From assembly GCA_016793095.1 (NCBI GenBank), contig JAEUJQ010000073.1:62001-126000 (forward strand): DNA of 64,000 nucleotides, written 5' to 3'. The stretch comes from Myxococcaceae bacterium (GTDB lineage Bacteria > Myxococcota > Myxococcia > Myxococcales > Myxococcaceae). Position 1 is the first letter of the stretch, and each line of letters opens with the position of its first letter. The notes below the pieces were generated by a model, which saw nothing but the letters and a program-made list of their open reading frames with translations, was not told the DNA's origin and made no database searches. A program made the position numbers and the translations under genes. Below, in pieces: positions 1 through 64,000 of the stretch.

Positions 1-194
1 GCGCTCGTTCGTCTCGCGTCCCACGAACCTGGCCCACAGGGCTCGACCGGCCTTCGAGGACCGCGAGACGTTCTTCCGTTGCGGCGCGTCGTGCGGTGCC
101 GCGAGTGCCTCACCTGGCGGGCTGGCGCTGGAGCGGGTCCACCGCGCCACCAGGCTGCAGGCGAACCGGGGAAGCTGCTGGGCGAGCTCCGACC

Positions 195-2834
195 TCACGG
201 GCCAGGCAGCGACTTCAGGTCTCCGGCGTAGTCGTCGCCACCCGCTTCGAGGTGCCTCCTCGCCGAGTCGAGCAGCGCGCGCCGCCGCAGCGCCCCTGCG
301 TCCTGCGTGCGAGCGAGCAGCACCTCGACCTTGCCGAGCTCACCCGGGTTGGCGGCGTCCCCGGCGCGGAGGGTGAGCGCGCGCTCGAGCGGCTTCACGG
401 CGTCGGCCTCGCGGTGGAGCGCCAGCAGCGCAGCCCCGATGCCCACGAGGTCGCCCGCGAGCTTGAGGTGATCCGGGCCGAGCGCCGCTTCCCGAATCGA
501 GAGCGCTTGCTCGAACGCCTTCAGGGCATCGGCAGGTCGGTCGAGGCCGAGCCAGGTGTCTCCGAGGTTGTTGTGCACGGCCGCGAGCTCGACGTGCGAC
601 GGGCCGTAGGCGCGCTCGAAGTTCTTCTGGGCCGCGGCGAAGTGGGGCAGGGCTTCGTCGAAGCGCTTCAGGTCGTTGAACATGACGCCGATGTTCACCT
701 CGGCGCGGCCGACCTCGTGGTGAGCCTCTCCGAGCTCGGCAGCGATGAGCGTGCGCACGGCCTGAAGCTCGGGGAGCGCTTCGTCCGGCTTGCCCAGGTG
801 CGAGAGGATGACGGCGGCGTTGTTGATGGTGCGCAGGGCGTTCTTCGCCGAGGGTCCGGTGACGTGTGAGTAGTGGTCGCGCGCCGCCCTGAAGTGCGCG
901 AGCGCCTTCGGCAGCTCTCCCTCGGTGAAGGCGGCCAGGCCGAGCTGGTTCTCGATGATGGCCTCGAGCTCATGCTCCAGCGGCTCCCGGGCGCGCGCCA
1001 CGGCGAGCAGCTCGCGGTACTCCTTCGACAGCGCGACGTCATGAAGCCGGCTGGAAGCCACCTCGAGCAGCTGACACAGCGAGCGGATGATGAGCTCGTC
1101 GTCGTGGTTGACCGACGCGGTCGTGAGGGCCTTCTGGAGCAGCTCGCGCGCCTTCGCCGGCTGCCCCAGCTTGAGCTGCAGAGAGCCGGCCCAGAACCAG
1201 CCCTCGGCCTGCACCGAGAGCGCCTCGACCGAGCCCAGGGTCGCGAGGAGCGGCTCGGCCAGCGCCCACCCGTCCGCGAGTCTGCCGGAGTCGTGCAGCA
1301 CCTTGAGCTGACTCACCCGGGGTTGCAGCGCCTGGGCCTCGAGGCGGCCCCGCTCCGAGAGGGTCTGCGCGGTGCTCTCGAGGCGGCGGGCGTCCTCACA
1401 GGCGCTCACCGAGCGGAGTCCGCGCACCAGCGTCGAGGCGGTGTCGGCCGACTTCTCGTCGAGTGACGCGAGGGCGCTCGTCACCGCGGCGAACTCGACG
1501 CGCCGTCGCTCGAGGCAGGCCATGCGCAGGTCCAGCAGCCGCTCCGACTGCTCGTGGCGCACGTGCGTCGCCGCGCACGCGTCGTCGTAGCTGCGGGACC
1601 AGGTCGAGGCCCAGCCGTCGAGCGCGCTCGTCAGCGTCGAGGCGAGGTCGGCGCTCCAGGGCTTCGCGGGGCGGCTGATGGCCTGTCGAACCGCCGCGCG
1701 CACCTCGGCGCTCCAGGTCGTCGCCAGCCGGTCGGCGCCGGGCACGCACGGGGCAGGTCGGCTGACGGCGTAGCCCGCGAGCGCGACGGCCAAGGCGACG
1801 ACGGTGATTGCGAGCATGACGCCGGCTCGCGACCGCGCTCGTGGCCGCAGTGCAGCCAGCACCGCGCGCATGTCGGGGAACCGCTCGTCGGGAGTGGCCA
1901 TGAGGCCCCGTCGGAGCGCCGGGCCGACGCCGAGCGGGACCTGCTTCAGGTCGAGGCCCAGCGCGCCACGCTCGATGGCCTCGAGGCGCGCTCGTGGCGT
2001 GTCGCCGGCGAAGGGACGAACGCGGGTGAGCGCTTCGGCGAGCGAGGCGCAGAAGCTGAACTGGTCTGCGCGGGCGTCGACGGGCCGCCCGGCGAGCTGC
2101 TCCGGCGCCATGTACGCCGGCGTGCCCGGTCTGCCGCCGAGCCCGTCGTCCCCTCGGGCTTCCTTCACCACCGCGAGGCCGAAGTCGGTGACGAAGACGC
2201 GGCCGTCGCTCCGGCGGAGGACGTTCGCCGGCTTGAAGTCGCGGTGGACGAGGCCGGCGTCGTGCGCCGCGACGAGCCCTTCGCCGGCCTGGAGGAACGC
2301 AGCCAGCACGTCCTCCGCGCGCGGGCTGCTGGCGAGCCAGTCGGCGAGCGTCGCGCCCTCGATGAACTCCATCGCGAGGAAGACGTGCCCGTCGTGCGTG
2401 CCGACGTCGAACACCGGCACGACGTTGGGGTGGGAGATGCGCGCGAGGGCCTGGGCTTCCTGCAGCACCTGGCTCGTCGAGGCGGCGGTGGCGTGGCGCA
2501 GGAACTTGAGCGCCACCTTCCGGGCGAGCTGTGGGTCGGTCGCTTCGTACACGACGCCCATGCCGCCGACACCCCGAACGCGCTCGACGCGGTACCGGCC
2601 GATGAGCGTGCCGGGCGCGAGGGTAGCGACGACGGCGCCCGGCAGCAGCGCGGCGCCGGACTGGAGCCGCTCGGCGTCCTTCCGGCGCTCGCCCGCTGCT
2701 TCGTAGATGGACGAGAGCACCGCGCGGCACGCCTCACACCCGCGCAGGTGCTCTGCCGCGCGCTCGAGCGCCGGGCTTGTCAGCGCTCCGTCGCCGAACG
2801 CCACCAGCTCGTTCTCGTCCAGGCACGTGGACAT
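195..2834 (-). CDS. Zinc-finger/Ser-Thr protein kinase/TPR fusion protein
   Basis: Membrane-anchored Hanks-type kinase of 879 aa. Residues 1-45 form an anti-sigma-like zinc finger with His29-x3-Cys33-x2-Cys36. The kinase domain spans about 78-330: Gly-rich loop GVGGMG (88-93), Lys110, HRD 197-199, DFG 217-219 and APEQ 243-246, so it looks catalytically complete. One membrane segment lies at about 338-357. The C-terminal half has several tetratricopeptide repeats, clearest after residue 620. Myxobacteria often encode such kinases beside a gmx1-type sigma factor, and one lies upstream on the same strand (4552-3773). I infer that the zinc finger may bind that sigma factor. The TPR part would be periplasmic if the single segment crosses the membrane. 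The ATG start immediately precedes the finger, which supports it. Confidence 0.9.
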   Translation of the reverse strand: MSTCLDENELVAFGDGALTSPALERAAEHLRGCEACRAVLSSIYEAAGERRKDAERLQSGAALLPGAVVATLAPGTLIGRYRVERVRGVGGMGVVYEATDPQLARKVALKFLRHATAASTSQVLQEAQALARISHPNVVPVFDVGTHDGHVFLAMEFIEGATLADWLASSPRAEDVLAAFLQAGEGLVAAHDAGLVHRDFKPANVLRRSDGRVFVTDFGLAVVKEARGDDGLGGRPGTPAYMAPEQLAGRPVDARADQFSFCASLAEALTRVRPFAGDTPRARLEAIERGALGLDLKQVPLGVGPALRRGLMATPDERFPDMRAVLAALRPRARSRAGVMLAITVVALAVALAGYAVSRPAPCVPGADRLATTWSAEVRAAVRQAISRPAKPWSADLASTLTSALDGWASTWSRSYDDACAATHVRHEQSERLLDLRMACLERRRVEFAAVTSALASLDEKSADTASTLVRGLRSVSACEDARRLESTAQTLSERGRLEAQALQPRVSQLKVLHDSGRLADGWALAEPLLATLGSVEALSVQAEGWFWAGSLQLKLGQPAKARELLQKALTTASVNHDDELIIRSLCQLLEVASSRLHDVALSKEYRELLAVARAREPLEHELEAIIENQLGLAAFTEGELPKALAHFRAARDHYSHVTGPSAKNALRTINNAAVILSHLGKPDEALPELQAVRTLIAAELGEAHHEVGRAEVNIGVMFNDLKRFDEALPHFAAAQKNFERAYGPSHVELAAVHNNLGDTWLGLDRPADALKAFEQALSIREAALGPDHLKLAGDLVGIGAALLALHREADAVKPLERALTLRAGDAANPGELGKVEVLLARTQDAGALRRRALLDSARRHLEAGGDDYAGDLKSLPGP

Positions 2835-2858
2835 GACTCGCCCCGTAGCACGTCGCCG

Positions 2859-3689
2859 TCAGCGCGCCTCGCACTGGCTGAAGAGCGCGCTGCACTTCCC
2901 GGAGCAGCAGTTGGTGTCGTTCACGCAGCTCTGGCCGTTGGCCTTGCACACGCTCACGGGGCGGTCGCAGATGCCCGTCGTCGAGGGCACGCACACCGTC
3001 ACCGAGGCGTTGCGCAGCATGCAGCAGTCCTCCGTCGCGCCGCAGTCGGCTTCGGTGCTGCAGGTCTTCCGGCACGCGCCCGTCGAGGCGAAGACGCCGT
3101 CGGAGGTGCCGTCCGGCGTCACGGCGAGCGCGCAGTACAGGTTCGTGCCTGCGCAGACCGGGGCCGAGTTGGGGCAGGGCTGGCCCGTCGCCGTCCCGCC
3201 GGCCGCGCCTCCCCCGGCGCCGCCGCCGCCCGTTCCTCCGCGCAGGCACGAGTTGAGCGCTGCGTACTGCGCGCTGCACGCGGTCGTCGAGCCGTAGTCC
3301 CCGTTGACGCAGGTGACCGACGCCGGAGTCGCGACGAGGCAGTCGAGCCACGTGGTCGCCTGCGCGGGGCAGGCCGAGCCGAGGAGCATCTGGCACTGCG
3401 TCAGCACCGTGCTGGCCGCTGCACCGCACTTCGCCTGGATGAGCGCGGTCGAGCGGTCGCACGCGGTGCCTGCGGAGCCTCCCCCTGGTGCGCTGCCGCC
3501 CGCCATCGCGGAGCCCCCGCCGCTCGCGCCGCCGCCACTCGAGCCGCCGCCAGTGCCGCTGACGAAGCCGCCGCCGCTGAGGAGAGAGCCGCCCCCGCCA
3601 CCCGTGGGCCCGCCGGCCGGAGGAGGTGGGGAGCAGGCCAGACCGACGAAGACGCACGAAAACAGGACGAAACGAACAGGAGACGCCAT
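2859..3689 (-). CDS. Small Cys-rich lipoprotein with Gly/Ser-rich N-terminus
   Basis: 276-aa exported protein. It starts at the ATG ending at 3689, giving a short signal peptide with lipobox GLAC and mature Cys20. A low-complexity Gly/Ser linker follows (about 20-75). The rest has scattered Cys pairs, such as CAGTNLYCAL, CRKTCSTEADCGATEDCCM and CVNDTNCCSGKCSALFSQCE, probably forming disulfides. The open frame continues upstream to 4229, but that part lacks a signal and overlaps the sigma-factor gene in another frame, so I reject the longer start. The gene sits between the gmx1 sigma factor (3773-4552) and the zinc-finger kinase, 24 bp before the kinase ATG, so the three are probably co-transcribed. 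No enzymatic motif is visible. The spaced Cys motifs resemble the Dickkopf/disulfide-knot modules common in myxobacterial lipoproteins. Confidence 0.8.
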   Translation of the reverse strand: MASPVRFVLFSCVFVGLACSPPPPAGGPTGGGGGSLLSGGGFVSGTGGGSSGGGASGGGSAMAGGSAPGGGSAGTACDRSTALIQAKCGAAASTVLTQCQMLLGSACPAQATTWLDCLVATPASVTCVNGDYGSTTACSAQYAALNSCLRGGTGGGGAGGGAAGGTATGQPCPNSAPVCAGTNLYCALAVTPDGTSDGVFASTGACRKTCSTEADCGATEDCCMLRNASVTVCVPSTTGICDRPVSVCKANGQSCVNDTNCCSGKCSALFSQCEAR

Positions 3690-3772
3690 GAGAGACCTCG
3701 TGAATGGAGCCGGCTTCGTGCCGGCTGCCACGAGGGGACACAGCGACCTCGGAGAGTGTAACCGGGCGCGTG

Positions 3773-4552
3773 CTACCCGGACCGCGACGCGCCCTCGAGC
3801 GAGACGCTGAACCGGGCGTTCGACAGCCGCATCAGGCTGTCCACCCGCGAGGACGAGAGCTGTTGGGCCAGCCGGAGCCGGGTCGCGGCGCGCAGCTCCC
3901 GCTTCGCCTGGCCGAGCCACCGGGCGACGCTCACGCGATGCGCGCCTTCGATGCGGGCGACCTGCTCGGCCGTGAAGCCCTCGAGGTAATAGAGGCGCAG
4001 CAGGTGCCGCGAGCGCTCGGAGAGCCCGGCCAGGGCCTCTTTGAAGGCCGCCTTGAAGACCGCCGCGTCCTGCTCCTGCATGAGGGCCGCTTCCGGCGTG
4101 GGGGCGCTCGCCGGGCGGCGGTCGAGGGTCGAGGCGGAGTCGATGGGCTTGCGCTCGCGGACGAGGTTGAGCGCGGTGCGGTGGATGACGGCCGAGAGCC
4201 ACTTCACGAGGGCGCCGCGGCCTGCCCACGTCGAGAGCCGTGGCCGCGCGCCGTCTCCCACGAGCAGGAGCAACCGGACCCGCTGCGTCAGCTCCGCCGC
4301 GTCGAGGCCTTTGCCCGCCGAGGCGCAGAGCCTGTTCAAGAGGCCCTCGAGGATGCCGAGCGCGCCAGGGTCGCCGTGCAGGCAGCCGGCCACCAGCACG
4401 ACGTCGGCGCGGGCGAGACCTTCGCGCGCGGCCGGCTCGGGGCAGATGCGTCGAAGCGTGTCGTCGAGCTGCGCCGCGCTCACGCTCACCGAGGGGTACT
4501 GGGCGGCGCCAGCGTCGAGCCAGTCCTGGAGGGCCTTGGCCGCATCACTCAC
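3773..4552 (-). CDS. RNA polymerase sigma-70-family factor, Myxococcales gmx1 type
   Basis: 259-aa divergent sigma factor matching the TIGR03001 (Sig-70_gmx1) pattern: an acidic N-terminus, a region-2-like stretch (WLSAVIHRTALNLVRERK, about 118-135) and a C-terminal region-4 helix-turn-helix (LSERSRHLLRLYYLEGF...RVSVARWLGQAKREL, about 177-222). The start is the GTG ending at 4552; no strong Shine-Dalgarno is visible, so it could shift slightly. In this family the partner is usually a nearby Ser/Thr kinase with an N-terminal zinc finger, which is what 195-2834 encodes. I therefore infer that this factor directs a small regulon, possibly including the lipoprotein directly downstream (83-bp gap), under control of the kinase. 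Family assignment is firm; the regulon is unknown. Confidence 0.85.
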   Translation of the reverse strand: MSDAAKALQDWLDAGAAQYPSVSVSAAQLDDTLRRICPEPAAREGLARADVVLVAGCLHGDPGALGILEGLLNRLCASAGKGLDAAELTQRVRLLLLVGDGARPRLSTWAGRGALVKWLSAVIHRTALNLVRERKPIDSASTLDRRPASAPTPEAALMQEQDAAVFKAAFKEALAGLSERSRHLLRLYYLEGFTAEQVARIEGAHRVSVARWLGQAKRELRAATRLRLAQQLSSSRVDSLMRLSNARFSVSLEGASRSG

Positions 4553-4628
4553 GGCGTCGCGGATAGCTCACGTGCCCGCGTTTGCGAAGGCCGACGCGGA
4601 GGACAGGTGTGTGACGGCCCCGCGACCG

Positions 4629-7457
4629 TCAGCGGGCCGACGCCATGCCGGAGCAGGTGGTGTGCACGCGCATCTCCGCCGGCGCCGACTCGAGCTCTCC
4701 GTCCGACGCGACGAAGGTGAACACCACGACCCGCGCGGTGGCGCCTTCCATGTCGATGACGAACTGGCCGGTGCGGGCGTCGAACGAGCGGACGTGACCT
4801 TGCGACGGCCGCTGCACGAGCCTGAAGGTGACCCGGGCCGTCTCGCGGTCGAAGCCGCTGACCTGGCCGGTCATCTGGCTGTTGCAGGTCACGCTGAGGT
4901 CGTCGCTCACCGCGACCGGCGCGTCGTTCACCGGGGTCACCACGAGCTTCGCCTCGGCCGTGCTCGTCAGGCCGGCCGGGTCGGTCACGGTGAACGCGAA
5001 GCTGTCGTCACCGTTCCAGTTCGCCGAGGGCAGGAAGGACGCGATGCCCCGCGCCGCGTCGACGAGGGTGAGCTCTCCACGTGCCGGCGCGCGCGAGATG
5101 GAGAAGGTGAGCGCGTCTCCATCCACGTCTCGCGCCACGAGGCTGAGCTTGACGCCCGTGTCTTCCTTCGTCGTGAACGTGCTGCCCTGCGCGACCGGCG
5201 CGTCATTCACCGGTGCCACCGTCGCGGTCACCTCGGTTGGCGCAGACGACAAGGCGCCATCGCTCACGAGGACCGAGAACGTCACCGTGCCGTGGTGGTC
5301 GGGCGCTGGCTCGAAGCGGACCTGCCCCTGCGCGTCGACGAACGCCCGCCCGGTCGCGGGCTGCTTCACGATGCTCCACGTGAGCGGATCGCCGTCGATG
5401 TCCGCAGCCTTCATCGACCCGGTCACCAGCTCGTCTTCGCGCGTCTCGAGGGCCAGCGACGCGAGCGTCGGAGCGTCGTTCACCGGCGCCACCCGCACCT
5501 CGACCGTGCCGCGCGCAGTGGTGCGCCCGTCGGTGACCTCGAAGGCGATGCGATCGTCTCCGTTCAGGTCCGCCCGCGGGCTGTAGCGGAACGCGCCGGT
5601 CCGGGCGTCGAGCAGCGTCACGGCACCCAGGCTCGACGAGCCCAGCACGCGGAAGGTGAGCACGTCGCCATCGACGTCGGACCCCGGGAGCGCGCCCTCG
5701 GCGACGACGTCTTCCTTCGTCTCGAGGCGCATCGGGCGCGTCACCGGCGCGTCGTCCACCGGGCTGAGCGAGACGTCGATGACCGAGGTGCTGGTGAGCT
5801 CTCCATCGCTCACGCTGACCACGAAGCGGTCTGGGCCGTGGTAGTCGCGCGCCGGGTGGAAGCTCACGGTGCCGGTGCGGGCGTCGAGCTTCACGGTGCC
5901 GTGCGCCGGCTCCTCGGCTACGACGTACTTGAGCGGCTGGCCATCGACGTCGGAGGCAGCCACCGCGCCGTAGACGGCCTCGTCTTCGCGTGAGGACAGC
6001 GCGAGCGGCGCCGAGACCGGAGCGTCGTTCACCGGGCGAATCGTCAGCCGCACCACCGCCTCGGAGGTGAGCTGTCCGTCAGACACCACGAAGCTGAAGC
6101 TGTCCGGGCCGTTGAAGTTGCGCGCCGGCTGATAGGTGAAACGGCCGGTCGAGGGGTCGAGCTTGAACTCGCCCGACTTCGGCTTCTTGCCCAGCTGAAA
6201 GGTGAGCGTGTCACCTTCGACGTCGGTCGCCGGGCAGGCGCCCTCGACGCTGGAGTCCTCGTTGAGGCCGTAGCCGCTCGAGTTCGCCACCGGCGCGTCG
6301 TTCACCGGGCTCAGCGTGATCTGGACGGTCGCCGGGACGGTGGCCTGGCCGTCGCTCACCTCGATGGTGAACTCGTCAGCCCCGAAGTAGTCCCGGTTGC
6401 CGTCGTACGTGAACGCGCCGGTCGAGGGATCGACGCTCGCGACGCCGTGCTCGGGGGCCTTGCCGACCCGGTAGCTCAAGGTGTCTTTGTCGCGGTCGCT
6501 GGCGACGACCTGGCCGGAGGCGGTGGTGTCTTCGGCAGCGCTCGCCGAGGCCGCGGCGACGGCCGGTTCATCGTTCACCGACGCGATGACGAGGCGCAGC
6601 ACCGTGCTCGCCTTGAGCTTCCCGTCACTGACCTCGAGCGCCACCGCGTCGTCTCCATGGAAGTCGGTGTGGGGCGAGAACGTGAACGCGCCCGTGCCGG
6701 GGTCGATGGTGGTCGTGCCGTGCTTCGACGGAGCGACCATGCGCCAGGTGAGCGCATCGCCATCGACGTCAACGGCCAGCGCCTTGCCCTCGCAGACGGT
6801 GTCCTCGGAGCACGGCTGCGTGACGGCCTGGACGCGTGGGGCGTCGTTCACCGGCGTGACGGTGACGGAGACGTCGCTGCGAACGGTCTCGGCGCCGTCG
6901 CTGACCTCCACGGTGAACGTGTCGGGGCCGTTGAAGTCGGCCTTCGGACGGTAGGTGAAGACGCCCGTGCGGGGCTCGACGCGGACCTGACCGTGAGGAG
7001 GAGGCGACTTCAGGCTGAAGGTGAGCAGGTCGCCATCGACGTCGCGCGCCTCGACGCGGCCCTTCGCCGAGCCGTCTTCGGGGACACTGATGGCGGCGGG
7101 CTTCGCCGTCGGTGCGTCATTCTCTGGCGCGACCTGCACGCGCACGTTCACCTGGGTGGGCTTGCCGCTGGTGCGCAGCTCCACCGCGAAGCCGTCTTCA
7201 CCGTGGAAGTCGCGCTCGGGCTGGTAGCGGAACGCGCCCGTGTCCGGGTCCAGCGTCGTCTGGCCATGCTTCGGCCAGCGCTTGAGGGTGAGCACCGCCT
7301 TCTCGCCTGGCCGCAGCGCGGCGAGCTGGCCCTCGACCGCGGTGTCTTCGGTGGTGGCGGCGTCGAGCTCCCTGGGCGCAGGCTTCGGCGGAGCGGCGAC
7401 GGCCTGAAGGCAGGTCAACGCGGTGGCGGCGACCAGGGCCCGGGTCGGAAGTGCCAC
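4629..7457 (-). CDS. Secreted tandem cadherin-like (Big_9/VCBS-type) repeat protein
   Basis: About 942 aa, almost entirely ten tandem Ig/cadherin-like domains of 85-95 residues. Each follows the pattern 'NDAP...ED...G...D.DGD.LtF...P.HG....d..TG.F.Y.P...F.G.D.F...VSDG', and domain joins are marked by nine near-identical VNDAP-type motifs. The repeated Asp/Glu residues are typical of calcium-binding linkers. Starting at the GTG ending at 7457 gives a clean signal peptide (MALPTRALVAATALTCLQAVAA). The ATG ending at 7547 is in frame but would put about 35 extra charged residues before it. There is no lipobox, transmembrane anchor or sorting signal at the C-terminus, so the protein is probably secreted or held at the surface by a partner. 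Likely role is adhesion or matrix; this is inference from the fold only. Confidence 0.85.
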   Translation of the reverse strand: MALPTRALVAATALTCLQAVAAPPKPAPRELDAATTEDTAVEGQLAALRPGEKAVLTLKRWPKHGQTTLDPDTGAFRYQPERDFHGEDGFAVELRTSGKPTQVNVRVQVAPENDAPTAKPAAISVPEDGSAKGRVEARDVDGDLLTFSLKSPPPHGQVRVEPRTGVFTYRPKADFNGPDTFTVEVSDGAETVRSDVSVTVTPVNDAPRVQAVTQPCSEDTVCEGKALAVDVDGDALTWRMVAPSKHGTTTIDPGTGAFTFSPHTDFHGDDAVALEVSDGKLKASTVLRLVIASVNDEPAVAAASASAAEDTTASGQVVASDRDKDTLSYRVGKAPEHGVASVDPSTGAFTYDGNRDYFGADEFTIEVSDGQATVPATVQITLSPVNDAPVANSSGYGLNEDSSVEGACPATDVEGDTLTFQLGKKPKSGEFKLDPSTGRFTYQPARNFNGPDSFSFVVSDGQLTSEAVVRLTIRPVNDAPVSAPLALSSREDEAVYGAVAASDVDGQPLKYVVAEEPAHGTVKLDARTGTVSFHPARDYHGPDRFVVSVSDGELTSTSVIDVSLSPVDDAPVTRPMRLETKEDVVAEGALPGSDVDGDVLTFRVLGSSSLGAVTLLDARTGAFRYSPRADLNGDDRIAFEVTDGRTTARGTVEVRVAPVNDAPTLASLALETREDELVTGSMKAADIDGDPLTWSIVKQPATGRAFVDAQGQVRFEPAPDHHGTVTFSVLVSDGALSSAPTEVTATVAPVNDAPVAQGSTFTTKEDTGVKLSLVARDVDGDALTFSISRAPARGELTLVDAARGIASFLPSANWNGDDSFAFTVTDPAGLTSTAEAKLVVTPVNDAPVAVSDDLSVTCNSQMTGQVSGFDRETARVTFRLVQRPSQGHVRSFDARTGQFVIDMEGATARVVVFTFVASDGELESAPAEMRVHTTCSGMASAR

Positions 7458-7665
7458 CCCGGTTCGGCGTGACCCGGGGGCTGGGTGTGACGGAGCGGTG
7501 GCGCTTCGAGGAGAACATCGCCTCAGATGTCGTGTTGAGGTGGCCATGCCCGTGAGATCTGCACTTCGCGGTCCACGTCGGAAACGCCGGGACCGGTGGT
7601 GCGATGTGGGTCTGCGCCGCCGCTCCGACGACTGCTGATCCCGAGGAGTCGCAGGCCTCACGGAG

Positions 7666-8007
7666 GTGGAGCTCCGCCGCGACGACATGAACTCGAGTCA
7701 GGCGAGCACCGCGTCCTCGTGGTTCGGAGCCGACGCCGGCATCTGCTGGATCCACCCCGAGCCTTCGCCGCCGGCCGCTCCGCCCGATGGTGGCGCCTGC
7801 GGCTGTTACAACGGCCAGAACGACTACTGCGGGCTGAGCATCGTCAACCGCGCGTGGTGGTACGGCTGCCGGCCTGGCGTGGCGCTGAGCGTCGCGGACT
7901 ACGACGACCTCTCAGCGTGCGACGGCGGCGTCTTCACCTTCAAGCAGTCGTGCTCCGCGGGCTGCATCTCGCGGACGATGACGAACAACACCGGCTATTG
8001 CCGGTAG
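7666..8007 (+). CDS. Small Cys-rich hypothetical protein, possibly a gene remnant
   Basis: 113-aa open frame from the GTG at 7666; an ATG at 7687 is an alternative. An in-frame stop at 7636-7638 blocks extension upstream. From about residue 38 the composition looks like a real folded domain: seven Cys, many aromatics (NRAWWYGC), and balanced polar residues, unlike the Arg/Ala/Pro-rich false frames of this genome. There is no signal peptide, yet paired Cys usually mean export. I therefore suspect a decayed 3' end of a secreted protein gene, or a gene whose signal was lost by frameshift. It lies alone between the cadherin-like gene (divergent) and the LRR gene (convergent). No family recognised. 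Confidence 0.45.
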   Translation: MELRRDDMNSSQASTASSWFGADAGICWIHPEPSPPAAPPDGGACGCYNGQNDYCGLSIVNRAWWYGCRPGVALSVADYDDLSACDGGVFTFKQSCSAGCISRTMTNNTGYCR

Positions 8008-8015
8008 CGCACTGC

Positions 8016-9437
8016 TCAGCCGCTCACGAGCGCGTCGTTGAAGCGGGCGGTGAGCTGCTTCAGGAGTCCCTTGTCGCCGACCTTCCCGACGTCGAGGCGC
8101 GCCGGCTCGAAGTGTTGGGCGCGCACGAGCGCGTCGTAGCCCTTCGCGGTCAACTTGCGGTTGTTCCCGAGCCGCAGCGCGACGACGGTCGAGAGCCCAT
8201 CCCATGCGGCGAGCGCCGCGAGCGCTTTGTCCGTGAGCTTGTTGCTCGAGAGGTCGAGCTCGACGAGACCGCGGGGCTGGCGGGTGAGCAGCTCGACCGA
8301 CGCGTCCGAGAGCGAGCACCCGTTGAGCTTGAGCGTCCGCAGCGTCGCGCTCGCCGGGTGATCGAGCAGCGCCTGAAGGCCGTCGTCGCCGAGGCTCGTG
8401 GTGCCGAGGTCGAGGTGCGTGAGCTGCGTCGCGCAGTCGAACACGACGAGCGGCGTCTCGAGCAGCTCCTTCCCGCTGCGCAGGTCGAGCTCGCGTAACG
8501 CGGCGGAGGGCCTCTTGAACAGCGCGAGCACGTCGTCCTTCGTCGTCGATTGCGGGAGCCCGAGCGCCCTGAGCTTCGAGAGCTGACTCCACCCGCCCAG
8601 CGCCGCGAGGCCGTCGCGAAAGACGTTGCCCGCGATGGACACGCGCTCCAGAGACGGGAGCGGGGCCGCGGCGAGCGCCTTCAGCGTGGCTGTGTCCGAG
8701 AGCCGGTTCTGGCTGAGGTCGAGGTCGGTCAGGCCGCCCAGCCGCTCGGCGCCCAGCAGCGTGGCGGCGCCCTCGTCACCGAGCTGACAGCCGCGGAGCT
8801 GGAGCTGGCGGAGGACGCCTGGCACGAACGGCGGCGGCGCGACGAAGCGCTCGAAGTGCTCGCCGAGGGTCGTCTCGAGGCCTGCGAGCAGCTTCGCCCC
8901 GTCGGTGCCGAGGTCACAGCCGGAGAGGTCGAGCGAGACGAGGCGCGAGACGTCCCACGCGAGGATCTCGGACACGCTGAACGCCGTCACCCATTGCTCA
9001 GGCACCACGCGCAGGCGCTTCAGCTCGGGGCCGAGCTTCCGGACACGGGCTTCCTCAGGCAGCGCCTCGTGGAGTTCGACGGTCACGCCTTCGACGGGCT
9101 CTCGCGCGCGCAGCCAGGGCCAGTGCTGATCGAGGTCGAGCGGATCGATGGTGAGCGTCGAGAGGAAGCCCGCGCGGAACACGGGCGCGCAGTCGCCGAT
9201 GCGGTCGAACACGTCGGCGAGCCAGACGCGGCGGTGGCGGTGCTCGAGGCGGCGCGACTCGGCGGAGATCCCCGGGTAACGCGGATCTGCCGGGTCGAGC
9301 CGGAGCAGCTCGAGCTGCATCGAGATGAAGGTGCCGCGCGGGTCGCCCTTCTCCTGCAGCTTGTCGGCGAACACCTGGCGCAGCTGCAGGTCGTCAGGTG
9401 ACGCGAGCACGCGGGCGAGCTCCGGCGGAGGCGGCAT
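8016..9437 (-). CDS. TIGR02996-domain leucine-rich-repeat protein
   Basis: 473 aa. The first ~50 residues (LARVLASPDDLQLRQVFADKLQEKGDPRG...) match the 'repeat-companion' domain TIGR02996, known from Gemmata and myxobacteria and usually placed ahead of leucine-rich repeats. From about residue 165 there are at least nine LRRs of the form L..LDLS.N.L.D....L, of the cysteine-containing/RI-like class (LDLSGCDLGTDGAKLL, LDLSQNRLSDTATLKAL, LDLSSNKLTDKALAAL). No signal peptide or membrane segment, so it should be cytoplasmic. Probably a protein-protein interaction scaffold; the partner is unknown. The ATG start gives the intact companion domain. It converges with the small frame ending at 8007, leaving 8 bp. 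Confidence 0.88.
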   Translation of the reverse strand: MPPPPELARVLASPDDLQLRQVFADKLQEKGDPRGTFISMQLELLRLDPADPRYPGISAESRRLEHRHRRVWLADVFDRIGDCAPVFRAGFLSTLTIDPLDLDQHWPWLRAREPVEGVTVELHEALPEEARVRKLGPELKRLRVVPEQWVTAFSVSEILAWDVSRLVSLDLSGCDLGTDGAKLLAGLETTLGEHFERFVAPPPFVPGVLRQLQLRGCQLGDEGAATLLGAERLGGLTDLDLSQNRLSDTATLKALAAAPLPSLERVSIAGNVFRDGLAALGGWSQLSKLRALGLPQSTTKDDVLALFKRPSAALRELDLRSGKELLETPLVVFDCATQLTHLDLGTTSLGDDGLQALLDHPASATLRTLKLNGCSLSDASVELLTRQPRGLVELDLSSNKLTDKALAALAAWDGLSTVVALRLGNNRKLTAKGYDALVRAQHFEPARLDVGKVGDKGLLKQLTARFNDALVSG

Positions 9438-9485
9438 GCGCGCATCTTGCCCGACGAGGGCCCGTTGTCCTGCCCGACGAGCGCC

Positions 9486-10586
9486 TCAGCGGTCGGCGCG
9501 GTGGCCCGTGTACTCGTAGCCGTAGCCCTGGCGGATCTGCTCGACCGTGAGCTGGTGGAGCGGCTTGCGCAGCGAGCTGCCGAGCTCGGGGTACGTCGGC
9601 CGGAACTCGCCTTCGCCACCCAGCCCCAGGTTGCGGATCATGCTCACCACCGCGTTCGGGTTCTCGTCGTGGTACAGCACCGCGCCGTCCACCGCCGAGC
9701 AGACGTCGAACTCGATCGAGTCACCCGCGCGGAAGCCGCGCTCGAGCATCGGCAGCGTGTTCTCGGGAGCGCCGCTGCCATCCGGTCCGCCGCGATGGCA
9801 CTGCACCTTCGGTCGCAGCGGGTCGTTCTTCCCGCAGACCTCGTCGAGCACCTTGTTCAGCAGCGCCGGGTTGTCGGTGACGATGAAGTCCGGCTTCAGC
9901 TTCGCCAGCTTCCGCATCTTCGCCTCGTCGTTGATGGTCCACACGACGAGCTGCTTGCCGTAGTGGGGGCTCTTCGGGTCGCGGGTCTTCGACAGCGTCT
10001 GCTTCGTCAGCCGCAACAGATCGTCGAAGCCGCCCGTCCTCAAGGGCGCCCGGGGGTCACCGATGGACACGAAGGCGTTGTTGCCGCTGCCCTTCAGCGG
10101 ATCCGCCGCGTCGGGCGAGTTGCCGATGAAGAAGGCGTTGAGCTGCTCCTTGTCGAGCGAGAAGCGGTTGAAGGTCGAGAAGTCCTTCGAGCTCTTGAAC
10201 TCGTCCTTCATCACCTTGAGCATCTTCTCGTCGTTGCAGGCGATGAAGACCTGGTTCTTCAGCTGCGGGTACTTGCGCAGGGCTTCCATGTACTGCCGCG
10301 CCATGCGGCGGGCGACCTCGGGCTTGTCGGACGGCAGCTTGGTGTCGAGCTGAATCACCTTGCCGGGGAACCGGGTGGCCAGCGCGAAGGCCTCCTCGAG
10401 CGACGGAATGTGGCGGTCGTTCGGGTTGGTCAGCGCCTCGACGCGCGTGACTTCGCGCACCGGGGTCTTCACCCAGGCGTCGTTGATGCGTATTGGGCTC
10501 GTCGGCGACATGTCGCAGACGGCGAGCTGGCGGCGGGGCAGGGAGGAGGTGATGGGGAGCGGGTGGTGGCGGCGGATGGTCGTCAT
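9486..10586 (-). CDS. Glycerophosphodiester phosphodiesterase-like protein with circularly permuted motif order
   Basis: 366 aa. All signature elements of the GDPD TIM barrel are present, but in rotated order. Residues 60-66 (IPSLEEA), 80-83 (LDTK), 216-219 (WTIN) and 237-240 (TDNP) are motifs of the C-terminal half of a normal GDPD. After a short linker come the motifs that normally open the domain: HRGG 264-267, PENT 274-277, EFDV 292-295, HDENP 306-310 and LTVEQIR 346-352. The N-terminus has no signal peptide. A folded barrel could still form because the ends of a TIM barrel lie close together. Predicted activity, if any, is hydrolysis of glycerophosphodiesters to glycerol-3-phosphate and an alcohol. 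Alternative: a truncated product of a tandem gene duplication. The family is clear; activity is uncertain. Confidence 0.75.
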   Translation of the reverse strand: MTTIRRHHPLPITSSLPRRQLAVCDMSPTSPIRINDAWVKTPVREVTRVEALTNPNDRHIPSLEEAFALATRFPGKVIQLDTKLPSDKPEVARRMARQYMEALRKYPQLKNQVFIACNDEKMLKVMKDEFKSSKDFSTFNRFSLDKEQLNAFFIGNSPDAADPLKGSGNNAFVSIGDPRAPLRTGGFDDLLRLTKQTLSKTRDPKSPHYGKQLVVWTINDEAKMRKLAKLKPDFIVTDNPALLNKVLDEVCGKNDPLRPKVQCHRGGPDGSGAPENTLPMLERGFRAGDSIEFDVCSAVDGAVLYHDENPNAVVSMIRNLGLGGEGEFRPTYPELGSSLRKPLHQLTVEQIRQGYGYEYTGHRADR

Positions 10587-10596
10587 GCCCGTTCCT

Positions 10597-10663
10597 CAGT
10601 GCAGTCGATGGGCCACCGCGCAGGGCTGCGAGAGGAAGGCCCGTCGTCTCCGGGCAGGCGACA
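10597..10663. repeat. Intergenic dispersed repeat, copy 1
   Basis: 67-bp segment beginning CAGTGCAGTCGATGGGCCAC. It aligns without gaps to 11213-11279 at about 53 of 67 positions; the longest identical run is ATGGGCCACCGCGCA. It starts 11 bp upstream of the start codon of the GDPD-like gene. Both copies are in the same orientation and outside supported genes. Confidence 0.6.
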
Positions 10664-10792
10664 GGCTGGAGCGGACGGGCCTGGAGCGAGCGCTCCACTG
10701 TCGCTCCGCAGGCGACAAAGCACGGGGTGGCCAGCGAGGCGCAGCCTTCCGTGCTTGCCACGCGCGGGCGCCCTTGTTCGAGTCCCGGTGCG

Positions 10793-10996
10793 ATGAGGTG
10801 GCTCGGCGGCGTCCTCGGGGTGGTGCTGGGAATGGTGGCGGGCCTCTTTCTGCCGGTCCTCGTCTTCGCCGCGTTCAAGCTCGGCACCACTGGCTCGTAC
10901 GAGGAGATCCTCCCGGCGTCGTTCATCGGGATGATCCTGGGCGCGCCGCTGGGTGGGGCCCTCGGCTTCGTCCTGGGCCGCCGCGCGCGCCCCTGA
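10793..10996 (+). CDS. Small two-helix membrane protein
   Basis: 67-aa protein from the ATG at 10793. It has two hydrophobic helices: about residues 4-24 (LGGVLGVVLGMVAGLFLPVL) and 43-62 (SFIGMILGAPLGGALGFVLG), joined by a short polar loop, and ends in a basic tail (RRARP). Gly-zipper-like spacing (GxxxG) is seen in both helices. It is bracketed by the two copies of the 67-bp intergenic repeat. No family recognised. The codon pattern is consistent with coding, but it is short, and no strong ribosome site precedes it. Confidence 0.5.
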   Translation: MRWLGGVLGVVLGMVAGLFLPVLVFAAFKLGTTGSYEEILPASFIGMILGAPLGGALGFVLGRRARP

Positions 10997-11320
10997 GCGC
11001 GACGGCGCTCTCGGCTCAGCGACGGTGGCACTCCGCGATGGAGACCGCCGCGCCATCGCTGATCGAGGCGACGAGCGCTCCGGACAGCGGACGACTCCGA
11101 GGGCCCGCCCGCCACTGCGCTCGTGCCTGCAGCCGGCCAGCGCGAGGACCCTCTGGAAGCGCGTCGAAGGCTCTGAGGAGCTCGGCGAGCCTCGGCGATG
11201 GGAGCCAGTGCTCACTGCAGTCCATGGGCCACCGCGCAAGGCTGCGAGGAGGCACCCGCTTGTCTCGGGGCAGGCGACGCGTCACTGGCTCACGGCCCGA
11301 ACCGTGTATGCAGGACCCCC
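10997..11320. other. Intergenic region, 324 bp
   Basis: Holds the second copy of the 67-bp repeat (11213-11279) and the upstream region of the phosphoesterase gene. Open frames crossing it on both strands have no recognisable product. Nothing else supported. Confidence 0.5.
11213..11279. repeat. Intergenic dispersed repeat, copy 2
   Basis: 67-bp partner of 10597-10663 (about 79% identity, ungapped), ending 41 bp before the start of the lipoprotein phosphoesterase. It could be a degenerate repetitive extragenic element or a shared regulatory region. Confidence 0.6.
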
Positions 11321-12820
11321 ATGCGCTTCTCGGTCGTGGCAGTCGTGTTGCTGGGGTGCGGCCCGTCGCCGCTTTCGCCGTCCCTGCGGCCGCTCGACCC
11401 GGTACGGACGACGCTCGACCGAACGCTCAGCCCAGCCACCCGGCGGCAGCGGTCGCCCGACAACCCGGCGATTCCCGCGGTGCTCTCACGGGCGCTCGCG
11501 AACGGCTGGGGTGACACGACCGAGGGCCCCGGGACACCGCACGCTGCCCGGACCTTCGACGGCTCGCCCGCGCCACGCCTCGAGCCCGGGGTGCGCCCGC
11601 TCGTGCGCTTCGTGCACCTCGCCGACCTGCAGCTCATCGACGACGAGTCGCCGATGCGCATCACCAGCCTCGACGCGGCCGGCTTCGCCGCGGGCGCCGC
11701 GCGTCCTCAGGAGCCCCACGCCTGCCGCCTCGCCAACGCCGCGGTGCGCACCATCAACGCGCTCCACCGGCAGGCGCCCCTCGACTTCGTGCTGCTCGGC
11801 GGTGACAACATCGACAGCGCCCAGGCCAACGAGCTCGACTGGCTGCTCGGCGTGCTGAACGGCGGCCGCGCCGTGGAGTGCGACTCCGGCGACGACGACG
11901 ACCCGGTGCGCGGCCCCGCCAACGACGGCAAAGACGCGTTCGTCTCTGAGGGGCTCGCGATGCCGTGGCGATGGGTGTCGGGGAACCACGACGAGCTCGT
12001 GCAGGGCTTGTTCGCGGTGAACGCCGAGCGCGAGGCCGCGGCCATGGGCAGTGACGCTGCGGGTGGAACGCGGTCCGGCGCCGGCGCGCTCCTCGAGCCC
12101 GGGTCGATGACGCCCGCCGATGCGCGACGGGGGCTGCTCACCCCGAAGGCGTTGCTGTCGCGCGTGGGCGCGGACGGGGACGGCCATGGCCTCACGCCAG
12201 CGGCGCTCGAGCGCGGCAAGGCGTTCTCGAGCTTCGACGTGCCGGGCACGCCGCTCACCTTCCTCCTCCTCGACACCGCGGCCGAGTCGGGCGGCGATGA
12301 CGCGCTCCTCCGCGGTCAGGACTTCGACGCTTTCATCGAGCCGGTGCTCGCGCGCGCTGCGTCGGAGGGCCGGGTCGTGCTCCTGGCGGCGCACCACGCG
12401 ACCGACCGGCTCACGACCAACGGCGGAGCCCTCGGCGTCGCACAGGCCGACGCGATGACACCAGCGCGGGTGCTCGAGCGCCTGGCCGCGAGCGGCCGTG
12501 TCGCCTTCAGCCTCGTGGGCCACTCTCACACCAACCGCGTTGTGCCGGTGCGCGTCGGCGCTGCCGGCTGGTGGGAGGTCACCACCGCCGCCGTCATCGA
12601 CTTCCCCAACCAGGTGCGCGTCGTCGAGGTCTTCGAGCAGGGCGAGTGGGTGATGCTGCGCGGCACCATCGTCGACCTCGACTTCACCGACGACGCCGTC
12701 GGCCTCGCGGGGCGACGCGCGAGCGTGGCGGACCTCACCTCGGGCTGGCTCGCTGGCGACCGCCTCGTCGGAGGCACTCCAGAAGACCAGAACGTCGAGC
12801 TGTGGATCCGCAGGCGGTGA
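11321..12820 (+). CDS. Lipoprotein metallophosphoesterase (calcineurin-like)
   Basis: 499 aa from the ATG at 11321, which gives a short lipoprotein signal (MRFSVVAVVLLGCG, lipid on Cys13). The frame is open further upstream, but that part lies in the intergenic repeat. The metal-binding motifs of calcineurin-like phosphoesterases appear in order: HLADLQLID (D-x-Q instead of the usual D-x-H), LLGGDNID (GDN), VSGNHDE (GNHD), LLAAHHATD (His) and LVGHSHTNR (GHxH). A dinuclear metal site is therefore likely. A variable insertion lies between GNHD and the last His motifs. Expected to sit on the periplasmic or outer-membrane side and hydrolyse a phosphoester; the substrate cannot be read from sequence. 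It converges with the FISUMP lipoprotein gene. Confidence 0.87.
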   Translation: MRFSVVAVVLLGCGPSPLSPSLRPLDPVRTTLDRTLSPATRRQRSPDNPAIPAVLSRALANGWGDTTEGPGTPHAARTFDGSPAPRLEPGVRPLVRFVHLADLQLIDDESPMRITSLDAAGFAAGAARPQEPHACRLANAAVRTINALHRQAPLDFVLLGGDNIDSAQANELDWLLGVLNGGRAVECDSGDDDDPVRGPANDGKDAFVSEGLAMPWRWVSGNHDELVQGLFAVNAEREAAAMGSDAAGGTRSGAGALLEPGSMTPADARRGLLTPKALLSRVGADGDGHGLTPAALERGKAFSSFDVPGTPLTFLLLDTAAESGGDDALLRGQDFDAFIEPVLARAASEGRVVLLAAHHATDRLTTNGGALGVAQADAMTPARVLERLAASGRVAFSLVGHSHTNRVVPVRVGAAGWWEVTTAAVIDFPNQVRVVEVFEQGEWVMLRGTIVDLDFTDDAVGLAGRRASVADLTSGWLAGDRLVGGTPEDQNVELWIRRR

Positions 12821-12851
12821 GCGCGCCGGAGCGCGGCGCGAGGCTCCGAAA

Positions 12852-12870
12852 CTGCCCGCAGCCCGGGCAG
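12852..12870. terminator. Hairpin between convergent genes
   Basis: CTGCCCG and CGGGCAG form a perfect 7-bp stem with a 5-nt loop, 31 bp after one stop codon and 18 bp before the opposing one. There is no long T-run on either side, so at best a weak bidirectional terminator. Confidence 0.4.
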
Positions 12871-12888
12871 ACGTTCTCTGCGGCGGGC

Positions 12889-14193
12889 TCAGTAGTTCAG
12901 CAGGCAGCGGATGCTGTAGAAGTGCTGCTGTCCGTTCGGGCTCCGCGAGTCGCGGAAGATGCGCCCCTCAGACACGAACCCTCCATCGCCGGCGGGCCGC
13001 GTTCGAGCGAGGCGGCGGAAGAACTGGTTCTCACTGGGCGACCGCAGCCTGCACCACAGCGCCGTCTCGTTGCCGCCGCCCATGGGGCCCGCAAACTCCA
13101 GCACCCAGCCCTCGTAGAGCGCCGAGAAGCCGGTGCTGTTGGTGCGCTCGGCGAGCAGGTCGTCGGCCTCGTCGGTGCCGCGCCAGCCCGTCGCGTCGAC
13201 GTCGGCCAGGCTCATTCCGAGGAAGCGTTCGAGTTCCTTGAACTCGTCGTCGGTCGGCATGTGGAAGCCCGAGGGGCAGGCGTCGAACGTGCTCGCCATG
13301 TAGTAGCGCGCGCCGCCGTCCACGCAGCCGCCCACGCAGCGGGAGTTCGAGCCCGCGTGATACCGCAGGTTCTGGCGGAACCAGCAGCGCGTGCCGATCT
13401 CCACCAGGTCGTAGCGCTGGCCGTCGCGCGCGTCCGTCACCGACGTCATGCCCCGACAGCCCGGGTTGCCCACGCAGACGCCGTCGGTCTGGCACGAGTA
13501 GTTGGCAGGACACCCCACGAGCTGGCAGCGCGGCAGGCAGAGGCCCCGGTCACACGCGTGGTCGGCGCGCCCGCAGTCCGCGGTGGCCGTGCACGTCTTG
13601 AGGCACGCGCTCTGCGTCGGGCCCAGTACCCGGCAATCGGCGCCCGTCGGGCACGGGTCGCGCACGACGTTCTGCACACAGCCCGGGAAGTCGGAGCAGT
13701 ACCCGCCGGGGAAGCCCTGCGAAGGCAGAAAGCAGAAGGCCTGCGTCCCGCGGCATTCACTGTTTGCGGTACAGGGACCTCCCACGCCAGACCGGACGGT
13801 CGAGCCGCCAGCCGAACCGCCGCCCGTCGCCGAGCCACCAGCCGAGCCGCCAGCCGAGCCGCCGCCCGTTACCGAGCCACCAGCCGAACCGCCAGCCGTC
13901 GAGCCACCGCCACCACTTGCTCCAGCCTGGCCGCCTGCGGAGGAGTTCTCCATCACGCGGCACACGCCGGCCGTACACCGCTGCCCTGCGCCGCGGACGC
14001 AGACGTCACAGTTCCGCGCGTCGGTGCCGCATGCTTCGTCCGAGGTGCCGGGAATGCACTGGCCGCTCGACGAGCAGCAGCCGAAGCACGGACCGCAGCT
14101 GCCGACCGGTGCGCCGGTGCTCGCGGAGCACGAGGTCAGCGCCGCCAGGACTGCCACCGCCGCGAAGGCCACGAGGGAACCAGAACGAGACAT
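12889..14193 (-). CDS. Cys-rich lipoprotein with C-terminal FISUMP domain
   Basis: 434 aa. The ATG is preceded by AGGAGG at 8-bp spacing. The signal peptide ends in lipobox LTSC (Cys22). A Cys-rich module follows (about 30-75), then a Gly/Ser/Thr stalk (about 85-135), then a second Cys-rich region (about 140-250). From about 250 to the end is a FISUMP domain (TIGR02145, first described as the Fibrobacter succinogenes major paralogous domain): VTDARDGQRYDLVEIGTRCW, NLRYHAG..., CPSGFHMPTDDEFKELE, and a closing FYSIRC. The domain is predicted to be extracellular and is often found on surface lipoproteins; no catalytic role is established. The layout suggests an outer-surface head on a flexible stalk. 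Confidence 0.88.
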   Translation of the reverse strand: MSRSGSLVAFAAVAVLAALTSCSASTGAPVGSCGPCFGCCSSSGQCIPGTSDEACGTDARNCDVCVRGAGQRCTAGVCRVMENSSAGGQAGASGGGGSTAGGSAGGSVTGGGSAGGSAGGSATGGGSAGGSTVRSGVGGPCTANSECRGTQAFCFLPSQGFPGGYCSDFPGCVQNVVRDPCPTGADCRVLGPTQSACLKTCTATADCGRADHACDRGLCLPRCQLVGCPANYSCQTDGVCVGNPGCRGMTSVTDARDGQRYDLVEIGTRCWFRQNLRYHAGSNSRCVGGCVDGGARYYMASTFDACPSGFHMPTDDEFKELERFLGMSLADVDATGWRGTDEADDLLAERTNSTGFSALYEGWVLEFAGPMGGGNETALWCRLRSPSENQFFRRLARTRPAGDGGFVSEGRIFRDSRSPNGQQHFYSIRCLLNY

Positions 14194-14297
14194 CCGAAAG
14201 CCTCCTCAAGGGGCCGCTTCGACGCGGGCCCGGTTCGCGGATTCACAGTCTACCCGCGAGTCCAGTTGGCTGCGGGGAGGTATAGAGTGCCTCACCT

Positions 14298-15572
<1,275 letters not shown>

Positions 15573-15578
15573 GGCGAC

Positions 15579-17558
15579 ATGGAGCTCATCGGCACCCTCG
15601 TCGGCGAGTACCGCATCGAGCGGCAGCTCGGCGCCGGCGCCATGGGTGAGGTCTATCTCGGCGTGCACCCCGTCATCGGCCGGCAGGTCGCCGTGAAGGT
15701 GCTGCGAAAGGAGATCGCCCGCGACGACTCTCAGGTGAAGCGCTTCATCGAAGAGGCGCGCGCGGTCACCACCATCAAGCACCCTGCGGTGGTCGACATC
15801 TTCGGCTTCGGCACGCTCTCGGACTCGCGGCTGTACCTGGTGATGGACCTGCTCGAGGGCGAGTCGTTCTCGAGCTACCTCAAGGAGCGGGCGCCGCTGC
15901 CCGCGAGCGAGGCCCGGCAGTGGTTGCTCGAGCTGCTCGAGGCCGTCGCCGCCGCGCACGACGCGGGTGTGGTGCACCGCGACCTGAAGCCCAGCAACCT
16001 GTTCCTCGTCGGCAAGCGCGGTCACCAGCGGCTCAAGGTGCTCGACTTCGGCATCGCGCGACGTGTGGACCGCCAGGAGCAGCTCACCCGGCCCAACGTC
16101 CTGCTCGGGAGCCCCGCGTTCATGGCGCCGGAGCAGATCCGCGGCGAGACGGGCCCGTCGTGCGACCTCTACGCCATCGGCTGCGTCGCGTTCGTGATGC
16201 TCACCGGACGGTACGCGTTCCCCACCGAGTCGCTCCTCGCGCTGCTCAACCACCACCTGCTGACGCCCGTGCCCTCCGTCCGCAGCCTGGTGCCCGCGGT
16301 GCCCCGGGCGCTCGACGAGCTGGTGCAGCGGCTGATGGCGAAGGACCCCGCAGACCGGCCCGCGTCGGCGCGCGAGGCGAAGCAACTGCTCGAGGGCCTG
16401 GACGTGGCAGACCCCGACGCGCCGCTCGCAGCGCCCCCGGCCAAGACCGTCGTCGCGAGGGTGCCTGAAGCCGCTGGGCCGCGCACCGACACGATGATGC
16501 CGGCGCTCGATGCCCGGCTCGTGGAGTCTGGAGGTCCCCGCACCGACACGATGATGCCTGCGCTCGACGCACGGTCGGTGGACAGCCCCGGCGCCGCGCG
16601 CACCGACACGCTTCCGCCCCTCGGCGTGCGAGAGCGCGTGGACAGCCCGCGGACCGACCCGCTGCCGCCGCTGGGCGAGCGGGGCCTGGAGTCGCCCGGG
16701 GGTTCACGTACCGACACGATGCCCGCGTTGGCCGCGCGCGGGACTGACACCTCGCCCGCGCTGCTGGTCGGCGCGGCTCGAGCGGCCGCCTCGCCGGTGA
16801 CCCAGCCGTTCGTGGCGGCTCGTCGCGTCGTGTGGCCGTACGTCGCTGGCGCACTCCTCGTCCTCACGGTCGCTGCGCTCGTCGTCCGTCAGGTGCGAAC
16901 CGCGCCATCGGACCCCATCGCGGCCGACTCCGTCCTGTCTGCGCGAGGAGCAGAGGGCGCCGTGAAGCCCGAGCCTCGTGAGGGAACACCGGTCGCGGAC
17001 GACTCCGTCCTGTCTGCGCGAGCAGCAGAGCGTGCCGTGAAGTCCGCGCCTCGGGAGGGAACACCGGTCGCGGACGACTCCGTCACGCCAGCGCGAGGAA
17101 CCGCCGACGGGTCCCCCGTTGCGCCGAAGCCCGCGCCTCTCGAGGGACTCGTGCCGCCCGCGCGGGGGCCCGTCGCCGAGGCAGCGGAGCCTGCGTCTCC
17201 CCGACCACCGACCGACGCCGAGTCAGGCGCGGTCGCCACATCACCGGTGCGCGCCCCGGTCCCCGTCACGGCTGCGCCGGTCGTCCGTCCGGTGCGCCCC
17301 GATCGGAAGGCGGAGCCAGCGCGCCCGGCGGCAGCTCCCGGTGATCGTCTCGCGAAGACGCCCTCGCTCGCCGAACTCTCGAGCAGGCTCGCGCGTGACG
17401 AGGCCGCGGTACGGGAAGGCCGCGCGCTCGGCGGCAAGGCGGCGGCGCTGTTGCTGGAAGACGCCCGGGAGCGCCTGTCAGCCTCGCCCTCGGCGGCAGA
17501 TCGGGTCGAGCTGCAGGTGTTCCTCGATGACTGGGAGCGGAAGCACCTCGCGCGCTGA
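15579..17558 (+). CDS. Transmembrane Ser/Thr protein kinase with TDT-repeat juxtamembrane region
   Basis: 659 aa. The kinase domain occupies about 10-272: Gly-rich loop GAGAMG, Lys40, HRDLKPSN 133-140, DFG 156-158, APEQ 183-186. The cytoplasmic linker (about 300-395) carries six spaced copies of an R/G-T-D-T/P motif (near residues 302, 321, 341, 358, 377, 388), most followed by MPAL or PPL. One membrane helix lies at about 418-437. The periplasmic part starts with two or three copies of a 35-residue repeat (DSVLSARGAE...PREGTPVA) and ends in a helical basic/acidic region. The Thr-rich linker is a plausible autophosphorylation platform for the FHA domain encoded 6 bp upstream. Third gene of the operon follows after 27 bp. 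Confidence 0.92.
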   Translation: MELIGTLVGEYRIERQLGAGAMGEVYLGVHPVIGRQVAVKVLRKEIARDDSQVKRFIEEARAVTTIKHPAVVDIFGFGTLSDSRLYLVMDLLEGESFSSYLKERAPLPASEARQWLLELLEAVAAAHDAGVVHRDLKPSNLFLVGKRGHQRLKVLDFGIARRVDRQEQLTRPNVLLGSPAFMAPEQIRGETGPSCDLYAIGCVAFVMLTGRYAFPTESLLALLNHHLLTPVPSVRSLVPAVPRALDELVQRLMAKDPADRPASAREAKQLLEGLDVADPDAPLAAPPAKTVVARVPEAAGPRTDTMMPALDARLVESGGPRTDTMMPALDARSVDSPGAARTDTLPPLGVRERVDSPRTDPLPPLGERGLESPGGSRTDTMPALAARGTDTSPALLVGAARAAASPVTQPFVAARRVVWPYVAGALLVLTVAALVVRQVRTAPSDPIAADSVLSARGAEGAVKPEPREGTPVADDSVLSARAAERAVKSAPREGTPVADDSVTPARGTADGSPVAPKPAPLEGLVPPARGPVAEAAEPASPRPPTDAESGAVATSPVRAPVPVTAAPVVRPVRPDRKAEPARPAAAPGDRLAKTPSLAELSSRLARDEAAVREGRALGGKAAALLLEDARERLSASPSAADRVELQVFLDDWERKHLAR

Positions 17559-17585
17559 TCCGGCCGATCGCACTGATGTAGTAGC

Positions 17586-18332
17586 GTGCCGACGCTCATG
17601 CTCCTCGGGCTCAGTCTCGTCGTCGCCTTCGTGGAGACCACCAGCCCGGTGTGGGTCGTGGTGCCGGCCGATCGCGACACCCTGTCGCTCGAGGGCGCTC
17701 GCGCGATGAGCCGCGCGCTCGAGAAGACGGGGCGGCAGGCGCCGGTGATGGCCGGTTTTCCAGCCGCCTCATGCCTGCAGCTCGCCGCGAAGGCCCAGGC
17801 TGATTGCCTGGCGCCGCAGGTGAGGTCGACGCAGCTGGTGTTCGTGAGCGCGGTGGGCATTCGCGAGCGCGTCGCGCTGACGGCCTGGGTTCCAGCTCCC
17901 GACGGGAGGGTGCTGGAGGAAGCCGGGGACAAGGGCGCTGCCAATGACCTGGATGGCATCGCGACCGCGGTGACGGCCCGGCTCGCGGCGACCATCGCCG
18001 GGGTGGAGGCGCGACGCGCTGGTGTCGAACCGGTCATCGGGACGCTCGTGGAGGGCACCGCGCCGACCGAGCGGCCTCCACGCTCGAGGATCCTCGAGGT
18101 CGTTGGCTTCAGCGTCGCAGGGGTGGGGCTGGTGGCTGGCGGCGTGCTGGGGCTCGTCGGTGCAGGCCAGGCGCAGCGGGTCAACACGCTCATGCCGGGG
18201 CAGGCGTCCTATTCGCAGGCGATGCTGCTCGAGCAACAGGCCAACGGCATGCTCACCGCCGGTCTCGTCACCGCGCTGGGCGGCGCCGTCTTCGCGATCC
18301 TCTCGGGAGTCCTATGGCTCGTGCTGCCGTGA
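17586..18332 (+). CDS. Exported protein with C-terminal membrane helices, module A (paralogue of 57922-58845)
   Basis: 248 aa from the GTG at 17586 (ATG at 17598 also possible). An N-terminal signal or helix (LMLLGLSLVVAF) is followed by a globular alpha/beta part (about 20-165) and two C-terminal hydrophobic helices (about 172-197 and 220-247). Between the helices is a short Gln/Asn/Ala-rich loop (SYSQAMLLEQQANGMLTAG). The same layout, including a [17 protein letters not shown] loop, is found at 57922-58845, and both genes overlap the start of a Gly-Ser-stalk lipoprotein. Here the overlap is 19 bp. The N-terminal part also resembles the other in discussing a value summed per protein, but sequence identity is low. 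Function unknown; probably the membrane partner of the downstream lipoprotein. Confidence 0.75.
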   Translation: MPTLMLLGLSLVVAFVETTSPVWVVVPADRDTLSLEGARAMSRALEKTGRQAPVMAGFPAASCLQLAAKAQADCLAPQVRSTQLVFVSAVGIRERVALTAWVPAPDGRVLEEAGDKGAANDLDGIATAVTARLAATIAGVEARRAGVEPVIGTLVEGTAPTERPPRSRILEVVGFSVAGVGLVAGGVLGLVGAGQAQRVNTLMPGQASYSQAMLLEQQANGMLTAGLVTALGGAVFAILSGVLWLVLP

Positions 18333-19381
18333 AGTCACTCGGGTGGGCTGTGGTGGTGGGCATCGCGGCCGCGATCGACGGCTGTACCTGCGCGCAACTG
18401 CCCGACGTGGCGTTTCTCTGCGAGGAGGACGGTGGCTGCGGTCAGCCCGGCTTCGTGTGCGAGCGGTCCACCAGCCTGTGCATCGACCCGAGAGCGGGCG
18501 GCAGCGCAGGAGGGTCGGCGGGTGGCAGCGCAGGCGGCTCGGCGGGTGGCAGCGCAGGAGGCTCCGCGGGTGGCAGCGCAGGAGGGTCGGCGGGTGGCAG
18601 CGCAGGTGGCTCCGCGGGTGGCAGCGCAGGAGGGTCGGCGGGTGGCAACGCAGGCGGCTCCGCGGGTGGCAGCGCAGGAGGGTCGGCGGGTGGCAGCGCA
18701 GGCGGCTCTGCGGGTGGGAGCGCTGGCGGCTCCGCGGGTGGGAGCGGGGGCGGCGCTGCGGGTGGGAGCGCAGGCGGCTCCGCGGGTGGGAGCGCAGGCG
18801 GCTCTGCGGGTGGGAGCGGGGGCGGCTCTGCGGGTGGGAGCGCAGGCGGCTCTGCGGGAGGCAGCGCAGGCGGAAGTGCCGGAGGCTCCGGGTTGTGCGG
18901 AGCCACGTTCGACGGAGGCTCCAGCGGCCAGCTTGTCGATGGCGGAGTGGTCGGTCCCCACAGCCTCGTCTCCCAGCTCTCCGCCACGGTCTCGGGTGGA
19001 AGCGGCGACATCAACGCTGCCGCGCTCGTCGATGGCGACGTCAACACGGCGTGGACGTTGGCCTGCACTGGAACCGGGCCGTTCTGCTGCGAGCCGGCGT
19101 ACGCCACGGTGACGTGGGTGAGGAACGTGACGCTCACGGCCATCGTCGTCCGCACCGCCACCCTGCCGGGCCAGGTGGTGACGGGTCAGCTCGAGCTGCT
19201 CCGGCCCGACGGAGGGACCGCGGTCTCCTATCCGATCCTGCTGGACGGAGCGGATGGCGACTACGTGCAGTACTTCCTTGCAGGACCGGTGGTGCCGCAG
19301 ATCTCCAGCATCCGGTTCTTTCCAGGCCGGGCCACCAGCGCCGCACCGGCCATCTCGGAGATCGAGATCTACGGGAACTGA
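18314..19381 (+). CDS. Stalked lipoprotein with C-terminal discoidin-like domain
   Basis: 355 aa. The signal peptide ends at a Cys-Thr-Cys lipobox-like site (IDGCTC). A small Cys-rich module follows (CEEDGGCGQPGFVCERSTSLC), then an uninterrupted stalk of about 135 residues made of GGSAGGSA repeats. The C-terminal domain (about 195-355) resembles F5/8 type C (discoidin) modules: AALVDGDVNTAWT, then beta strands ending in ISEIEIYGN. Such domains usually bind sugars or surfaces. It overlaps the upstream membrane-protein gene by 19 bp and is last in the FHA-activator/kinase operon. At DNA level the stalk is a minisatellite (about 18497-18890). The same CTC-module-plus-stalk start is seen in the lipoprotein at 58842. 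Confidence 0.85.
   Translation: MARAAVKSLGWAVVVGIAAAIDGCTCAQLPDVAFLCEEDGGCGQPGFVCERSTSLCIDPRAGGSAGGSAGGSAGGSAGGSAGGSAGGSAGGSAGGSAGGSAGGSAGGSAGGNAGGSAGGSAGGSAGGSAGGSAGGSAGGSAGGSGGGAAGGSAGGSAGGSAGGSAGGSGGGSAGGSAGGSAGGSAGGSAGGSGLCGATFDGGSSGQLVDGGVVGPHSLVSQLSATVSGGSGDINAAALVDGDVNTAWTLACTGTGPFCCEPAYATVTWVRNVTLTAIVVRTATLPGQVVTGQLELLRPDGGTAVSYPILLDGADGDYVQYFLAGPVVPQISSIRFFPGRATSAAPAISEIEIYGN
18497..18890. repeat. In-frame minisatellite coding a Gly-Gly-Ser-Ala stalk
   Basis: Tandem imperfect 12- and 24-bp units (GGCAGCGCAGGAGGGTCGGC type) inside the discoidin-like lipoprotein gene. Such repeats are prone to length change by slippage, so stalk length may vary between strains. Confidence 0.85.
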
Positions 19382-19388
19382 GCGGGCC

Positions 19389-20324
19389 TCAGTCGAGCCC
19401 GAGCAGCGTGAGCGCGACCGCGACGCCGACCCCTGCCTGCACCAGCAGCGTCTTGCCCTTGATGGGGTCTCGCATCTTGCCGTCGCCGAGCATGTTCACC
19501 AGGCCCGCGGGTGTCCACCAGGCCCACGTCACCTTGTCCTCGAGCACGCCCTTGAACGCCGGCCGGCTGTCCCAACCGTTGCCCGGATTCAGCAGGTGTG
19601 CCCAGCCGTAGTACATGAGGTCGTGATTGAAGGTCCACCAGAGCGCGTTGAAGGCGCCGGCGGTCTTCCAGCCGAACTGCTCCTTCAAGAGGAACGTGAG
19701 GCCCGCCTGCGCGGTGACCTGCAGCGGCCGGTACAGGCCGACCTTGTCGTGCTTCCGCGCGATGTTGAACGCGACGTAGTCGAAGAGCGAGAACGCGACC
19801 GACGCGCCGACGACGCCGAGCGCCTTCTTCCAGAACGGCTGCTTCTTCTTCGGCTCGCGGGTGATGACGTTCCACACCTTCCCGAGGAAGCTCGCCGGCT
19901 TCTTCTTCTTGCCCTTCGTCGAGGGCGCCTTCGTCGGCGCCGTGAGGCCGAGCGTTCGTTTCGCCTCGTCCATCGACGAGAACCGCTGCGTCAGCACCAG
20001 GGGTTGGCCCTTCGGCAGCTTCTGGAGCTCGCTCTTCAGGGCTCCAGACTTCACCAGCGCGTCGAGGCTCTCGTGCTCCTGGTGGTCGAGCAGGTGCCGG
20101 GTGAGCAGGTCGGCGCCAGCGCGCACGTTGGCCGGACCGCCGCCCAGATCACGGAAGGCCGCGGCGAGGTTGCCCGCGAGCAGCTCGCGCAGCGGCGCAT
20201 CGCCTTCGAACGCGTCGAGCCGGCTGCGGCTGACGGTCGGCGAGCGATCGGGCACCACGGAGCGAGGGAGAGAGGTGGCGGTGGAGAAGAGCGTCGGGGG
20301 CAGGGTCGCGAGGGAGGTTCTCAT
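19389..20324 (-). CDS. Hypothetical protein with hydrophobic Trp/Tyr-rich C-terminal half
   Basis: 311 aa from the ATG ending at 20324; a longer frame upstream is Arg-rich and untypical. The N-terminal third is polar, with a conserved-looking helical region (LRELLAGNLAAAFRDLGGGPANVRAGADLL). A Lys-rich linker follows (STKGKKKKPASFLGKVW...REPKKKQPFWKK, about 150-185). The C-terminal part has several hydrophobic stretches (ALGVVGASVAFSLFDYVAFNIA, VTAQAGLTFLL, LVQAGVGVAVALTLLGLD) and an aromatic block NALWWTFNHDLMYYGWAHLL, suggesting three or four membrane helices. No family recognised. Convergent with the discoidin-like lipoprotein gene, 7 bp apart. Confidence 0.7.
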   Translation of the reverse strand: MRTSLATLPPTLFSTATSLPRSVVPDRSPTVSRSRLDAFEGDAPLRELLAGNLAAAFRDLGGGPANVRAGADLLTRHLLDHQEHESLDALVKSGALKSELQKLPKGQPLVLTQRFSSMDEAKRTLGLTAPTKAPSTKGKKKKPASFLGKVWNVITREPKKKQPFWKKALGVVGASVAFSLFDYVAFNIARKHDKVGLYRPLQVTAQAGLTFLLKEQFGWKTAGAFNALWWTFNHDLMYYGWAHLLNPGNGWDSRPAFKGVLEDKVTWAWWTPAGLVNMLGDGKMRDPIKGKTLLVQAGVGVAVALTLLGLD

Positions 20325-20520
20325 GAGGGTTCGACTCTCCACGGCTCGTGCCACGCGCCGCGCCCTCAGCAGGTGTCTCTCCAGAGGCGACACCCGACCA
20401 CGCTGCGCGGGAGACCGGCGCCGCACTGACGCCCGGGAGGAGACAGTCGGCGTGAGCGTGTGCGCCGGACCTGAGCTGATCGAGCAGGACCCGAACATGG
20501 CCGATGGTACGTTCCGGTGG

Positions 20521-21273
20521 ATGCGCACCTCCCGGCTCTGGTGGCTCGTCGTCGCGACCTGCGTCCTCTCGGCCTGCAACGCGAAGTGCGTGGACTGCGA
20601 GACCACCGACGACCCCACCGAGTGCCGGAACCTGGCCGATGGCCGGGGCTGCATGAACTCCGCGCAGTGCGCGTCGGGGCTCACCTGCTTCGCGAGGAAC
20701 TCCGAGGGCCAGCTCGGGCGCTGCCGGGTCGCGTGCAGCAACGGCCAGTGCGCTCAGCGCGGTGACACCTCGCGCTTCGTCTCGTGCGTGGACCTGGGTC
20801 CGTCGTTCACGCCCTCGTGCATCCCCGGGCCGCGCACCGACACCAACTGGCAGTTCCAGTCCATCGCCCTCAAGTTGCCGTCCACCAACCAGGGGCGGTT
20901 CTGGGACAACGTCTCGACGGATCAGCCTGATCCGTTCGTCTGCTTCACGTTCACCAGCCAGGCCGGCCAGCAGGTGCTGTGCACCGACGAGCGCCACGGG
21001 CTCAACGAGAGCTGGTCGTTGCCGTTTCAGGCGTTCATGCCGTGGGCGCTGCTGCAGAACGTGAGCGTCACCGTGTTCGACAGTGACGCCATCAGCGACT
21101 TCTCGAGGTGTGAAGGGACCTGCCCCGAGGTGGCCAGCTGGCCGAAGGAGACCGCGTACGGCATGGCCTTCGACCTGCGGCCTCAGTGGGACGGCGAGGA
21201 CCAGGTCTTCACGTTGCGTGACGGCGCCGGCCTCGAGCTGACGCTGCGCCTCACGCAGACGTTCAACCGGTGA
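20521..21273 (+). CDS. Cys-rich lipoprotein of unknown function
   Basis: 250 aa. I start at the ATG at 20521, giving a signal peptide with lipobox LSAC (Cys18). An in-frame ATG at 20497 adds eight residues and is less typical. Residues 20-85 hold about a dozen Cys in short spacings (CVDCETTDDPTEC, CASGLTCF, CRVACSNGQC). The C-terminal domain (about 100-250) is beta-rich and resembles a C2-like or lipid-interacting sandwich: FVCFTFTSQAGQQVLCTDERHG, NVSVTVFDSD, and a closing GLELTLRLTQTF. No catalytic motif is seen. Probably attached to a membrane and facing the periplasm or surface. The gene stands alone, convergent with the AAA ATPase gene 7 bp away. Confidence 0.75.
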   Translation: MRTSRLWWLVVATCVLSACNAKCVDCETTDDPTECRNLADGRGCMNSAQCASGLTCFARNSEGQLGRCRVACSNGQCAQRGDTSRFVSCVDLGPSFTPSCIPGPRTDTNWQFQSIALKLPSTNQGRFWDNVSTDQPDPFVCFTFTSQAGQQVLCTDERHGLNESWSLPFQAFMPWALLQNVSVTVFDSDAISDFSRCEGTCPEVASWPKETAYGMAFDLRPQWDGEDQVFTLRDGAGLELTLRLTQTFNR

Positions 21274-21280
21274 CCGCTCG

Positions 21281-21886
21281 TCACCTCGAGAAGGCTTCGC
21301 TGCGAAGCTGCCCCACGAGTGACTCCAGCGCGAGCAGCCCGAAGCTGATCTTCTTGAAGAAGGAGTGGTTGTTCGGAACGAAGAGGTACCGGGGGTGCTT
21401 CGACCAGAGCACCTGCAGCTTGCGGTCGAGCGAGAGCGCGGTCTGGGCGTCTTCAATGCGGGCCGGGTTCCCTCCCTCGATGGCGAGGCCGCCAGCCGCT
21501 GCCGTCTCGAAGAAGATGACTCCGTCATAGCGGCTGAGCTCAGCGGCGTGGGTCGTCCCCAGGTGCGCGAAGAAGCCGTCGGGCTCACCGGGCCAGTACG
21601 CTGCGCCGTCCACCGTGCCGCGGTCACACAGCAGAATCCGGTCGGGGTGTCGCGCCGCCTGCACGTCTTCGAGATTCTTCTGCACGTGGAAGATGGCGGT
21701 CTGCGCTGCGACGCGGGCGTCGGACTCGTCGTAGCGCGGGAACCCGCCCGTGAAGAGCAGCGTCGCCGACTCGGGCACGACGACGACCCGCTGCCCCATC
21801 TCACGCCGGAACAGGTCCGCGGCGGTCGTCTTGCCTCCGCCGGGTCCTCCCGTCACCACGATGCGGCACCGCGCGTTGCTGCTCAT
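21281..21886 (-). CDS. AAA_28-type ATP-binding protein
   Basis: 201-aa P-loop protein. Walker A is GGPGGGKTT (about 13-21), followed by a strand with VVPESATLL and a later LLCDRGTVDGAAYW. These match the AAA_28 family, small NTPases related to nucleoside kinases. The DRGT motif and the acidic Asp resemble the nucleotide-kinase lid and base region, so phosphotransfer to a small molecule is possible, but the substrate is not known. The C-terminal part is helical and short, as usual for the family. The ATG ending at 21886 places the P-loop at the expected distance; the open frame upstream is not protein-like. It is divergent from the histidine kinase gene. Confidence 0.82.
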   Translation of the reverse strand: MSSNARCRIVVTGGPGGGKTTAADLFRREMGQRVVVVPESATLLFTGGFPRYDESDARVAAQTAIFHVQKNLEDVQAARHPDRILLCDRGTVDGAAYWPGEPDGFFAHLGTTHAAELSRYDGVIFFETAAAGGLAIEGGNPARIEDAQTALSLDRKLQVLWSKHPRYLFVPNNHSFFKKISFGLLALESLVGQLRSEAFSR

Positions 21887-21931
21887 GTCGTCAACTCCAC
21901 CACGCGTGACCACCCGCTGCACTCTCCGATT

Positions 21932-21949
21932 CGGGTCGAAAGCGACCCG
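21932..21949. promoter_or_regulatory. 7-bp perfect inverted repeat in a divergent promoter region
   Basis: CGGGTCG-AAAG-CGACCCG lies between the divergent AAA ATPase (start 21886) and histidine kinase (start 22002). It may be an operator or an RNA hairpin. A TACAAT hexamer at 21973-21978 looks like a -10 box but lies so close to the AAGGAG ribosome site (21984-21989) that I do not claim a promoter. Confidence 0.3.
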
Positions 21950-22001
21950 GTGAGCCGGAGAGACGCTTCGACTACAATATTCCAAGGAGCGTGGAATCCG
22001 C

Positions 22002-23309
22002 ATGGACGCCGGATCTGCCAACACCAGAGTGACCGCGACGGCGGACCGCCTCAAGGTGGAGGCGCAGCGGCTGCTCCTCGGCGGTGGCGCGCTGTTCGCG
22101 GCGTACTACGTCCTCTTCTGGCACCTGGGCATCTACTCAGCCGCCTCGCTGGGGATCGGGCTGGCGATGGCGCTGGGCCTCGCGGTCGCTGGCGTGCTCT
22201 CGAGGAGGGTGGACGAGCGCAGCGGCCAGTTCGTCGCGGTGGTGGTCGCGCTGTTGCTTGGCGTGGGGGCCTCGCTCTCGGCGTGGTACTCGGGCGGGAG
22301 TCACTGCATCGGCTTCCACACGCTGTGGGCGCTGCCGCTGATCTACGGGCTCTTCGTTCGCGACGCCTGGGTCGGCAGCCTCACCATCGCCGTCGCCTCG
22401 CTGGGAGGAGGCCTCGCGGTGCTGCTGCGCGATGAGACCGAGCCGGGGCGGATTGCCCAGTGGGTGGTCCTCTCCGTCGCAGCCGGGGTCTTCGCCTTCG
22501 TCAAGCAGGTCTTCGAGCGACGGAACCTGCACCTCACCATCGATGAGATGGAGGCTGCGCAGGCCCGCCTGGCCACGGCCGATCGCATGGCGTCGGTCGG
22601 GCTGCTGGCGGCGGGAGTGGCGCACGAGATCAACAACCCGATGAGCTACGTCGGCACCAACGTGGACTTTGCGCGCACGCGCATCGCCGACCTGCGGAAG
22701 GAGGACGCCTTCCCGGTCGATCAGGACCTCGACGACGCGCTGGCAGACGCGAGGGCCGGCTGCGACCGCATCAGCGGCATCGTCGCGACGCTCTCCCGGT
22801 TGTCACGGGCGAGGGGGGGGAGCGCGACCGAGGTCGATCTCAACCGCGCCCTGACGGACGTCCTGCGGCTGTCCCGTCGGCAGGTGGAGGGTGTGGCGAA
22901 GGTGAAGTTCGAGGCCGGCGACATCAGCACCATCAGCGGCGACGAGGCCCGGCTCGGGCAGGCGTTCCTCAACCTGCTGGTGAACAGCGCCCACGCCGTC
23001 GAGCTGCGACCCGACGGTCCTCGCACCATCGAGGTGAGCACCTTCTCGCGAGGCCCGACAGAGGTGGTGGTCGAGGTGAAGGACTCGGGGTGCGGCATTC
23101 CCGACGCCGCGCTCCCGCACATCTTCGAGCCCTTCTTCACCACCAAGCCGCCCGGCAAGGGCACGGGCCTGGGGCTCGCAGTGTGCGCAGAGATCGTCCG
23201 TGAGCACCGGGGGCAGATCGAGGTGCAGAGCACCCAGGGGGAAGGCACGGTCTTCCGGGTGGTGCTGCCCCGGCCCGTCGCAGGGTCCGCTGAGGCCGCG
23301 TCAGGGTGA
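22002..23309 (+). CDS. Membrane-bound sensor histidine kinase
   Basis: 435 aa. The N-terminal half has about six hydrophobic helices (residues 22-170) with little periplasmic loop, so it may sense a membrane state or a small molecule. A short linker coiled coil (about 172-195) leads to the H-box AAGVAHEINNPMSYV with phospho-acceptor His208. The HATPase domain follows: N-box FLNLLVNSAHAV, G1 VKDSGCGIP, F-box IFEPFFTTKPPGKGTGLGL and a final EGTVFRV. The NtrB/HisKA-type H-box (HEINNP) is common in orphan myxobacterial kinases. No response-regulator gene is adjacent, so its partner lies elsewhere. ATG at 22002 has AAGGAG upstream at 12 bp, slightly long. Confidence 0.93.
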   Translation: MDAGSANTRVTATADRLKVEAQRLLLGGGALFAAYYVLFWHLGIYSAASLGIGLAMALGLAVAGVLSRRVDERSGQFVAVVVALLLGVGASLSAWYSGGSHCIGFHTLWALPLIYGLFVRDAWVGSLTIAVASLGGGLAVLLRDETEPGRIAQWVVLSVAAGVFAFVKQVFERRNLHLTIDEMEAAQARLATADRMASVGLLAAGVAHEINNPMSYVGTNVDFARTRIADLRKEDAFPVDQDLDDALADARAGCDRISGIVATLSRLSRARGGSATEVDLNRALTDVLRLSRRQVEGVAKVKFEAGDISTISGDEARLGQAFLNLLVNSAHAVELRPDGPRTIEVSTFSRGPTEVVVEVKDSGCGIPDAALPHIFEPFFTTKPPGKGTGLGLAVCAEIVREHRGQIEVQSTQGEGTVFRVVLPRPVAGSAEAASG

Positions 23310-23448
23310 CGGGGCCGGCTGGCTCGGGCGCGGTGGTGAAGTTCGCTGGTGACCCCCCGTCAGACGGCGCATGCCACGCTCTGCCACCCGCCGGGTCCCC
23401 GCTGCGCGGTTCAGGCGAGAGTCGTTCACCCGCCACCGACCACGGGTT

Positions 23449-24087
23449 ATGGTCCGCTCCGCCTTGGCCACCGACGACCTCACGCTGGTGCAGCGCGTTC
23501 GACAGGGAGATCAGCGGGCCTTCAAGCTGCTCGTGGAGCGCTACCAGCGAAAGGTCTACTCGGTCGCGCTCGGCATGGTGAAGGACAAGGAGGAGGCCCG
23601 CGACGTCGCTCAGGAGGCCTTCGTCAAGGTCTACAAGTACCTCGAGCACTTCAAGGGCGACGCGAGCTTCTACACCTGGCTCTACCGCATCACCGTCAAC
23701 ATCTGCATCGACGTGCTCCGGAAGAAGGGCTCGGGCCGCGGCGACGAGCACGTCGAGTTCGACGAGTCCGTGCGCCTCGACACCAGCGAGGCCAACCTGG
23801 GCGCGCTGGGCACCAGGCTGGGCACCAACCCCCAGAAGGCCGCGCTGCGGAAGGAGCTCGCCGACAAGATCACCGCCGCCATCGGGCAGATCCCCGAAGC
23901 GCACCGGCAGATCCTCCTGCTCCGCGAGGTGGAGGGCATGAGCTACGAGGACCTCGCCCGCACGCTCGACATTCCGAAGGGCACCGTGATGTCGCGGCTC
24001 TTCCACGCGAGGCTGAAGATGCAGAAGATCCTCAGTGGATACCTCGAGTTGGACGAAGCGAAGGCCGGGGTGGGCAGTGAGGGGTGA
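23449..24087 (+). CDS. ECF-type RNA polymerase sigma factor (RpoE-like)
   Basis: 212 aa from the ATG at 23449. Region 2 is clear (AFKLLVERYQRKVYSVALGMVKDKEEARDVAQEAFVKVYKYLEHF, then FYTWLYRITVNICIDVLRK). A linker of about 45 residues follows, then region 4 (IGQIPEAHRQILLLREVEGMSYEDLARTLDIPKGTVMSRLFHARLKM). It is the first gene of a set with a membrane anti-sigma-like protein (69-bp gap) and an exported protein. The arrangement resembles the rpoE1 locus described in Myxococcus xanthus, but I cannot confirm orthology by reading alone. It should redirect RNA polymerase to a small stress or envelope regulon, and it probably controls its own operon. Confidence 0.92.
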   Translation: MVRSALATDDLTLVQRVRQGDQRAFKLLVERYQRKVYSVALGMVKDKEEARDVAQEAFVKVYKYLEHFKGDASFYTWLYRITVNICIDVLRKKGSGRGDEHVEFDESVRLDTSEANLGALGTRLGTNPQKAALRKELADKITAAIGQIPEAHRQILLLREVEGMSYEDLARTLDIPKGTVMSRLFHARLKMQKILSGYLELDEAKAGVGSEG

Positions 24088-24156
24088 GGTGGGCGGTCGC
24101 GCAATTGCGCGAGAATATCGGCAGGCAGGAGCCGTCAGGAACGTCGAGGTGCTCAC

Positions 24157-24759
24157 ATGAAGAACCCAGCCCGCGAGAAGTTCCTGCCCATGCTGTCGCC
24201 CTACGTCGACGGCGAGCTCACCCCCGAAGAGCGCCAGCTCGTCGAGCAGCACCTGCAGAACAACAAAGAGAGCGCGGCGCAGGTCGCTGACCTCCGTGCG
24301 GGCGACGGCCTGATGCGCAACGCCCTCGAGATGCAGGCCGACGAGGTGGACTGGAAGAAGTTCTCGGAAGACGTGATGGCGCGGGTGACGCCCGAGAAGC
24401 TGCCCCTGTTCGAGCGGCTCAAGCTCACCTTCAGCGAGATGTTCACCTACCAGCGCGGTCCGCTCGTGGCGGGCCTCGTGGGCGCGGTGGCCGCCGTCGC
24501 CATCGCGATTCCCCTCACCATCTCGCTCATGGGCCAGGCGCCCGAGGGCTATGGCGCCGGCCGGGTCGAGGTGCAGACCGTCTCGGTGGACACCGAGGCC
24601 ACAGTGAAGCCCGTCGTCTTCGAGACCGAGAGCGGCGACGCGGTCATCTGGGTGGTGGACGCGCCGGAGAAGAAGGACGGCGGACGCAAGAAGGGCGGGT
24701 CGGACGAGGAAGACATCGCGCCTGCGCCGCCCGAGGAACTCAAGAAGCAGGACCTCTGA
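24157..24759 (+). CDS. Membrane anti-sigma-factor-like protein lacking the zinc Cys residues
   Basis: 200 aa. The first 50 residues have the anti-sigma zinc-finger-domain fold pattern (LSPYVDGELTPEERQLVEQHLQNNKESAAQVADLR). The usual H-x3-C-x2-C is missing: His is kept in 'EQHL' but the Cys positions read N and A/V. One membrane helix lies at about 103-128 (PLVAGLVGAVAAVAIAIPLTISLM). The periplasmic tail is about 70 residues, beta-rich (VQTVSVDTEATVKPVVFETESGDAVIWVVDAP) and ends in a Lys/Asp/Glu-rich segment. From its position directly after the ECF gene I infer that it holds that sigma factor at the membrane through a zinc-free domain, as several ECF anti-sigmas do. Confidence 0.85.
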   Translation: MKNPAREKFLPMLSPYVDGELTPEERQLVEQHLQNNKESAAQVADLRAGDGLMRNALEMQADEVDWKKFSEDVMARVTPEKLPLFERLKLTFSEMFTYQRGPLVAGLVGAVAAVAIAIPLTISLMGQAPEGYGAGRVEVQTVSVDTEATVKPVVFETESGDAVIWVVDAPEKKDGGRKKGGSDEEDIAPAPPEELKKQDL

Positions 24760-24764
24760 TCGCC

Positions 24765-25187
24765 ATGACGACACTGCCCCGCCGCTGCCTGCTGCTCGCC
24801 GCTTTCACGTTCGCGTCCGCGGCGTTCGCCAACGGCCCGGTGGCGGTACAGGCCGATGTGGTGTTCGCGTCGACCGCGGCTGGCAAGGTGGACCCCTCGC
24901 TCACGAAGATGCAGGAGACGCTCGGCGCGAAGGTGAAGTACCTGACGCTCGAGAAGCGCTCTTCCCAGAAGCTGCAGGTCACCAACCGCGGCGCCACCGT
25001 CGCGCTGCCGAACGGGAAGGTGGCCGAGCTGACGCTCGAGGCCCTCAAGGACGGCGTGGCGACGTTGCGGGTCAAGTTGCCACCAACCGACGCGACGTAC
25101 TCACTCGCGAAGGACAAGTCGTTCTACCTGCAGGGTGGCGGGCACGAGGGCGGCGACCTCTGGCTCGTGCTCTCGCAGCCGAAGTAG
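24765..25187 (+). CDS. Small exported protein, third gene of the ECF operon
   Basis: 140 aa, 5 bp after the anti-sigma-like gene. It has a normal signal peptide cut after AFA (MTTLPRRCLLLAAFTFASAAFA) with no lipid Cys at the site. The mature 118 residues are beta-rich, with a conserved-looking LEKRSSQKLQVTNRGATVALPNGKVAELTLEALKDGVATLRVKLP and a final strand GGDLWLVLSQPK. This reads like a small periplasmic beta domain. Its place in the operon suggests that it senses or modulates the anti-sigma protein's periplasmic tail; this is inference. No enzyme motifs. Family not named. Confidence 0.8.
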   Translation: MTTLPRRCLLLAAFTFASAAFANGPVAVQADVVFASTAAGKVDPSLTKMQETLGAKVKYLTLEKRSSQKLQVTNRGATVALPNGKVAELTLEALKDGVATLRVKLPPTDATYSLAKDKSFYLQGGGHEGGDLWLVLSQPK

Positions 25188-25358
25188 TCCCTCACGACCA
25201 CGCCCGATTGACATCACGGGAGTCGGAGCGCGACCGCAGCGCACGACACGACGGCGCGGCCACCCTGTCCGCAAGTCCTGCGTGGTGCCTCGCGCCAGGG
25301 GCGTGAGAATGACTCGTGAGCGCGGCGTATGCAGCGGAGCGTCGGTGGAGGTGCGCGC

Positions 25359-25793
25359 ATGCTCCGAACGGCCCTGAAGTGGAGTCTCGTGGTGCTCGAG
25401 CTGTTCCTGGCGGCGGGCGCCTTCTACGGCGGCACGCAGCTGGTCCGCGACCCCAGCGGCGGCCTCCTGCAGATGCCAGCGAACCAGTTCCTGACGGGGT
25501 CCTCCATCTTCAAGGACTGGCTCGTTCCGGGCGTCGTGCTGCTCCTCGCGAATGGCGTCTTCCCGCTCGTGGTGGCGGGAGCTGAGCTGCGGCACGCACG
25601 GTGGGCGGTCCTCGCGCACCTGGCGGTTGGCTGCGTGTTGCTGGGGTGGATGGTGGTGCAGGTCGCGGTGATGGGCCTCAGCGCCGGCATTCAGACCGTC
25701 TTTCTGTCGCTTGGCCTCGTCATCACGGCGCTCGCCGCCGTGAACTGGAGCCTCGCCAGCGCCAGCCTGCGAGCCGTCCCCCCGCACGCCTGA
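25359..25793 (+). CDS. Four-helix membrane protein of unknown function
   Basis: 144 aa from the ATG at 25359, which has GGAGG at 8-bp spacing; an in-frame start 30 bp upstream lacks this. Hydrophobic helices lie near residues 8-28, 52-74, 82-103 and 110-133. Short polar loops include RDPSGGLLQMPANQFLTGSSIFKDW between helices 1 and 2. No conserved charged pair in the membrane, so a simple integral protein. The layout resembles small DoxX-like or DUF membrane proteins, but I do not recognise a specific one. Convergent with the Cys-rich lipoprotein gene at 25843. Confidence 0.72.
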   Translation: MLRTALKWSLVVLELFLAAGAFYGGTQLVRDPSGGLLQMPANQFLTGSSIFKDWLVPGVVLLLANGVFPLVVAGAELRHARWAVLAHLAVGCVLLGWMVVQVAVMGLSAGIQTVFLSLGLVITALAAVNWSLASASLRAVPPHA

Positions 25794-25842
25794 CCTGGGC
25801 TCTTCTGCGAGCGGCCCACCGCCCTCTGTCGCTGGGCTCGCC

Positions 25843-27717
25843 TCAGCGGCAGGCCGCCACGCACACCGCGGCGCCCTGAGGGCCAAGCGAAGCCAGCAGG
25901 TCGCAGTAGCCCGACAGACAGCCAACGTCAGACTGGCACATCGCGCCCTCTCCGCGCGGCGCGACGCAGGTCCCTTCGCGGCCGACACCTCCGTCGGCGG
26001 CCAGGCACTCACCGGTGAAGCAGGGCACCGGCGAGTTGGCGATGCACGGCTGCCCGACTCGTCCGGCGGCCGCGCACGTTCCGCCGACACAGGTGTACGG
26101 AAAGAGACACTCGGAGCCACACGGCTCTCCGAGTGTGGGAGTGCGAGCGCACCTCGCCGTCCCGCCAGTCGTCAGGCAGCGCTCTCCCGCGGCGGCACAC
26201 GACTCGCTCCGGGTCGAGTCGCAGGCCTGCCCAGAGGCCGCCCTCGTCGCGCACACGTTGCTCGAGGTGCAGTAGTCGGTGCTGCGGCAGTTCGAGGCGC
26301 TCGAGCAGGGAGTCGCCGGGCCGGCAGCCTGGCACTGGCGGCTCGGCATGGTGCAGTACTGGGCCACGCCGCACTCGTAGTTGCCGTTGCAGGCGTCACC
26401 CACCTGCGGAACGCCGCACGTGCCGGGCGTTCCTGTCCCGCCGTCGTTGGTCACGCTCTTGCTTCGGCACACCTCGTTCGAGTTGCGACAGGACTGGGTG
26501 CTCGAGCACGCCTGCCCCGTCTGCTGACTCGAGGTGTACTCGCGACAGATCCTCAGCACGTCATCACACCCCAGCGGAGACTGGCAGTCGTTCGAGTAGA
26601 GGCAACGGGCCCCCGATCCGCCCTGCGGGTTGCACCGTCCGAGGATGCACTGAAGAGGCCGCTGGCAGTCGCTCGAGAAGCGGCAGGCGCTGCCCTGTGC
26701 GCCCGCCGGAGAGCAGACCAGGCTGGCGCAGACGGCCCCCTCGATGCACTCACCCGTCGATTGGCAGCCCGTGCCGAGAGCCTTCTTCGGGCGGCAGATA
26801 CGGCTGGAGTCACAGTACGCGTCGGGGACGCACCGGAAGTCGGGGCAGCTCGCGCCCGCCAGGGGCAGGGCGACGCACACGCTGTTGCGGCACTCCTGAC
26901 GAGGCCCGCAGCCCAGGAAGCCGTTGCAGGCCGAGCCGGGCGCTGGCTCGTTCAAGCAGGTGTTGTTGATGCACACGAACGGCGTGGCGCAGCTGCCGTC
27001 GGCGCGGCACGACTCCCCCAGGTTCCCGCCGACGGTGCAGCGCCTCATGCACGGGCCGCCGTTGCAGGACAGCGTCGGGTCCACACAGTCGGTGCGAGAG
27101 AAGCAGGCGCCGTTCGCCGCCGCTGCGGGTGAGGTGACCCCATCACACGAAGTCGGGTTGCCCGACGGGCTGCCGCCCACGCAGGGAATCGCCGCGACCT
27201 CCGCGAGGCACGCCTGGCCCCGCGTGGCGTTGTACGTCGCCGCGCCGGCAAGCACCGAGCGTTCCGTCGCGAGGTACGTGTTGATGCCGTAGCCGCGCGT
27301 GGCGAACATCTGCCGAAGGACGGCTGCGCAGTCCGCCGTCGAAGTGGTGGGGAGGCTTCCGCACTCGATGGCCTTCTGGCAATACACGGTGCTGAAGTCG
27401 TCGAGGAAGGCTGAGTAGCCCGTGACCGACGAGCCACCGCCGGTGCCGCTCATCCCACCGCCGGAAGGGCCGCCGCCCGCGCCCGCGCCCGCGCCGCCGG
27501 TACACATGCCCGAGACGCACGACTGCGACAGCGAGCACGAGACGCACGCCGCGCCGTTCGCTCCGCAGCTGAGGTTGGACGAGGACTGACACCGTCCAGC
27601 CGTGTCGCAGCATCCGAGAGCACAGGTCGCGGCCGAGCACCGCGGCGCGCCACACGAGGGGAGGACCGCCACGACGAAGCCGGCGACGAGGCCGAGGACG
27701 ACGGAGAGCGTGCGCAT
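25843..27717 (-). CDS. Large Cys-rich lipoprotein (repeated disulfide modules)
   Basis: 624 aa from the ATG ending at 27717. The signal peptide ends in lipobox LPSC (Cys22). A Gly/Ser-rich linker lies at about 78-98. Then there is an all-alpha segment (about 100-190: FLDDFSTVYCQKAIECGS...CAAVLRQMFATRG). The rest is about ten copies of a 35-45-residue module of the type G.CR...DC...L.C....C........G..C. These resemble Dickkopf/EGF-like knots common in myxobacterial surface lipoproteins. Over 50 Cys in total imply that it folds outside the cytoplasm. No enzyme motif. Likely a structural or binding protein at the outer membrane. Divergent from the beta-barrel gene at 27914. Confidence 0.85.
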   Translation of the reverse strand: MRTLSVVLGLVAGFVVAVLPSCGAPRCSAATCALGCCDTAGRCQSSSNLSCGANGAACVSCSLSQSCVSGMCTGGAGAGAGGGPSGGGMSGTGGGSSVTGYSAFLDDFSTVYCQKAIECGSLPTTSTADCAAVLRQMFATRGYGINTYLATERSVLAGAATYNATRGQACLAEVAAIPCVGGSPSGNPTSCDGVTSPAAAANGACFSRTDCVDPTLSCNGGPCMRRCTVGGNLGESCRADGSCATPFVCINNTCLNEPAPGSACNGFLGCGPRQECRNSVCVALPLAGASCPDFRCVPDAYCDSSRICRPKKALGTGCQSTGECIEGAVCASLVCSPAGAQGSACRFSSDCQRPLQCILGRCNPQGGSGARCLYSNDCQSPLGCDDVLRICREYTSSQQTGQACSSTQSCRNSNEVCRSKSVTNDGGTGTPGTCGVPQVGDACNGNYECGVAQYCTMPSRQCQAAGPATPCSSASNCRSTDYCTSSNVCATRAASGQACDSTRSESCAAAGERCLTTGGTARCARTPTLGEPCGSECLFPYTCVGGTCAAAGRVGQPCIANSPVPCFTGECLAADGGVGREGTCVAPRGEGAMCQSDVGCLSGYCDLLASLGPQGAAVCVAACR

Positions 27718-27913
27718 GGCGTCCCCGTAGCAGGTACGACTGTCAATGGCCAAAGGGTGCGCTTCGTCCGCGCGAAGAGGTCGTCACGGACCGCTCACGG
27801 AAGAGCCACGAGTTGAACCGGGGTGCAGCGCTGCAGGTACCCCGCACCCGTTCGGGCGCCGTCGGTTCCACGCGTCCGTCCGTGCTCGCGCAGCGGTGGT
27901 AGGGTCGACGCCG

Positions 27914-29281
27914 GTGCTGCCGCTCGCGCTCGTTCTGGTCCTCGCTCAGAGCCCCGATGGCGGCGTGCCCACTGTTGTGCAGGCGCCTCCGCCCCTCGAT
28001 CCCGAGCCCACCGTTCACCTCTCAGCCGGCGCCGAGGGCGAGCTGGGGCTCTTGCCCTCGGGGTCCGCCGAGAACGGCGTCGACCTCATGTTCGGGTTCA
28101 GGCCGATGGTGGGCATGGCTGTCGGAGACGTGTTCTCGATTCAGCTCGGTCCCCTCATCCGGCTGCGCGTCATCGACACCCCGCCGCTCGACCGTGCGCG
28201 AGACCTCGGCGGCGTGGTGCGCGGCCAGGACTGGGACCGCTCAGGTGACTTCGGGGAGCTGCTCCAGTCGCTCCGCATCGGCACCGAGACCAGCACGTTC
28301 CACCTGAAGGCGGGGCCGATTCACAAGAAGACGCTGGGCCTCGGGCACCTGCTGTTCCGATACTCCAACCGGCTCAACGCAGACGCGCGGCCCTCGGCGG
28401 CGACGGCGGTGTTGTCGGTCAGCTTCCTGCGCTTCGAGGTGTTCGCCTCGGACATCTTCGCGGGTCGCCTGTTCGCGGCTGAGGTGACGTGGGACATCGG
28501 CCGCTCGTTCTCGGGGGACGCCTCGGCGCACGGCCGCTTCATGCTCTCGCTCTCGGGCGGACATGACTTCGCCGTGGGGACGCCGGCAGCGGTCAGAGGC
28601 CCTGTGTGCCAGGCCGAGCAGCCGTGCGAACCGGCGTCGGTGGCCATGCTCGAACCGTCGAGCCTCGTGCACCTCGACGTGTCGGCCGTGCTCCTGCGCA
28701 GCAGCACCATCTCGCTCATGTTGGTGGCAGGGCTCGGGGCCCGCGCGACGGCGTCGAGAGACCTCGGCTTCCTCCTCGGCGGCGCGATGGACGTGCGCCT
28801 GTCTGACGTCGAGGTGTCGCTGCGAGCCGAGGGGCGCAAGCAGGCGGGCGCGTTCCGCCACGGCTACTTCGGGCCTCAGTACGAGCTGGCGCGGTTCTCG
28901 GGCATCGGCTTCGGGTTCCCCGCGCTCGCGAGCGAGATGCTCCCGGACGCGTTCTCGGTATTCGGCGAGCTGCGCCTGCGGTTGCTGCAGCTCATCACGG
29001 TCGATGGCGCCGTCGAGGCCTTCACCTTCGGGCGCACCGACTTCGACACCACGCTCTCGGTCGAGCTGCTCGAGAAGAAGCTCATCGCCGAGGCGCGCGT
29101 GGGGGCGGTGGGGCTCGGCCAGGCGCCGCGATGGCTGCTGACGGCCGGCCTGCGCTGGCGGCTCTTCACGTCGTTCTACGTGCTGGGCTCGGGCGGCACC
29201 GTGTTCTTCCCCGCGCCCGACGGGCATCTCGTGCGAGGCGTGATGGCGTCGGCCGGCGTCGGGGTGGACATCGAGCGTTGA
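27914..29281 (+). CDS. Predicted outer-membrane beta-barrel protein
   Basis: 455 aa from the GTG at 27914, with AGGG about 9 bp upstream; a longer frame before it is not protein-like. A signal peptide (MLPLALVLVLAQ) is followed by a Pro-rich link and then alternating amphipathic strands typical of a barrel (e.g. LHLSAGAEGELGLLPSG, FSIQLGPLIRLRV, SISLMLVAGLGARATA, WLLTAGLRWRLFTSFYVLGSG). A Cys pair sits in one extracellular-type loop (CQAEQPC). The product ends VMASAGVGVDIER, not the usual final aromatic. It precedes an Omp85-like gene by 54 bp and is probably its operon partner, perhaps a client or cargo barrel. Function unknown. Confidence 0.75.
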   Translation: MLPLALVLVLAQSPDGGVPTVVQAPPPLDPEPTVHLSAGAEGELGLLPSGSAENGVDLMFGFRPMVGMAVGDVFSIQLGPLIRLRVIDTPPLDRARDLGGVVRGQDWDRSGDFGELLQSLRIGTETSTFHLKAGPIHKKTLGLGHLLFRYSNRLNADARPSAATAVLSVSFLRFEVFASDIFAGRLFAAEVTWDIGRSFSGDASAHGRFMLSLSGGHDFAVGTPAAVRGPVCQAEQPCEPASVAMLEPSSLVHLDVSAVLLRSSTISLMLVAGLGARATASRDLGFLLGGAMDVRLSDVEVSLRAEGRKQAGAFRHGYFGPQYELARFSGIGFGFPALASEMLPDAFSVFGELRLRLLQLITVDGAVEAFTFGRTDFDTTLSVELLEKKLIAEARVGAVGLGQAPRWLLTAGLRWRLFTSFYVLGSGGTVFFPAPDGHLVRGVMASAGVGVDIER

Positions 29282-29335
29282 CGGACCGGTCGACCTCGTG
29301 CGGACCAGCTTCGTCTTCTGGCATGAAGCCCCGCG

Positions 29336-30553
29336 ATGTGGCCCGTCCTGTTCAGCCTGCTGGCCACCGCGCCCTGCGAGCCCCTCGCGCTCGAGGTGGT
29401 GGGCACCGCGCGGCTGCGGCGAGAGGTGGTGGAGGACCTGCTCCCGGGCCCGCCCCCGCTCTGCGTCAGCGACGACCAGCTCGAGGAGATCGACCGCCGC
29501 CTGTGGAGCCTCGGGCTCTTCGACGCCGTGAAGGTGGAGCGCGACGGGCAGGTGCTGCGGGTCACGCTGCGCGAGAAGTGGACGCTGATCCCCACCGCCG
29601 ACCTCGCGACCAGCCGCACCCTCGTCGACAGCTACTTCTTCCTGAGCCTCACCGAGTTCAACTTCCTGGGTCGCGCGATGGAGCTGAGCGGCTTCGCGAT
29701 GTGGAGCGAGCGGAGCCCGTCCTTTGCGTTGTCCTGGAAGGAACCTGAGACGCGGGCGCGCGCCGTCTCGTTTCAGGCCGACGTCTCGTCCATCGGCAGC
29801 TCGCTCTTCTTCGAGGACACGGAGTTCGAGTGGAGCCGGAGGTGGTGGTCGGCCCGCTTCGGCGCGCGGGCGCCCTTCTGGTACGGCACCCAGTGGCGGC
29901 TCTCGGCGATGGTGGACCTCTCGTACGAGCGCTCGACGGGCGTACTGCCGGCGGGCGTCCGCACCGAGGGCCTGAACGTGGGGCTGTTGCTCGGCGCGGT
30001 GTGGGACCGGTTCGAGTGGCATGACCTCGTGCCTCACGGCACGCGCGTCACCTTCGAAGCGGCTCCGTACCTCTTCTTCACGGCGCGTGACGTCACGCAG
30101 CGTCACGGCGCTCAAGCGAGCGTGCTCACGTCCTTCAAGTTCGGCGAGCGCACCGCGCTCCTCCTGGCGGGCGCCGCAGCGGTGTCGTGGTGGGGCGACC
30201 CGAACAACGCGATGCTGCTGGGCAACGTCTCCCAGGGCGGCGGCGTGCGTGGCCTCCCCGACAACCTCTTCCGAACGGCGGCGCACGGCTTCGGGAACCT
30301 CGAGCTGCGCCGAGCGCTCGGTGTGACCCCCACCCTCTTCTTCCAGCCGGTCGTCTTCGTGGACGGGGCGGTGATGGCGCGCATCGACGCGTTCGGCCAA
30401 CCCGTGCAGGCCGTCCCCGCGCTCTCGGCCGGCGCCGGCCTGCGCTTCATCTGGACGACGCTCGCCTCCCTGGTGCCGCGAATCGACGGCGGCGTGCTGT
30501 TTCTCCCGTTCCGCTCCTGGTTCTTCACCTTCGGCCTCTCGCAGTACCTCTGA
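29336..30553 (+). CDS. Omp85-family (BamA/TamA-like) outer-membrane protein with one POTRA domain
   Basis: 405 aa. After a short signal (MWPVLFSLLATAP) there is a single POTRA-like domain (about 18-85): LEVVGTARLRREVVEDLL...DDQLEEIDRRLWSLGLFDAVKVERDGQVLRVTLREK. The remainder is a C-terminal barrel of about 300 residues. It contains VRGLPDN (about 303-309), which fits the VRGF/Y motif in loop 6 that marks the Omp85 superfamily. BamA has five POTRA domains and TamA three, so this is a short variant, more like FhaC- or patatin-linked types. Possible roles are inserting the barrel encoded upstream or secreting a partner. The C-terminus ends in Leu rather than an aromatic. Confidence 0.82.
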   Translation: MWPVLFSLLATAPCEPLALEVVGTARLRREVVEDLLPGPPPLCVSDDQLEEIDRRLWSLGLFDAVKVERDGQVLRVTLREKWTLIPTADLATSRTLVDSYFFLSLTEFNFLGRAMELSGFAMWSERSPSFALSWKEPETRARAVSFQADVSSIGSSLFFEDTEFEWSRRWWSARFGARAPFWYGTQWRLSAMVDLSYERSTGVLPAGVRTEGLNVGLLLGAVWDRFEWHDLVPHGTRVTFEAAPYLFFTARDVTQRHGAQASVLTSFKFGERTALLLAGAAAVSWWGDPNNAMLLGNVSQGGGVRGLPDNLFRTAAHGFGNLELRRALGVTPTLFFQPVVFVDGAVMARIDAFGQPVQAVPALSAGAGLRFIWTTLASLVPRIDGGVLFLPFRSWFFTFGLSQYL

Positions 30554-30640
30554 GCCGTCGAGCGGCTGACCAGCGTCAGGGCGGTAGATCGACCCGGCAG
30601 GCCGTCCGTTGAAGAGCCCACACCCTCTTCAGGAGCCGCC

Positions 30641-31906
30641 ATGAAGCTCACCCGCCGCTTCGTCCTCACGTCCGCCGCCGCGACCCTCGCTGCGCCCGCC
30701 TTCGCCGAGTCGTGGGGGGTGGTGCCGCCGCCCTCGTTCCGCGAGGTCATCGCGAGGGTGTGCGCGATGCCGATGGACCAGGACCTCCAGGCGCGCGCCG
30801 GTCGCCGCGGGCTGAACGTGATGAACGTGATGTGGGAGGACACCGGCCGCTACCAGGGCTCGTCCGTGGGGCCGAACATCAGCGACCTGACGCTGCAGGT
30901 GCGCGAGCGCGTCGGCGAGCAGGTGCGCACCTCGCTGCTCCCCGTCATCCGCTACCCGAACTTCACCGACACCACCGCCGACGTGAAGGCCGACCGGCTC
31001 TGGGTGCGCGTCGGCAACGAGCGCGATGGAGCGACGAAGCGCGCAGTGCGCCTGTCAGAGGTGCTGAAGAACCTGAAGGAGTACCTCTCGGTGCCAGCCA
31101 GCTTGAAGGGCTCGGGCAACCTGCTCGCGGGCCGTGACACGCACTTCCTGGTGAGCGCCCAGCACGTCTTCGTGCCCCTGCCCCGGGAGGGGAAGGCCGA
31201 GTTCAACCCGGTGCTCTTCAACTACCAGTCGGCGCCAGGCAACCCGGCTGTGCTGACGCTGCTGGTGACGCGCGAGGGGCTGTCGGTGCGCGTCATCGAG
31301 AACAAGCCGGGTGACCAGACGTTCCAGGGCTGGGGCCAGCAGCTCTTCTTCAACGACAAGGGCCAGAAGACGACCTTCACCGCCGAGCGGAAGAGCGCGG
31401 TGGCGAACCGCATCGCGAGCGGGCAGGGCACCGCCGCCGACCAGGGCGCGCTCGACGAGGGCGCGGACATGATGATGCTGGTCCAGGTGCCGCTGAAGTA
31501 CCGGGAGCCACCGCGTCGAGGCCTGTTGCTGGGCTTCGCAGAGGGCGCCCCGATGCCCGCGTCGGCGCCGATGGACAACAAGGAGAGCCTGGCGCGCCGC
31601 GCGCGAGACGAGTCGGACGTCGAGCAGGCGGTGCTCGGCCACGGTGAGGCGATGGGGCCCCACGAAGAGTGCGGCGGCCTCGAGCTCGTGCGCGACGACC
31701 GCTTCCCCGTGCGGGTGACGGTGCAGTTCTACAAGGCCACCAGCAACGGCGTGGTGTCGGACTCTGACCTCGCCGACGTCGAGCGCTCCATCAAGCGCAC
31801 CTATGCGAGCGCGGACTTCGTCGGCTCGCTCGTGGTGCCGACCTCGGAGCAGGACCTTCAGCGCCCCACCAACTGGTTCGAGCGGACCTTCGGGCTGCGC
31901 TTCTGA
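30641..31906 (+). CDS. Exported hypothetical protein with Tat-like or Sec signal
   Basis: 421 aa. The ATG has AGGAG at about 6 bp. The signal MKLTRRFVLTSAAATLAAPAFA contains a twin Arg (TRRFVLT), a plausible Tat signal; cleavage after AFA. The mature part has a block RAGRRGLNVMNVMWEDTGRYQGSSVGPNISDLTLQV, then a region of alternating strands and helices, and near the end a Cys-containing segment (EECGGLELVRDDRFPVRVTVQFYKATSNGVVSD). No known catalytic motif found. The 'NVMWEDTGRY' and 'GPNISDLTLQV' stretches look strongly conserved, which suggests a family of myxobacterial periplasmic proteins without assigned role. Stands alone, followed by a strong hairpin. Confidence 0.75.
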   Translation: MKLTRRFVLTSAAATLAAPAFAESWGVVPPPSFREVIARVCAMPMDQDLQARAGRRGLNVMNVMWEDTGRYQGSSVGPNISDLTLQVRERVGEQVRTSLLPVIRYPNFTDTTADVKADRLWVRVGNERDGATKRAVRLSEVLKNLKEYLSVPASLKGSGNLLAGRDTHFLVSAQHVFVPLPREGKAEFNPVLFNYQSAPGNPAVLTLLVTREGLSVRVIENKPGDQTFQGWGQQLFFNDKGQKTTFTAERKSAVANRIASGQGTAADQGALDEGADMMMLVQVPLKYREPPRRGLLLGFAEGAPMPASAPMDNKESLARRARDESDVEQAVLGHGEAMGPHEECGGLELVRDDRFPVRVTVQFYKATSNGVVSDSDLADVERSIKRTYASADFVGSLVVPTSEQDLQRPTNWFERTFGLRF

Positions 31907-31919
31907 CCGGCCGCCGCCG

Positions 31920-31955
31920 CCCCGGGACCGCCGCTCGAGTCCGGCAGTCCCGGGG
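31920..31955. terminator. Strong GC hairpin between convergent genes
   Basis: CCCCGGGAC and GTCCCGGGG form a perfect 9-bp stem with an 18-nt loop, directly between the stop codons at 31906 and 31962. Position suggests a bidirectional terminator; there is no T-tract. Confidence 0.55.
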
Positions 31956-31961
31956 CATCGC

Positions 31962-32744
31962 TCACCACTGCGCGCGCCGCAGCTCGAGCAGCCACGCGTC
32001 GAGCGCCTGAACGGCCTTCACGGGCGCTTCGGCGGGGAGCTCGCTCGCGTCCCTCGCCTCGTCGAGCTTCGTGAAGAGGTGCCGCGTGCGCTCCCGCCAC
32101 AGCGTGGACAGCTCGGTCGGCAGCGGCGCCTGCTCTCCCTTCGTCTTCGCCTCGACGAGGGCGAGCACGTCGGCGACGGCGCAGGGCTCCGCCAGCCTTG
32201 TGACGTCCGTCTCGAGCTGGCCGGTGCGCAGCAGGTGCACGCCGGTGAGGACCGTGCGCACGACGTAGAGCAGCCGCTTCGCCGAGGTGTAGCCGGTGGC
32301 CTCCCACTCGCGGTGCTGCTGCCGCGCGAAGCCCTGGTAGTGCCGGTACACCCGCCGTGACAGCACCGCCGTCACGAGCGGCCGCAGCCCGACGAGCTCG
32401 GTCGCCACCACTGGCTGCAGCCGGCCGAGCAGGCGCTCGATGAAGTTGCCGTTGCCCCCCACGACGCCGCGCAGGACGAACTGCACCTCGTTCGACGTGT
32501 AGTCCACCTCGACGCCGTCGATGACGGTGAGCAGCTCGCGGTGTCGGGAGCGCGGCTCGAGGGCCAGCAGCTCACGCGTCGGCTCGACGTGCACCGCCTT
32601 GAGGTCGAGGTCGCTGTCCGGTGAGGGAAAGCCGTAGGCGTGGGCGCCCGAGAGCGCCACGACGAGGTGGCGGCGCTCGCGCGCCTGATCGGCGAGGAAC
32701 GCGGTGGCCACAGCGGTCTGGTGCGGTGTCAGCGTGGCCGTCAT
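31962..32744 (-). CDS. RlaP-type nucleotidyltransferase, copy 1
   Basis: 260 aa, ATG with GGAG at 6 bp. It belongs to the COG3541/PF10127 group (DNA polymerase beta superfamily; RlaP was described as an RNA-repair ligase-associated polymerase). Evidence: ALSGAHAYGFPSPDSDLDLK (about 30-49) with the G[SA]-x-AYG start and carboxylates Asp45 and Asp47. A further acidic EVDYTSNEV is likely the third metal ligand, and NFIERLLGR matches the family's NPN-x-x-E-x-L element. The C-terminal half is helical (FARQQHREWEATGYTSAKRLLYVVRTVLTGVHLL), typical of substrate-binding helices. It would transfer nucleotides to an RNA or protein end; the target is unknown. Last of a three-gene minus-strand set with a zinc-ribbon protein and a second RlaP-like gene. 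Confidence 0.85.
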   Translation of the reverse strand: MTATLTPHQTAVATAFLADQARERRHLVVALSGAHAYGFPSPDSDLDLKAVHVEPTRELLALEPRSRHRELLTVIDGVEVDYTSNEVQFVLRGVVGGNGNFIERLLGRLQPVVATELVGLRPLVTAVLSRRVYRHYQGFARQQHREWEATGYTSAKRLLYVVRTVLTGVHLLRTGQLETDVTRLAEPCAVADVLALVEAKTKGEQAPLPTELSTLWRERTRHLFTKLDEARDASELPAEAPVKAVQALDAWLLELRRAQW

Positions 32745-32798
32745 GACGTCTCCCGGTGGTCTGGACGAACGGGCGCCACTCCACTGACGGGCAACGAC

Positions 32799-33017
32799 TC
32801 AGTCGACCTGCTCGTGCCCTTCGCGCAAGACGCCGCGTTGCCGGCAGGCTGGACACCGGTCGGCTGGGTCGTCGCCCTCCCAGCCGTCGAGGAACAGCTC
32901 GAGCTCTGACTCCAGCTCGTCCCGGTCGTCGAAGGGGCCCGACGTGACGGTGTTGACGACGGTGCCCCGCTTCTCACAGCCGGGAGTCGGACACTCGACG
33001 AAGACACGAAAGCGCAC
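32799..33017 (-). CDS. Small zinc-ribbon protein
   Basis: 72 aa from a GTG. Two Cys sites could bind one zinc: C-P-T-P-G-C near residues 9-14 and C-P-A-C near 57-60, separated by an acidic helix (DDRDELESELELFLDGWEGDDP). Small, no signal peptide, so cytoplasmic. It lies between two RlaP-like nucleotidyltransferase genes (54 bp to one, 183 bp to the other), which suggests a shared task, perhaps nucleic-acid binding. Family not recognised. Coding nature is supported by the paired Cys and the balanced composition. Confidence 0.65.
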   Translation of the reverse strand: MRFRVFVECPTPGCEKRGTVVNTVTSGPFDDRDELESELELFLDGWEGDDPADRCPACRQRGVLREGHEQVD

Positions 33018-33200
33018 GCGCGGAGGATGTCACCGGTGATGAACGCGGTGCAGGGCGGCGGCTTCACGTCGCGGGACGACGCAGGGGCTTCTGCTCCCGG
33101 CTTGACATGCCGCCACAGCTCGGCAGGCGACCGGCGTGGGCCGTGACTCCGAGAGAGCGCTCTCCCGCCGACGGGGAAGGCCGGGACGCCTCTCAGCGAC

Positions 33201-34490
33201 TCAGGGTCCCACTCGAGGGTCCGTCGAGGCGGGCGCCGGTGCGGGTGGCGCATCGTGTCCCCATGGACCCGGCGCGCGGGACAGCCAGCGGGCCGCTCTC
33301 ACCTCGGCGATGCGCTGGAGCAGCCCGTGCGCAGCCGCGAGGTCGGGGCCATCGGGCAACGGGCTGGTGTCCCGCGCCGCCTCGAGGGCCGGCGCCAGCG
33401 CCTCTGCCTCGGCCAGCACCTCCGACAACGGCACCCCGCCGCCCTTGATGTCGAGGAGCCGCGCCCGCAGCGCGCCAGTCGCCTCGAAGGAAGGCGCTCC
33501 GGTGCGCAGCCACCCGGTCGCGAGGTGGATGAGGCGCAGCAGGTTGTAGGCGTTCCTGGGCGACAGCCGCCGGGCGAACGTCTCACCGTCGTCGTCTCCG
33601 CGGTGCACCACGCCGCCAGCGAGCGCCCAGGCCTTGAGCGACGCGAAGTCGTTGGCGGCGATGAAGCCCTGATCGGCAAGCGAGCGGTACAGCTGCTTCA
33701 GGTACGTCTTCGTCGCCAGCAGCGCCTCGGCCGAAGACGCGTGCTCCCTCGGCGAGAGGTCCGCGAGGCGGGCCGCCACGTCGTCGAGGGTGAGCGCCGG
33801 ATTCGCGCGCAGCCAGTCGAGCACGGTGTCGCGATGCGCGGCGAGGCGCGCCGACTTCGTGAGGGAGTCGAGCTGCCTCAGCGCGTACCGGCCGAAGCTA
33901 CCGAAGAGCTGCTTCGAGACGAAGGCGTGCCGCGCCGAGAGCAGCCATTCCCCCACCTCATCCAGCGCGCGCACAGACGGCACGAAGAGCAGCTCGAGCG
34001 TGTTGGGGTCGGCGCGGAGCGCCTGCGCGATGGTCTTCTCGACTTCCCAGAAGGTGTGGCTGCCGTCAGCGCTCACCAGGTCTCGGGGTGGCTCGACGAG
34101 GCCCGCTGTCCAGCGGAAGGGCAACAGGAACGCCCCCCGCACGTCGGTGTCCGAGGTCGCGTCGGCGAGCCCCCAGGCCCGAGAGCCCACTGTCGCCTCC
34201 AGGACGGCGCATTGGCGCAGAGCGCTCCAGGCCGTCTCTCGCCGCACCGCGAAGGCGGCCTGCCCCTCGCGCCTCGGCAGCAGCTCATCCCGCCGAAACC
34301 ACACCTCACCGAGGCCGAGCACCTGGACGTCGTAGCCGCCGTCACGGGCGCGGGTGACGCGTCCCACCAGCCCGGGGGGAAGCCTGCGCTCGCCGAGCAA
34401 CCGCTCGACGCGCGTCGTCACCTCGGCGCCGTGAGGGAGCACCGACGGGGCGCCGTCGAGGACGTCGAGGGGAGAGGGCCGGCTGTCCAT
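33201..34490 (-). CDS. RlaP-type nucleotidyltransferase, copy 2
   Basis: 429 aa, longer than copy 1. An extra N-terminal domain (about 1-85) has a small beta-like region, GRVTRARDGGYDVQVLGLGEVWFRRDELLPR. The nucleotidyltransferase core follows: VGSRAWGLADATSDTDVRGAFL (about 101-122) with catalytic Asp114 and Asp116. A helical block continues: HTFWEVEKTIAQALRADPNTLELLFVP, where 'DPNTLELL' is the NPN-x-x-E-L signature of COG3541/RlaP. The C-terminal third is helical and includes YALRQLDSLTKSARLAAHR and RNAYNLLRLIHLATGWL. It is first in the minus-strand set. Its start faces the 1.7-kb repeat region at 34491-36234. The two copies are too different for a recent duplication. Confidence 0.83.
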   Translation of the reverse strand: MDSRPSPLDVLDGAPSVLPHGAEVTTRVERLLGERRLPPGLVGRVTRARDGGYDVQVLGLGEVWFRRDELLPRREGQAAFAVRRETAWSALRQCAVLEATVGSRAWGLADATSDTDVRGAFLLPFRWTAGLVEPPRDLVSADGSHTFWEVEKTIAQALRADPNTLELLFVPSVRALDEVGEWLLSARHAFVSKQLFGSFGRYALRQLDSLTKSARLAAHRDTVLDWLRANPALTLDDVAARLADLSPREHASSAEALLATKTYLKQLYRSLADQGFIAANDFASLKAWALAGGVVHRGDDDGETFARRLSPRNAYNLLRLIHLATGWLRTGAPSFEATGALRARLLDIKGGGVPLSEVLAEAEALAPALEAARDTSPLPDGPDLAAAHGLLQRIAEVRAARWLSRAPGPWGHDAPPAPAPASTDPRVGP

Positions 34491-34559
34491 GGTCGCGCTG
34501 ACGATGGCACGTCGAGACGCTGACGCCAGAGCCCTGGCCTGTGCCGTGACAGATCGACT

Positions 34560-34704
34560 GTGCCTCTGTCGGGAGTGAGCTTCCAGTAGCCGCTGTCGAG
34601 CGCGGGCTTCGGGGGCGTGCCTCTGTCGGGAGTGTGCCTCGGTCGGGCGTGCCTCCGTCGGGCGTGCCGGGTGCGTAGCTCGGTCGGGCGTGCCTCCGTC
34701 GGCC
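34560..34704. repeat. Interspersed 15-bp repeat group
   Basis: Six copies of GTGCCTC-N-GTCGG(G/C)(A/C) begin at 34560, 34617, 34634, 34649, 34675 (variant GTAGCTC) and 34690; a seventh copy is at 35022. Spacing is 15-17 bp in the denser part. Seen directly in the sequence. Confidence 0.8.
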
Positions 34705-34859
34705 GTGTGGCTCGTGAGAGCGTGTGACTCGCGTGGATGGAGGGCGCTGTGCGCGCCTGCGTCTTCTGCTCCTCCGACAGCGAGCTACGCCCGGCCGAGC
34801 GAAAGCCCGCGCTCCCCGGGCTACGGGAGGCGGCGTGTGCACTGGCGGCGGCTGTGGCT

Positions 34860-34937
34860 CGTGTGGCTCAGCGGTTCGTGTGGCTCAGCGGTTCGTGTGG
34901 CTCAGCGGTTCGTGTGGCTTGGCTCAGCGGCCGTGTT
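34860..34937. repeat. 17-bp tandem repeat
   Basis: Three perfect consecutive copies of CGTGTGGCTCAGCGGTT (34860-34910) followed by two degenerate copies. GTGTGGCTC recurs at 34695-34713 and 35061-35080, linking this tandem with the neighbouring repeats. Confidence 0.85.
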
Positions 34938-35160
34938 GCTCGGTGCTCGTGAGGGTGTGTGCAGCGCGTGTGCAGCGCGTGTGGCTCTGCGGCACGGCGG
35001 GACGGCGGCACGGCGGCTCGTGTGCCTCCGTCGGCCGTGTGGGCGCGGTGCTCCGTGAGCGCGTGTGGCTCGTGTGGCTCGGCCGCTCGTGTGCGCCAAC
35101 ATCCCGCAGGACTCGCGTCCCCGGTCGCCGCGTCGGCGCGTTCGCCTCGCCGTCAGGACC

Positions 35161-36061
35161 GTCCGTCTCGTCTCGAGTCGTGCAGGAAGGTGGTGGGCGC
35201 AACATCCTGCAGGGCTCGCGTCACCGGTCACGCGTCGGGCGCGTTCGCCTCGCCCGCGGGGCCGTCCGTCTCGTCGCGAGTCGTGCAGGAAGGTGGCGGG
35301 TCGACACGTCGGGCGCGTTCGCCTCACCCGCCGGGCCGTCCGTCTCGTCTCGAGTCGTGCAGTGCAGGACTCGTGTCACCGGTCGCCGCGTCGGGTCCGT
35401 TCGCGTCGCCCGCGGGACCGTCCGTCTTGTCGCGAGTCGTGCAGGAAAATGGTGGGTGCAACATTCTGCAGGACTCGCGGCACTGGTCGCCGCGTCGGGT
35501 GGGTTCGCCTCGCCCGCGGGGCCATCCGTCTCGTCGCGAGTCGTGCAGGAAGGTGGTGGGTCGATACGTCGGGCGCGTTCGCCTCGCCCGCGGGGCCGTC
35601 CGTCTCGTCGCGAGTCGTGCAGGAAGGTGGTGGGTCGACACGTCGGGCGCGTTCGCCTCGCCCGCCGGGTCGTCCGTCGTCTCGAGTCGTGCAGTGCAGG
35701 ACTCGTGTCTCCGGTCGACGCGTCGCGCCCGTTCGCCTCGCCCGCGGGACCGTCCGTCTCGTCGCGAGTCGTGCAGGAAGATGGTGGGCGCAACATTCTG
35801 CAGGACTCGCGGCACTGGTCGCCGCGTCGGGTCCGTTCGCGTCGCCCTCGGGGCCGTCCGTCTCGTCGCGAGTCGTGCACGAAGTTGGTGCGCGCAACAT
35901 TCTGCAGGACTCGCGGCACTGGTCGCCGCGTCGGGCGCGTTCGCGTCGCCCGCGGGGCCGTCCGTCTCGTCGCGAGTCGTGCAGGAAGGTGGTGGGTGCA
36001 ACATTCTGCAGGACTCGCGTCGCCGGTCGCCGCGTCGGGTGCGTTCGCCTCGCTGGCAGGC
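35161..36061. repeat. Mosaic tandem array of ten hairpin-bearing units (about 104, 82 and 74 bp)
   Basis: Ten units each begin with (G/A)TCCGTC(T/G)TGT-like sequence, at 35161, 35264, 35338, 35420, 35524, 35598, 35672, 35752, 35856 and 35960. Lengths are 103, 74, 82, 104, 74, 74, 80, 104, 104 and about 102. Long units contain two arms, CGCGAGTCGTGCAG and CTGCAGGACTCGCG (35763-35776 and 35798-35811 in one), pairing at 13 of 14 positions round a 21-nt loop. The 80-82-bp units lack about 22 bp of the loop but keep the stem. The 74-bp units lack the right arm. A second short inverted repeat, CGGGCG...CGCCCG, occurs in several units. Since 74, 80, 82, 103 and 104 are not multiples of three, reading frame is lost from unit to unit, which argues against a repeat protein. 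Confidence 0.9.
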
Positions 36062-36234
36062 CGTCTGCCTTCGGCGCGTCCAGCGTCGGGTGTGCCGGGC
36101 GTGCCCCTGGCGCCTGCCGCGACCGCTGGCAGTTCCGTTGCGCTCCCGACGGGTCGTCATGTTCAGTGGCGCCCCCTTTCCCCCCGGCGGCGTCACCAGT
36201 ACACAGCCGCCCGCCGAACACCGAGGAGCCCGCC

Positions 36235-37953
36235 ATGACCGCCGCCGTCGCCATTCCGCCTCCGATGCCGCAGTCGCAGCTCGAGACGATTCTCACCCGC
36301 GTCAAGGAGAGCGCCCCCGCGTTCGCCGGCACGACCGTCGACGAGCGCATCGCGTTTCTCCGGCAGCTGCGCGACGGCTACATGAGCATCGCCGAGGAGT
36401 CGGTGCGCCTGGCCTGCGCCTACAAGGGCATTCCCTTCGACAGCCCCGTGTCGGGCGAGGAGTGGCTCGCCGGCCCCATGATCACCCTCCGCGTGCTGCG
36501 CCTCACCGAGTGGGCGCTCACCGAGGTGAAGCAGTACGGCGCGCCGCGCATCGCCGACAAGCTCATCCGCGACCTGCCCGACGGCCGCATCGCGGTGAAG
36601 GCGTTCCCCGGCGACGCGCTCGACTCGGCGCTGCTCGCGAAGCACCTTGGTGAGAACTACATGCAGCCGGGCATCACCCGCGCGAACCTGCGTGACCACC
36701 AGGCGGCGTACTACCGGAAGCCACACCAGGGGCGCGTCTGCCTCGTGCTGGGCGCCGGCAACGTCAACGCCATTCCGCCCACGGACGTCGTGGGGAAGAT
36801 GTTCGTCGAGGGCACGGCCTGCGTGCTGAAGATGAACCCGGTCAACGCCTACCTCGGCCCGCTCATCGAGAAGGCCTTCGCCCCCCTCATCGCCCGCGGC
36901 TTCTTCGCGGTGGTGTACGGCGGCGCCGAAGAGGGCGCGTTCCTCGTGAACCACGCCGCCATCGACGAGGTCCACATCACCGGCTCGGACAAGACGCACG
37001 ACTTCATGGTGTGGGGCCCGCCTGGCCCCGAGCGCGACGCCCGCAAGGCGCGCAACGAGCCGCTGCTCAAGAAGGACATCACCTCGGAGCTCGGCAACAT
37101 CTCGCCCGTCATCGTCGTGCCCGGTCCGTGGGATCAAGCGAGCCTCGAGTACCAGGCGCGCAACGTCGCCGGCATGGTGTGCAACAACGCCAGCTTCAAC
37201 TGTACCGCCGCGAAGCTGCTCGTCACCTCGAAGGCGTCGCCCCACCGGCAGCCGTTCCTCGACGCGCTCAGCCGGCACATGGCGTCGGGCGGCGTGCGGC
37301 ACGGCTACTACCCGGGCGCGGCGGACCGCTGGAAGCGGCTGGTCGAGGGGCGGCCGAACGTGAAGGTCATCGGCGAGGGGAAGGGCGAGCAGCTGCCCTA
37401 CGCCCTCATCACCGACGTCGATCGCGCCGTGAAGGACGACCTCATCTTCACCAGCGAGCCGTGGTGCACCGTCATCAGCGAGACGAGCCTCGATGCGGGC
37501 GACCCGGCGAAGTTCTGCGACGAGGTGACGGCGTTCCTCAACGAGTCGGTCTGGGGAACGCTCGCCGCGAACGTGCTCGTGCACCCCGAGACGATGAAGG
37601 ACCCGGCGGCCAGCGCCGCCGTCGAGAAGATGGTGCGCGAGCTCGAGTACGGCACGGTCGCCATCAACACCTGGGCTGGAGCCGTCTTCGGCATCGGCAA
37701 CTCGCCGTGGGGCGGCCACCCGTCGGCGACGCTGCAGGACATTCAGTCAGGCCGTGGGTGGGTGCACAACAGCCTGCTGCTCGACGGGGTCGAGAAGTTC
37801 GTGCTGCGCGCTCCCGCGAAGAACTTCCCCATCTCGCCCTGGTTCCCGGGCCACAAGACGCAGCACCTGCTCGGGCGCCGGCTGACGACCTTCGAGTACG
37901 CGCCGAGCTGGCTCAAGGTCCCCGGGGTCGCGGCCGCTGCCATCCGGGGCTGA
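36235..37953 (+). CDS. NAD(P)-dependent aldehyde dehydrogenase family protein
   Basis: 572 aa, ATG with GAGGAG at 7-8 bp. ALDH superfamily: a cofactor-binding segment VCLVLGAGNVNAIPPTDVVGKMF (168-190), TACVLKMNP (194-202), EVHITGS (245-251), the general-base motif SELGN with Glu285, and the catalytic loop ASFNCTAAK with nucleophile Cys323. The C-terminal region is longer than in typical 480-500-aa enzymes, and the N-terminal helical part (1-120) is also extended. Expected reaction is oxidation of an aldehyde to an acid with NAD(P)+; the substrate is not predictable here. The reading frame continues open upstream through the repeat array to 35065, but the ribosome site and the homology both begin at this ATG. 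Divergent from the RlaP-type operon. Confidence 0.93.
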   Translation: MTAAVAIPPPMPQSQLETILTRVKESAPAFAGTTVDERIAFLRQLRDGYMSIAEESVRLACAYKGIPFDSPVSGEEWLAGPMITLRVLRLTEWALTEVKQYGAPRIADKLIRDLPDGRIAVKAFPGDALDSALLAKHLGENYMQPGITRANLRDHQAAYYRKPHQGRVCLVLGAGNVNAIPPTDVVGKMFVEGTACVLKMNPVNAYLGPLIEKAFAPLIARGFFAVVYGGAEEGAFLVNHAAIDEVHITGSDKTHDFMVWGPPGPERDARKARNEPLLKKDITSELGNISPVIVVPGPWDQASLEYQARNVAGMVCNNASFNCTAAKLLVTSKASPHRQPFLDALSRHMASGGVRHGYYPGAADRWKRLVEGRPNVKVIGEGKGEQLPYALITDVDRAVKDDLIFTSEPWCTVISETSLDAGDPAKFCDEVTAFLNESVWGTLAANVLVHPETMKDPAASAAVEKMVRELEYGTVAINTWAGAVFGIGNSPWGGHPSATLQDIQSGRGWVHNSLLLDGVEKFVLRAPAKNFPISPWFPGHKTQHLLGRRLTTFEYAPSWLKVPGVAAAAIRG

Positions 37954-37991
37954 ACGGACGAAGGCCGGCGTTTGGGCTAGGCTCCTTCCCC

Positions 37992-39638
37992 ATGACTGTT
38001 CGCAACCTGCGGCTCATGGGGGCGATGGTGGCGGCTGTTGTGCTGGCCACCTGTTCGACCCAGTCCATGCCGGGAACCCTCGACCTGCGCGCGAAGAAGA
38101 ACCGCATCATCAACGACGGTGAGCCAACCGAGATCACCTTCGTCGCCACTGACGCGGCAGGGAAGATCGGCTCGGGGTCCGTGAGCTTCCAGGCCTCGGC
38201 CGGACTCATCGACTCCCCGGTGACCCTCGACTCCTTCGGGACCGGCGCCACCACCTTCTCGTGCGATGTGCTGCAGGACCCTGGATGCAAGGGGCCCATC
38301 ACCATCACCGGGCGGTGGAAGGACGTCACCGCTGAGATCACCATTCGAGTCGTCGAGCGTTGCCCGGGCGGCACGCTGTGTAACGGGGTGTGCGCCCCGA
38401 CTTCCACCGACTGGTTCAACTGCGGCGACTGCGGCGTGCAGTGCAACGCCGATCAAGCGTGCATCGGCGGGGCGTGCGTGCCGTGTCCTGGCGGTGACTG
38501 CGACTCGGATGGTTGGCTTCCGAGCCAGGGAGACTGCTGCGACCAGTACAACGCCTGCAGCAAGCCCGCGGTCGTCAACCCGGGCGCCATCGAAGCCCTC
38601 GGCAACGGCGTCGATGACAACTGCAACGGCCTGGTTGACGCTGCTGACACCACTGACGTGCAGCCCTGCGACGAGGGCCTGGGCTCCCGGCCCTCTTCGA
38701 CGATCGACTTCGCGAAGGCGCTGGGGCTCTGTCGGACCGCGGTGGAAGACGCCCCCCTTCCCCAGCGGACCTGGGGCGTCATCGCGGCGCAGTTGATGCT
38801 GGTGGACGGGGACGGCGGGGCGGCCATCAACTCCGCGTCCATCAGGCCCGTCTTTGGCGTTATCCCTCCCCAGGAGGGGGCGAGGCTGGCGGTGCTCTCG
38901 ACGAACGTCGCGAGCGACAGGGTGCAGACGAACCCCTCGCTGGGTGATGGACACGTGTCCACCAGGGCCGACATGCAGGCGTGCACTGCGCCCCTCTGCA
39001 TCAAGGACTGGTTTGGGGCGGCTGGGGTAAGCAAGGCGCCCAACAGGCTCCCCGACTCTCCGATGTGCGCCGGCGCCAGCGGTCAGAACATCGCGAACGA
39101 CTCGGTGATGCTGTACCTGAAGATCCGCGCGCCGACGAACGCGAAGTCCTTCCGCATCAAGTCGAGGTTCTTCTCGCAAGAGTACCCCGAGTTCGTCTGT
39201 TCCGCCTTCAATGACCAGGTCGTCCTGCTCATCAACGCCCCGGGAGCGTTCGGCAACCCGTCCGACAAGAACCTCATGATGTACTCGGCCGATGCGGGCG
39301 TGTGGCCGGTCGGGGTCAACCTGGCCACCGGCACTCCGCTCTTCCAGACCTGTGTTGCGAAAGCCACGAACGAGATGTGCTGGGACAAGAGCGTGAATGA
39401 GAAGTCGTGCAACCTCGGCCCCGGCGACCTGGCGCAGACCCAGTTCGGCGGCATGCCGTGCCCGTCAGGTGGTGCAACGCGGTGGCTCACCACCGCTGGA
39501 AACGTGGCGCCTGGTCGGGTCTTCGAGCTGCGCGCCGCGGTGTGGAACGTCGGCGACGGCGCCCTCGACAGCCTCGTGCTGCTCGACGACTTCGAGTGGG
39601 GAGTCGATGCCGCCGACGCAGGGACGGGGGACGACTGA
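37992..39638 (+). CDS. Lipoprotein with MopE-like motif and choice-of-anchor-L domain
   Basis: 548 aa from the ATG at 37992. The signal ends at LATC (Cys21), a lipobox. An Ig-like domain comes first (about 30-120: TEITFVATDAAGKIGSGSVSFQAS). A Cys-rich segment follows (CPGGTLCNGVC...CGDCGVQC). Then a MopE-like metal-binding motif, GDCDSDGWLPSQGDCC...NPGAIEALGNGVDDNCNG (about 170-215). The C-terminal half matches the choice-of-anchor-L domain: SVMLYLKIRAPTNAKSFRIKSRFFSQEYPEFVCSAFNDQVVLLI and later GRVFELRAAVWNVGDGALDSLVLLDDFEW. All parts are typical of secreted myxobacterial proteins. 38 bp after the ALDH stop, so possibly co-transcribed, though a functional link is not evident. Confidence 0.88.
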   Translation: MTVRNLRLMGAMVAAVVLATCSTQSMPGTLDLRAKKNRIINDGEPTEITFVATDAAGKIGSGSVSFQASAGLIDSPVTLDSFGTGATTFSCDVLQDPGCKGPITITGRWKDVTAEITIRVVERCPGGTLCNGVCAPTSTDWFNCGDCGVQCNADQACIGGACVPCPGGDCDSDGWLPSQGDCCDQYNACSKPAVVNPGAIEALGNGVDDNCNGLVDAADTTDVQPCDEGLGSRPSSTIDFAKALGLCRTAVEDAPLPQRTWGVIAAQLMLVDGDGGAAINSASIRPVFGVIPPQEGARLAVLSTNVASDRVQTNPSLGDGHVSTRADMQACTAPLCIKDWFGAAGVSKAPNRLPDSPMCAGASGQNIANDSVMLYLKIRAPTNAKSFRIKSRFFSQEYPEFVCSAFNDQVVLLINAPGAFGNPSDKNLMMYSADAGVWPVGVNLATGTPLFQTCVAKATNEMCWDKSVNEKSCNLGPGDLAQTQFGGMPCPSGGATRWLTTAGNVAPGRVFELRAAVWNVGDGALDSLVLLDDFEWGVDAADAGTGDD

Positions 39639-39665
39639 CGCTGAACCGCCGAGACGTCCACGTCC

Positions 39666-40898
39666 TCAGGGTTGAGACATGCCTCGCACGTCGTTGCAGG
39701 CCAGGCCGCTCGCGGGGGCGCAGTTCTGCCCGATGAGGCAGCCTCCCGCGCCGTTGAAGTCCACACAGCGAATGGACTTGCAGTCGTCGGCGGTGACGCA
39801 GCGCTTGCGCGAGATGCTGCACTCGCCGCCCATGCACGACTCAGGCGCGCAGTCGCTGTCCACCTGGCAGCTGCAGAAGCCCTGCTCGTCACCTTCGTCC
39901 ACCGCGCAGCGGCCGGCGCAGTACCCGCTCGGCTCGCCCGGGTTCTTCGCGCAGACTCCACCGCGGCGGCAGTCCTTGTCCTCGGTGCAGGGTAGCATCT
40001 GGTTGATGGGACACGCGGGGTTGCTGCGGCTGCACGACCACTGCGTCAGCACCACGATGACGTCCGAGCAGCCGTAGCCGCGCGGGCAGGCCTGGCCTTC
40101 GCTGCAGTCGGCGCCGCAGAAGAAGTTACCGGGGTTCCGGGTGTCGATGAGGCAGTAGTTGGGTCCCGAGCCGCACACCTGCAGGCCGCCGGCGCCGATG
40201 ACGCAGTTGTCGCAGTAGGGCCGCAGGCGCTGGTCGTAGTCCGAGAAGCACTGCGCCCGGAGCCCGGCGTCAGGTGCGTGCGCGCCCGCGTCAGGCACGA
40301 CGCCGCACTGCTCCCCGAAGGCGCAGAAGTCATTCGAGGCGCAGAACGTGGAGTCGCACACGCCGATGGTGCAGCGCGCGAGCTCGGCCGGTGAGGTGCC
40401 CGTGCACGAGCACGCCCCGTCGCCACACCGGCACGACACGCCGTTGCAGTCGCCGTTCTTCCGGCAGCCCGCCACGCAGCTGCCCTTCTTGAAGTCGCAC
40501 ACCTCGCCGAGCGCGCACTGCAGATCCGTCGAGCAGCGGCCCTTCGGCACGCACTGGCCCACGGTGGTGTCGCAGTAGAGCGTGGCCGAGGCGCAGTCCG
40601 CGTTGGTGGCGCAGCCCGCGCGGTCCTGGCAGAAGCCCAGGCCGTTGCAGAGCTGCGAGGGCGGGCACGCCTCGTCCGTTCGGCAGTAGCAGACGCCCGT
40701 CTGCGCCTCGCACCGGTACGCTCCGGCGCCGGCGCCGAGGACGAGCGACGACGTCATCGAGCTCGCGCAGTCAGCGTCCACAGCGCACTTGCCGCCCATC
40801 ACCCGCGTGTCGCGGCAAGCCATCGGCGAGAGCGCCGCCGCGACGCCCAGCGCCAGCAGGCTGCTCCTCACTGCGACTGCGACGGCTCGCCGCTGCAC
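39666..40898 (-). CDS. Cys-rich lipoprotein, fifth gene of the surface operon
   Basis: 410 aa from a GTG with AGGAG at 5-6 bp; that ribosome site overlaps the stop codon region of the upstream gene. The signal ends at SPMAC (Cys28). The mature protein is a chain of short disulfide modules: C.....DC......L.C......C patterns at least eight times (e.g. CATNADCASATLYCDTTVGQCVPKGRCSTDLQCALGEVCDFKKGSC). It resembles the Cys-rich lipoprotein encoded by the third gene of the operon (44042-45511). No enzyme motif is seen. Likely a component of the same outer-membrane assembly. Convergent with the choice-of-anchor-L gene, 27 bp apart. Confidence 0.86.
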   Translation of the reverse strand: MQRRAVAVAVRSSLLALGVAAALSPMACRDTRVMGGKCAVDADCASSMTSSLVLGAGAGAYRCEAQTGVCYCRTDEACPPSQLCNGLGFCQDRAGCATNADCASATLYCDTTVGQCVPKGRCSTDLQCALGEVCDFKKGSCVAGCRKNGDCNGVSCRCGDGACSCTGTSPAELARCTIGVCDSTFCASNDFCAFGEQCGVVPDAGAHAPDAGLRAQCFSDYDQRLRPYCDNCVIGAGGLQVCGSGPNYCLIDTRNPGNFFCGADCSEGQACPRGYGCSDVIVVLTQWSCSRSNPACPINQMLPCTEDKDCRRGGVCAKNPGEPSGYCAGRCAVDEGDEQGFCSCQVDSDCAPESCMGGECSISRKRCVTADDCKSIRCVDFNGAGGCLIGQNCAPASGLACNDVRGMSQP

Positions 40899-40907
40899 GA
40901 AGGCTCC

Positions 40908-43900
40908 TTACGGCGCGAACGCGGGCGACAGCGCGATGGAGAAGCTCGACCACGCGACGCCCGACAAGGAGTCGTACGTCCACTGGTTGTAGGCGAACTT
41001 CGGCGAGCGGCTCGAGTAGATGACGGCGAAGAGCTGCGCGCCGGGGTTCTCCGTGCGCAGCTTCTGGACGGCCAGCGGCGGCAGCACCACGCGGGTCTCG
41101 GCGCCCGGCAGCACCACGTTCCACAGGTTGACGTTCCCGAAGGGCGTGGGCTTGAGGATCTGCACGTTGTGCAGGTCGGCCACCGCGCCTGGCTGGGTCG
41201 TCCACGAGACGACGCCGGTGAACGACGTGGAGGGCTCGGCGATGAGGGGCGGGGGCAACATGGGGCCGATGGTGACGCCCATCGCCATGGGGCCGGGCTG
41301 ACGCCGGAAGAAGTACGTCACCGGGTACGGCGACGCGCCCGACGACTCGTTCATGAAGATGAAGTTCGACCCGTCGAGCTGCGGGAAGTCGGGGAACGAC
41401 AGGGTCGGCATGGTGGACGCGACCGACGTGGTGCCCGCGGTGCCGGTGGCCCAGTTGTTCGGGTTCGGCACGAAGCCCTCGGCGCCGAGGTCGAGCCAGG
41501 CGTACACCTTGTTGTTGCCGGGCTCGTCGGGGAAGCCCTGGAGCTCGGCCGGGAAGGTGATGGGCGAGTCGATGGTGATGGGTACGGTCAGGTCGAGCTG
41601 CATGTCGAGGATGATGTCCCTGTTCACCGCCGGGTTGTCGGCCGAGGTGGTGATGCCGCGCTTGATGCCCATGGTGAGTGGCGTGAAGACGCCGTTGGCC
41701 GAGTTGACGATGCCCAGCACCGCGTAGACGGCGCGCAGGCCGGCGCCGGTGAAGACGAGGTACTCGCCGCCGTCCATCGTCACCTTCCACTTCTCGCCCA
41801 TGCGGGACGGCGCGCCGCGGAAGGGGGCCCCCGCGAACAGCGAGGTCTGGGCGACGAAGACGCGCGCCTCGAGCTTCTCGTGGCTCTGCAGCGGCCGGGG
41901 GGCCTTGAAGCCCAGCACCCGGCCGGCGATCTGCGACGGCGGCACGCCAGGTGGGGGGGCGCCGGGGCTGCCCTCACCAGCGCCGGTGAACGAGAGGAAG
42001 ACGGTGAGGTTCTCGGCGTTGACGCTGGCCACCGTGACGGACTGGTAGTTCTCCTTGAAGACGGTGACGGTCTGCGCCTTCACGAGCGACGGGTCCGAGA
42101 AGGTGAGCTGCCCGCGGTTGTCGGTGAAGCCCTGGAAGGGCGTCGTCTCGTCGGTGCCGAGCATCACCCGGGCGAGCGGAATGGGCGCGCCGTAGTTGCT
42201 GGGCGTCGAGTCGAGCACGGTGACGTTGAGGGTGCCCACCAGCGGACCGCCCGAGAGCCCGCCGGAGATGCTGCGCGGGTCGAAGTACGAGAAGCCGCCA
42301 GGCAGCGTGTCGTTCTGCGTCGCGCGCACCACCTTCACGTCCACGGTGCCCACGTCGCCGCGCGGGGTGCGGCAGGTGATGAGGTGGGGGCTGACGAACT
42401 TGATGTCCTTCGCGGTGAAGCGGCCAAACTCGACCACCGTGCCCTCGCCGAAGCCGCTGCCCAGCACGGTGACGAGGGTGCCGCCAGCGATGGCGCCGCG
42501 GTCGGGCTGCACGCGGCCGAGCGAGAGGGGCTCGTCGAAGGTGAAGCCGCCGACCAGCACGACTTCGTTCTCCAGGTCTGCCGCCTCGCGCACCCAGACG
42601 TCGCTGGCTGCCCCGCCGGCGCCCCTCGGCGTCACCGCCGACAGGCGGGTCTCGCTCGCCACGGTGACGTTGGCCGCAGGCAGCGCGCCGATGGAGACCA
42701 GCGCATCGGCGGGGATCGCGGAGCCGGTGAGGGTCACCGCGGTGCCGCCGGCGACGGGGCCGTTGGCCGGTGTCACGGCAGAGGCAGCCACCCGCCAGGT
42801 GAGGCCCTCGGTGAGGGTCGATGACGTGCCGGCCGTGACGATCACGTCGGAGCGCCGCGGCGCTGCCCCCCGCGGCGGCACGGTGACGACGGCGGTGGTG
42901 GGCGTCTGGGCGCCGACGACGGCGGGCACACCTCCGATGGTGACGGTGAGGCCGACGGCGTCGAGGCCCTGGCCGACGAGGGTGACGCTGTCTCCTGCCA
43001 GGACGAGGCGAGGGGCCGCGGCGAAGACGGCGAGGGGCCCGGCCGCGTCCACGTACGAGAAGCCGCGCTTGACCGTCCACGAGCCGCGCGGCGTGACGAG
43101 GGTGAGGTCCACCGCGCCCGCGCTGGCGGCGGGGGAGGCGACGGTGAGGCTCGAGTCGCTCGTCACGGTGAGGGCTGCGCCGGGGCTGGCGCCGAAGCGC
43201 ACCTCGGTCGCGCCGGTGAAGCCCGAGCCGGTGAGGGTGACGACGGTGCCGCCGGTCGTGGGCCCTGCGAGCGGCGCGACGGTGGTGACGCGGACCCGGG
43301 GCAGATAGCGGAAGCCGCGGCGCTGCGTCGACGCGCCGTTCTTGTTGTACACGACGAGGTCGACGAGGTCGGCCGCCTGGCCGCGCGGGGTGGTGACGCG
43401 CAGCTCGGTCGAGCTCACCCTGGTGACGGTGGTAGCCGAGTTGGCGCCGAACAGCACCTGCACCTCGTCGTCGAAGCCCTGGCCGGTGACGGTGACGGTG
43501 GTGCCGCCCTCGAGGGCCCCCTCACGCGGCGTGAAGCCGGTGACGACCAGGTCCTCGAAGTAGGTGAAGCAGTTGTTGCAGACGATGCGGCCGTTGGGGT
43601 TCTGCACCGAGACGCCGGTGGCGCCGGGGAGGCCGGGCGGCGAGCGCACCTCCATCGTCTGGTCGTCGATGATGGTGAGGTCGGGCACGGTGTTGGTGCC
43701 GAAGCGCACGGTGGTGAGCGGCTTTGCGCGGCTGCCGGTGGTGGCGAAGTCGCGCAGGAAGCCCGAGCCCTCGATGAGCACCGTGCTGCCGCCGGCCGTG
43801 GAGCCGCGCGGAGGGAGCAGCCGGCGGACCCTGAGCTCGGGCGGCGGGCCAGCGTCGGTCGCGCCCGCGTCAGCGGTGACCCCGGCGTCCTCCTCGAAGC

Positions 43901-44033
43901 CCGCGTCCACCTCGACGCCAGCGTCTTCTTCGGTGACGGCAGCGTCAGGCTTCACGGTGACTCGCGGACAGCCGGTGAGGGCGATGAGCGAGAAGAGCAG
44001 GAGTGACAGCGACAGCGTGTGACGCGTCGTCAT
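40908..44033 (-). CDS. Large lipoprotein with tandem IPT/TIG domains
   Basis: 1041 aa from the ATG ending at 44033. The signal ends at LTGC (Cys22). An Asp/Ala/Glu/Val-rich linker (VTEEDAGVEVDAGFEEDAGV) precedes about six tandem IPT/TIG Ig-like domains (about 65-620), each with PPRGSTAGGSTVLIEGSGF- or P..G...GGT.V.VTG.GF-type starts. A beta domain with carboxypeptidase-regulatory-like features follows (LNVTVLDSTPSNYGAPIPLARVMLGTDETTPFQGFTDNRGQLTFSD). The last 300 residues are beta-rich with no named family. TIG repeats usually make extended rods, so this could be the long shaft of the complex. Fourth gene of the five-gene minus-strand operon; 8 bp after the previous stop. Confidence 0.88.
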   Translation of the reverse strand: MTTRHTLSLSLLLFSLIALTGCPRVTVKPDAAVTEEDAGVEVDAGFEEDAGVTADAGATDAGPPPELRVRRLLPPRGSTAGGSTVLIEGSGFLRDFATTGSRAKPLTTVRFGTNTVPDLTIIDDQTMEVRSPPGLPGATGVSVQNPNGRIVCNNCFTYFEDLVVTGFTPREGALEGGTTVTVTGQGFDDEVQVLFGANSATTVTRVSSTELRVTTPRGQAADLVDLVVYNKNGASTQRRGFRYLPRVRVTTVAPLAGPTTGGTVVTLTGSGFTGATEVRFGASPGAALTVTSDSSLTVASPAASAGAVDLTLVTPRGSWTVKRGFSYVDAAGPLAVFAAAPRLVLAGDSVTLVGQGLDAVGLTVTIGGVPAVVGAQTPTTAVVTVPPRGAAPRRSDVIVTAGTSSTLTEGLTWRVAASAVTPANGPVAGGTAVTLTGSAIPADALVSIGALPAANVTVASETRLSAVTPRGAGGAASDVWVREAADLENEVVLVGGFTFDEPLSLGRVQPDRGAIAGGTLVTVLGSGFGEGTVVEFGRFTAKDIKFVSPHLITCRTPRGDVGTVDVKVVRATQNDTLPGGFSYFDPRSISGGLSGGPLVGTLNVTVLDSTPSNYGAPIPLARVMLGTDETTPFQGFTDNRGQLTFSDPSLVKAQTVTVFKENYQSVTVASVNAENLTVFLSFTGAGEGSPGAPPPGVPPSQIAGRVLGFKAPRPLQSHEKLEARVFVAQTSLFAGAPFRGAPSRMGEKWKVTMDGGEYLVFTGAGLRAVYAVLGIVNSANGVFTPLTMGIKRGITTSADNPAVNRDIILDMQLDLTVPITIDSPITFPAELQGFPDEPGNNKVYAWLDLGAEGFVPNPNNWATGTAGTTSVASTMPTLSFPDFPQLDGSNFIFMNESSGASPYPVTYFFRRQPGPMAMGVTIGPMLPPPLIAEPSTSFTGVVSWTTQPGAVADLHNVQILKPTPFGNVNLWNVVLPGAETRVVLPPLAVQKLRTENPGAQLFAVIYSSRSPKFAYNQWTYDSLSGVAWSSFSIALSPAFAP

Positions 44034-44041
44034 GGCGTTCC

Positions 44042-45511
44042 TCACGGGGGATCGACCTTCAGCGTATAGGCATTGGCGATGCGGTCGGTACTGCCGGTCA
44101 CCTTCACCAGCACGACGGGCGCTCCGCCGACCTGCGCGGCGGAGACGGACACGCGGGGCATGACGTCCTCCGAGCAGCCCAGCTCGGTCGCCCCGTCGGC
44201 CGTCGTGACGCACAGGCGCAGCAGGCCCTTGCTCGCGTCGTAGTTGATGAGGGACACCGCGACGCCCGTCGGCGCGGCGACCCGGAACCAGTCCTGGTCC
44301 TGCTGGCAGATCTTCCCGTCAATCTGCGTCTGGGCGTTCAGCACCGTCGGTGACGCGAGCGCGTCGTTCGGCTCGTTGCCGTCGTCGTCGCAGGGGGTGC
44401 CGCGCGAGAGCAGGAAGGTGGCGTCGAACGTCTGGTACGGGTCGGTGGACGAGACGACGACGAAGTACCGCGCGGCGGTCGGAGCGACATAGCTGACGAG
44501 CAGCCGGCCAGCGGCCACCGTGCGGCCGGTCGCGTCCTTGATGACGGTGCTGAAGGTGCCCTCGCTGAAAGGGTCAGCGTCGAGGTTCACGCCGAGCAGG
44601 TCGCCGCGGCCCAGCTGCAGGCCAAACCAGTCCTGGTCGCCGCCGCACAACGTCATGCCGCGGTACGTGCCGGCCATCACCCCGAAGGCGCGAGCCTGGT
44701 CGTCGTTGGGCTCGTAGCGATCGGGCTGGCAGGTCCGGGGCACGCAGCGCTGGGCGCCCACGTCGCAGCGCTGATCGGGCGGGCAGACGTCGTTCGAGGT
44801 GCAGGAGCGTCGGCGCGGCAGGCAGGCGCCGGTCTGCAGGAAGCACGCGAGCGGCACGGTGCAGTCGCGGTCGGAGTAGCAGCGCTCGGCGGTGCTGCAG
44901 CGGCCAGCGAGGTCGCAGATGAGGCCCACGCCGCACTCCGAGGCCTGGGTGCACTGCACGCACCGCTCGTTGACGCAGCGCTCTCCCGCGCCGCAGACGG
45001 CGGCCTGGGTCTCGGCCGTGCAGCGCGGCACGCACTTGCGGCTGCCGGTGTTGCACACCTCGCTCGCCGAGCAGTCGTCGTTGGTGGAGCAGCCGAGGTC
45101 CTCCTCGCAGACGGTGGTGACGGCGTTGCAGCGCTCGCCCTGCGGGCAGGACGAGCTGGCGCCGGTAGGGCACAGGTTCACCCCGGAGCGCGGCAGGCAG
45201 AGCCCCTGCTTGCACCAGTCGCCCGCCTGGCAGGCTTCGTTCTTCGCGCACTCGGTGCCCCAGCCCTGGCGGAGCGCGCACAGCTTCGTCTCGGCGTTGC
45301 ACTCCTCCTTCACGTTGCACTGGCCGCTGGTGGAGCAGGTGTCGCAGTACTTCTCGGCGGTGCAGACCTTCCCCGCCGGGCAGTCGGCGCGCGTCTCGCA
45401 CTCCGGCGGCCGACCGGCGTCCGTCATCGGGGTGGTGCGGGGGCAGCCGCTGCCGAGCAGCGCCGCGGACGCGAGCGCGGAGAGCGCGAGGAGGAGCGCG
45501 AGGGGCCTCAT
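44042..45511 (-). CDS. Cys-rich lipoprotein with C-terminal PPC-like beta domains
   Basis: 489 aa from the ATG ending at 45511, overlapping the previous stop by 4 bp (ATGA). The signal ends at LGSGC (Cys23). Residues 30-260 are repeated disulfide modules (CETRADCPAGKVCTAEKYC, CSTSGQCNVKEEC...). The C-terminal part has two bacterial pre-peptidase-like (PPC-type) beta domains. Each starts with a D.YEPND or DDDGNEPNDALA motif, followed by 'DQDWFGLQLGRGDLLGVNL' or 'DQDWFRVAAPTGVAVSL'. Such domains often bind calcium through the Asn/Asp loop. No protease is attached. Third gene of the surface operon. Confidence 0.88.
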   Translation of the reverse strand: MRPLALLLALSALASAALLGSGCPRTTPMTDAGRPPECETRADCPAGKVCTAEKYCDTCSTSGQCNVKEECNAETKLCALRQGWGTECAKNEACQAGDWCKQGLCLPRSGVNLCPTGASSSCPQGERCNAVTTVCEEDLGCSTNDDCSASEVCNTGSRKCVPRCTAETQAAVCGAGERCVNERCVQCTQASECGVGLICDLAGRCSTAERCYSDRDCTVPLACFLQTGACLPRRRSCTSNDVCPPDQRCDVGAQRCVPRTCQPDRYEPNDDQARAFGVMAGTYRGMTLCGGDQDWFGLQLGRGDLLGVNLDADPFSEGTFSTVIKDATGRTVAAGRLLVSYVAPTAARYFVVVSSTDPYQTFDATFLLSRGTPCDDDGNEPNDALASPTVLNAQTQIDGKICQQDQDWFRVAAPTGVAVSLINYDASKGLLRLCVTTADGATELGCSEDVMPRVSVSAAQVGGAPVVLVKVTGSTDRIANAYTLKVDPP

Positions 45512-46971
45512 GGGACGACCGTGACCTCGCCCGAGGGCCACACCACGTCGGCGACGAGCCAGATCTCGTTGCGCTCCGTCATCGTGCGGGTGACCTCGGC
45601 CTTCAAGATGCCGAACTGGTAGACGCGCACCGTCGCGCGAGAGGCGCGCGCCATGGTGCCCAGGCCGTAGTCCTGCTCGAAGGCGACGGCGATGCGGTAG
45701 GCGCCGTCGATGGGGTTCACCCAGCCGAAGACCTCGGGGCCGTAGCCGGTGAGGGCGTCGCGCGAGAGCTCGGGGTCGTCGGCGCTGTCGCCCATCACGC
45801 CCCAGTCGGGTTTCTTGTTCTGGTAGAAGACGTCGTCGGGAATCGAGCCGACCCGCGTGGACGGCGTGCGCAGCACGTGGAGGTCGAGGTCGGTGCCCAT
45901 GTTGTCCCAGAAGAGCTCGATGAGCAGCTTCTGGGCGGGCGAGGCGATGATGCTCTTGCGCGCGGGCTGGCACGACTTCACGCCCTGGCTGTCCGTCACC
46001 TCGAGCTGCACCTCGTAAGCGCCCGGCACCGACGGGTCGAGGCGCATCGCGGTGAGCGCTGCCTCGGGCATCGCGATGGTGGTGTTGCTGGCGAGCGGCC
46101 GGTTGCGAAGGGTCCACCGGTACGACAGCGGCGTGTCGCCGTCGGGGTCCATCGAGCCGGTGCCGTCGAGGGTCACGCTGAGCCCGGGCGCGCCGTTGCC
46201 GAGGTCGGCGATGGTGGCGGTGGGCGCGCGGTTGATGGTCGCGCGAATGGGGATGACGACCTGCTGCTTGTCGGGGTCGGTCGTCTCGAGGCGGATGCCG
46301 CCGGTGATGTCGCCCATGGCGCCGGGCGGCACGGCGAAGCGCACGGTGAGCTGGATCTGCCCCTGCAGGCTGGTGCGCGGATCCACCGTCTTCACCACCG
46401 CCGGCGTGCGCGTGGAGCCGACGAAGGTGAAGCCGCTGGGCGTGCCTTCGGTGAAGGCGATGGCGTTGATGACGAGGTCAGCGGTGCCCGCGCTCTTGAG
46501 GCTGAGCTGCTGAACGGCCGTGGCGCACTCGCCCACGCGGCCGAAGTCGAGCACCGGCGGGTCGAGCTCGAGGATGGCGCGGGTGGAGCCCTTGCCGGTC
46601 AGCTCGAGCGTGAGCTTCGCGTTGTCGGTGTCGTCGGTCTCGAAGGAGACGCTGTTCGAGTAGTCCTTCTCCTGCCGTGGCCGGAAGGCGAGCGCGAGCT
46701 TGCCGGTCTCTCCCGACTCCACCACCGACGGCGCGGAGACGATGCGGAAGATGCCGTCGTCGCTGGCGAGCGCGACGTTCGACACGTTCAGCTTCGCGCG
46801 GCCGAGGTTGGTGAGCTCGACCTCCATCGTCTTCTCGTTCAGCACCGGCAGCGTGCCGAACTCGACGGGTGAGCCCGGAGGCGCCAGCCGCGGCCGCACC
46901 ATGCCGAGGTTGTCGTTGCGGCAGCCCGCGCAGAGGGCGAGCAGGAGAACGGCGAGGCTGGCCTGCTTCAC
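45508..46971 (-). CDS. Lipoprotein with HYDIN/choice-of-anchor-D-like, PKD-like and YfaP-like domains
   Basis: 487 aa from a GTG that overlaps the VWA stop codon (GTGA). The signal ends at LCAGC (Cys17). First comes an ASPM/HYDIN-type Ig domain (about 35-220: VEFGTLPVLNEKTMEVELTNLGRAKLNVSNV). A PKD-like domain follows (about 235-330: ATIADLGNGAPGLSVTLDGTGSMDPDGDTPLSYRWTL). The C-terminal domain (about 345-487) matches the YfaP/DUF2135 type: LFWDNMGTDLDLHVLR..., YGPEVFGWVNPIDGAYRIAVAFEQDYG. Second gene of the operon. All domains are extracellular protein-binding folds; no enzyme is apparent. Confidence 0.87.
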   Translation of the reverse strand: MKQASLAVLLLALCAGCRNDNLGMVRPRLAPPGSPVEFGTLPVLNEKTMEVELTNLGRAKLNVSNVALASDDGIFRIVSAPSVVESGETGKLALAFRPRQEKDYSNSVSFETDDTDNAKLTLELTGKGSTRAILELDPPVLDFGRVGECATAVQQLSLKSAGTADLVINAIAFTEGTPSGFTFVGSTRTPAVVKTVDPRTSLQGQIQLTVRFAVPPGAMGDITGGIRLETTDPDKQQVVIPIRATINRAPTATIADLGNGAPGLSVTLDGTGSMDPDGDTPLSYRWTLRNRPLASNTTIAMPEAALTAMRLDPSVPGAYEVQLEVTDSQGVKSCQPARKSIIASPAQKLLIELFWDNMGTDLDLHVLRTPSTRVGSIPDDVFYQNKKPDWGVMGDSADDPELSRDALTGYGPEVFGWVNPIDGAYRIAVAFEQDYGLGTMARASRATVRVYQFGILKAEVTRTMTERNEIWLVADVVWPSGEVTVVP

Positions 46972-48104
46972 GGTCCCTTGCCCTCTTCGTAGTACTGCAG
47001 CTCGACCTGCGCGTTGAGGCCCGGCACCGAGTCGCCCGCGAAGAAGACGAGGTTGTTCGCCGGCTCGTAGTCCCAGCCGTCGGTGCCCTTGAAGGGCGGC
47101 TTGCACACCAGCCCGTAGCTGTCGGGCGCCATGTCCATGCAGGCCTTCTTGTCCACCGAGTCGCACTTCGAGAGGTTCGCGTCGGGGGTGTTGCAGGGGT
47201 ACTTCACGCGCACCTCGACGGTCATGACGTTCGGCTTCTCCTGGAGCGCGAACTTGCGCTTGAGGCCGACGGCGTTGGTGGCGAGCTTCTTGAGCGTGCC
47301 CGCGAAGGCGGCGTCGCAGATGGAGCCCACCTCGCCGCCCGTCAGCTCGCTCAGCTCCTTGTAGCGGAGGCCCGGTACTGCGCCGCACGAGTTGCTCTCC
47401 GGGCCCATGATGGCGGCGGTCGTCACCATGCCGTCGTTGCCGATGCCCTTCACGGTCTCGTAGTAGCGGTAATAGAAGCGCACGTCCTCGCGCGACTCGT
47501 CCTCTTCGTCGGTGACGAAGATGAGGTAGAGGAACGCGTCTGGGCGCAGGAACTGGAAGTCTTTCTTCTCGTCGCACTGGGTCACGCACGCGGGGCGGTT
47601 CGACGGGCACGACCGCTTGCACTGCTCGATGAGGAGCGCGTTCGCTTCCTTCTGCGCCTCGATGGCCAGGCGCCCGGCCTCGAGGCCCGCCTCGTACGGG
47701 CTGCCGGTGATGCCCACCTTGATGTTGTTGGAGAACGCCGCGGCGATGTTCGCGGTCTGTGGCGTGATGACGCGCGGGTTGCCCTTGAGGGCGCCCTTGT
47801 CGCGGAAGATGTCCGTGGTGGTGACGCCGAGGCGGAAGTCGATGGACGAGCGGGTGAAGAGGTCGATGAAGGAGGAGAAGTTGCGCGCCAGGTTGTCCTG
47901 TCGCGGCGCCATCGAGCCTGAGTTGTCCACCACCCACAGCACGTCGATCTTCGACGCCGCCTGCTGGGTGTACGAGTCGATGCGGACGTCGGGGGGCAGG
48001 GTGGCGACGAGCCGATCAGGCCCGCACGCCGACACGAGCGCGGTCGTCAGCACCACGGCTGACGCTGACATCCCTCTGGCGACCATGACGCTCTTCTTGC
48101 TCAC
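46968..48104 (-). CDS. Lipoprotein with von Willebrand A (VWA) domain
   Basis: 378 aa. The GTG ending at 48104 has GGAG at about 9 bp; an ATG ending at 48086 is in frame. Signal with lipobox VSAC (Cys27). The VWA domain begins IDVLWVVDNSGSM (about 53-65), carrying the metal-ion-dependent adhesion site DxSxS, and continues with FRLGVTTTDIF and LYLIFVTDEEDES. Cys-rich insertions (CKRSCPSNRPACVTQCDEK) stabilise the fold. The C-terminal third is beta-rich with four Cys. First gene of a five-gene lipoprotein operon, translationally coupled to the next. An integrin-like adhesin is the natural reading; the gliding adhesin CglB of Myxococcus is a VWA lipoprotein too, but I cannot claim orthology. Confidence 0.88.
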   Translation of the reverse strand: MSKKSVMVARGMSASAVVLTTALVSACGPDRLVATLPPDVRIDSYTQQAASKIDVLWVVDNSGSMAPRQDNLARNFSSFIDLFTRSSIDFRLGVTTTDIFRDKGALKGNPRVITPQTANIAAAFSNNIKVGITGSPYEAGLEAGRLAIEAQKEANALLIEQCKRSCPSNRPACVTQCDEKKDFQFLRPDAFLYLIFVTDEEDESREDVRFYYRYYETVKGIGNDGMVTTAAIMGPESNSCGAVPGLRYKELSELTGGEVGSICDAAFAGTLKKLATNAVGLKRKFALQEKPNVMTVEVRVKYPCNTPDANLSKCDSVDKKACMDMAPDSYGLVCKPPFKGTDGWDYEPANNLVFFAGDSVPGLNAQVELQYYEEGKGP

Positions 48105-48289
48105 GCGGGGGGCTCCCTGCAACGGGAGACCCGTTGTAGCGCGAAGTGGGACCCACGCGCTGCAACCCTCTGGTTTTTGATGGGTCGGCATGGATTGCCG
48201 GTGGTGCCCGCGTGGATCAGCCGCGTTCAAAACCCGGACACGGATGTCAGGTGGTCGCAGGTCGTTCGAGGGGCTGCTAGCGAGCGGGC

Positions 48290-49087
48290 ATGAACGGCAT
48301 CGCGCTCACCATCGCCGGCTCGGACCCTTCGGGGGGCGCCGGGCTGCAGGCAGACCTCAAGACCTTCCACCAGCACGGCGCGTACGGCATGGCCGTGGTG
48401 ACGCTGCTGACCGTGCAGTCGACGAAGGGCGTCGCGCGCGTCGAGACCGTCTCGTCCGACCTGCTCGCGCAGCAGCTCGACCACCTGCTCGCCGACCTCG
48501 CGCCGGGCGCGGCGAAGACGGGCGCGCTGGGCAACGCGGCGCTCGTCGAGGTAGTGGCGTCGCGCGCGAAGGCCTTCGCGTTCCCGCTCGTCGTGGACCC
48601 GGTGATGATCAGCAAGCACGGGCACCCGCTCATCGACGCCTCGGCCGTCCAGGTGCTCGAGCGCCAGCTGTTGCCGCACGCGTTCCTGGTGACGCCGAAC
48701 GCCCCTGAAGCCGCCGCGCTTGCCCGTCGCCCGGTGGAGACGCTCGCGCACGCGAAGGACGCCGCGAAGGCCATCGCCCAGCGCGGCGCGAAGAACGTGC
48801 TGGTGAAGGGCGGGCACCTCGAGGGGGCGGCGGTGGACGTGCTGCTGCTCGCCGACGGCACGGTGCACGAGCTCTTCGCCGAGCGCCTCGCCACGACGCA
48901 CACGCACGGCACGGGCTGCACCTCATCGGCCGCCATCGCCGCGCGCCTCGCGCAGGGCACGCCGTTGCTGGACGCGGTGAAGGGCGCGAAGGCGTGGCTC
49001 ACGCGCGCCATCGCGACCGCGCCTGGCCTTGGCCACGGCGTCGGGCCGGTCAACCACTTCGCGCCGCTCGGGCCGACGCCTCCCTGA
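48290..49087 (+). CDS. thiD: Hydroxymethylpyrimidine/phosphomethylpyrimidine kinase
   Basis: 265 aa, full family length. It phosphorylates hydroxymethylpyrimidine and its monophosphate in thiamine biosynthesis. Motifs: TIAGSDPSGGAGLQADLKTF (7-26), GMAVVTLLTVQST, VVDPVMISKHGHPLID, TPNAPEA (about 143-149), VLVKGGHLEG, and the catalytic THTHGTGCTSSAAIAA anion-hole/GTGC site near residues 203-218. All are standard for the ribokinase-like ThiD family. There are no other thiamine genes nearby, and I see no TPP riboswitch in the 185-bp upstream region, so regulation is not visible. The cytoplasmic enzyme stands alone in the plus-strand run before the ABC exporter. Confidence 0.95.
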   Translation: MNGIALTIAGSDPSGGAGLQADLKTFHQHGAYGMAVVTLLTVQSTKGVARVETVSSDLLAQQLDHLLADLAPGAAKTGALGNAALVEVVASRAKAFAFPLVVDPVMISKHGHPLIDASAVQVLERQLLPHAFLVTPNAPEAAALARRPVETLAHAKDAAKAIAQRGAKNVLVKGGHLEGAAVDVLLLADGTVHELFAERLATTHTHGTGCTSSAAIAARLAQGTPLLDAVKGAKAWLTRAIATAPGLGHGVGPVNHFAPLGPTPP

Positions 49088-49130
49088 ACGGCGCGTGCGG
49101 GGCGGCGTCGTGCCTCCTATCGTGCGGCCC

Positions 49131-50018
49131 GTGACGGCGGCCCTGGCAGCGACGGAGCTCACCAAGACCTACCGCGCCTTCCTGGGGGGCGACCACGTGG
49201 CCCTGCGGGGCCTGTCCCTCACGGTGCCGCGCGGGGCGGCCTTCGGACTCATCGGGCCCAACGGCGCAGGCAAGACGACCTTCATCAAGGTGCTGCTCGG
49301 CGTCGTGCGTCCCTCGGGCGGCGAGGTGTCGGTGCTGGGCGGCGAGCCTGGCGACGTCGGGGTTCGCGCCCGCATCGGCTACCTGCCCGAGCGCCTGCAC
49401 CTGCCCGCGGCGCTGTCGTCGCGGCAGTTCCTCCGCTCGGTCGCGACCCTGAAAGCCCTCGCCCCGTCCGACGCCGAGCTTCGTCGGGCGCTCGAGCGGG
49501 TGGACCTTCCGGACGACCGGCGGCGCATCGGCGCCTTCTCGAAGGGCATGCGGCAGCGGCTCGGCCTCGCAGCGGCGATGCTGGGCTCGCCCGACCTCCT
49601 CATCCTCGACGAGCCGACCGATGGCATCGACCCGGTGGGGCGCGTCGAGGTGCGCCGGCTGCTCCTCGAAGAGCGCGCCCGCGGCGCGACGTTGCTCCTC
49701 AACTCTCACCTGCTCTCGGAGACCGAGCGCGTGTGCGACCGCGTCGGAGTGCTGCAGGCCGGGAAGCTCACGCTCGAGGGCTCGCTGGACGAGGTGCGCC
49801 GCGTCTCGACGGCGTGGCGCGTGCAATTCGCCGAGGGCGCGGCGGAGGGCGCCCTGCGCGGCGCGGGCTTCATCGAGGGCCGCTTCTCGGGTGACGTCGA
49901 GGCGCTCAACGCAGCCCTCGACGTCGTGCGGGCCAGCGGCGCGCGCCTCGTCTCGCTGGCCCCCGAGGTCCGCGATCTCGAGCAGGTGTTGTCCGACGCG
50001 ATGGGAGGCGACTCGTGA
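49131..50018 (+). CDS. ABC transporter ATP-binding protein
   Basis: 295 aa from the GTG at 49131 (other GTG codons lie just upstream). It is a single nucleotide-binding domain: Walker A GPNGAGKTT (about 40-48), Q-loop region GYLPERLHLP, signature FSKGMRQRLGLA, Walker B LLILDEPTDGIDP, and the H-loop NSHLLSE. The C-terminal extension (about 225-295) is typical of the ABC-2/NodI-NosF type. It overlaps the permease gene by 4 bp (GTGA), so the two are coupled. Substrate unknown; the type most often exports a lipid, peptide or drug, or serves copper-site (Nos) assembly. Third partner is the membrane-anchored protein at 50851. Confidence 0.92.
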   Translation: MTAALAATELTKTYRAFLGGDHVALRGLSLTVPRGAAFGLIGPNGAGKTTFIKVLLGVVRPSGGEVSVLGGEPGDVGVRARIGYLPERLHLPAALSSRQFLRSVATLKALAPSDAELRRALERVDLPDDRRRIGAFSKGMRQRLGLAAAMLGSPDLLILDEPTDGIDPVGRVEVRRLLLEERARGATLLLNSHLLSETERVCDRVGVLQAGKLTLEGSLDEVRRVSTAWRVQFAEGAAEGALRGAGFIEGRFSGDVEALNAALDVVRASGARLVSLAPEVRDLEQVLSDAMGGDS

Positions 50019-50851
50019 GGCAGTTACTGCGCGTCGCCATCGACCTGCTGCTCGAGGCGTCCCGGCGACGGTGGTTCCTCGCGCTCTTCGGCGGCATCAC
50101 CCTGGTGCTCGGGGTGCTGGGCTTCTCCCTCGAGCTCGACGTGGTGGACGGTGCGCTCGCGGGCTCGAAGCTCTTCGGGGCGCTGCTCTTCGACGACGTC
50201 GTCTCGGCCAGCAGGGCGCTCGCGGGTGTCTCGCTCGCGACCGCGTACGTCGCCTTCTATGGGGGCGCGTTCTTCCTCGCCGTCGCCTGCAGTGACTTCG
50301 CGCCCGAGCTGCTCGCGCCGGGTCGCATCGAGCACCTCCTGTCGCTGCCGGTGGCCCGGTGGCAGCTGCTCTTCGGCACCTACCTCGGCGTGCTCGTCAT
50401 CACCGCCGCTGGCATCCTCTACGGCGCGACGGGGCTGACGGTGCTGCTCGGCGCCAAGACCGGCTCGTGGAGCGTCACCCTGGTCACCGGCAGCGCCATC
50501 GGCCTGGTGGGCTTCGCGGCGCTCTACGCCGTCATGCTGTGCGTGGCGTTCTTCGTGCGCAGCGCGGCGGTGAGCGGCGTGGCGGGGGTGGCGACGCTGG
50601 TGCTCGGGGTCGTCGCGAGCTATCGCGAGACGCTCGCGAGCCTGATGCAGCCGGGCGTCGGTCGCACCCTGTTCTCGTGGGCGATGGTGCCGATGCCGCG
50701 GCTGGGCAGCCTCGCGACGGTGTCCGCGCGGATCGCAGCGGCCCAGGCGCTCGACGGCGAGGTCGTCTCGCGGCTCGTCGCTGGCTGTGGGCTCTTCGCG
50801 GTGGCGATGCTCGCGCTGGCGGCGTGGCGTTTCGAACGAATGGACTTCTGA
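50015..50851 (+). CDS. ABC transporter permease (ABC-2/NosY-like)
   Basis: 278 aa from the GTG that overlaps the ATPase stop. Six hydrophobic helices: near residues 22-40, 68-90, 108-132, 148-176, 180-200 and 250-270. The pattern matches NosY/ABC-2 permeases, which work as dimers with a separate ATPase. The loop after helix 2 contains CSDFAPELLAPGRIEHLLSLPVARW, a typical coupling region of this group. It ends TGATG, overlapping the ATG of the next gene. The likely role is exporting a hydrophobic substrate or driving membrane assembly together with the neighbouring proteins. Confidence 0.88.
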   Translation: MRQLLRVAIDLLLEASRRRWFLALFGGITLVLGVLGFSLELDVVDGALAGSKLFGALLFDDVVSASRALAGVSLATAYVAFYGGAFFLAVACSDFAPELLAPGRIEHLLSLPVARWQLLFGTYLGVLVITAAGILYGATGLTVLLGAKTGSWSVTLVTGSAIGLVGFAALYAVMLCVAFFVRSAAVSGVAGVATLVLGVVASYRETLASLMQPGVGRTLFSWAMVPMPRLGSLATVSARIAAAQALDGEVVSRLVAGCGLFAVAMLALAAWRFERMDF

Positions 50852-51948
50852 TGCGCTCACCCCGTCGTCGCACCTGGCCATGGCTCGTCGTCGCGGCGCT
50901 GCTCCTCCTGGTCGGCGGGTGGGTGATGCTCGGCGCCGAGCCCCCGCCCCGCCCGCCGCCGCCTCCCATCGACCTGCCCACCCGCATGACGCCGGCGGAG
51001 CGCGCGCGTGTGGAGGCGCGTCGCACGTTCCTCCCCGCGCAGCCCGCGGACGGCGTTCAGGCGCCGCCGCCGCGTCCCATGGACCCGCTGCTGTCGTTGG
51101 CGCCGTCGTCCATCGAGCGCGGCGCAGTGGTGGCCGAGGTGAGCGCCATCCTCAACTCGGAGCTGGGCGGGCTCCTGTTCGAGTGCGTCACCGCCGGAGC
51201 GCCCCGGCTCCTCTCGGACCTGCGCGACGCGGGCTTCGACCCGATGGTGCACGTGGACCGCATGGCCGTGTTCGACGACACGCTGGCGATGACCGGCTCG
51301 CTCCAGAAGCTCCCGATGCCGCCGGGCTCGGTGGTGAAGCAGTACGGGCGACGCGCGAAGCTGGTGGAGCTGCCGGGCGGCAACGCCGACGACGTCCTTG
51401 GCGTCTGGGACGACCAGCTCCTCGTCGCTGCGAAGGACGAGGCCTCGACGAAGGCGCTGCTCGATCGGCTCGAGCGTGGAGAGGCGCCCCGGGCGAGCCC
51501 CCTCACCGACTCGCTTGCGTTCGGCGAGGTGTACGGCGTGATCAACCCACAGGCGCTCGGCGATCTGTTCGGCGAGGACGACCGCCAGGTGCGAGACGCG
51601 CTGGTGAGCGCGACGAAGGGTCTCCAGCTGCACGTCGACGTGGGGCATGACGTGGGGGTGGTGGCGGACGTCGAGGCCAACGACGCCGCGCGCACCGACG
51701 AGCTGCGGCGCACCATCGGCTCGGTGGTGTCACTCGCCCGGCTGCGCGCGCAGTCGAGGGGCCGGAGCCGCGAGGCCGAGCTGCTCGACCTCGCCAGGGT
51801 GCGCGGCGGCAGCGGCGGCGGCTTCCGCGTCGAAGCCGGAGTGCCCCACGAGATGATGAAGACGATGCTCGCGCAGTGCGTGCAGCGTCAGCAGGAACGG
51901 CTCGCCCGACGCGCCAGCGCCGCAGACGCCGGCTCCGCGGCTCCGTGA
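50851..51948 (+). CDS. Membrane-anchored protein encoded with the ABC exporter
   Basis: 365 aa, ATG overlapping the permease stop (TGATG). One N-terminal helix (about 9-28) acts as signal anchor, then a Pro-rich tether (APEPPPRPPPPPIDLP). The rest is a mixed alpha/beta periplasmic part with repeated hydrophobic core motifs (LLSDLRDAGFDPMVHVDRMAVFDDTLAMTGSL; LPGGNADDVLGVWDDQLLVAAKDEAS; GLQLHVDVGHDVGVVADVEAND). It resembles DUF3352-type proteins in layout, but I do not claim membership. Because it is translationally coupled to the permease it is probably an accessory subunit, possibly a periplasmic adaptor. Confidence 0.8.
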   Translation: MRSPRRRTWPWLVVAALLLLVGGWVMLGAEPPPRPPPPPIDLPTRMTPAERARVEARRTFLPAQPADGVQAPPPRPMDPLLSLAPSSIERGAVVAEVSAILNSELGGLLFECVTAGAPRLLSDLRDAGFDPMVHVDRMAVFDDTLAMTGSLQKLPMPPGSVVKQYGRRAKLVELPGGNADDVLGVWDDQLLVAAKDEASTKALLDRLERGEAPRASPLTDSLAFGEVYGVINPQALGDLFGEDDRQVRDALVSATKGLQLHVDVGHDVGVVADVEANDAARTDELRRTIGSVVSLARLRAQSRGRSREAELLDLARVRGGSGGGFRVEAGVPHEMMKTMLAQCVQRQQERLARRASAADAGSAAP

Positions 51949-52162
51949 GCGCGCGGTTGCACGCTCGCAGCCTCGAGCCCTGGCTGCGCGCGGGTGGTGA
52001 GGAGTGCCAGCCGGGCACACGCTCCGTCCATGAAGCGCCTGCCGCCGTCACTCCGTGAGCCCCGCCGCTGCGCGCACGCCTCTTCAGGAGGCTGCGTCGG
52101 TGAGGCCTTCTCCCGTTGCGCACGACGTTGCGCCGGCTGCGCTGGGGTGACGCGGGCCGACG

Positions 52163-53593
52163 CTACTCCGCTCGGGCTTCGAGCTCGAAGTAGCCGCTCG
52201 TCTGGGCCCAGCTGTCCACCACCACCAGGTACTCGCCCGCTGCGACGTTGGTGAGCACCACGGTGGAGGCCGAGGTCTTCGGCCCGTCGTCGTTGCAGGC
52301 CAGCGGCGCGAGGCGCGCAGGCTCGTTGCACGCGGACAGCACGGACAGGATGGTGTCGGTGCCGGTGCCGGGGCGTGCGGTGGTGAGCGTCAGCTTCGTC
52401 GCAGGCGCCGCGAGCACCACCTTCACCACCACCTCGGCCCTCCCGCGCGGGTCGTTGGCGGCGCAGCCTGCCGGTGGGTCCCACAAGCTGGTGCCTTTGA
52501 GCGCGGCGCGGAGCGTAGCGGGGCCCTTCTGGGGCTCGAGCACCGGCGCGGCCTGGCACGCCTGCGTGCGGGCGGTGACGGACGACACGCACACGTTGGA
52601 GGCGCCCTCGACGCCCGGCGTGCAGCTGTAGTCGGTGATGCAGGCGTCGAAGCCGCGCGGGTCGCAGCTCTGGCCCCGGCCCCGCTGCGGAGGGTGCGCG
52701 AGCTGCAGCGTCTTTGGCGGGGTGGTGCGGCCACCGGAGTCCCGGAGCGTGACGACGACCTGCACCACCGTCGCCTCGAAGCCGGGCGCCGACTGCAGCT
52801 CGACGAAGAAGCGGCCGCCCGCCGACCGGCCCCGCACGTCTACCTCGTGCTCGGCGCTGTCGGGCACGCCGTCGTTGTTGAGGTCGAGCCGCACGGGCTG
52901 GCCGGCGAGGTTGAAGAACGCCACCTTCATGAAGGCCACGTCGTCGTCAGGGTCGCGCCCTTCGACCAGCACACGCGGGCCGAACACGTTGCGCAGGTAC
53001 GCTGCGCGGTCCACCGTCGGCGGCGACGGCTCGCGGCAGGTCGCAGGAGTGCCCCAGCACCCCATGCCGTCGGTGCAGCGGTCCTCGACGTACGTCGGGT
53101 CGCACGCCTCGCCCAGCGCGCGGAAGCTGCCGGGCTCGACCGTGGCCGAGGCGACCGCCGAGCGTGCGCCTTCGCGGTCCACCAGCGCGACCTCGACCTG
53201 CGCCACCTTCTGTCCGTCGGCGAGCAGGCTCTCGAAGGTGAGGCTCGCGGTGAAGGCCTTGACGCCTTCGACCGGGGCGTCGGGAGGCAGCACCGTCTCG
53301 GCGGACTCGGGCCGCCCGTCGCGGTCCTCGTCGAAGAGCAGCCACGGGCGTCCGCGCTCGTCGCTCAGCTTCACCCACAGCCCGGTGACGTCGCCGTTCG
53401 CGTCCTGGCCCTCGACTGAGACGCGCAGGTGCTGGGCCCAGCGGCCGGCGGCCCGCGCCTTCAGGGCCTTGATGGAGGGAGCCTCGGGCGCGGTCGCCAG
53501 CGGTCCGTTGGGGTCGAAGTCCCTCGTCGCGGGCGCGCAGCCCGCTGCGTTGATGAACACCGCCATCCACACGCCGCGCATGATGCGGTTCAC
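52163..53593 (-). CDS. Lipoprotein with C-terminal PPC-like domain
   Basis: 476 aa from a GTG with GGAGG at 7 bp. The signal ends at NAAGC (Cys19). There are two Ig-like halves (about 35-150 and 195-300) with sequences such as LRVSVEGQDANGDVTGLWVKLSDERGRPWLLFDEDRDGRPESAETV and RVLVEGRDPDDDVAFMKVAFFNLAGQPVRLDLNNDGVPDSAEHEV. These repeat the D.NGDV and D.DG.P.SAE motifs, so the two halves are an internal duplication. A Cys-rich linker and a C-terminal PPC-like beta domain (about 350-476, ending VAAGEYLVVVDSWAQTSGYFELEA) complete it. Lipoprotein at the cell envelope; no enzyme motif. Followed by the RTX lipoprotein gene upstream on the same strand (101-bp gap). Confidence 0.85.
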   Translation of the reverse strand: MNRIMRGVWMAVFINAAGCAPATRDFDPNGPLATAPEAPSIKALKARAAGRWAQHLRVSVEGQDANGDVTGLWVKLSDERGRPWLLFDEDRDGRPESAETVLPPDAPVEGVKAFTASLTFESLLADGQKVAQVEVALVDREGARSAVASATVEPGSFRALGEACDPTYVEDRCTDGMGCWGTPATCREPSPPTVDRAAYLRNVFGPRVLVEGRDPDDDVAFMKVAFFNLAGQPVRLDLNNDGVPDSAEHEVDVRGRSAGGRFFVELQSAPGFEATVVQVVVTLRDSGGRTTPPKTLQLAHPPQRGRGQSCDPRGFDACITDYSCTPGVEGASNVCVSSVTARTQACQAAPVLEPQKGPATLRAALKGTSLWDPPAGCAANDPRGRAEVVVKVVLAAPATKLTLTTARPGTGTDTILSVLSACNEPARLAPLACNDDGPKTSASTVVLTNVAAGEYLVVVDSWAQTSGYFELEARAE

Positions 53594-53694
53594 TGGGCGC
53601 CTCCAGGCCGTTGGTGTGTTGGTCTCAGCGTCGCCACGCGGAGCAGCCGCCGTCGCCAGTCCAGCGCGCCGGCGGCTGCCTCATGGCACGGCCC

Positions 53695-55524
53695 TTACAG
53701 CTCGCAGGCGGTCGCCGTGCCCAGGTAGCAGATGTCGCCTGAGCCATCGCCGCCGTCGAGGGTGTTCGTCCCGGCGCCGCCATCAAGCAGGTCATCACCC
53801 GCCTCGCCACTGAGACTGTCGTTGCCCCCGTCGCCGTAGAGGGTGTCGTTGCCCCCCGCCCCGAGGATGGTGTCTGCCCCGGCACCGCCGTTGATGACGT
53901 TGTTGCCCGCGTTGCCAGACACCGAGTCGTCTCCCGAGCCGCAGTCGACGTTCTCGACGTCAGCCTCGACGTCGTCGTTCTCACCCGCCAGGCCGTCGTC
54001 GGCCGCGACGCCGTCCATGGTGATGGTGAGCGCAGCGACGCGCGCGCTGTAGTCGACGCGGTCGGTGCCCAGGCCTCCGATGAAGCGGTCGCCGCCGTTC
54101 GTCGCAGAGCCTTCAGCGAAGACGTCATCGCCAGCGCCGCCGTTCAGCACGTCGTTTCCCGCGCCGCCCGTCAGCACGTTCGCCGAGGCGCTGCCGGTGA
54201 TGGTGTCGTCACCGCCGCCGCCGATGACGTTCTCGACGTCGGTCTTGAGGTTGTCGTTCTCGCTGGACTCGCCGTCGTTGGCGGTGCCGTCGAGGGTGAT
54301 GGTGAGGTTCTCGCCCGTGCCGCGCGCGGCGTAGGTCGCGGTGTCGGTGCCCGCGCCGCCGTTGAACACATCGGCTCCGTCGGCGTCCGCGCCGGCGACG
54401 AACGAGTCATTCCCCGTGTCGCCGTTGACCGTGTCGTCGCCGTTCCCGCCCGTCAGCGTGTCGTTCCCGTCGCCGCCGTTGAGCGTGTCGTTGCCATCAC
54501 CGCCGACGAGGGTGTCGGCTCCGGCGCCACCTGAGAGGACGTCGTCGTTCGCGCTCCCCGTCAGGGAGTCATCAGCGGAGCCGCCGGTGACGCCTTCGAC
54601 GTCGGCCGCGATGTCGTCGTTCTCTCCGCTCTCGCCGTCGTTGGCGCCTGCGCCAATGGTGGCGGTGATGGCAGCAGTGCGCGAGGCGTAGCTGACGGTG
54701 TCAACGCCGGCGCCTCCGTTGAAGGTGTCCCCGCCGTTGGGCGCTGCGCCCTCGCTGAACGTGTCGGTTCCCGCGTTGCCGTTGAGCGTGTCAGCCGCGC
54801 CGCCGCCGGCGAGCGTGTCGTTGCCTTCGTCACCTGAGATGACGTCGGCTCCGTCGCCGCCCGTGAGGGCGTCGTTGCCGTCACCGCCGTACACGGTGAG
54901 CACCGCCGTCGCCACCGCGCCCGTGCCTGCGCCGCCCTGGCCCGTGAAGGTGTCGTTGCCAGCACCCAGGCTGACGACGATGGAGTCGACGTTCGCGAAG
55001 TTGATGTCCTTCGAGGTGTCGGAGTTGATGGCGGCTCCATCGGCGCCGAAGGTGATGGTGTCGGCGCCGGTTGACCCCCGAATCTTGAGCGCGTCGTTGC
55101 TACCAGAGACGAGGTCGACGTCCACGCCGACCGACGAGGCCGCGCCAGCCGCGAACGTGCCGTTCATGTAGTCGAGGATGAAGACGTTCGTGCCGCTGCT
55201 GCCGGTGACGTTGATGCGCTTGAGGTTCACGCTGGTGGCCGTGCCGCACGCCTCGCCGTTGACGAGGATGGCGCTGTCCACCGAGCGCTTCGACACCACT
55301 CCGACCTCGTCATCGGCGAGGACGATGGTGGCGACGCCCGAGGCGCCCGTGAAGACGCATGGTGTGGCCAGCGGGGTGAGGGCCTGGTCGGCCTCCTCTA
55401 CGCCACGCCAGCTCGACGGTGTGTCCAGCGCCGTCTCTGCCGGCCGCCCACAGCTCACCGCCAACGCCGTCAGAGTTCCGACGGCGATCGTTCTCCACGT
55501 CAGGCTGCCTCGCTCCCCGTTCAT
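53695..55524 (-). CDS. RTX-type calcium-binding-repeat lipoprotein
   Basis: 609 aa from the ATG ending at 55524. The signal ends at AVSC (Cys25), so it is a lipoprotein, unlike most RTX proteins. A beta domain (about 55-190) is followed by a long array of hemolysin-type nonapeptide repeats (GGxGxDxLxGGxGNDTL...), in four blocks separated by 30-35-residue strands of the kind 'DxVxYAxRxAxxxxTIGxGANDGESGENDDI'. Calcium would fold the repeats into parallel beta-rolls outside the cell. No catalytic domain, RTX secretion signal or C-terminal export motif is obvious, and no type I secretion genes are adjacent. The 295-bp space before flgE (55525-55819) holds no other gene that I can support. Confidence 0.9.
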   Translation of the reverse strand: MNGERGSLTWRTIAVGTLTALAVSCGRPAETALDTPSSWRGVEEADQALTPLATPCVFTGASGVATIVLADDEVGVVSKRSVDSAILVNGEACGTATSVNLKRINVTGSSGTNVFILDYMNGTFAAGAASSVGVDVDLVSGSNDALKIRGSTGADTITFGADGAAINSDTSKDINFANVDSIVVSLGAGNDTFTGQGGAGTGAVATAVLTVYGGDGNDALTGGDGADVISGDEGNDTLAGGGAADTLNGNAGTDTFSEGAAPNGGDTFNGGAGVDTVSYASRTAAITATIGAGANDGESGENDDIAADVEGVTGGSADDSLTGSANDDVLSGGAGADTLVGGDGNDTLNGGDGNDTLTGGNGDDTVNGDTGNDSFVAGADADGADVFNGGAGTDTATYAARGTGENLTITLDGTANDGESSENDNLKTDVENVIGGGGDDTITGSASANVLTGGAGNDVLNGGAGDDVFAEGSATNGGDRFIGGLGTDRVDYSARVAALTITMDGVAADDGLAGENDDVEADVENVDCGSGDDSVSGNAGNNVINGGAGADTILGAGGNDTLYGDGGNDSLSGEAGDDLLDGGAGTNTLDGGDGSGDICYLGTATACEL

Positions 55525-55819
55525 GTCATCCGCTCCTTGGTTGGGCTGCTGGAGGACATCGGCTCGATGTCCGCGCGGCTGAAGAGAGCAAGAGCGGATC
55601 CGTGCTCGGGCTTCAGTCGATCCAACCCACTTGGGAGCAGGGCCTGAGGTCGAAGACACACCGGTGGGGCCCGGCGACCCCAGCGGGCGGGGCGATGCGG
55701 CCCCGCACCCGGAGCCGAGCGGACTCATTGGGCGCGCTGCTGGAAAAATGACGCGCGCGGGCGGCAGCGTGCTCGCCCGCGCCTGGGGTGGGGCCGGCCT
55801 GACGCCTTCAGCCGACGGT

Positions 55820-57106
55820 TCAGCGCTTCAGGTTCATCAGCTCGCCCAGGAGCTGATCGGCGGTGTTGATCGTCTTCGAGTTCGCCTGGAACCCGCGCTG
55901 CGCCGAGATCATCTTCACGAACTCGGTCGCGAGGTCGACGTTGGAGCCCTCGAGCGACCCCGCCACGATGGAGCCGCGACCGCCGGTCGAGGCCTGGCCG
56001 ATGGTGGGCTGGCCCGAGCCGGGCATCTGCCCGTACAGGTTGCCGCCGATGCGCTCGAGCTTGTCCGGCGCCTCGAAGTCCGCCAGCGCCACCTGGCCCA
56101 GCGCGCGGTTCTGCCCGTTGCTGAACGTGCCCAGAATGGTGCCGTCGTTGTCGATGCTGATGCGCGCGAGCTGCCCGGCCGCGAACCCGTCCTGCCCGAG
56201 GAACGACATCGCCGAGGTGCTGCCGTACTGGGTCATGCCCGTCGCCGCCGAGCCGAAGTCGAAGGTGAGCGGCTGCGGGTTGACTGCGCCGATGGGGTTG
56301 AAGTTGCTCGTCTGCGTGTTCGCGGTCAGGTTGCCCTGGGCGTCGAAGGTGAGCGTGCCGTTGGCGATCTGCGTGCGTGTGCCCGCGGTGCCGCCCGTCA
56401 CGTTTGCTCCGTCAGTCGTGCCGTACCATTCCCACTGCCCAGCGGCCGTCTTGCGGAAGTAGATGTCCACCGGAATCGCGTTGCCGAGCGAGTCGTACAC
56501 CGTGGTGCTGGTGCTGAAGTTGTAGTTGCCGGTCGTCGCGTTGCCGGCCAGCGGCACCGGGTTGGCCGCGCTCCAGGCGGCCGGTGGCACCGCGGAGTTC
56601 GAGTCCAGGTTGCCCTTCAAGGTGATGTTCGCCGTCGCGCTGGGCGGGGCCGACACCGAGCCGACGCGCAGGTCGCCGAGGGTGCCCGTGATGTTGCCGG
56701 CCGGGTCCGCCTGGTAGCCCTGCACCATCAGCCCGTCGAGGTTGACGAGGTTGCCGTCCTTGTCCACCGTGAACTGGCCCGCGCGTGTGTAGAACTGCCC
56801 GTCAGCGCCGTTGTGGTTGCCTCGCACGACGAAGAACCCCGGACCGTTGATGGCCAGGTCGGTGACGAGGCCGGTGTTCATCAGCGCGCCCTGCGTCATC
56901 AGCTTCTGGATCGCCTGCAGCCGCGAGCCCATGCCGACCTGGTCGCCACCGATGAGGTTCTGTGACAGCGCGTCCTCGAAGGCCGCCCGGCTGCCCTTGA
57001 AGCCGATGGTGTTGGCGTTGGCGATGTTGTCGCCGATGACGGTGAGGTCGGTGGAGTTGCTCTCCAGCCCGGTGACGCCGGTGTACATCGAAGACATGAG
57101 GCCCAT
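55820..57106 (-). CDS. flgE: Flagellar hook protein FlgE
   Basis: 428 aa. ATG with AGGAG at 8 bp. The N-terminal rod/hook motif is characteristic: MGLMSSMYTGVTGL...LTVIGDNIANANTIGFKGSRAAFEDALSQ. The D0/D1 strand NTGLVTDLAINGPGFFVVRG and the hook signature (GQFYTRAGQFTVDKDGNLVNLDGLMVQGY) follow. The C-terminal coiled segment is GSNVDLATEFVKMISAQRGFQANSKTINTADQLLGELMNLK. Length is typical of a hook protein (about 400-450). The hook is exported through the flagellar basal body. Upstream in the same direction is flgD, 33 bp away. No other flagellar gene lies in the window. The presence of flgE suggests a flagellated relative of myxobacteria (many myxobacteria lack flagella). Confidence 0.95.
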   Translation of the reverse strand: MGLMSSMYTGVTGLESNSTDLTVIGDNIANANTIGFKGSRAAFEDALSQNLIGGDQVGMGSRLQAIQKLMTQGALMNTGLVTDLAINGPGFFVVRGNHNGADGQFYTRAGQFTVDKDGNLVNLDGLMVQGYQADPAGNITGTLGDLRVGSVSAPPSATANITLKGNLDSNSAVPPAAWSAANPVPLAGNATTGNYNFSTSTTVYDSLGNAIPVDIYFRKTAAGQWEWYGTTDGANVTGGTAGTRTQIANGTLTFDAQGNLTANTQTSNFNPIGAVNPQPLTFDFGSAATGMTQYGSTSAMSFLGQDGFAAGQLARISIDNDGTILGTFSNGQNRALGQVALADFEAPDKLERIGGNLYGQMPGSGQPTIGQASTGGRGSIVAGSLEGSNVDLATEFVKMISAQRGFQANSKTINTADQLLGELMNLKR

Positions 57107-57139
57107 CGGTGTGCTCCTGGGGACTGCGGGGGAAGAACG

Positions 57140-57805
57140 TCAGCCGGCCTCGGCGATGCGCAGCACGTCGGCCAGCTTCACGCGCTGGTGGTTGGACAGA
57201 ATGAGCTCGGCGTAGCCGGTCTCGAAGCCGACACCGGTGATGCGGCCACGGGTGAGGGCGCGCGCGTCGATGGCCTCGCCCTTCGCGTCGGCGGCCGTGA
57301 AGGACACCGCGTAGTCGCCCGGTGAGACCGGCTCGCCGCGGTCGTTCTTCCCGTCCCACGTGAACTCGAACGGGCCGGCGCCCTTCGCGCCCAGAAGCGC
57401 GCGTCGCACCACATTCCCGTTCGCGTCCTGCACCACGGCCGTGACCTGCGCGGCTTCGCGGCCGAGATCTCCACGCAGCAGCACGCCGTCAGGCTCGCCC
57501 TTCCAGGCGAAGTCCCCATGCTCCAGCACCGCGTCTTTCCCCACCAGGGACGCGGCGTGAAGCTGGTTCGCCGACGCCTGCGCCATCAGCAGCGCGTCAA
57601 GCCGTTGACTCGTCTGCTGCGCCTGCTCGACCTGAGCGAACTGGGCCAGTTGCGTCACGAAGGCCTGGTTGTCCATCGGCGAGAGGGGATCCTGGTTGCC
57701 CAGCTGGGTCATCAGGAGCTTGAGGAACTCGTCCTTGCCCAGCCTCGACGGCTGGGGCTCCTCGCTGACACGGGACACCGGGGTCGCGATGGCGTTCACG
57801 TCCAT
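57140..57805 (-). CDS. flgD: Flagellar hook-capping protein FlgD
   Basis: 221 aa, ATG with AGGAG at 6 bp. FlgD caps the growing hook so that FlgE subunits polymerise. The N-terminal part is diagnostic: [40 protein letters not shown] (about 23-62). The FnIII/tudor-like middle and C-terminal region fits as well: [64 protein letters not shown]. The C-terminal helix [19 protein letters not shown] follows. It directly precedes flgE, the normal order. Genes for rod, ring, motor and export are not present within the window, so the rest of the flagellum must be elsewhere. Confidence 0.94.
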
Positions 57806-57921
57806 GACGGGCTCCTTCAGGCGAGAACCCCTCTGCGAGGCTCGTGCCGAGCGCCCGCGACGGGGTGATGACGCGCACGAGACTTTGCTTTCTCGTGTGG
57901 GCGCGCTCCAATGCGCCTTCC

Positions 57922-58845
57922 ATGCGACCTGTCCTCGGAGCTCTCCTCCTGTTGTGCAGCTCGCCCGCCCTCGCTTCATCGCTGCTCGTGGTTGCGGAGA
58001 ACGACCCGGCGCGCGAGGTCATCGGGGAGCTGGTCGAGCCGTTCGGGAAGGCGAAGGTGAAGCTGAAGGTCGCGGGTCCGCAGGCGCCGGCCTCGCAGTG
58101 CCTCAACAAGGGCAACGAGCGCAACCGCTGCCTCGCCCAGGCCGCTGAGACGGCGTTCGTCGAGGCGGTGCTGCTGATCAAGGCCACCACCGCGAAGGGC
58201 CGCACGACGGTGACGTTTCAGATGCTCGACTCCGATGAGGGGAAGCTGATCAAGCGTGAGGTGGCGACTGGCCCCGCGACCAACCTCGGGGGAGCGCTCA
58301 AGCCCGTCATCGCTCGCCTCGCGAAGGTCGTGAAGGCCCGGAAGGAGAAGGTCGAGCCGCAGCCCGCCCCCGACAAGCCTGATCAGCCGAAGGCCGACCC
58401 GCCGAAGGTGGACCCGCCAAAGGTGGACCCGCTCAAGGCAGATCCGTACCCCACGACGCCTTCGAAGACGGAGCCGGTGGCGGTGAAGCCAGAGCCGAAG
58501 CCGGACACGCCGACGAAGACGAACCTCGAGCCCGTCGTGGTGACGCCGCCTGAGGGGGTGGTAGCGCCGGTGCAGCCGAAGGGCTCTGGGCTGACGGTGG
58601 CCGCGTGGACGACGACGGGCCTCGCGGTGGCGGCGGCGGGCGTCGCAGGCACGTTCGGCGCGCTGGGCTTCACCACTGCGGGTGAGCTTGGGAAGAACGA
58701 GGCGGGCGTCTCGCCGCTCTCACGGAGCCAGGCCAACGCGCTGGCTGCACAGGCCAACACGAACTACACGGTCGCGCTCGGAGCCGGCATCGGCGCGGGC
58801 GTGCTGGGCGTCGTCTCGGCCATCCTCTGGAGCCAGACGCCATGA
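57922..58845 (+). CDS. Exported protein with C-terminal membrane helices, module B (paralogue of 17586-18332)
   Basis: 307 aa from the ATG at 57922. Signal peptide [19 protein letters not shown] globular part (about 20-130) includes [36 protein letters not shown] long Lys/Pro-rich linker follows (about 140-220: repeated [10 protein letters not shown]-type units). The C-terminus has two membrane helices, about 226-252 and 283-305, separated by the loop [20 protein letters not shown]. The same helix-loop-helix closes the protein at 17586-18332, with the loop SYSQAMLLEQQANGM in the matching place. It overlaps the next gene, a stalked lipoprotein, by 4 bp (ATGA). Function unknown, but the two-gene pairing is repeated. 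Confidence 0.8.
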
Positions 58846-60920
58846 GCCGAACCTTCGTCCCTCTTCGTCTGTGGAGCCTGCTGGCGTTCGGGGTCGTGTC
58901 CGCATGTACCTGCGTCACGCCGCCGGAGGATCTCATCTACGCCTGTGAGTCTGACGGCACGTGTCTCGACCCGGCGCGGACCTGCGTGCAGGGTCGGTGC
59001 GTGCTCAGCGGCACTGCGGGCGGCAGGGCAGGTGGATCAGCCGGTGGCGTCGCAGGTGGATCTGCTGGCGGGGCCGCAGGCGGGGTTGCCGGGGGAACGG
59101 CTGGTGGAGACGCTGGCGGAATGGCCGGTGGAGACGCTGGCGGAATGGCCGGTGGAGACGCAGGAGGAATGGCGGGTGGCGACGCCGGTGGTTCGGCTGG
59201 AGGAAGCGCGGGTGGAAGCGCTGGTGGAACGGCTGGTGGAAGCGCTGGAGGAACGGCTGGAGGAAGCGCCGGCGGGACAGCGGGTGGAAGCGCGGGCGGC
59301 TCGGCCGGTGGATCGGCTGGAGGCAGCGCAGGCGGAACGGCTGGAGGCAGCGCAGGCGGAACGGCTGGAGGCAGCGCAGGCGGAACCGCTGGTGGAAGCG
59401 CAGGCGGAACGGCTGGTGGAAGCGCAGGCGGAACGGCTGGAGGCAGCGCGGGCGGCTCGGCCGGTGGAAGCGCGGGCGGCTCGGCCGGTGGAAGCGCAGG
59501 CGGCTCGGCCGGTGGAAGCGCAGGCGGCTCGGCCGGTGGAAGCGCGGGCGGCAGTGGCGACGCAGGTTGCGTGCCCGGCCCCGGGGTGGACTTGCCTGAC
59601 GAGAACGGAATCGACTCCAACTGCGACGGCATCGACGGCGACGCGACCCTGGCGGCCTTCGTCGATGGCGTGGGCGGACAGGACACGAACGCTGGAACCC
59701 GACTGGCCCCGTTCCGCACCATCACCCGCGGCGTGGACGCCGGACGGCCCCAGGTGCTCGTCGCGAGCGGGACCTATGGCGAGGACCTCGGGCTTGGCAC
59801 CGGCAACTTCGGCGTCTACGGCGGCTACACCGCCTCGAGCTGGGCGCGCACGGCCGTGCGCCCCGACCTGACGCGCCCGCTCGTCGTCGTCGGTGACGGT
59901 GGCACCCTGGCGCTCGACTTCCTCCGCGTGTCGGTCCCGGACACGATGTCGTCGCGCGCCGCCGTGTACGCGCTGATCATGGAGAACGCTTCCGCGGGCG
60001 TCGTGGTCAGCAGGTGCGAGTTCTCCGCAGGTCGCGGTGGGCACGGCGTCGCGGGCGCTCCCGGCCTCATCGGCGCCAACGGGAGTCCCGGGCAGCCGGG
60101 CGCCGCGGGTGATGACGGCGGCATGGGTGGCACCGGTGGCACGTCACCCTGCGGAGTGCCTGGCGCGCGGGGCGGGCGGGGCGGCACGTTGACCTTCATC
60201 GACGGTGAAGACACCGAAGACGGCGGGGCGGGCGGCGTGGGCGTGTCGTGCGCGTCGCCTCCCTGCTCCGGCAACTCAGGCGCGTCGGGGTCGAATGGCG
60301 CGGACGGGGGACGGGGGCCAGATGGTGCGAACGGCACCAGCCCCGGAGTCATCGTCGCGAGGCGCTGGGCGCCGGTCGATGGTCGGCCGGGCGACGCAGG
60401 GCAGCCGGGCTTTGCTGGTCGGCCAGCCTCGGGCGGCGGCGCCGTCATCGATGTCGACGCAGGGGTGGCTGCGAGGGGAGCGGGCGCAGGCGGCTCGGGC
60501 TCCGGCGGGTGTCCCGGCCTGGGCGGCGGCGGCGGCGAGTCGGGCGGGGCGTCCATCGCAGCGCTCCTCATCAGCTCGTCGCCGGTGTTCGATCGCTGCA
60601 GCTTCACGACGATTGGCGGCGGCAACGGCGGCGGCGTGGGCCCGGGCGGCGAGGGCGGGCTCGGCGGCGCAGGGGGCCCGGGCGGCACCGGGGAGGCCCT
60701 CGGCGGGCTCTTCTTCGCGGGCGACGGCGGCACCGGAGGCCGCGGGGGCGCAGGCGGGCGCGGAGGGAATGGCGGGCAGGGCGCTGGCGGACCTTCCGTG
60801 GGCATCTGGTGCGATGGCCCTTCGACGCCGTCGCTGATGACGCCCAGCTTCACCATCGGCCCCGGCGGGATGGGCGCCGTGAATGGCCTCTCTACCCAGC
60901 GGACAGGCACCTGTCCCTGA
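58842..60920 (+). CDS. Stalked, Gly-rich lipoprotein with beta-helix-like domain
   Basis: 692 aa, start overlapping the previous stop (ATGA). The signal ends at a CTC site (VSACTC), followed by a Cys-rich module (CESDGTCLDPARTCVQGRC) that matches the one at 18314. A stalk of about 180 residues of GGxAGG repeats follows (about 59005-59555). A short NCDGIDGDATLAAF motif is MopE-like. Next is a beta-helix-like/DUF1565 region (FVDGVGGQDTNAGTRLAPFRTITRGVDAG). The C-terminal 300 residues are dominated by a collagen-like Gly-x-y region (GAPGLIGANGSPGQPGAAGDDGG...), unusual outside eukaryotes and phage. Probably a long surface fibre. Second half of the repeated two-gene module. Confidence 0.83.
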   Translation: MSRTFVPLRLWSLLAFGVVSACTCVTPPEDLIYACESDGTCLDPARTCVQGRCVLSGTAGGRAGGSAGGVAGGSAGGAAGGVAGGTAGGDAGGMAGGDAGGMAGGDAGGMAGGDAGGSAGGSAGGSAGGTAGGSAGGTAGGSAGGTAGGSAGGSAGGSAGGSAGGTAGGSAGGTAGGSAGGTAGGSAGGTAGGSAGGTAGGSAGGSAGGSAGGSAGGSAGGSAGGSAGGSAGGSAGGSGDAGCVPGPGVDLPDENGIDSNCDGIDGDATLAAFVDGVGGQDTNAGTRLAPFRTITRGVDAGRPQVLVASGTYGEDLGLGTGNFGVYGGYTASSWARTAVRPDLTRPLVVVGDGGTLALDFLRVSVPDTMSSRAAVYALIMENASAGVVVSRCEFSAGRGGHGVAGAPGLIGANGSPGQPGAAGDDGGMGGTGGTSPCGVPGARGGRGGTLTFIDGEDTEDGGAGGVGVSCASPPCSGNSGASGSNGADGGRGPDGANGTSPGVIVARRWAPVDGRPGDAGQPGFAGRPASGGGAVIDVDAGVAARGAGAGGSGSGGCPGLGGGGGESGGASIAALLISSSPVFDRCSFTTIGGGNGGGVGPGGEGGLGGAGGPGGTGEALGGLFFAGDGGTGGRGGAGGRGGNGGQGAGGPSVGIWCDGPSTPSLMTPSFTIGPGGMGAVNGLSTQRTGTCP
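59005..59560. repeat. In-frame minisatellite coding a Gly-Gly-x-Ala-Gly-Gly stalk
   Basis: Tandem 12-, 15- and 18-bp units of GGCGGAACGGCTGGAGGCAG type within the lipoprotein gene. All three forward frames and the reverse strand are open through it, which creates false long frames. Confidence 0.85.
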
Positions 60921-61028
60921 GCGCCGGGCGCTTGAGGCCGGCGCCACAGGTCTTGCAGAATCACGGCAGCAGGCTGTCCAACAGGAGCAGCGTTCGTCGG
61001 CCGCCGAGCGCCTCGTGGAGTCCACACC

Positions 61029-63527
61029 ATGCGTCACCTCACGCTCGTCGGAGCCGTCTTCACTCTTGCTTTCGCCTCGAGCTGCAGCTGCGGAGTCGTT
61101 CCCGTCGATGACGACGGCGGCGTCGCGGGTGGCTCCGCCGGGAGCGCTGGCGGTGGAAACGCCGGTGGTGGGAACGCCGGCGGGGGCAGCGCAGGCGGAG
61201 CGGCTGGCGGAGTGGGTGGCGGGGACGCGGGCGGCAGCAGCGCAGGCGGAGCGGCTGGCGGGGACGCGGGAGGCGCTGCAGGCGGCGCGGTGGCGGGAGG
61301 CGCTGCAGGCGGCGCGGTGGCGGGAGGCGCTGCAGGCGGCGCAGTCGCGGGAGGTGTTGCAGGCGGAGCAGTCGCGGGAGGCGTTGCAGGCGGCGCGGTG
61401 GCGGGAGGCGTCGCGGGCGGCGCGGTCGCGGGAGGAACGGCGGGTGGAGCCGTGGCCGGAGGCTCGGCGGGCGGGGCCGCTCAGACCGACGTCTACGTCT
61501 GCGGCTCGTGTCCTGGCGCGAGCATGTCGAACCCGGGAACGCAGAACCGTCCCGTCGACACCATCAGTCGCGGCATTCAGCTCGCGGTGATGAACAACCT
61601 CGGCCGGGTCTTCGTGGCGTCCCGCTACGGCGGCGTGATCATGAGCTACTCGGAGGACGTCACGGTCGCCGAGGGCCACTCCCTCGATGGGCGCTGGTCC
61701 GTGACCGGCACCAACGGCAACTTCACCTGGGCCCGCTCGGCGCCACGCACTCAGCTGCGCAACACGGCCGCGAGCGGCCTCAAGTTCCCGCCGGGCATCA
61801 CCGGCGCCACCGTCGTCGATGGGTTCTCCATCACCAAGGCCGGCGCGGGGTTGATGGGCGGGCGCATCGCCGGCATCACCGTCAACGCTGGAGCGCCGCT
61901 GGTGCGGGACTTCGACATCGACGCGCCGGCCATCAGCATCGGCTCGGCCACCGACGCCATCGGCATCGACGTCATTGGCTCGAGCACCAGCATCGGAGGC
62001 CCTTCGTTCCAGGGTGGCAACACGGGCCCCAGCACCGTCACGGCGGGGACTGGTACCACCAGCAGCATCGCCCTGGCGGTAGCGGCGCACCGCGTGACGG
62101 TGAACAACGTCGACCTGACTGGCGAGGGCGCGGGGCAGCTCTCGGCCGGCGTCGTGCTGGTGAACGGCAGCGGCTCGACGTTCAACCGGGGCACCTACAC
62201 GGCCGGCGCCGCGGCGACCTGCGCGGGCTTCTCGGCGACCGGTGAGTCGGGCGGCGTACGCGTCGAGGGCGTGACGGCGACCGGCTGTCCCCGCGTGCCC
62301 AACATCTTGAACCCGCCCCGGTTCGGCGCGGGTGTGCTCTTCGACGGCTGTCCGCCGCTGGGCGTTGGTGGCGCCGCGCCCATCGTGCGCAACGTCATCG
62401 CCACCGGCGGAGTCGTCGGAGGGAGCAACAGCCTCGCGGTCGGCGGCGCGTCGACCGACGGTTGCGGCGTTCGCTTCGAGGGCACGACGCCAGGCGCGGC
62501 CGTCTTCACCGGGACGACGCAGGGTGGTGGCGGGTTGGGTGCAGGCCCAGAGACGACCATCGGCATCGCGTGCTCCTTCGCCGGGCTGCGGAACCAGAAC
62601 GGGGCCGATGCCCGCTGCTCGGTGGCGGGCGTGACGGCGGTGGGCGGGGCCGCGGGCGCCACCAACTCCATCGGGCTCCTCTGTGACGGCACCTGCGCGA
62701 ACCAGCCTGGCTCCTGCCGCGGCTCGTGTGAGGAGGTCGTCAACAACACCTTCTCCGCGGGCTCGGGCGTCTCGATGGTGCACGTCCTCGTTCGGCACTC
62801 GTCTCCGGGGGTGCGCCAGAACTTCATCGGCGCCGGCTCCACGGCCGTCACGTGCGGCAACAACGCGGCGGTGAGCGGCCTCACGATTCAGGGCTCGGCC
62901 TCGACGGTGGTGAACAACCTCATCGTCGCCGGGCAGTGCCTCACCAGCATCGGCGTCGCACACGTGCTCGCGCTGCGCAGCGATGGGAGCACGCCGTCGC
63001 CGACCTTCCACTCGAACACCATCGTCTCTCACCCGGTGACGGGCGGCGGCACGAGCGTGCTGACGAGCCTGGGGGTGAACCTCACCGGGCCCGCGGGCAG
63101 CGCCAGCGCGCTGGTCGGTGGCAGCTGGCGCAACAACATCATCTTCGCTGGCTCCAGCCAGGGCGCCGGCTCGCGGTCCATCGCGTTTCGAGAAGACGGC
63201 CCAGGCGTCGATCCGTCTTTCTTGACGAACAACCTCTTCTTCGCGCCCGGCGGAGGGACCCCCACCACCCCGGCGCTCTACTTCGACGAGGGCGCCACCA
63301 CGCTGACGACGGCGATGGCCGTCAACCTGCTGATGGGAGCGGCCGGCAACCTCGCAGGCGACCCGCGCTTCCAGAACGCGGGCAATGGCAACTACAGCCT
63401 CGATGGCAACTCGCCAGCGCGTGAGGCCGGAACGACCATGGGCGCGCCTGCGCAGGACCTCATCCGGGCGCCGCGGCCGAACCCGACGAACACGCCCCCC
63501 GACATCGGCTGCTACGAGGTGCCGTGA
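61029..63527 (+). CDS. Stalked lipoprotein with parallel beta-helix and choice-of-anchor-Q end
   Basis: 832 aa, ATG with GGAG at 8 bp. The signal ends at SSCSC. A GGxAGG/GGAVAGG stalk covers about residues 30-155. The rest is a long right-handed beta-helix built of short strands and turns rich in Asn, Gly and Thr (DTISRGIQLAVMNNLGRVFVAS...; VVDGFSITKAG; VVNNLIVAGQCL; TFHSNTIVSHPVTGG). It ends DPRFQNAGNGNYSLDGNSPAREAGTTMGAPAQDLIRAPRPNPTNTPPDIGCYEVP, the choice-of-anchor-Q signature. Beta-helix proteins of this kind bind or cleave polysaccharide, but no catalytic residues are identifiable. It is 108 bp after the previous stalked lipoprotein and probably follows it in expression. Confidence 0.86.
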   Translation: MRHLTLVGAVFTLAFASSCSCGVVPVDDDGGVAGGSAGSAGGGNAGGGNAGGGSAGGAAGGVGGGDAGGSSAGGAAGGDAGGAAGGAVAGGAAGGAVAGGAAGGAVAGGVAGGAVAGGVAGGAVAGGVAGGAVAGGTAGGAVAGGSAGGAAQTDVYVCGSCPGASMSNPGTQNRPVDTISRGIQLAVMNNLGRVFVASRYGGVIMSYSEDVTVAEGHSLDGRWSVTGTNGNFTWARSAPRTQLRNTAASGLKFPPGITGATVVDGFSITKAGAGLMGGRIAGITVNAGAPLVRDFDIDAPAISIGSATDAIGIDVIGSSTSIGGPSFQGGNTGPSTVTAGTGTTSSIALAVAAHRVTVNNVDLTGEGAGQLSAGVVLVNGSGSTFNRGTYTAGAAATCAGFSATGESGGVRVEGVTATGCPRVPNILNPPRFGAGVLFDGCPPLGVGGAAPIVRNVIATGGVVGGSNSLAVGGASTDGCGVRFEGTTPGAAVFTGTTQGGGGLGAGPETTIGIACSFAGLRNQNGADARCSVAGVTAVGGAAGATNSIGLLCDGTCANQPGSCRGSCEEVVNNTFSAGSGVSMVHVLVRHSSPGVRQNFIGAGSTAVTCGNNAAVSGLTIQGSASTVVNNLIVAGQCLTSIGVAHVLALRSDGSTPSPTFHSNTIVSHPVTGGGTSVLTSLGVNLTGPAGSASALVGGSWRNNIIFAGSSQGAGSRSIAFREDGPGVDPSFLTNNLFFAPGGGTPTTPALYFDEGATTLTTAMAVNLLMGAAGNLAGDPRFQNAGNGNYSLDGNSPAREAGTTMGAPAQDLIRAPRPNPTNTPPDIGCYEVP
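61120..61480. repeat. In-frame minisatellite coding the third stalk
   Basis: Tandem 12-18-bp units of GGAGGCGCTGCAGGCGGCGC type in the beta-helix lipoprotein gene, encoding GGAVAGGAAGGAV. Similar in kind to those at 18497 and 59005. Confidence 0.82.
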
Positions 63528-63573
63528 GCGCTCGACGGCGCCTTCGATTCGGTCTGCACTCGTCCATCTGGCC

Positions 63574-64000
63574 TCACTCGAGGACGACGGCGGCGCCGAC
63601 CGGAATCGACGCGTAGAAGGCCGCGATGTCCTCGGGGTGGAGGACGACGCAGCCCCACGACAGGCCATAGCCCCCGGCGTCGCCGCGCCACGGGGCGATC
63701 CACCCGTGGAACCCGATGCCACCGCCCAGCCTCGTCTTCTGGGACGGCAGCTCGCGGCGCCACCACGCGCGGTCGATGGTGGAGCGCTGGGCGTCGCTCA
63801 AGAAGCCGTCGCGGACCCCGCGGGCCGCGTCGAAGGCGTTGGGGTAGTTCACCTTCACCCAGTGCCCGCCGTAGTACGCCGCGAAGTCGCCGCCGAAGGG
63901 GCCGGTGGACTTGTCGGTGACGAAGTAGAGGCCACGGGGCGTCTTGAGGTCGCCGCGCACGGCCTTCACGCCCTCGGCCTGCCCGCGCCCCACCTCCCAG
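63574..64000 (-). CDS. L,D-transpeptidase (YkuD domain), 5' part cut by the window edge
   Basis: At least 142 codons; the reading frame runs past the right edge, so the N-terminus is missing. The YkuD core is clear: GDLKTPRGLYFVTDK (substrate entry side), IGFHGW (the catalytic His motif), and LSWGCVVLHPEDIAAFYASI with the conserved [ST]-x-G-C nucleophile (SWGC) and its following H-P. Such enzymes form 3-3 crosslinks in peptidoglycan or attach proteins to it. The final strand VGAAVVLE ends the gene. The W-G in place of the usual H-G before Cys is a small variation. It is expected to be exported. Convergent with the beta-helix lipoprotein gene, 46 bp apart. Confidence 0.9.
   Translation of the reverse strand, partial: WEVGRGQAEGVKAVRGDLKTPRGLYFVTDKSTGPFGGDFAAYYGGHWVKVNYPNAFDAARGVRDGFLSDAQRSTIDRAWWRRELPSQKTRLGGGIGFHGWIAPWRGDAGGYGLSWGCVVLHPEDIAAFYASIPVGAAVVLE

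What the first reader, a model, noticed from the sequence alone, without database searches (positions are those of the whole stretch)
35161..36061. Mosaic array of ten hairpin-bearing tandem units
Ten units start with near-identical sequence but come in three lengths (about 104, 82, 74 bp) in the order L-S-M-L-S-S-M-L-L-L. The long unit has arms CGCGAGTCGTGCAG/CTGCAGGACTCGCG (13 of 14 pairs) with a 21-nt loop. The middle unit has lost about 22 bp of loop but kept the stem. The short unit has lost the right arm. This looks like a structured-RNA or protein-binding array, not a protein repeat, since unit lengths are not multiples of three. I know of no described family with this pattern.
Basis: partly seen in the sequence, partly recalled or inferred. 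Interest (0 to 1): 0.82.

Follow-up and report, generated by a model that had tools for sequence, protein, structure and literature searches.

The report
Satellite of nuclease-linked dispersed palindromes
The array is a tandemly multiplied, partly decayed stretch of a 45-bp DNA palindrome that is scattered between genes of this genome and whose relatives, in this and distant bacteria, sit beside a gene for a two-part protein (a DNA-binding antitoxin-like half joined to a DNA-cutting half), which points to a REP-like family of repeats with a different kind of partner enzyme.

Summary

The hairpin is not private to the array. It is a 45-bp palindrome (CGAGTCCTGCA-N23-TGCAGGACTCG; 21+3+21 bp) with about 23 intact copies at some 13 intergenic sites, several in independent tandem arrays. 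The arms are conserved in sequence and do not covary, so a DNA site is likelier than an RNA element.

Relatives carry families of the same geometry with other arms. In this genome, a genus-mate, Nakamurella, Solirubrobacterales and Tsukamurella, palindromes lie beside or around genes for an AbiEi-type DNA-binding protein fused to a Vsr/EDxHD-like nuclease (DUF559/REase_MTES_1575). A second such gene here has its own palindrome family and five-unit array. AbiEi antitoxins bind two 23-bp inverted repeats 3 bp apart, nearly the same geometry.

Best reading: REP-like interspersed palindromes that are cognate sites of an AbiEi-nuclease; the window array is a satellite grown from them. Binding and mobilisation are inferred. 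The papers I could search describe no such pairing.

The parts
35093..35170 (+).
   Evidence: Sequence; blastn match of 35097-35157 to the array, 89%
35171..36073 (+). Array of ten units, L-S-M-L-S-S-M-L-L-L (103-74-82-104-74-72-82-104-104-104 bp)
   Evidence: Anchor search, TRF, unit identities 81-96%
35174..35218 (.). 45-bp palindrome of unit L1
35433..35477 (.). 45-bp palindrome of unit L4
35765..35809 (.). 45-bp palindrome of unit L8
35869..35913 (.). 45-bp palindrome of unit L9
35973..36017 (.). 45-bp palindrome of unit L10
35352..35372 (.). Loop-less palindrome of unit M3 (22-nt loop deleted, both outer arms kept)
   Evidence: Alignment to L10; covariance model hit
35684..35704 (.). Loop-less palindrome of unit M7
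35274..35347 (+). S unit (S2): left arm kept, 30 bp with the right arm deleted
35534..35679 (+). S units S5 and S6: right arm deleted as in S2

Best explanation
The array is a satellite made of a REP-like interspersed palindrome. SHOWN: the element is a 45-bp palindrome of fixed length (two 21-bp half-sites, 3-bp centre), dispersed in intergenic DNA of this genome and repeatedly multiplied in tandem. Families of the same geometry but other arm sequences exist in relatives. Members lie beside or around genes for a protein with an AbiEi-type DNA-binding region fused to a Vsr/EDxHD-like nuclease domain (DUF559/REase_MTES_1575), in the window's own family of bacteria, in Nakamurella and Tsukamurella (Actinomycetota) and in Solirubrobacterales. 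INFERRED: the AbiEi part binds the palindrome as two monomers on inverted half-sites, as true AbiEi antitoxins do; the palindromes beside the gene are its operators and cognate sites; copies spread to other intergenic places with the help of the nuclease (cutting followed by copying repair) or by recombination; local duplication with a spacer gives arrays. In the window array three S and two M units have since lost parts of the site, so no strong selection holds every unit intact.
For: Fixed-length dispersed palindrome with unrelated flanks, control pattern 0; 36 of 37 sites intergenic in loci that are 74% coding; arms conserved in sequence without covariation and almost never outside the palindrome. 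Own C43 gene and its G003 homologue (56% identity) both have palindromes on both sides though the palindromes differ in sequence. Two Nakamurella loci: gene lies between palindromes. Non-seed genes: 9/23 with a strong palindrome within 300 bp against 7/177 control genes, p = 5e-6; matching palindromes on both sides 5/23 against 1/177, p = 7e-5. Second gene-palindrome pair in the own genome at C29 with nine palindromes around the gene, five in an 87-bp array, five more dispersed. Tsukamurella: both sides, and dispersed. Similar proteins have similar palindromes (Mantel r 0.34-0.47, 0/5000). Domains: AbiEi, DUF559/REase_MTES_1575, match to the Vsr-like mobile intron protein 3r3p. AbiEi is known to bind two 23-bp inverted repeats 3 bp apart (PMC7319586). 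The array spacer is about 80% identical to the one between the palindromes at the C43 gene.
Against: About half of the genes have no clear palindrome in reach; control genes also have hairpins, some likely terminators. The first loci were found through palindromes (left out of the tests above). Arms for the Mantel test were chosen by eye. The window array itself is on another contig than its presumed partner gene (C65 against C43). No binding, cutting or movement was observed, and no empty site or target duplication was found. Three S and two M units lack an intact site.
Confidence: 0.68

Rival explanations
1. The palindromes are a scattered regulon: the AbiEi-nuclease is a regulator that binds many operators, kept by selection for gene control or chromosome organisation, and the array is a sink of extra binding sites. 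Nothing is mobile.
For: AbiEi proteins are autoregulators that bind inverted repeats; sites are intergenic; geometry fits an operator.
Against: Only 3 of 32 sites with both neighbours known lie between divergent genes and 12 lie between convergent genes, where no promoter is expected; arm sequence differs wholly between species of one genus while local amplification recurs; S and M units lost the site.
Confidence: 0.2
2. Plain minisatellite plus an unrelated family of intergenic palindromes; the link to the nuclease gene is coincidence, and the palindromes spread by an unknown or extinct transposase.
For: The intergenic stretch holds other short tandem repeats; S and M units look like neutral decay; many genes of the family lack a palindrome.
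Against: Enrichment beside the genes in several lineages, palindromes on both sides, and a second independent pair in the same genome.
Confidence: 0.1
3. The hairpins act as structured RNA or as bidirectional transcription terminators.
For: An L-unit hairpin folds well as RNA (z = -4.8); 12 of 32 sites lie between convergent genes.
Against: No covariation, no Rfam match, arms fixed in sequence, no T tract beside the hairpin in the sequence read, array lies between outward-reading ORFs; S unit does not fold better than shuffles.
Confidence: 0.06

Closest known systems
REP/BIME elements with RAYT (TnpA-REP) transposases, 'REPtrons'
   Same: Short intergenic palindromes in many copies, species-specific families, tandem groups, a single-copy gene flanked by its own palindromes
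   Different: Partner here is an AbiEi-Vsr/EDxHD nuclease, not a Y1 HUH transposase (none found in this genome); no GTAG tag; 45 bp of two 21-bp half-sites, not a 20-40-bp one-sided tagged hairpin
CGTC-tagged REPs (PMC3733652)
   Same: Dispersed palindromes without a known transposase, in several phyla
   Different: Those have 8-9-bp stems, 4-5-nt loops and a one-sided tag; the paper mentions no myxobacteria, actinobacteria or DUF559
AbiE type IV toxin-antitoxin operators (AbiEi, Rv2827c; PMC7319586)
   Same: AbiEi-type protein; inverted repeats 3 bp apart, 23-bp halves against 21-bp halves here
   Different: Here the AbiEi part is fused to a nuclease domain; sites also lie downstream of the gene, are dispersed through the genome and form arrays
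EDxHD/Vsr-like homing endonucleases (I-Bth0305I type, PDB 3r3p)
   Same: Related nuclease domain by profile
   Different: No intron or intein host; AbiEi DNA-binding region in front; associated with dispersed palindromes

Membership tests
REP-RAYT system | Y1 (HUH) transposase gene in the genome, flanked by REPs | tested here: not met
   PF01797 not found in the own genome (98.65% complete), control genomes positive
REP-RAYT system | GTAG tetranucleotide at one end of the hairpin | tested here: not met
   Not seen in the aligned copies with 6-nt flanks
REP-RAYT system | Many dispersed intergenic palindromes | tested here: met
   About 23 intact copies at some 13 sites, all examined ones intergenic
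CGTC-tagged REP | CGTC tag, 8-9-bp stem, 4-5-nt loop, CCA-like tail | tested here: not met
   45-51-bp element, outer arm 11-14 bp, 23-nt inner part; some copies happen to have CGTC before the arm
AbiEi-type DNA-binding protein with inverted-repeat operators | AbiEi protein region in the partner | tested here: met
   PADLOC AbiEi E = 7e-32 (own C43 protein) and similar for three others
AbiEi-type DNA-binding protein with inverted-repeat operators | Two inverted half-sites about 23 bp long, 3 bp apart, near the gene | tested here: met
   21+3+21 bp palindromes near the C43 and C29 genes against 23+3+23 in PMC7319586
AbiEi-type DNA-binding protein with inverted-repeat operators | Binding of the protein to the repeats | not testable with these tools
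   Needs a gel shift
AbiE toxin-antitoxin system | Adjacent AbiEii nucleotidyltransferase toxin | not tested
   Seen beside the true AbiEi genes; neighbours of the own-genome C43 gene were not scanned for it
Vsr/EDxHD nuclease | Nuclease domain with conserved acidic residues | tested here: met
   DUF559 or MTES_1575 in 14-15 of 16 members; invariant E205, D236, E247, D249; 3r3p E = 1.5e-4
Structured RNA family | Covariation of paired positions | tested here: not met
   Covariation score 0.052 against 0.049 in shuffles, 196/500 as high
Plain minisatellite | Repeat unit confined to its locus | tested here: not met
   Palindrome dispersed; the spacer is shared with C43 only

The most novel reading that the evidence does not exclude
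A class of selfish repeats with its own enzyme family: AbiEi-Vsr/EDxHD nuclease fusions recognise cognate palindromes of about 41-69 bp, copy them into intergenic sites, and thereby seed species-specific palindrome families and satellites in distant bacterial phyla; a counterpart of REP-RAYT that uses a PD-(D/E)XK/Vsr-type nuclease in place of HUH chemistry.
Probability: 0.35. Interest if true: 0.9.

Novelty: new variant of a known kind. Interest (0 to 1): 0.74.

Why it matters
Many bacterial genomes carry interspersed palindromes without a known partner; for CGTC REPs this is stated as open (PMC3733652). A gene family found beside such palindromes in several lineages gives a testable partner, and suggests a role for a widespread protein family now listed as DUF559 or 'AbiEi domain-containing'. 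The near identity of geometry with the AbiEi operator makes the first test a simple binding assay. If the nuclease also spreads the palindromes, this would be a second, unrelated solution to what RAYTs are thought to do, and would explain where some bacterial satellites come from.

Tried and rejected
Structured RNA: rejected on lack of covariation and no Rfam hit. REP-RAYT: no Y1 transposase. Long IS or MITE with these terminal repeats: exact arms occur almost only within the 45-bp palindrome. Integron attC: considered because of the unpaired 4x4 spacer, dropped because copies are solitary and dispersed (from knowledge, not tested). tRNA T-arm mimicry (TTCGAGTCCTGC): dropped, the arm order is reversed. 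Homology of the identical 10-nt arm in Actinomycetota and in phage contigs: treated as possible chance, since I searched for those letters and the likeness mostly ends with them; the phage palindrome (46 bp) and two other single hits were not followed. One pattern search was mis-specified and wasted (repeated correctly). The built-in inverted-repeat finder missed the hairpins because of its 9-base seed. AlphaFold of a Nakamurella protein with two sequences was unusable (pLDDT 44), so no fold search was made. No relatives in IMG/VR or phages.

Full report
Observation. The five intact palindromes are far beyond chance (10 strand hits against 0.02 expected). A truncated unit precedes the array (about 35093-35170). 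Block S2-M3-L4 is 94% identical to S6-M7-L8, so the mosaic is best explained by one loop deletion, one arm deletion and later duplication of whole blocks. The array lies between the starts of two ORFs read outward (33201-34490 minus, 36235-37953 plus), in an intergenic stretch with other short tandem repeats.

The element. A blastn search of the own genome found the hairpin elsewhere with unrelated flanks. The pattern GAGTCNTGCA-N{12,30}-TGCAGGACTC gave only 43-bp matches (45 bp with the outer C and G), 15 forward and 12 reverse, none for the reversed control. A covariance model found 48 hits on the two strands, that is about 23 intact copies at some 13 sites plus the two M units. The common plan is 11 + 4 + 6 + 3 + 6 + 4 + 11: outer arm, a 4x4 mostly unpaired spacer, inner arm, 3-nt centre. 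The outer arms are nearly invariant in sequence and show no covariation above shuffles. Exact 12-nt arms occur almost only inside the palindrome (one lone arm among 26). All sites examined in this genome are intergenic, as are 36 of 37 sites over three genomes in loci that are 74% coding. Tandem copies recur with different spacers: this array (104), C65:189 kb (86, 103, 111), C55 (216), C43 (112).

Relatives. The same arms are absent from 20 relatives. But G058 (same family) and G003 (same genus) have their own dispersed palindromes of exactly 45 bp, CGAGTCGCAYGAAA...TTTYRTGCGACTCG and CGAGTCTGAA...TTCAGACTCG, with the same geometry. A scan of 84,980 species for the own arm found dispersed families in Nakamurella-type MAGs (42-bp core, longer arms) and Solirubrobacterales MAGs (45 bp). 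Because I searched for that arm, its identity there is selected and may be chance.

The partner gene. Comparing ORFs beside palindromes of different genomes showed that an own-genome gene at C43 with palindromes on both sides has a homologue in G003 (56% identity) that also has palindromes on both sides, although the palindromes differ in sequence. The protein has an AbiEi-like region (PADLOC AbiEi E = 7e-32, residues 4-179) followed by a Vsr-type nuclease domain (DUF559 and REase_MTES_1575; profile match to 3r3p, mobile intron protein, E = 1.5e-4, and 3hrl), with invariant acidic residues. A profile of the two proteins found the same kind of gene in two Nakamurella loci, between palindromes. 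Nine genomes were then searched for all such genes and their flanks scanned (an earlier control set is). Leaving out the seed loci and one near-duplicate, 9 of 23 genes have a palindrome of score 15 or more within 300 bp against 7 of 177 control genes (p = 5e-6), and 5 of 23 have matching palindromes on both sides against 1 of 177 (p = 7e-5). Two Tsukamurella tyrosinosolvens genes (WP_068740572.1, WP_170181078.1), found through records in the plasmid collection, have matching palindromes on both sides; the first of these palindromes has at least 7 places in three records of that strain, with no annotated feature under the best place in each record. Similar proteins have similar palindromes: Mantel r = 0.47, or 0.34 without near-duplicates, 0 of 5000 permutations as high, with the caution that I chose the arms by eye.

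A second pair in the same genome. The paralogue at C29:5028-5978 is surrounded by nine palindromes of another family (CGAGAACA...TGTTCTCG, 45 bp in most), five of them in an 87-bp tandem array just upstream; five more copies lie on three other contigs; the control pattern gives none. So gene, cognate palindrome, dispersal and tandem arrays occur together twice in this genome. The window array's own spacer is about 80% identical to the spacer between the palindromes at the C43 gene, which ties the array to the gene-linked copies.

How it may work. AbiEi antitoxins bind two 23-bp inverted repeats separated by 3 bp as monomers, and Rv2827c binds two such pairs in tandem (PMC7319586). The present palindromes are two 21-bp half-sites with a 3-bp centre. 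A true AbiEi gene of Deinococcus gobiensis (L193) has a 45-bp palindrome 26 bp upstream; two other true AbiEi genes gave no clear palindrome. I therefore take the palindromes as binding sites of the AbiEi part of the nuclease (inferred, about 0.7). That the nuclease spreads them, as RAYTs are thought to spread REPs, is a further inference (about 0.35); a static regulon is the main rival. The decayed S and M units argue against selection on each unit.

Known or not. REP-RAYT is the nearest system in behaviour, but its defining enzyme is absent and so is the GTAG tag. CGTC REPs are reported to lack a transposase (PMC3733652) but have another structure. DUF559 appears in 12 papers of the library, none of which by title or abstract concerns such repeats; one concerns a Vsr-like DUF559 protein of Caulobacter. 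Searches combining the terms found nothing to the point. Subscription papers and preprints were largely out of reach. I rate it a new variant of a known kind: it works like REP-RAYT, it is not a member of it.

Noticed in passing
G000:C29:4482-6479 (loci L159, L180): Second AbiEi-DUF559 gene of the own genome with nine palindromes of another 45-bp family around it, five as an 87-bp tandem array; family also dispersed on C76, C90 and C93.
   Followed up: yes
L120-L143 (G003), L144-L148 (G058): Species-specific dispersed 45-bp palindrome families in a genus-mate and a family-mate of the window's genome.
   Followed up: partly
L171, L172 (Nakamurella-type MAGs, about 1.4-3.7 kb): Another AbiEi-DUF559 gene with 69-bp palindromes (GGATGATC...GATCATCC) on both sides and a further copy 1.2 kb downstream.
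   Followed up: no
L165 and L174 (two Solirubrobacterales MAGs): Homologous genes (70% identity) in two species share the palindrome arm CCCGTGGTTCCTTTT.
   Followed up: partly
L193, about 26 bp upstream of the AbiEi gene at 2465 (Deinococcus gobiensis plasmid P6): 45-bp palindrome upstream of a true AbiEi/AbiEii pair, a likely operator of the same size as the elements here.
   Followed up: no
34613-35030: Same intergenic stretch holds several other short degenerate tandem repeats (15, 17, 11 and 8 bp periods).
   Followed up: no
53804-54517: 27-bp repeats that read on the minus strand as GDGNDTLNG-like nonapeptides, that is RTX-type calcium-binding repeats (read by eye, not scanned).
   Followed up: no
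18494-18873, 59094-59551, 61257-61474: In-frame 24- and 27-bp tandem repeats with Gly/Ala-rich codons, probably low-complexity protein regions.
   Followed up: no
L070, L071, L072 (IMG/VR viral contigs): Three related viral contigs carry one identical 46-bp palindrome with GAGTCCTGCA arms, at a single place each; possibly a chance match.
   Followed up: no
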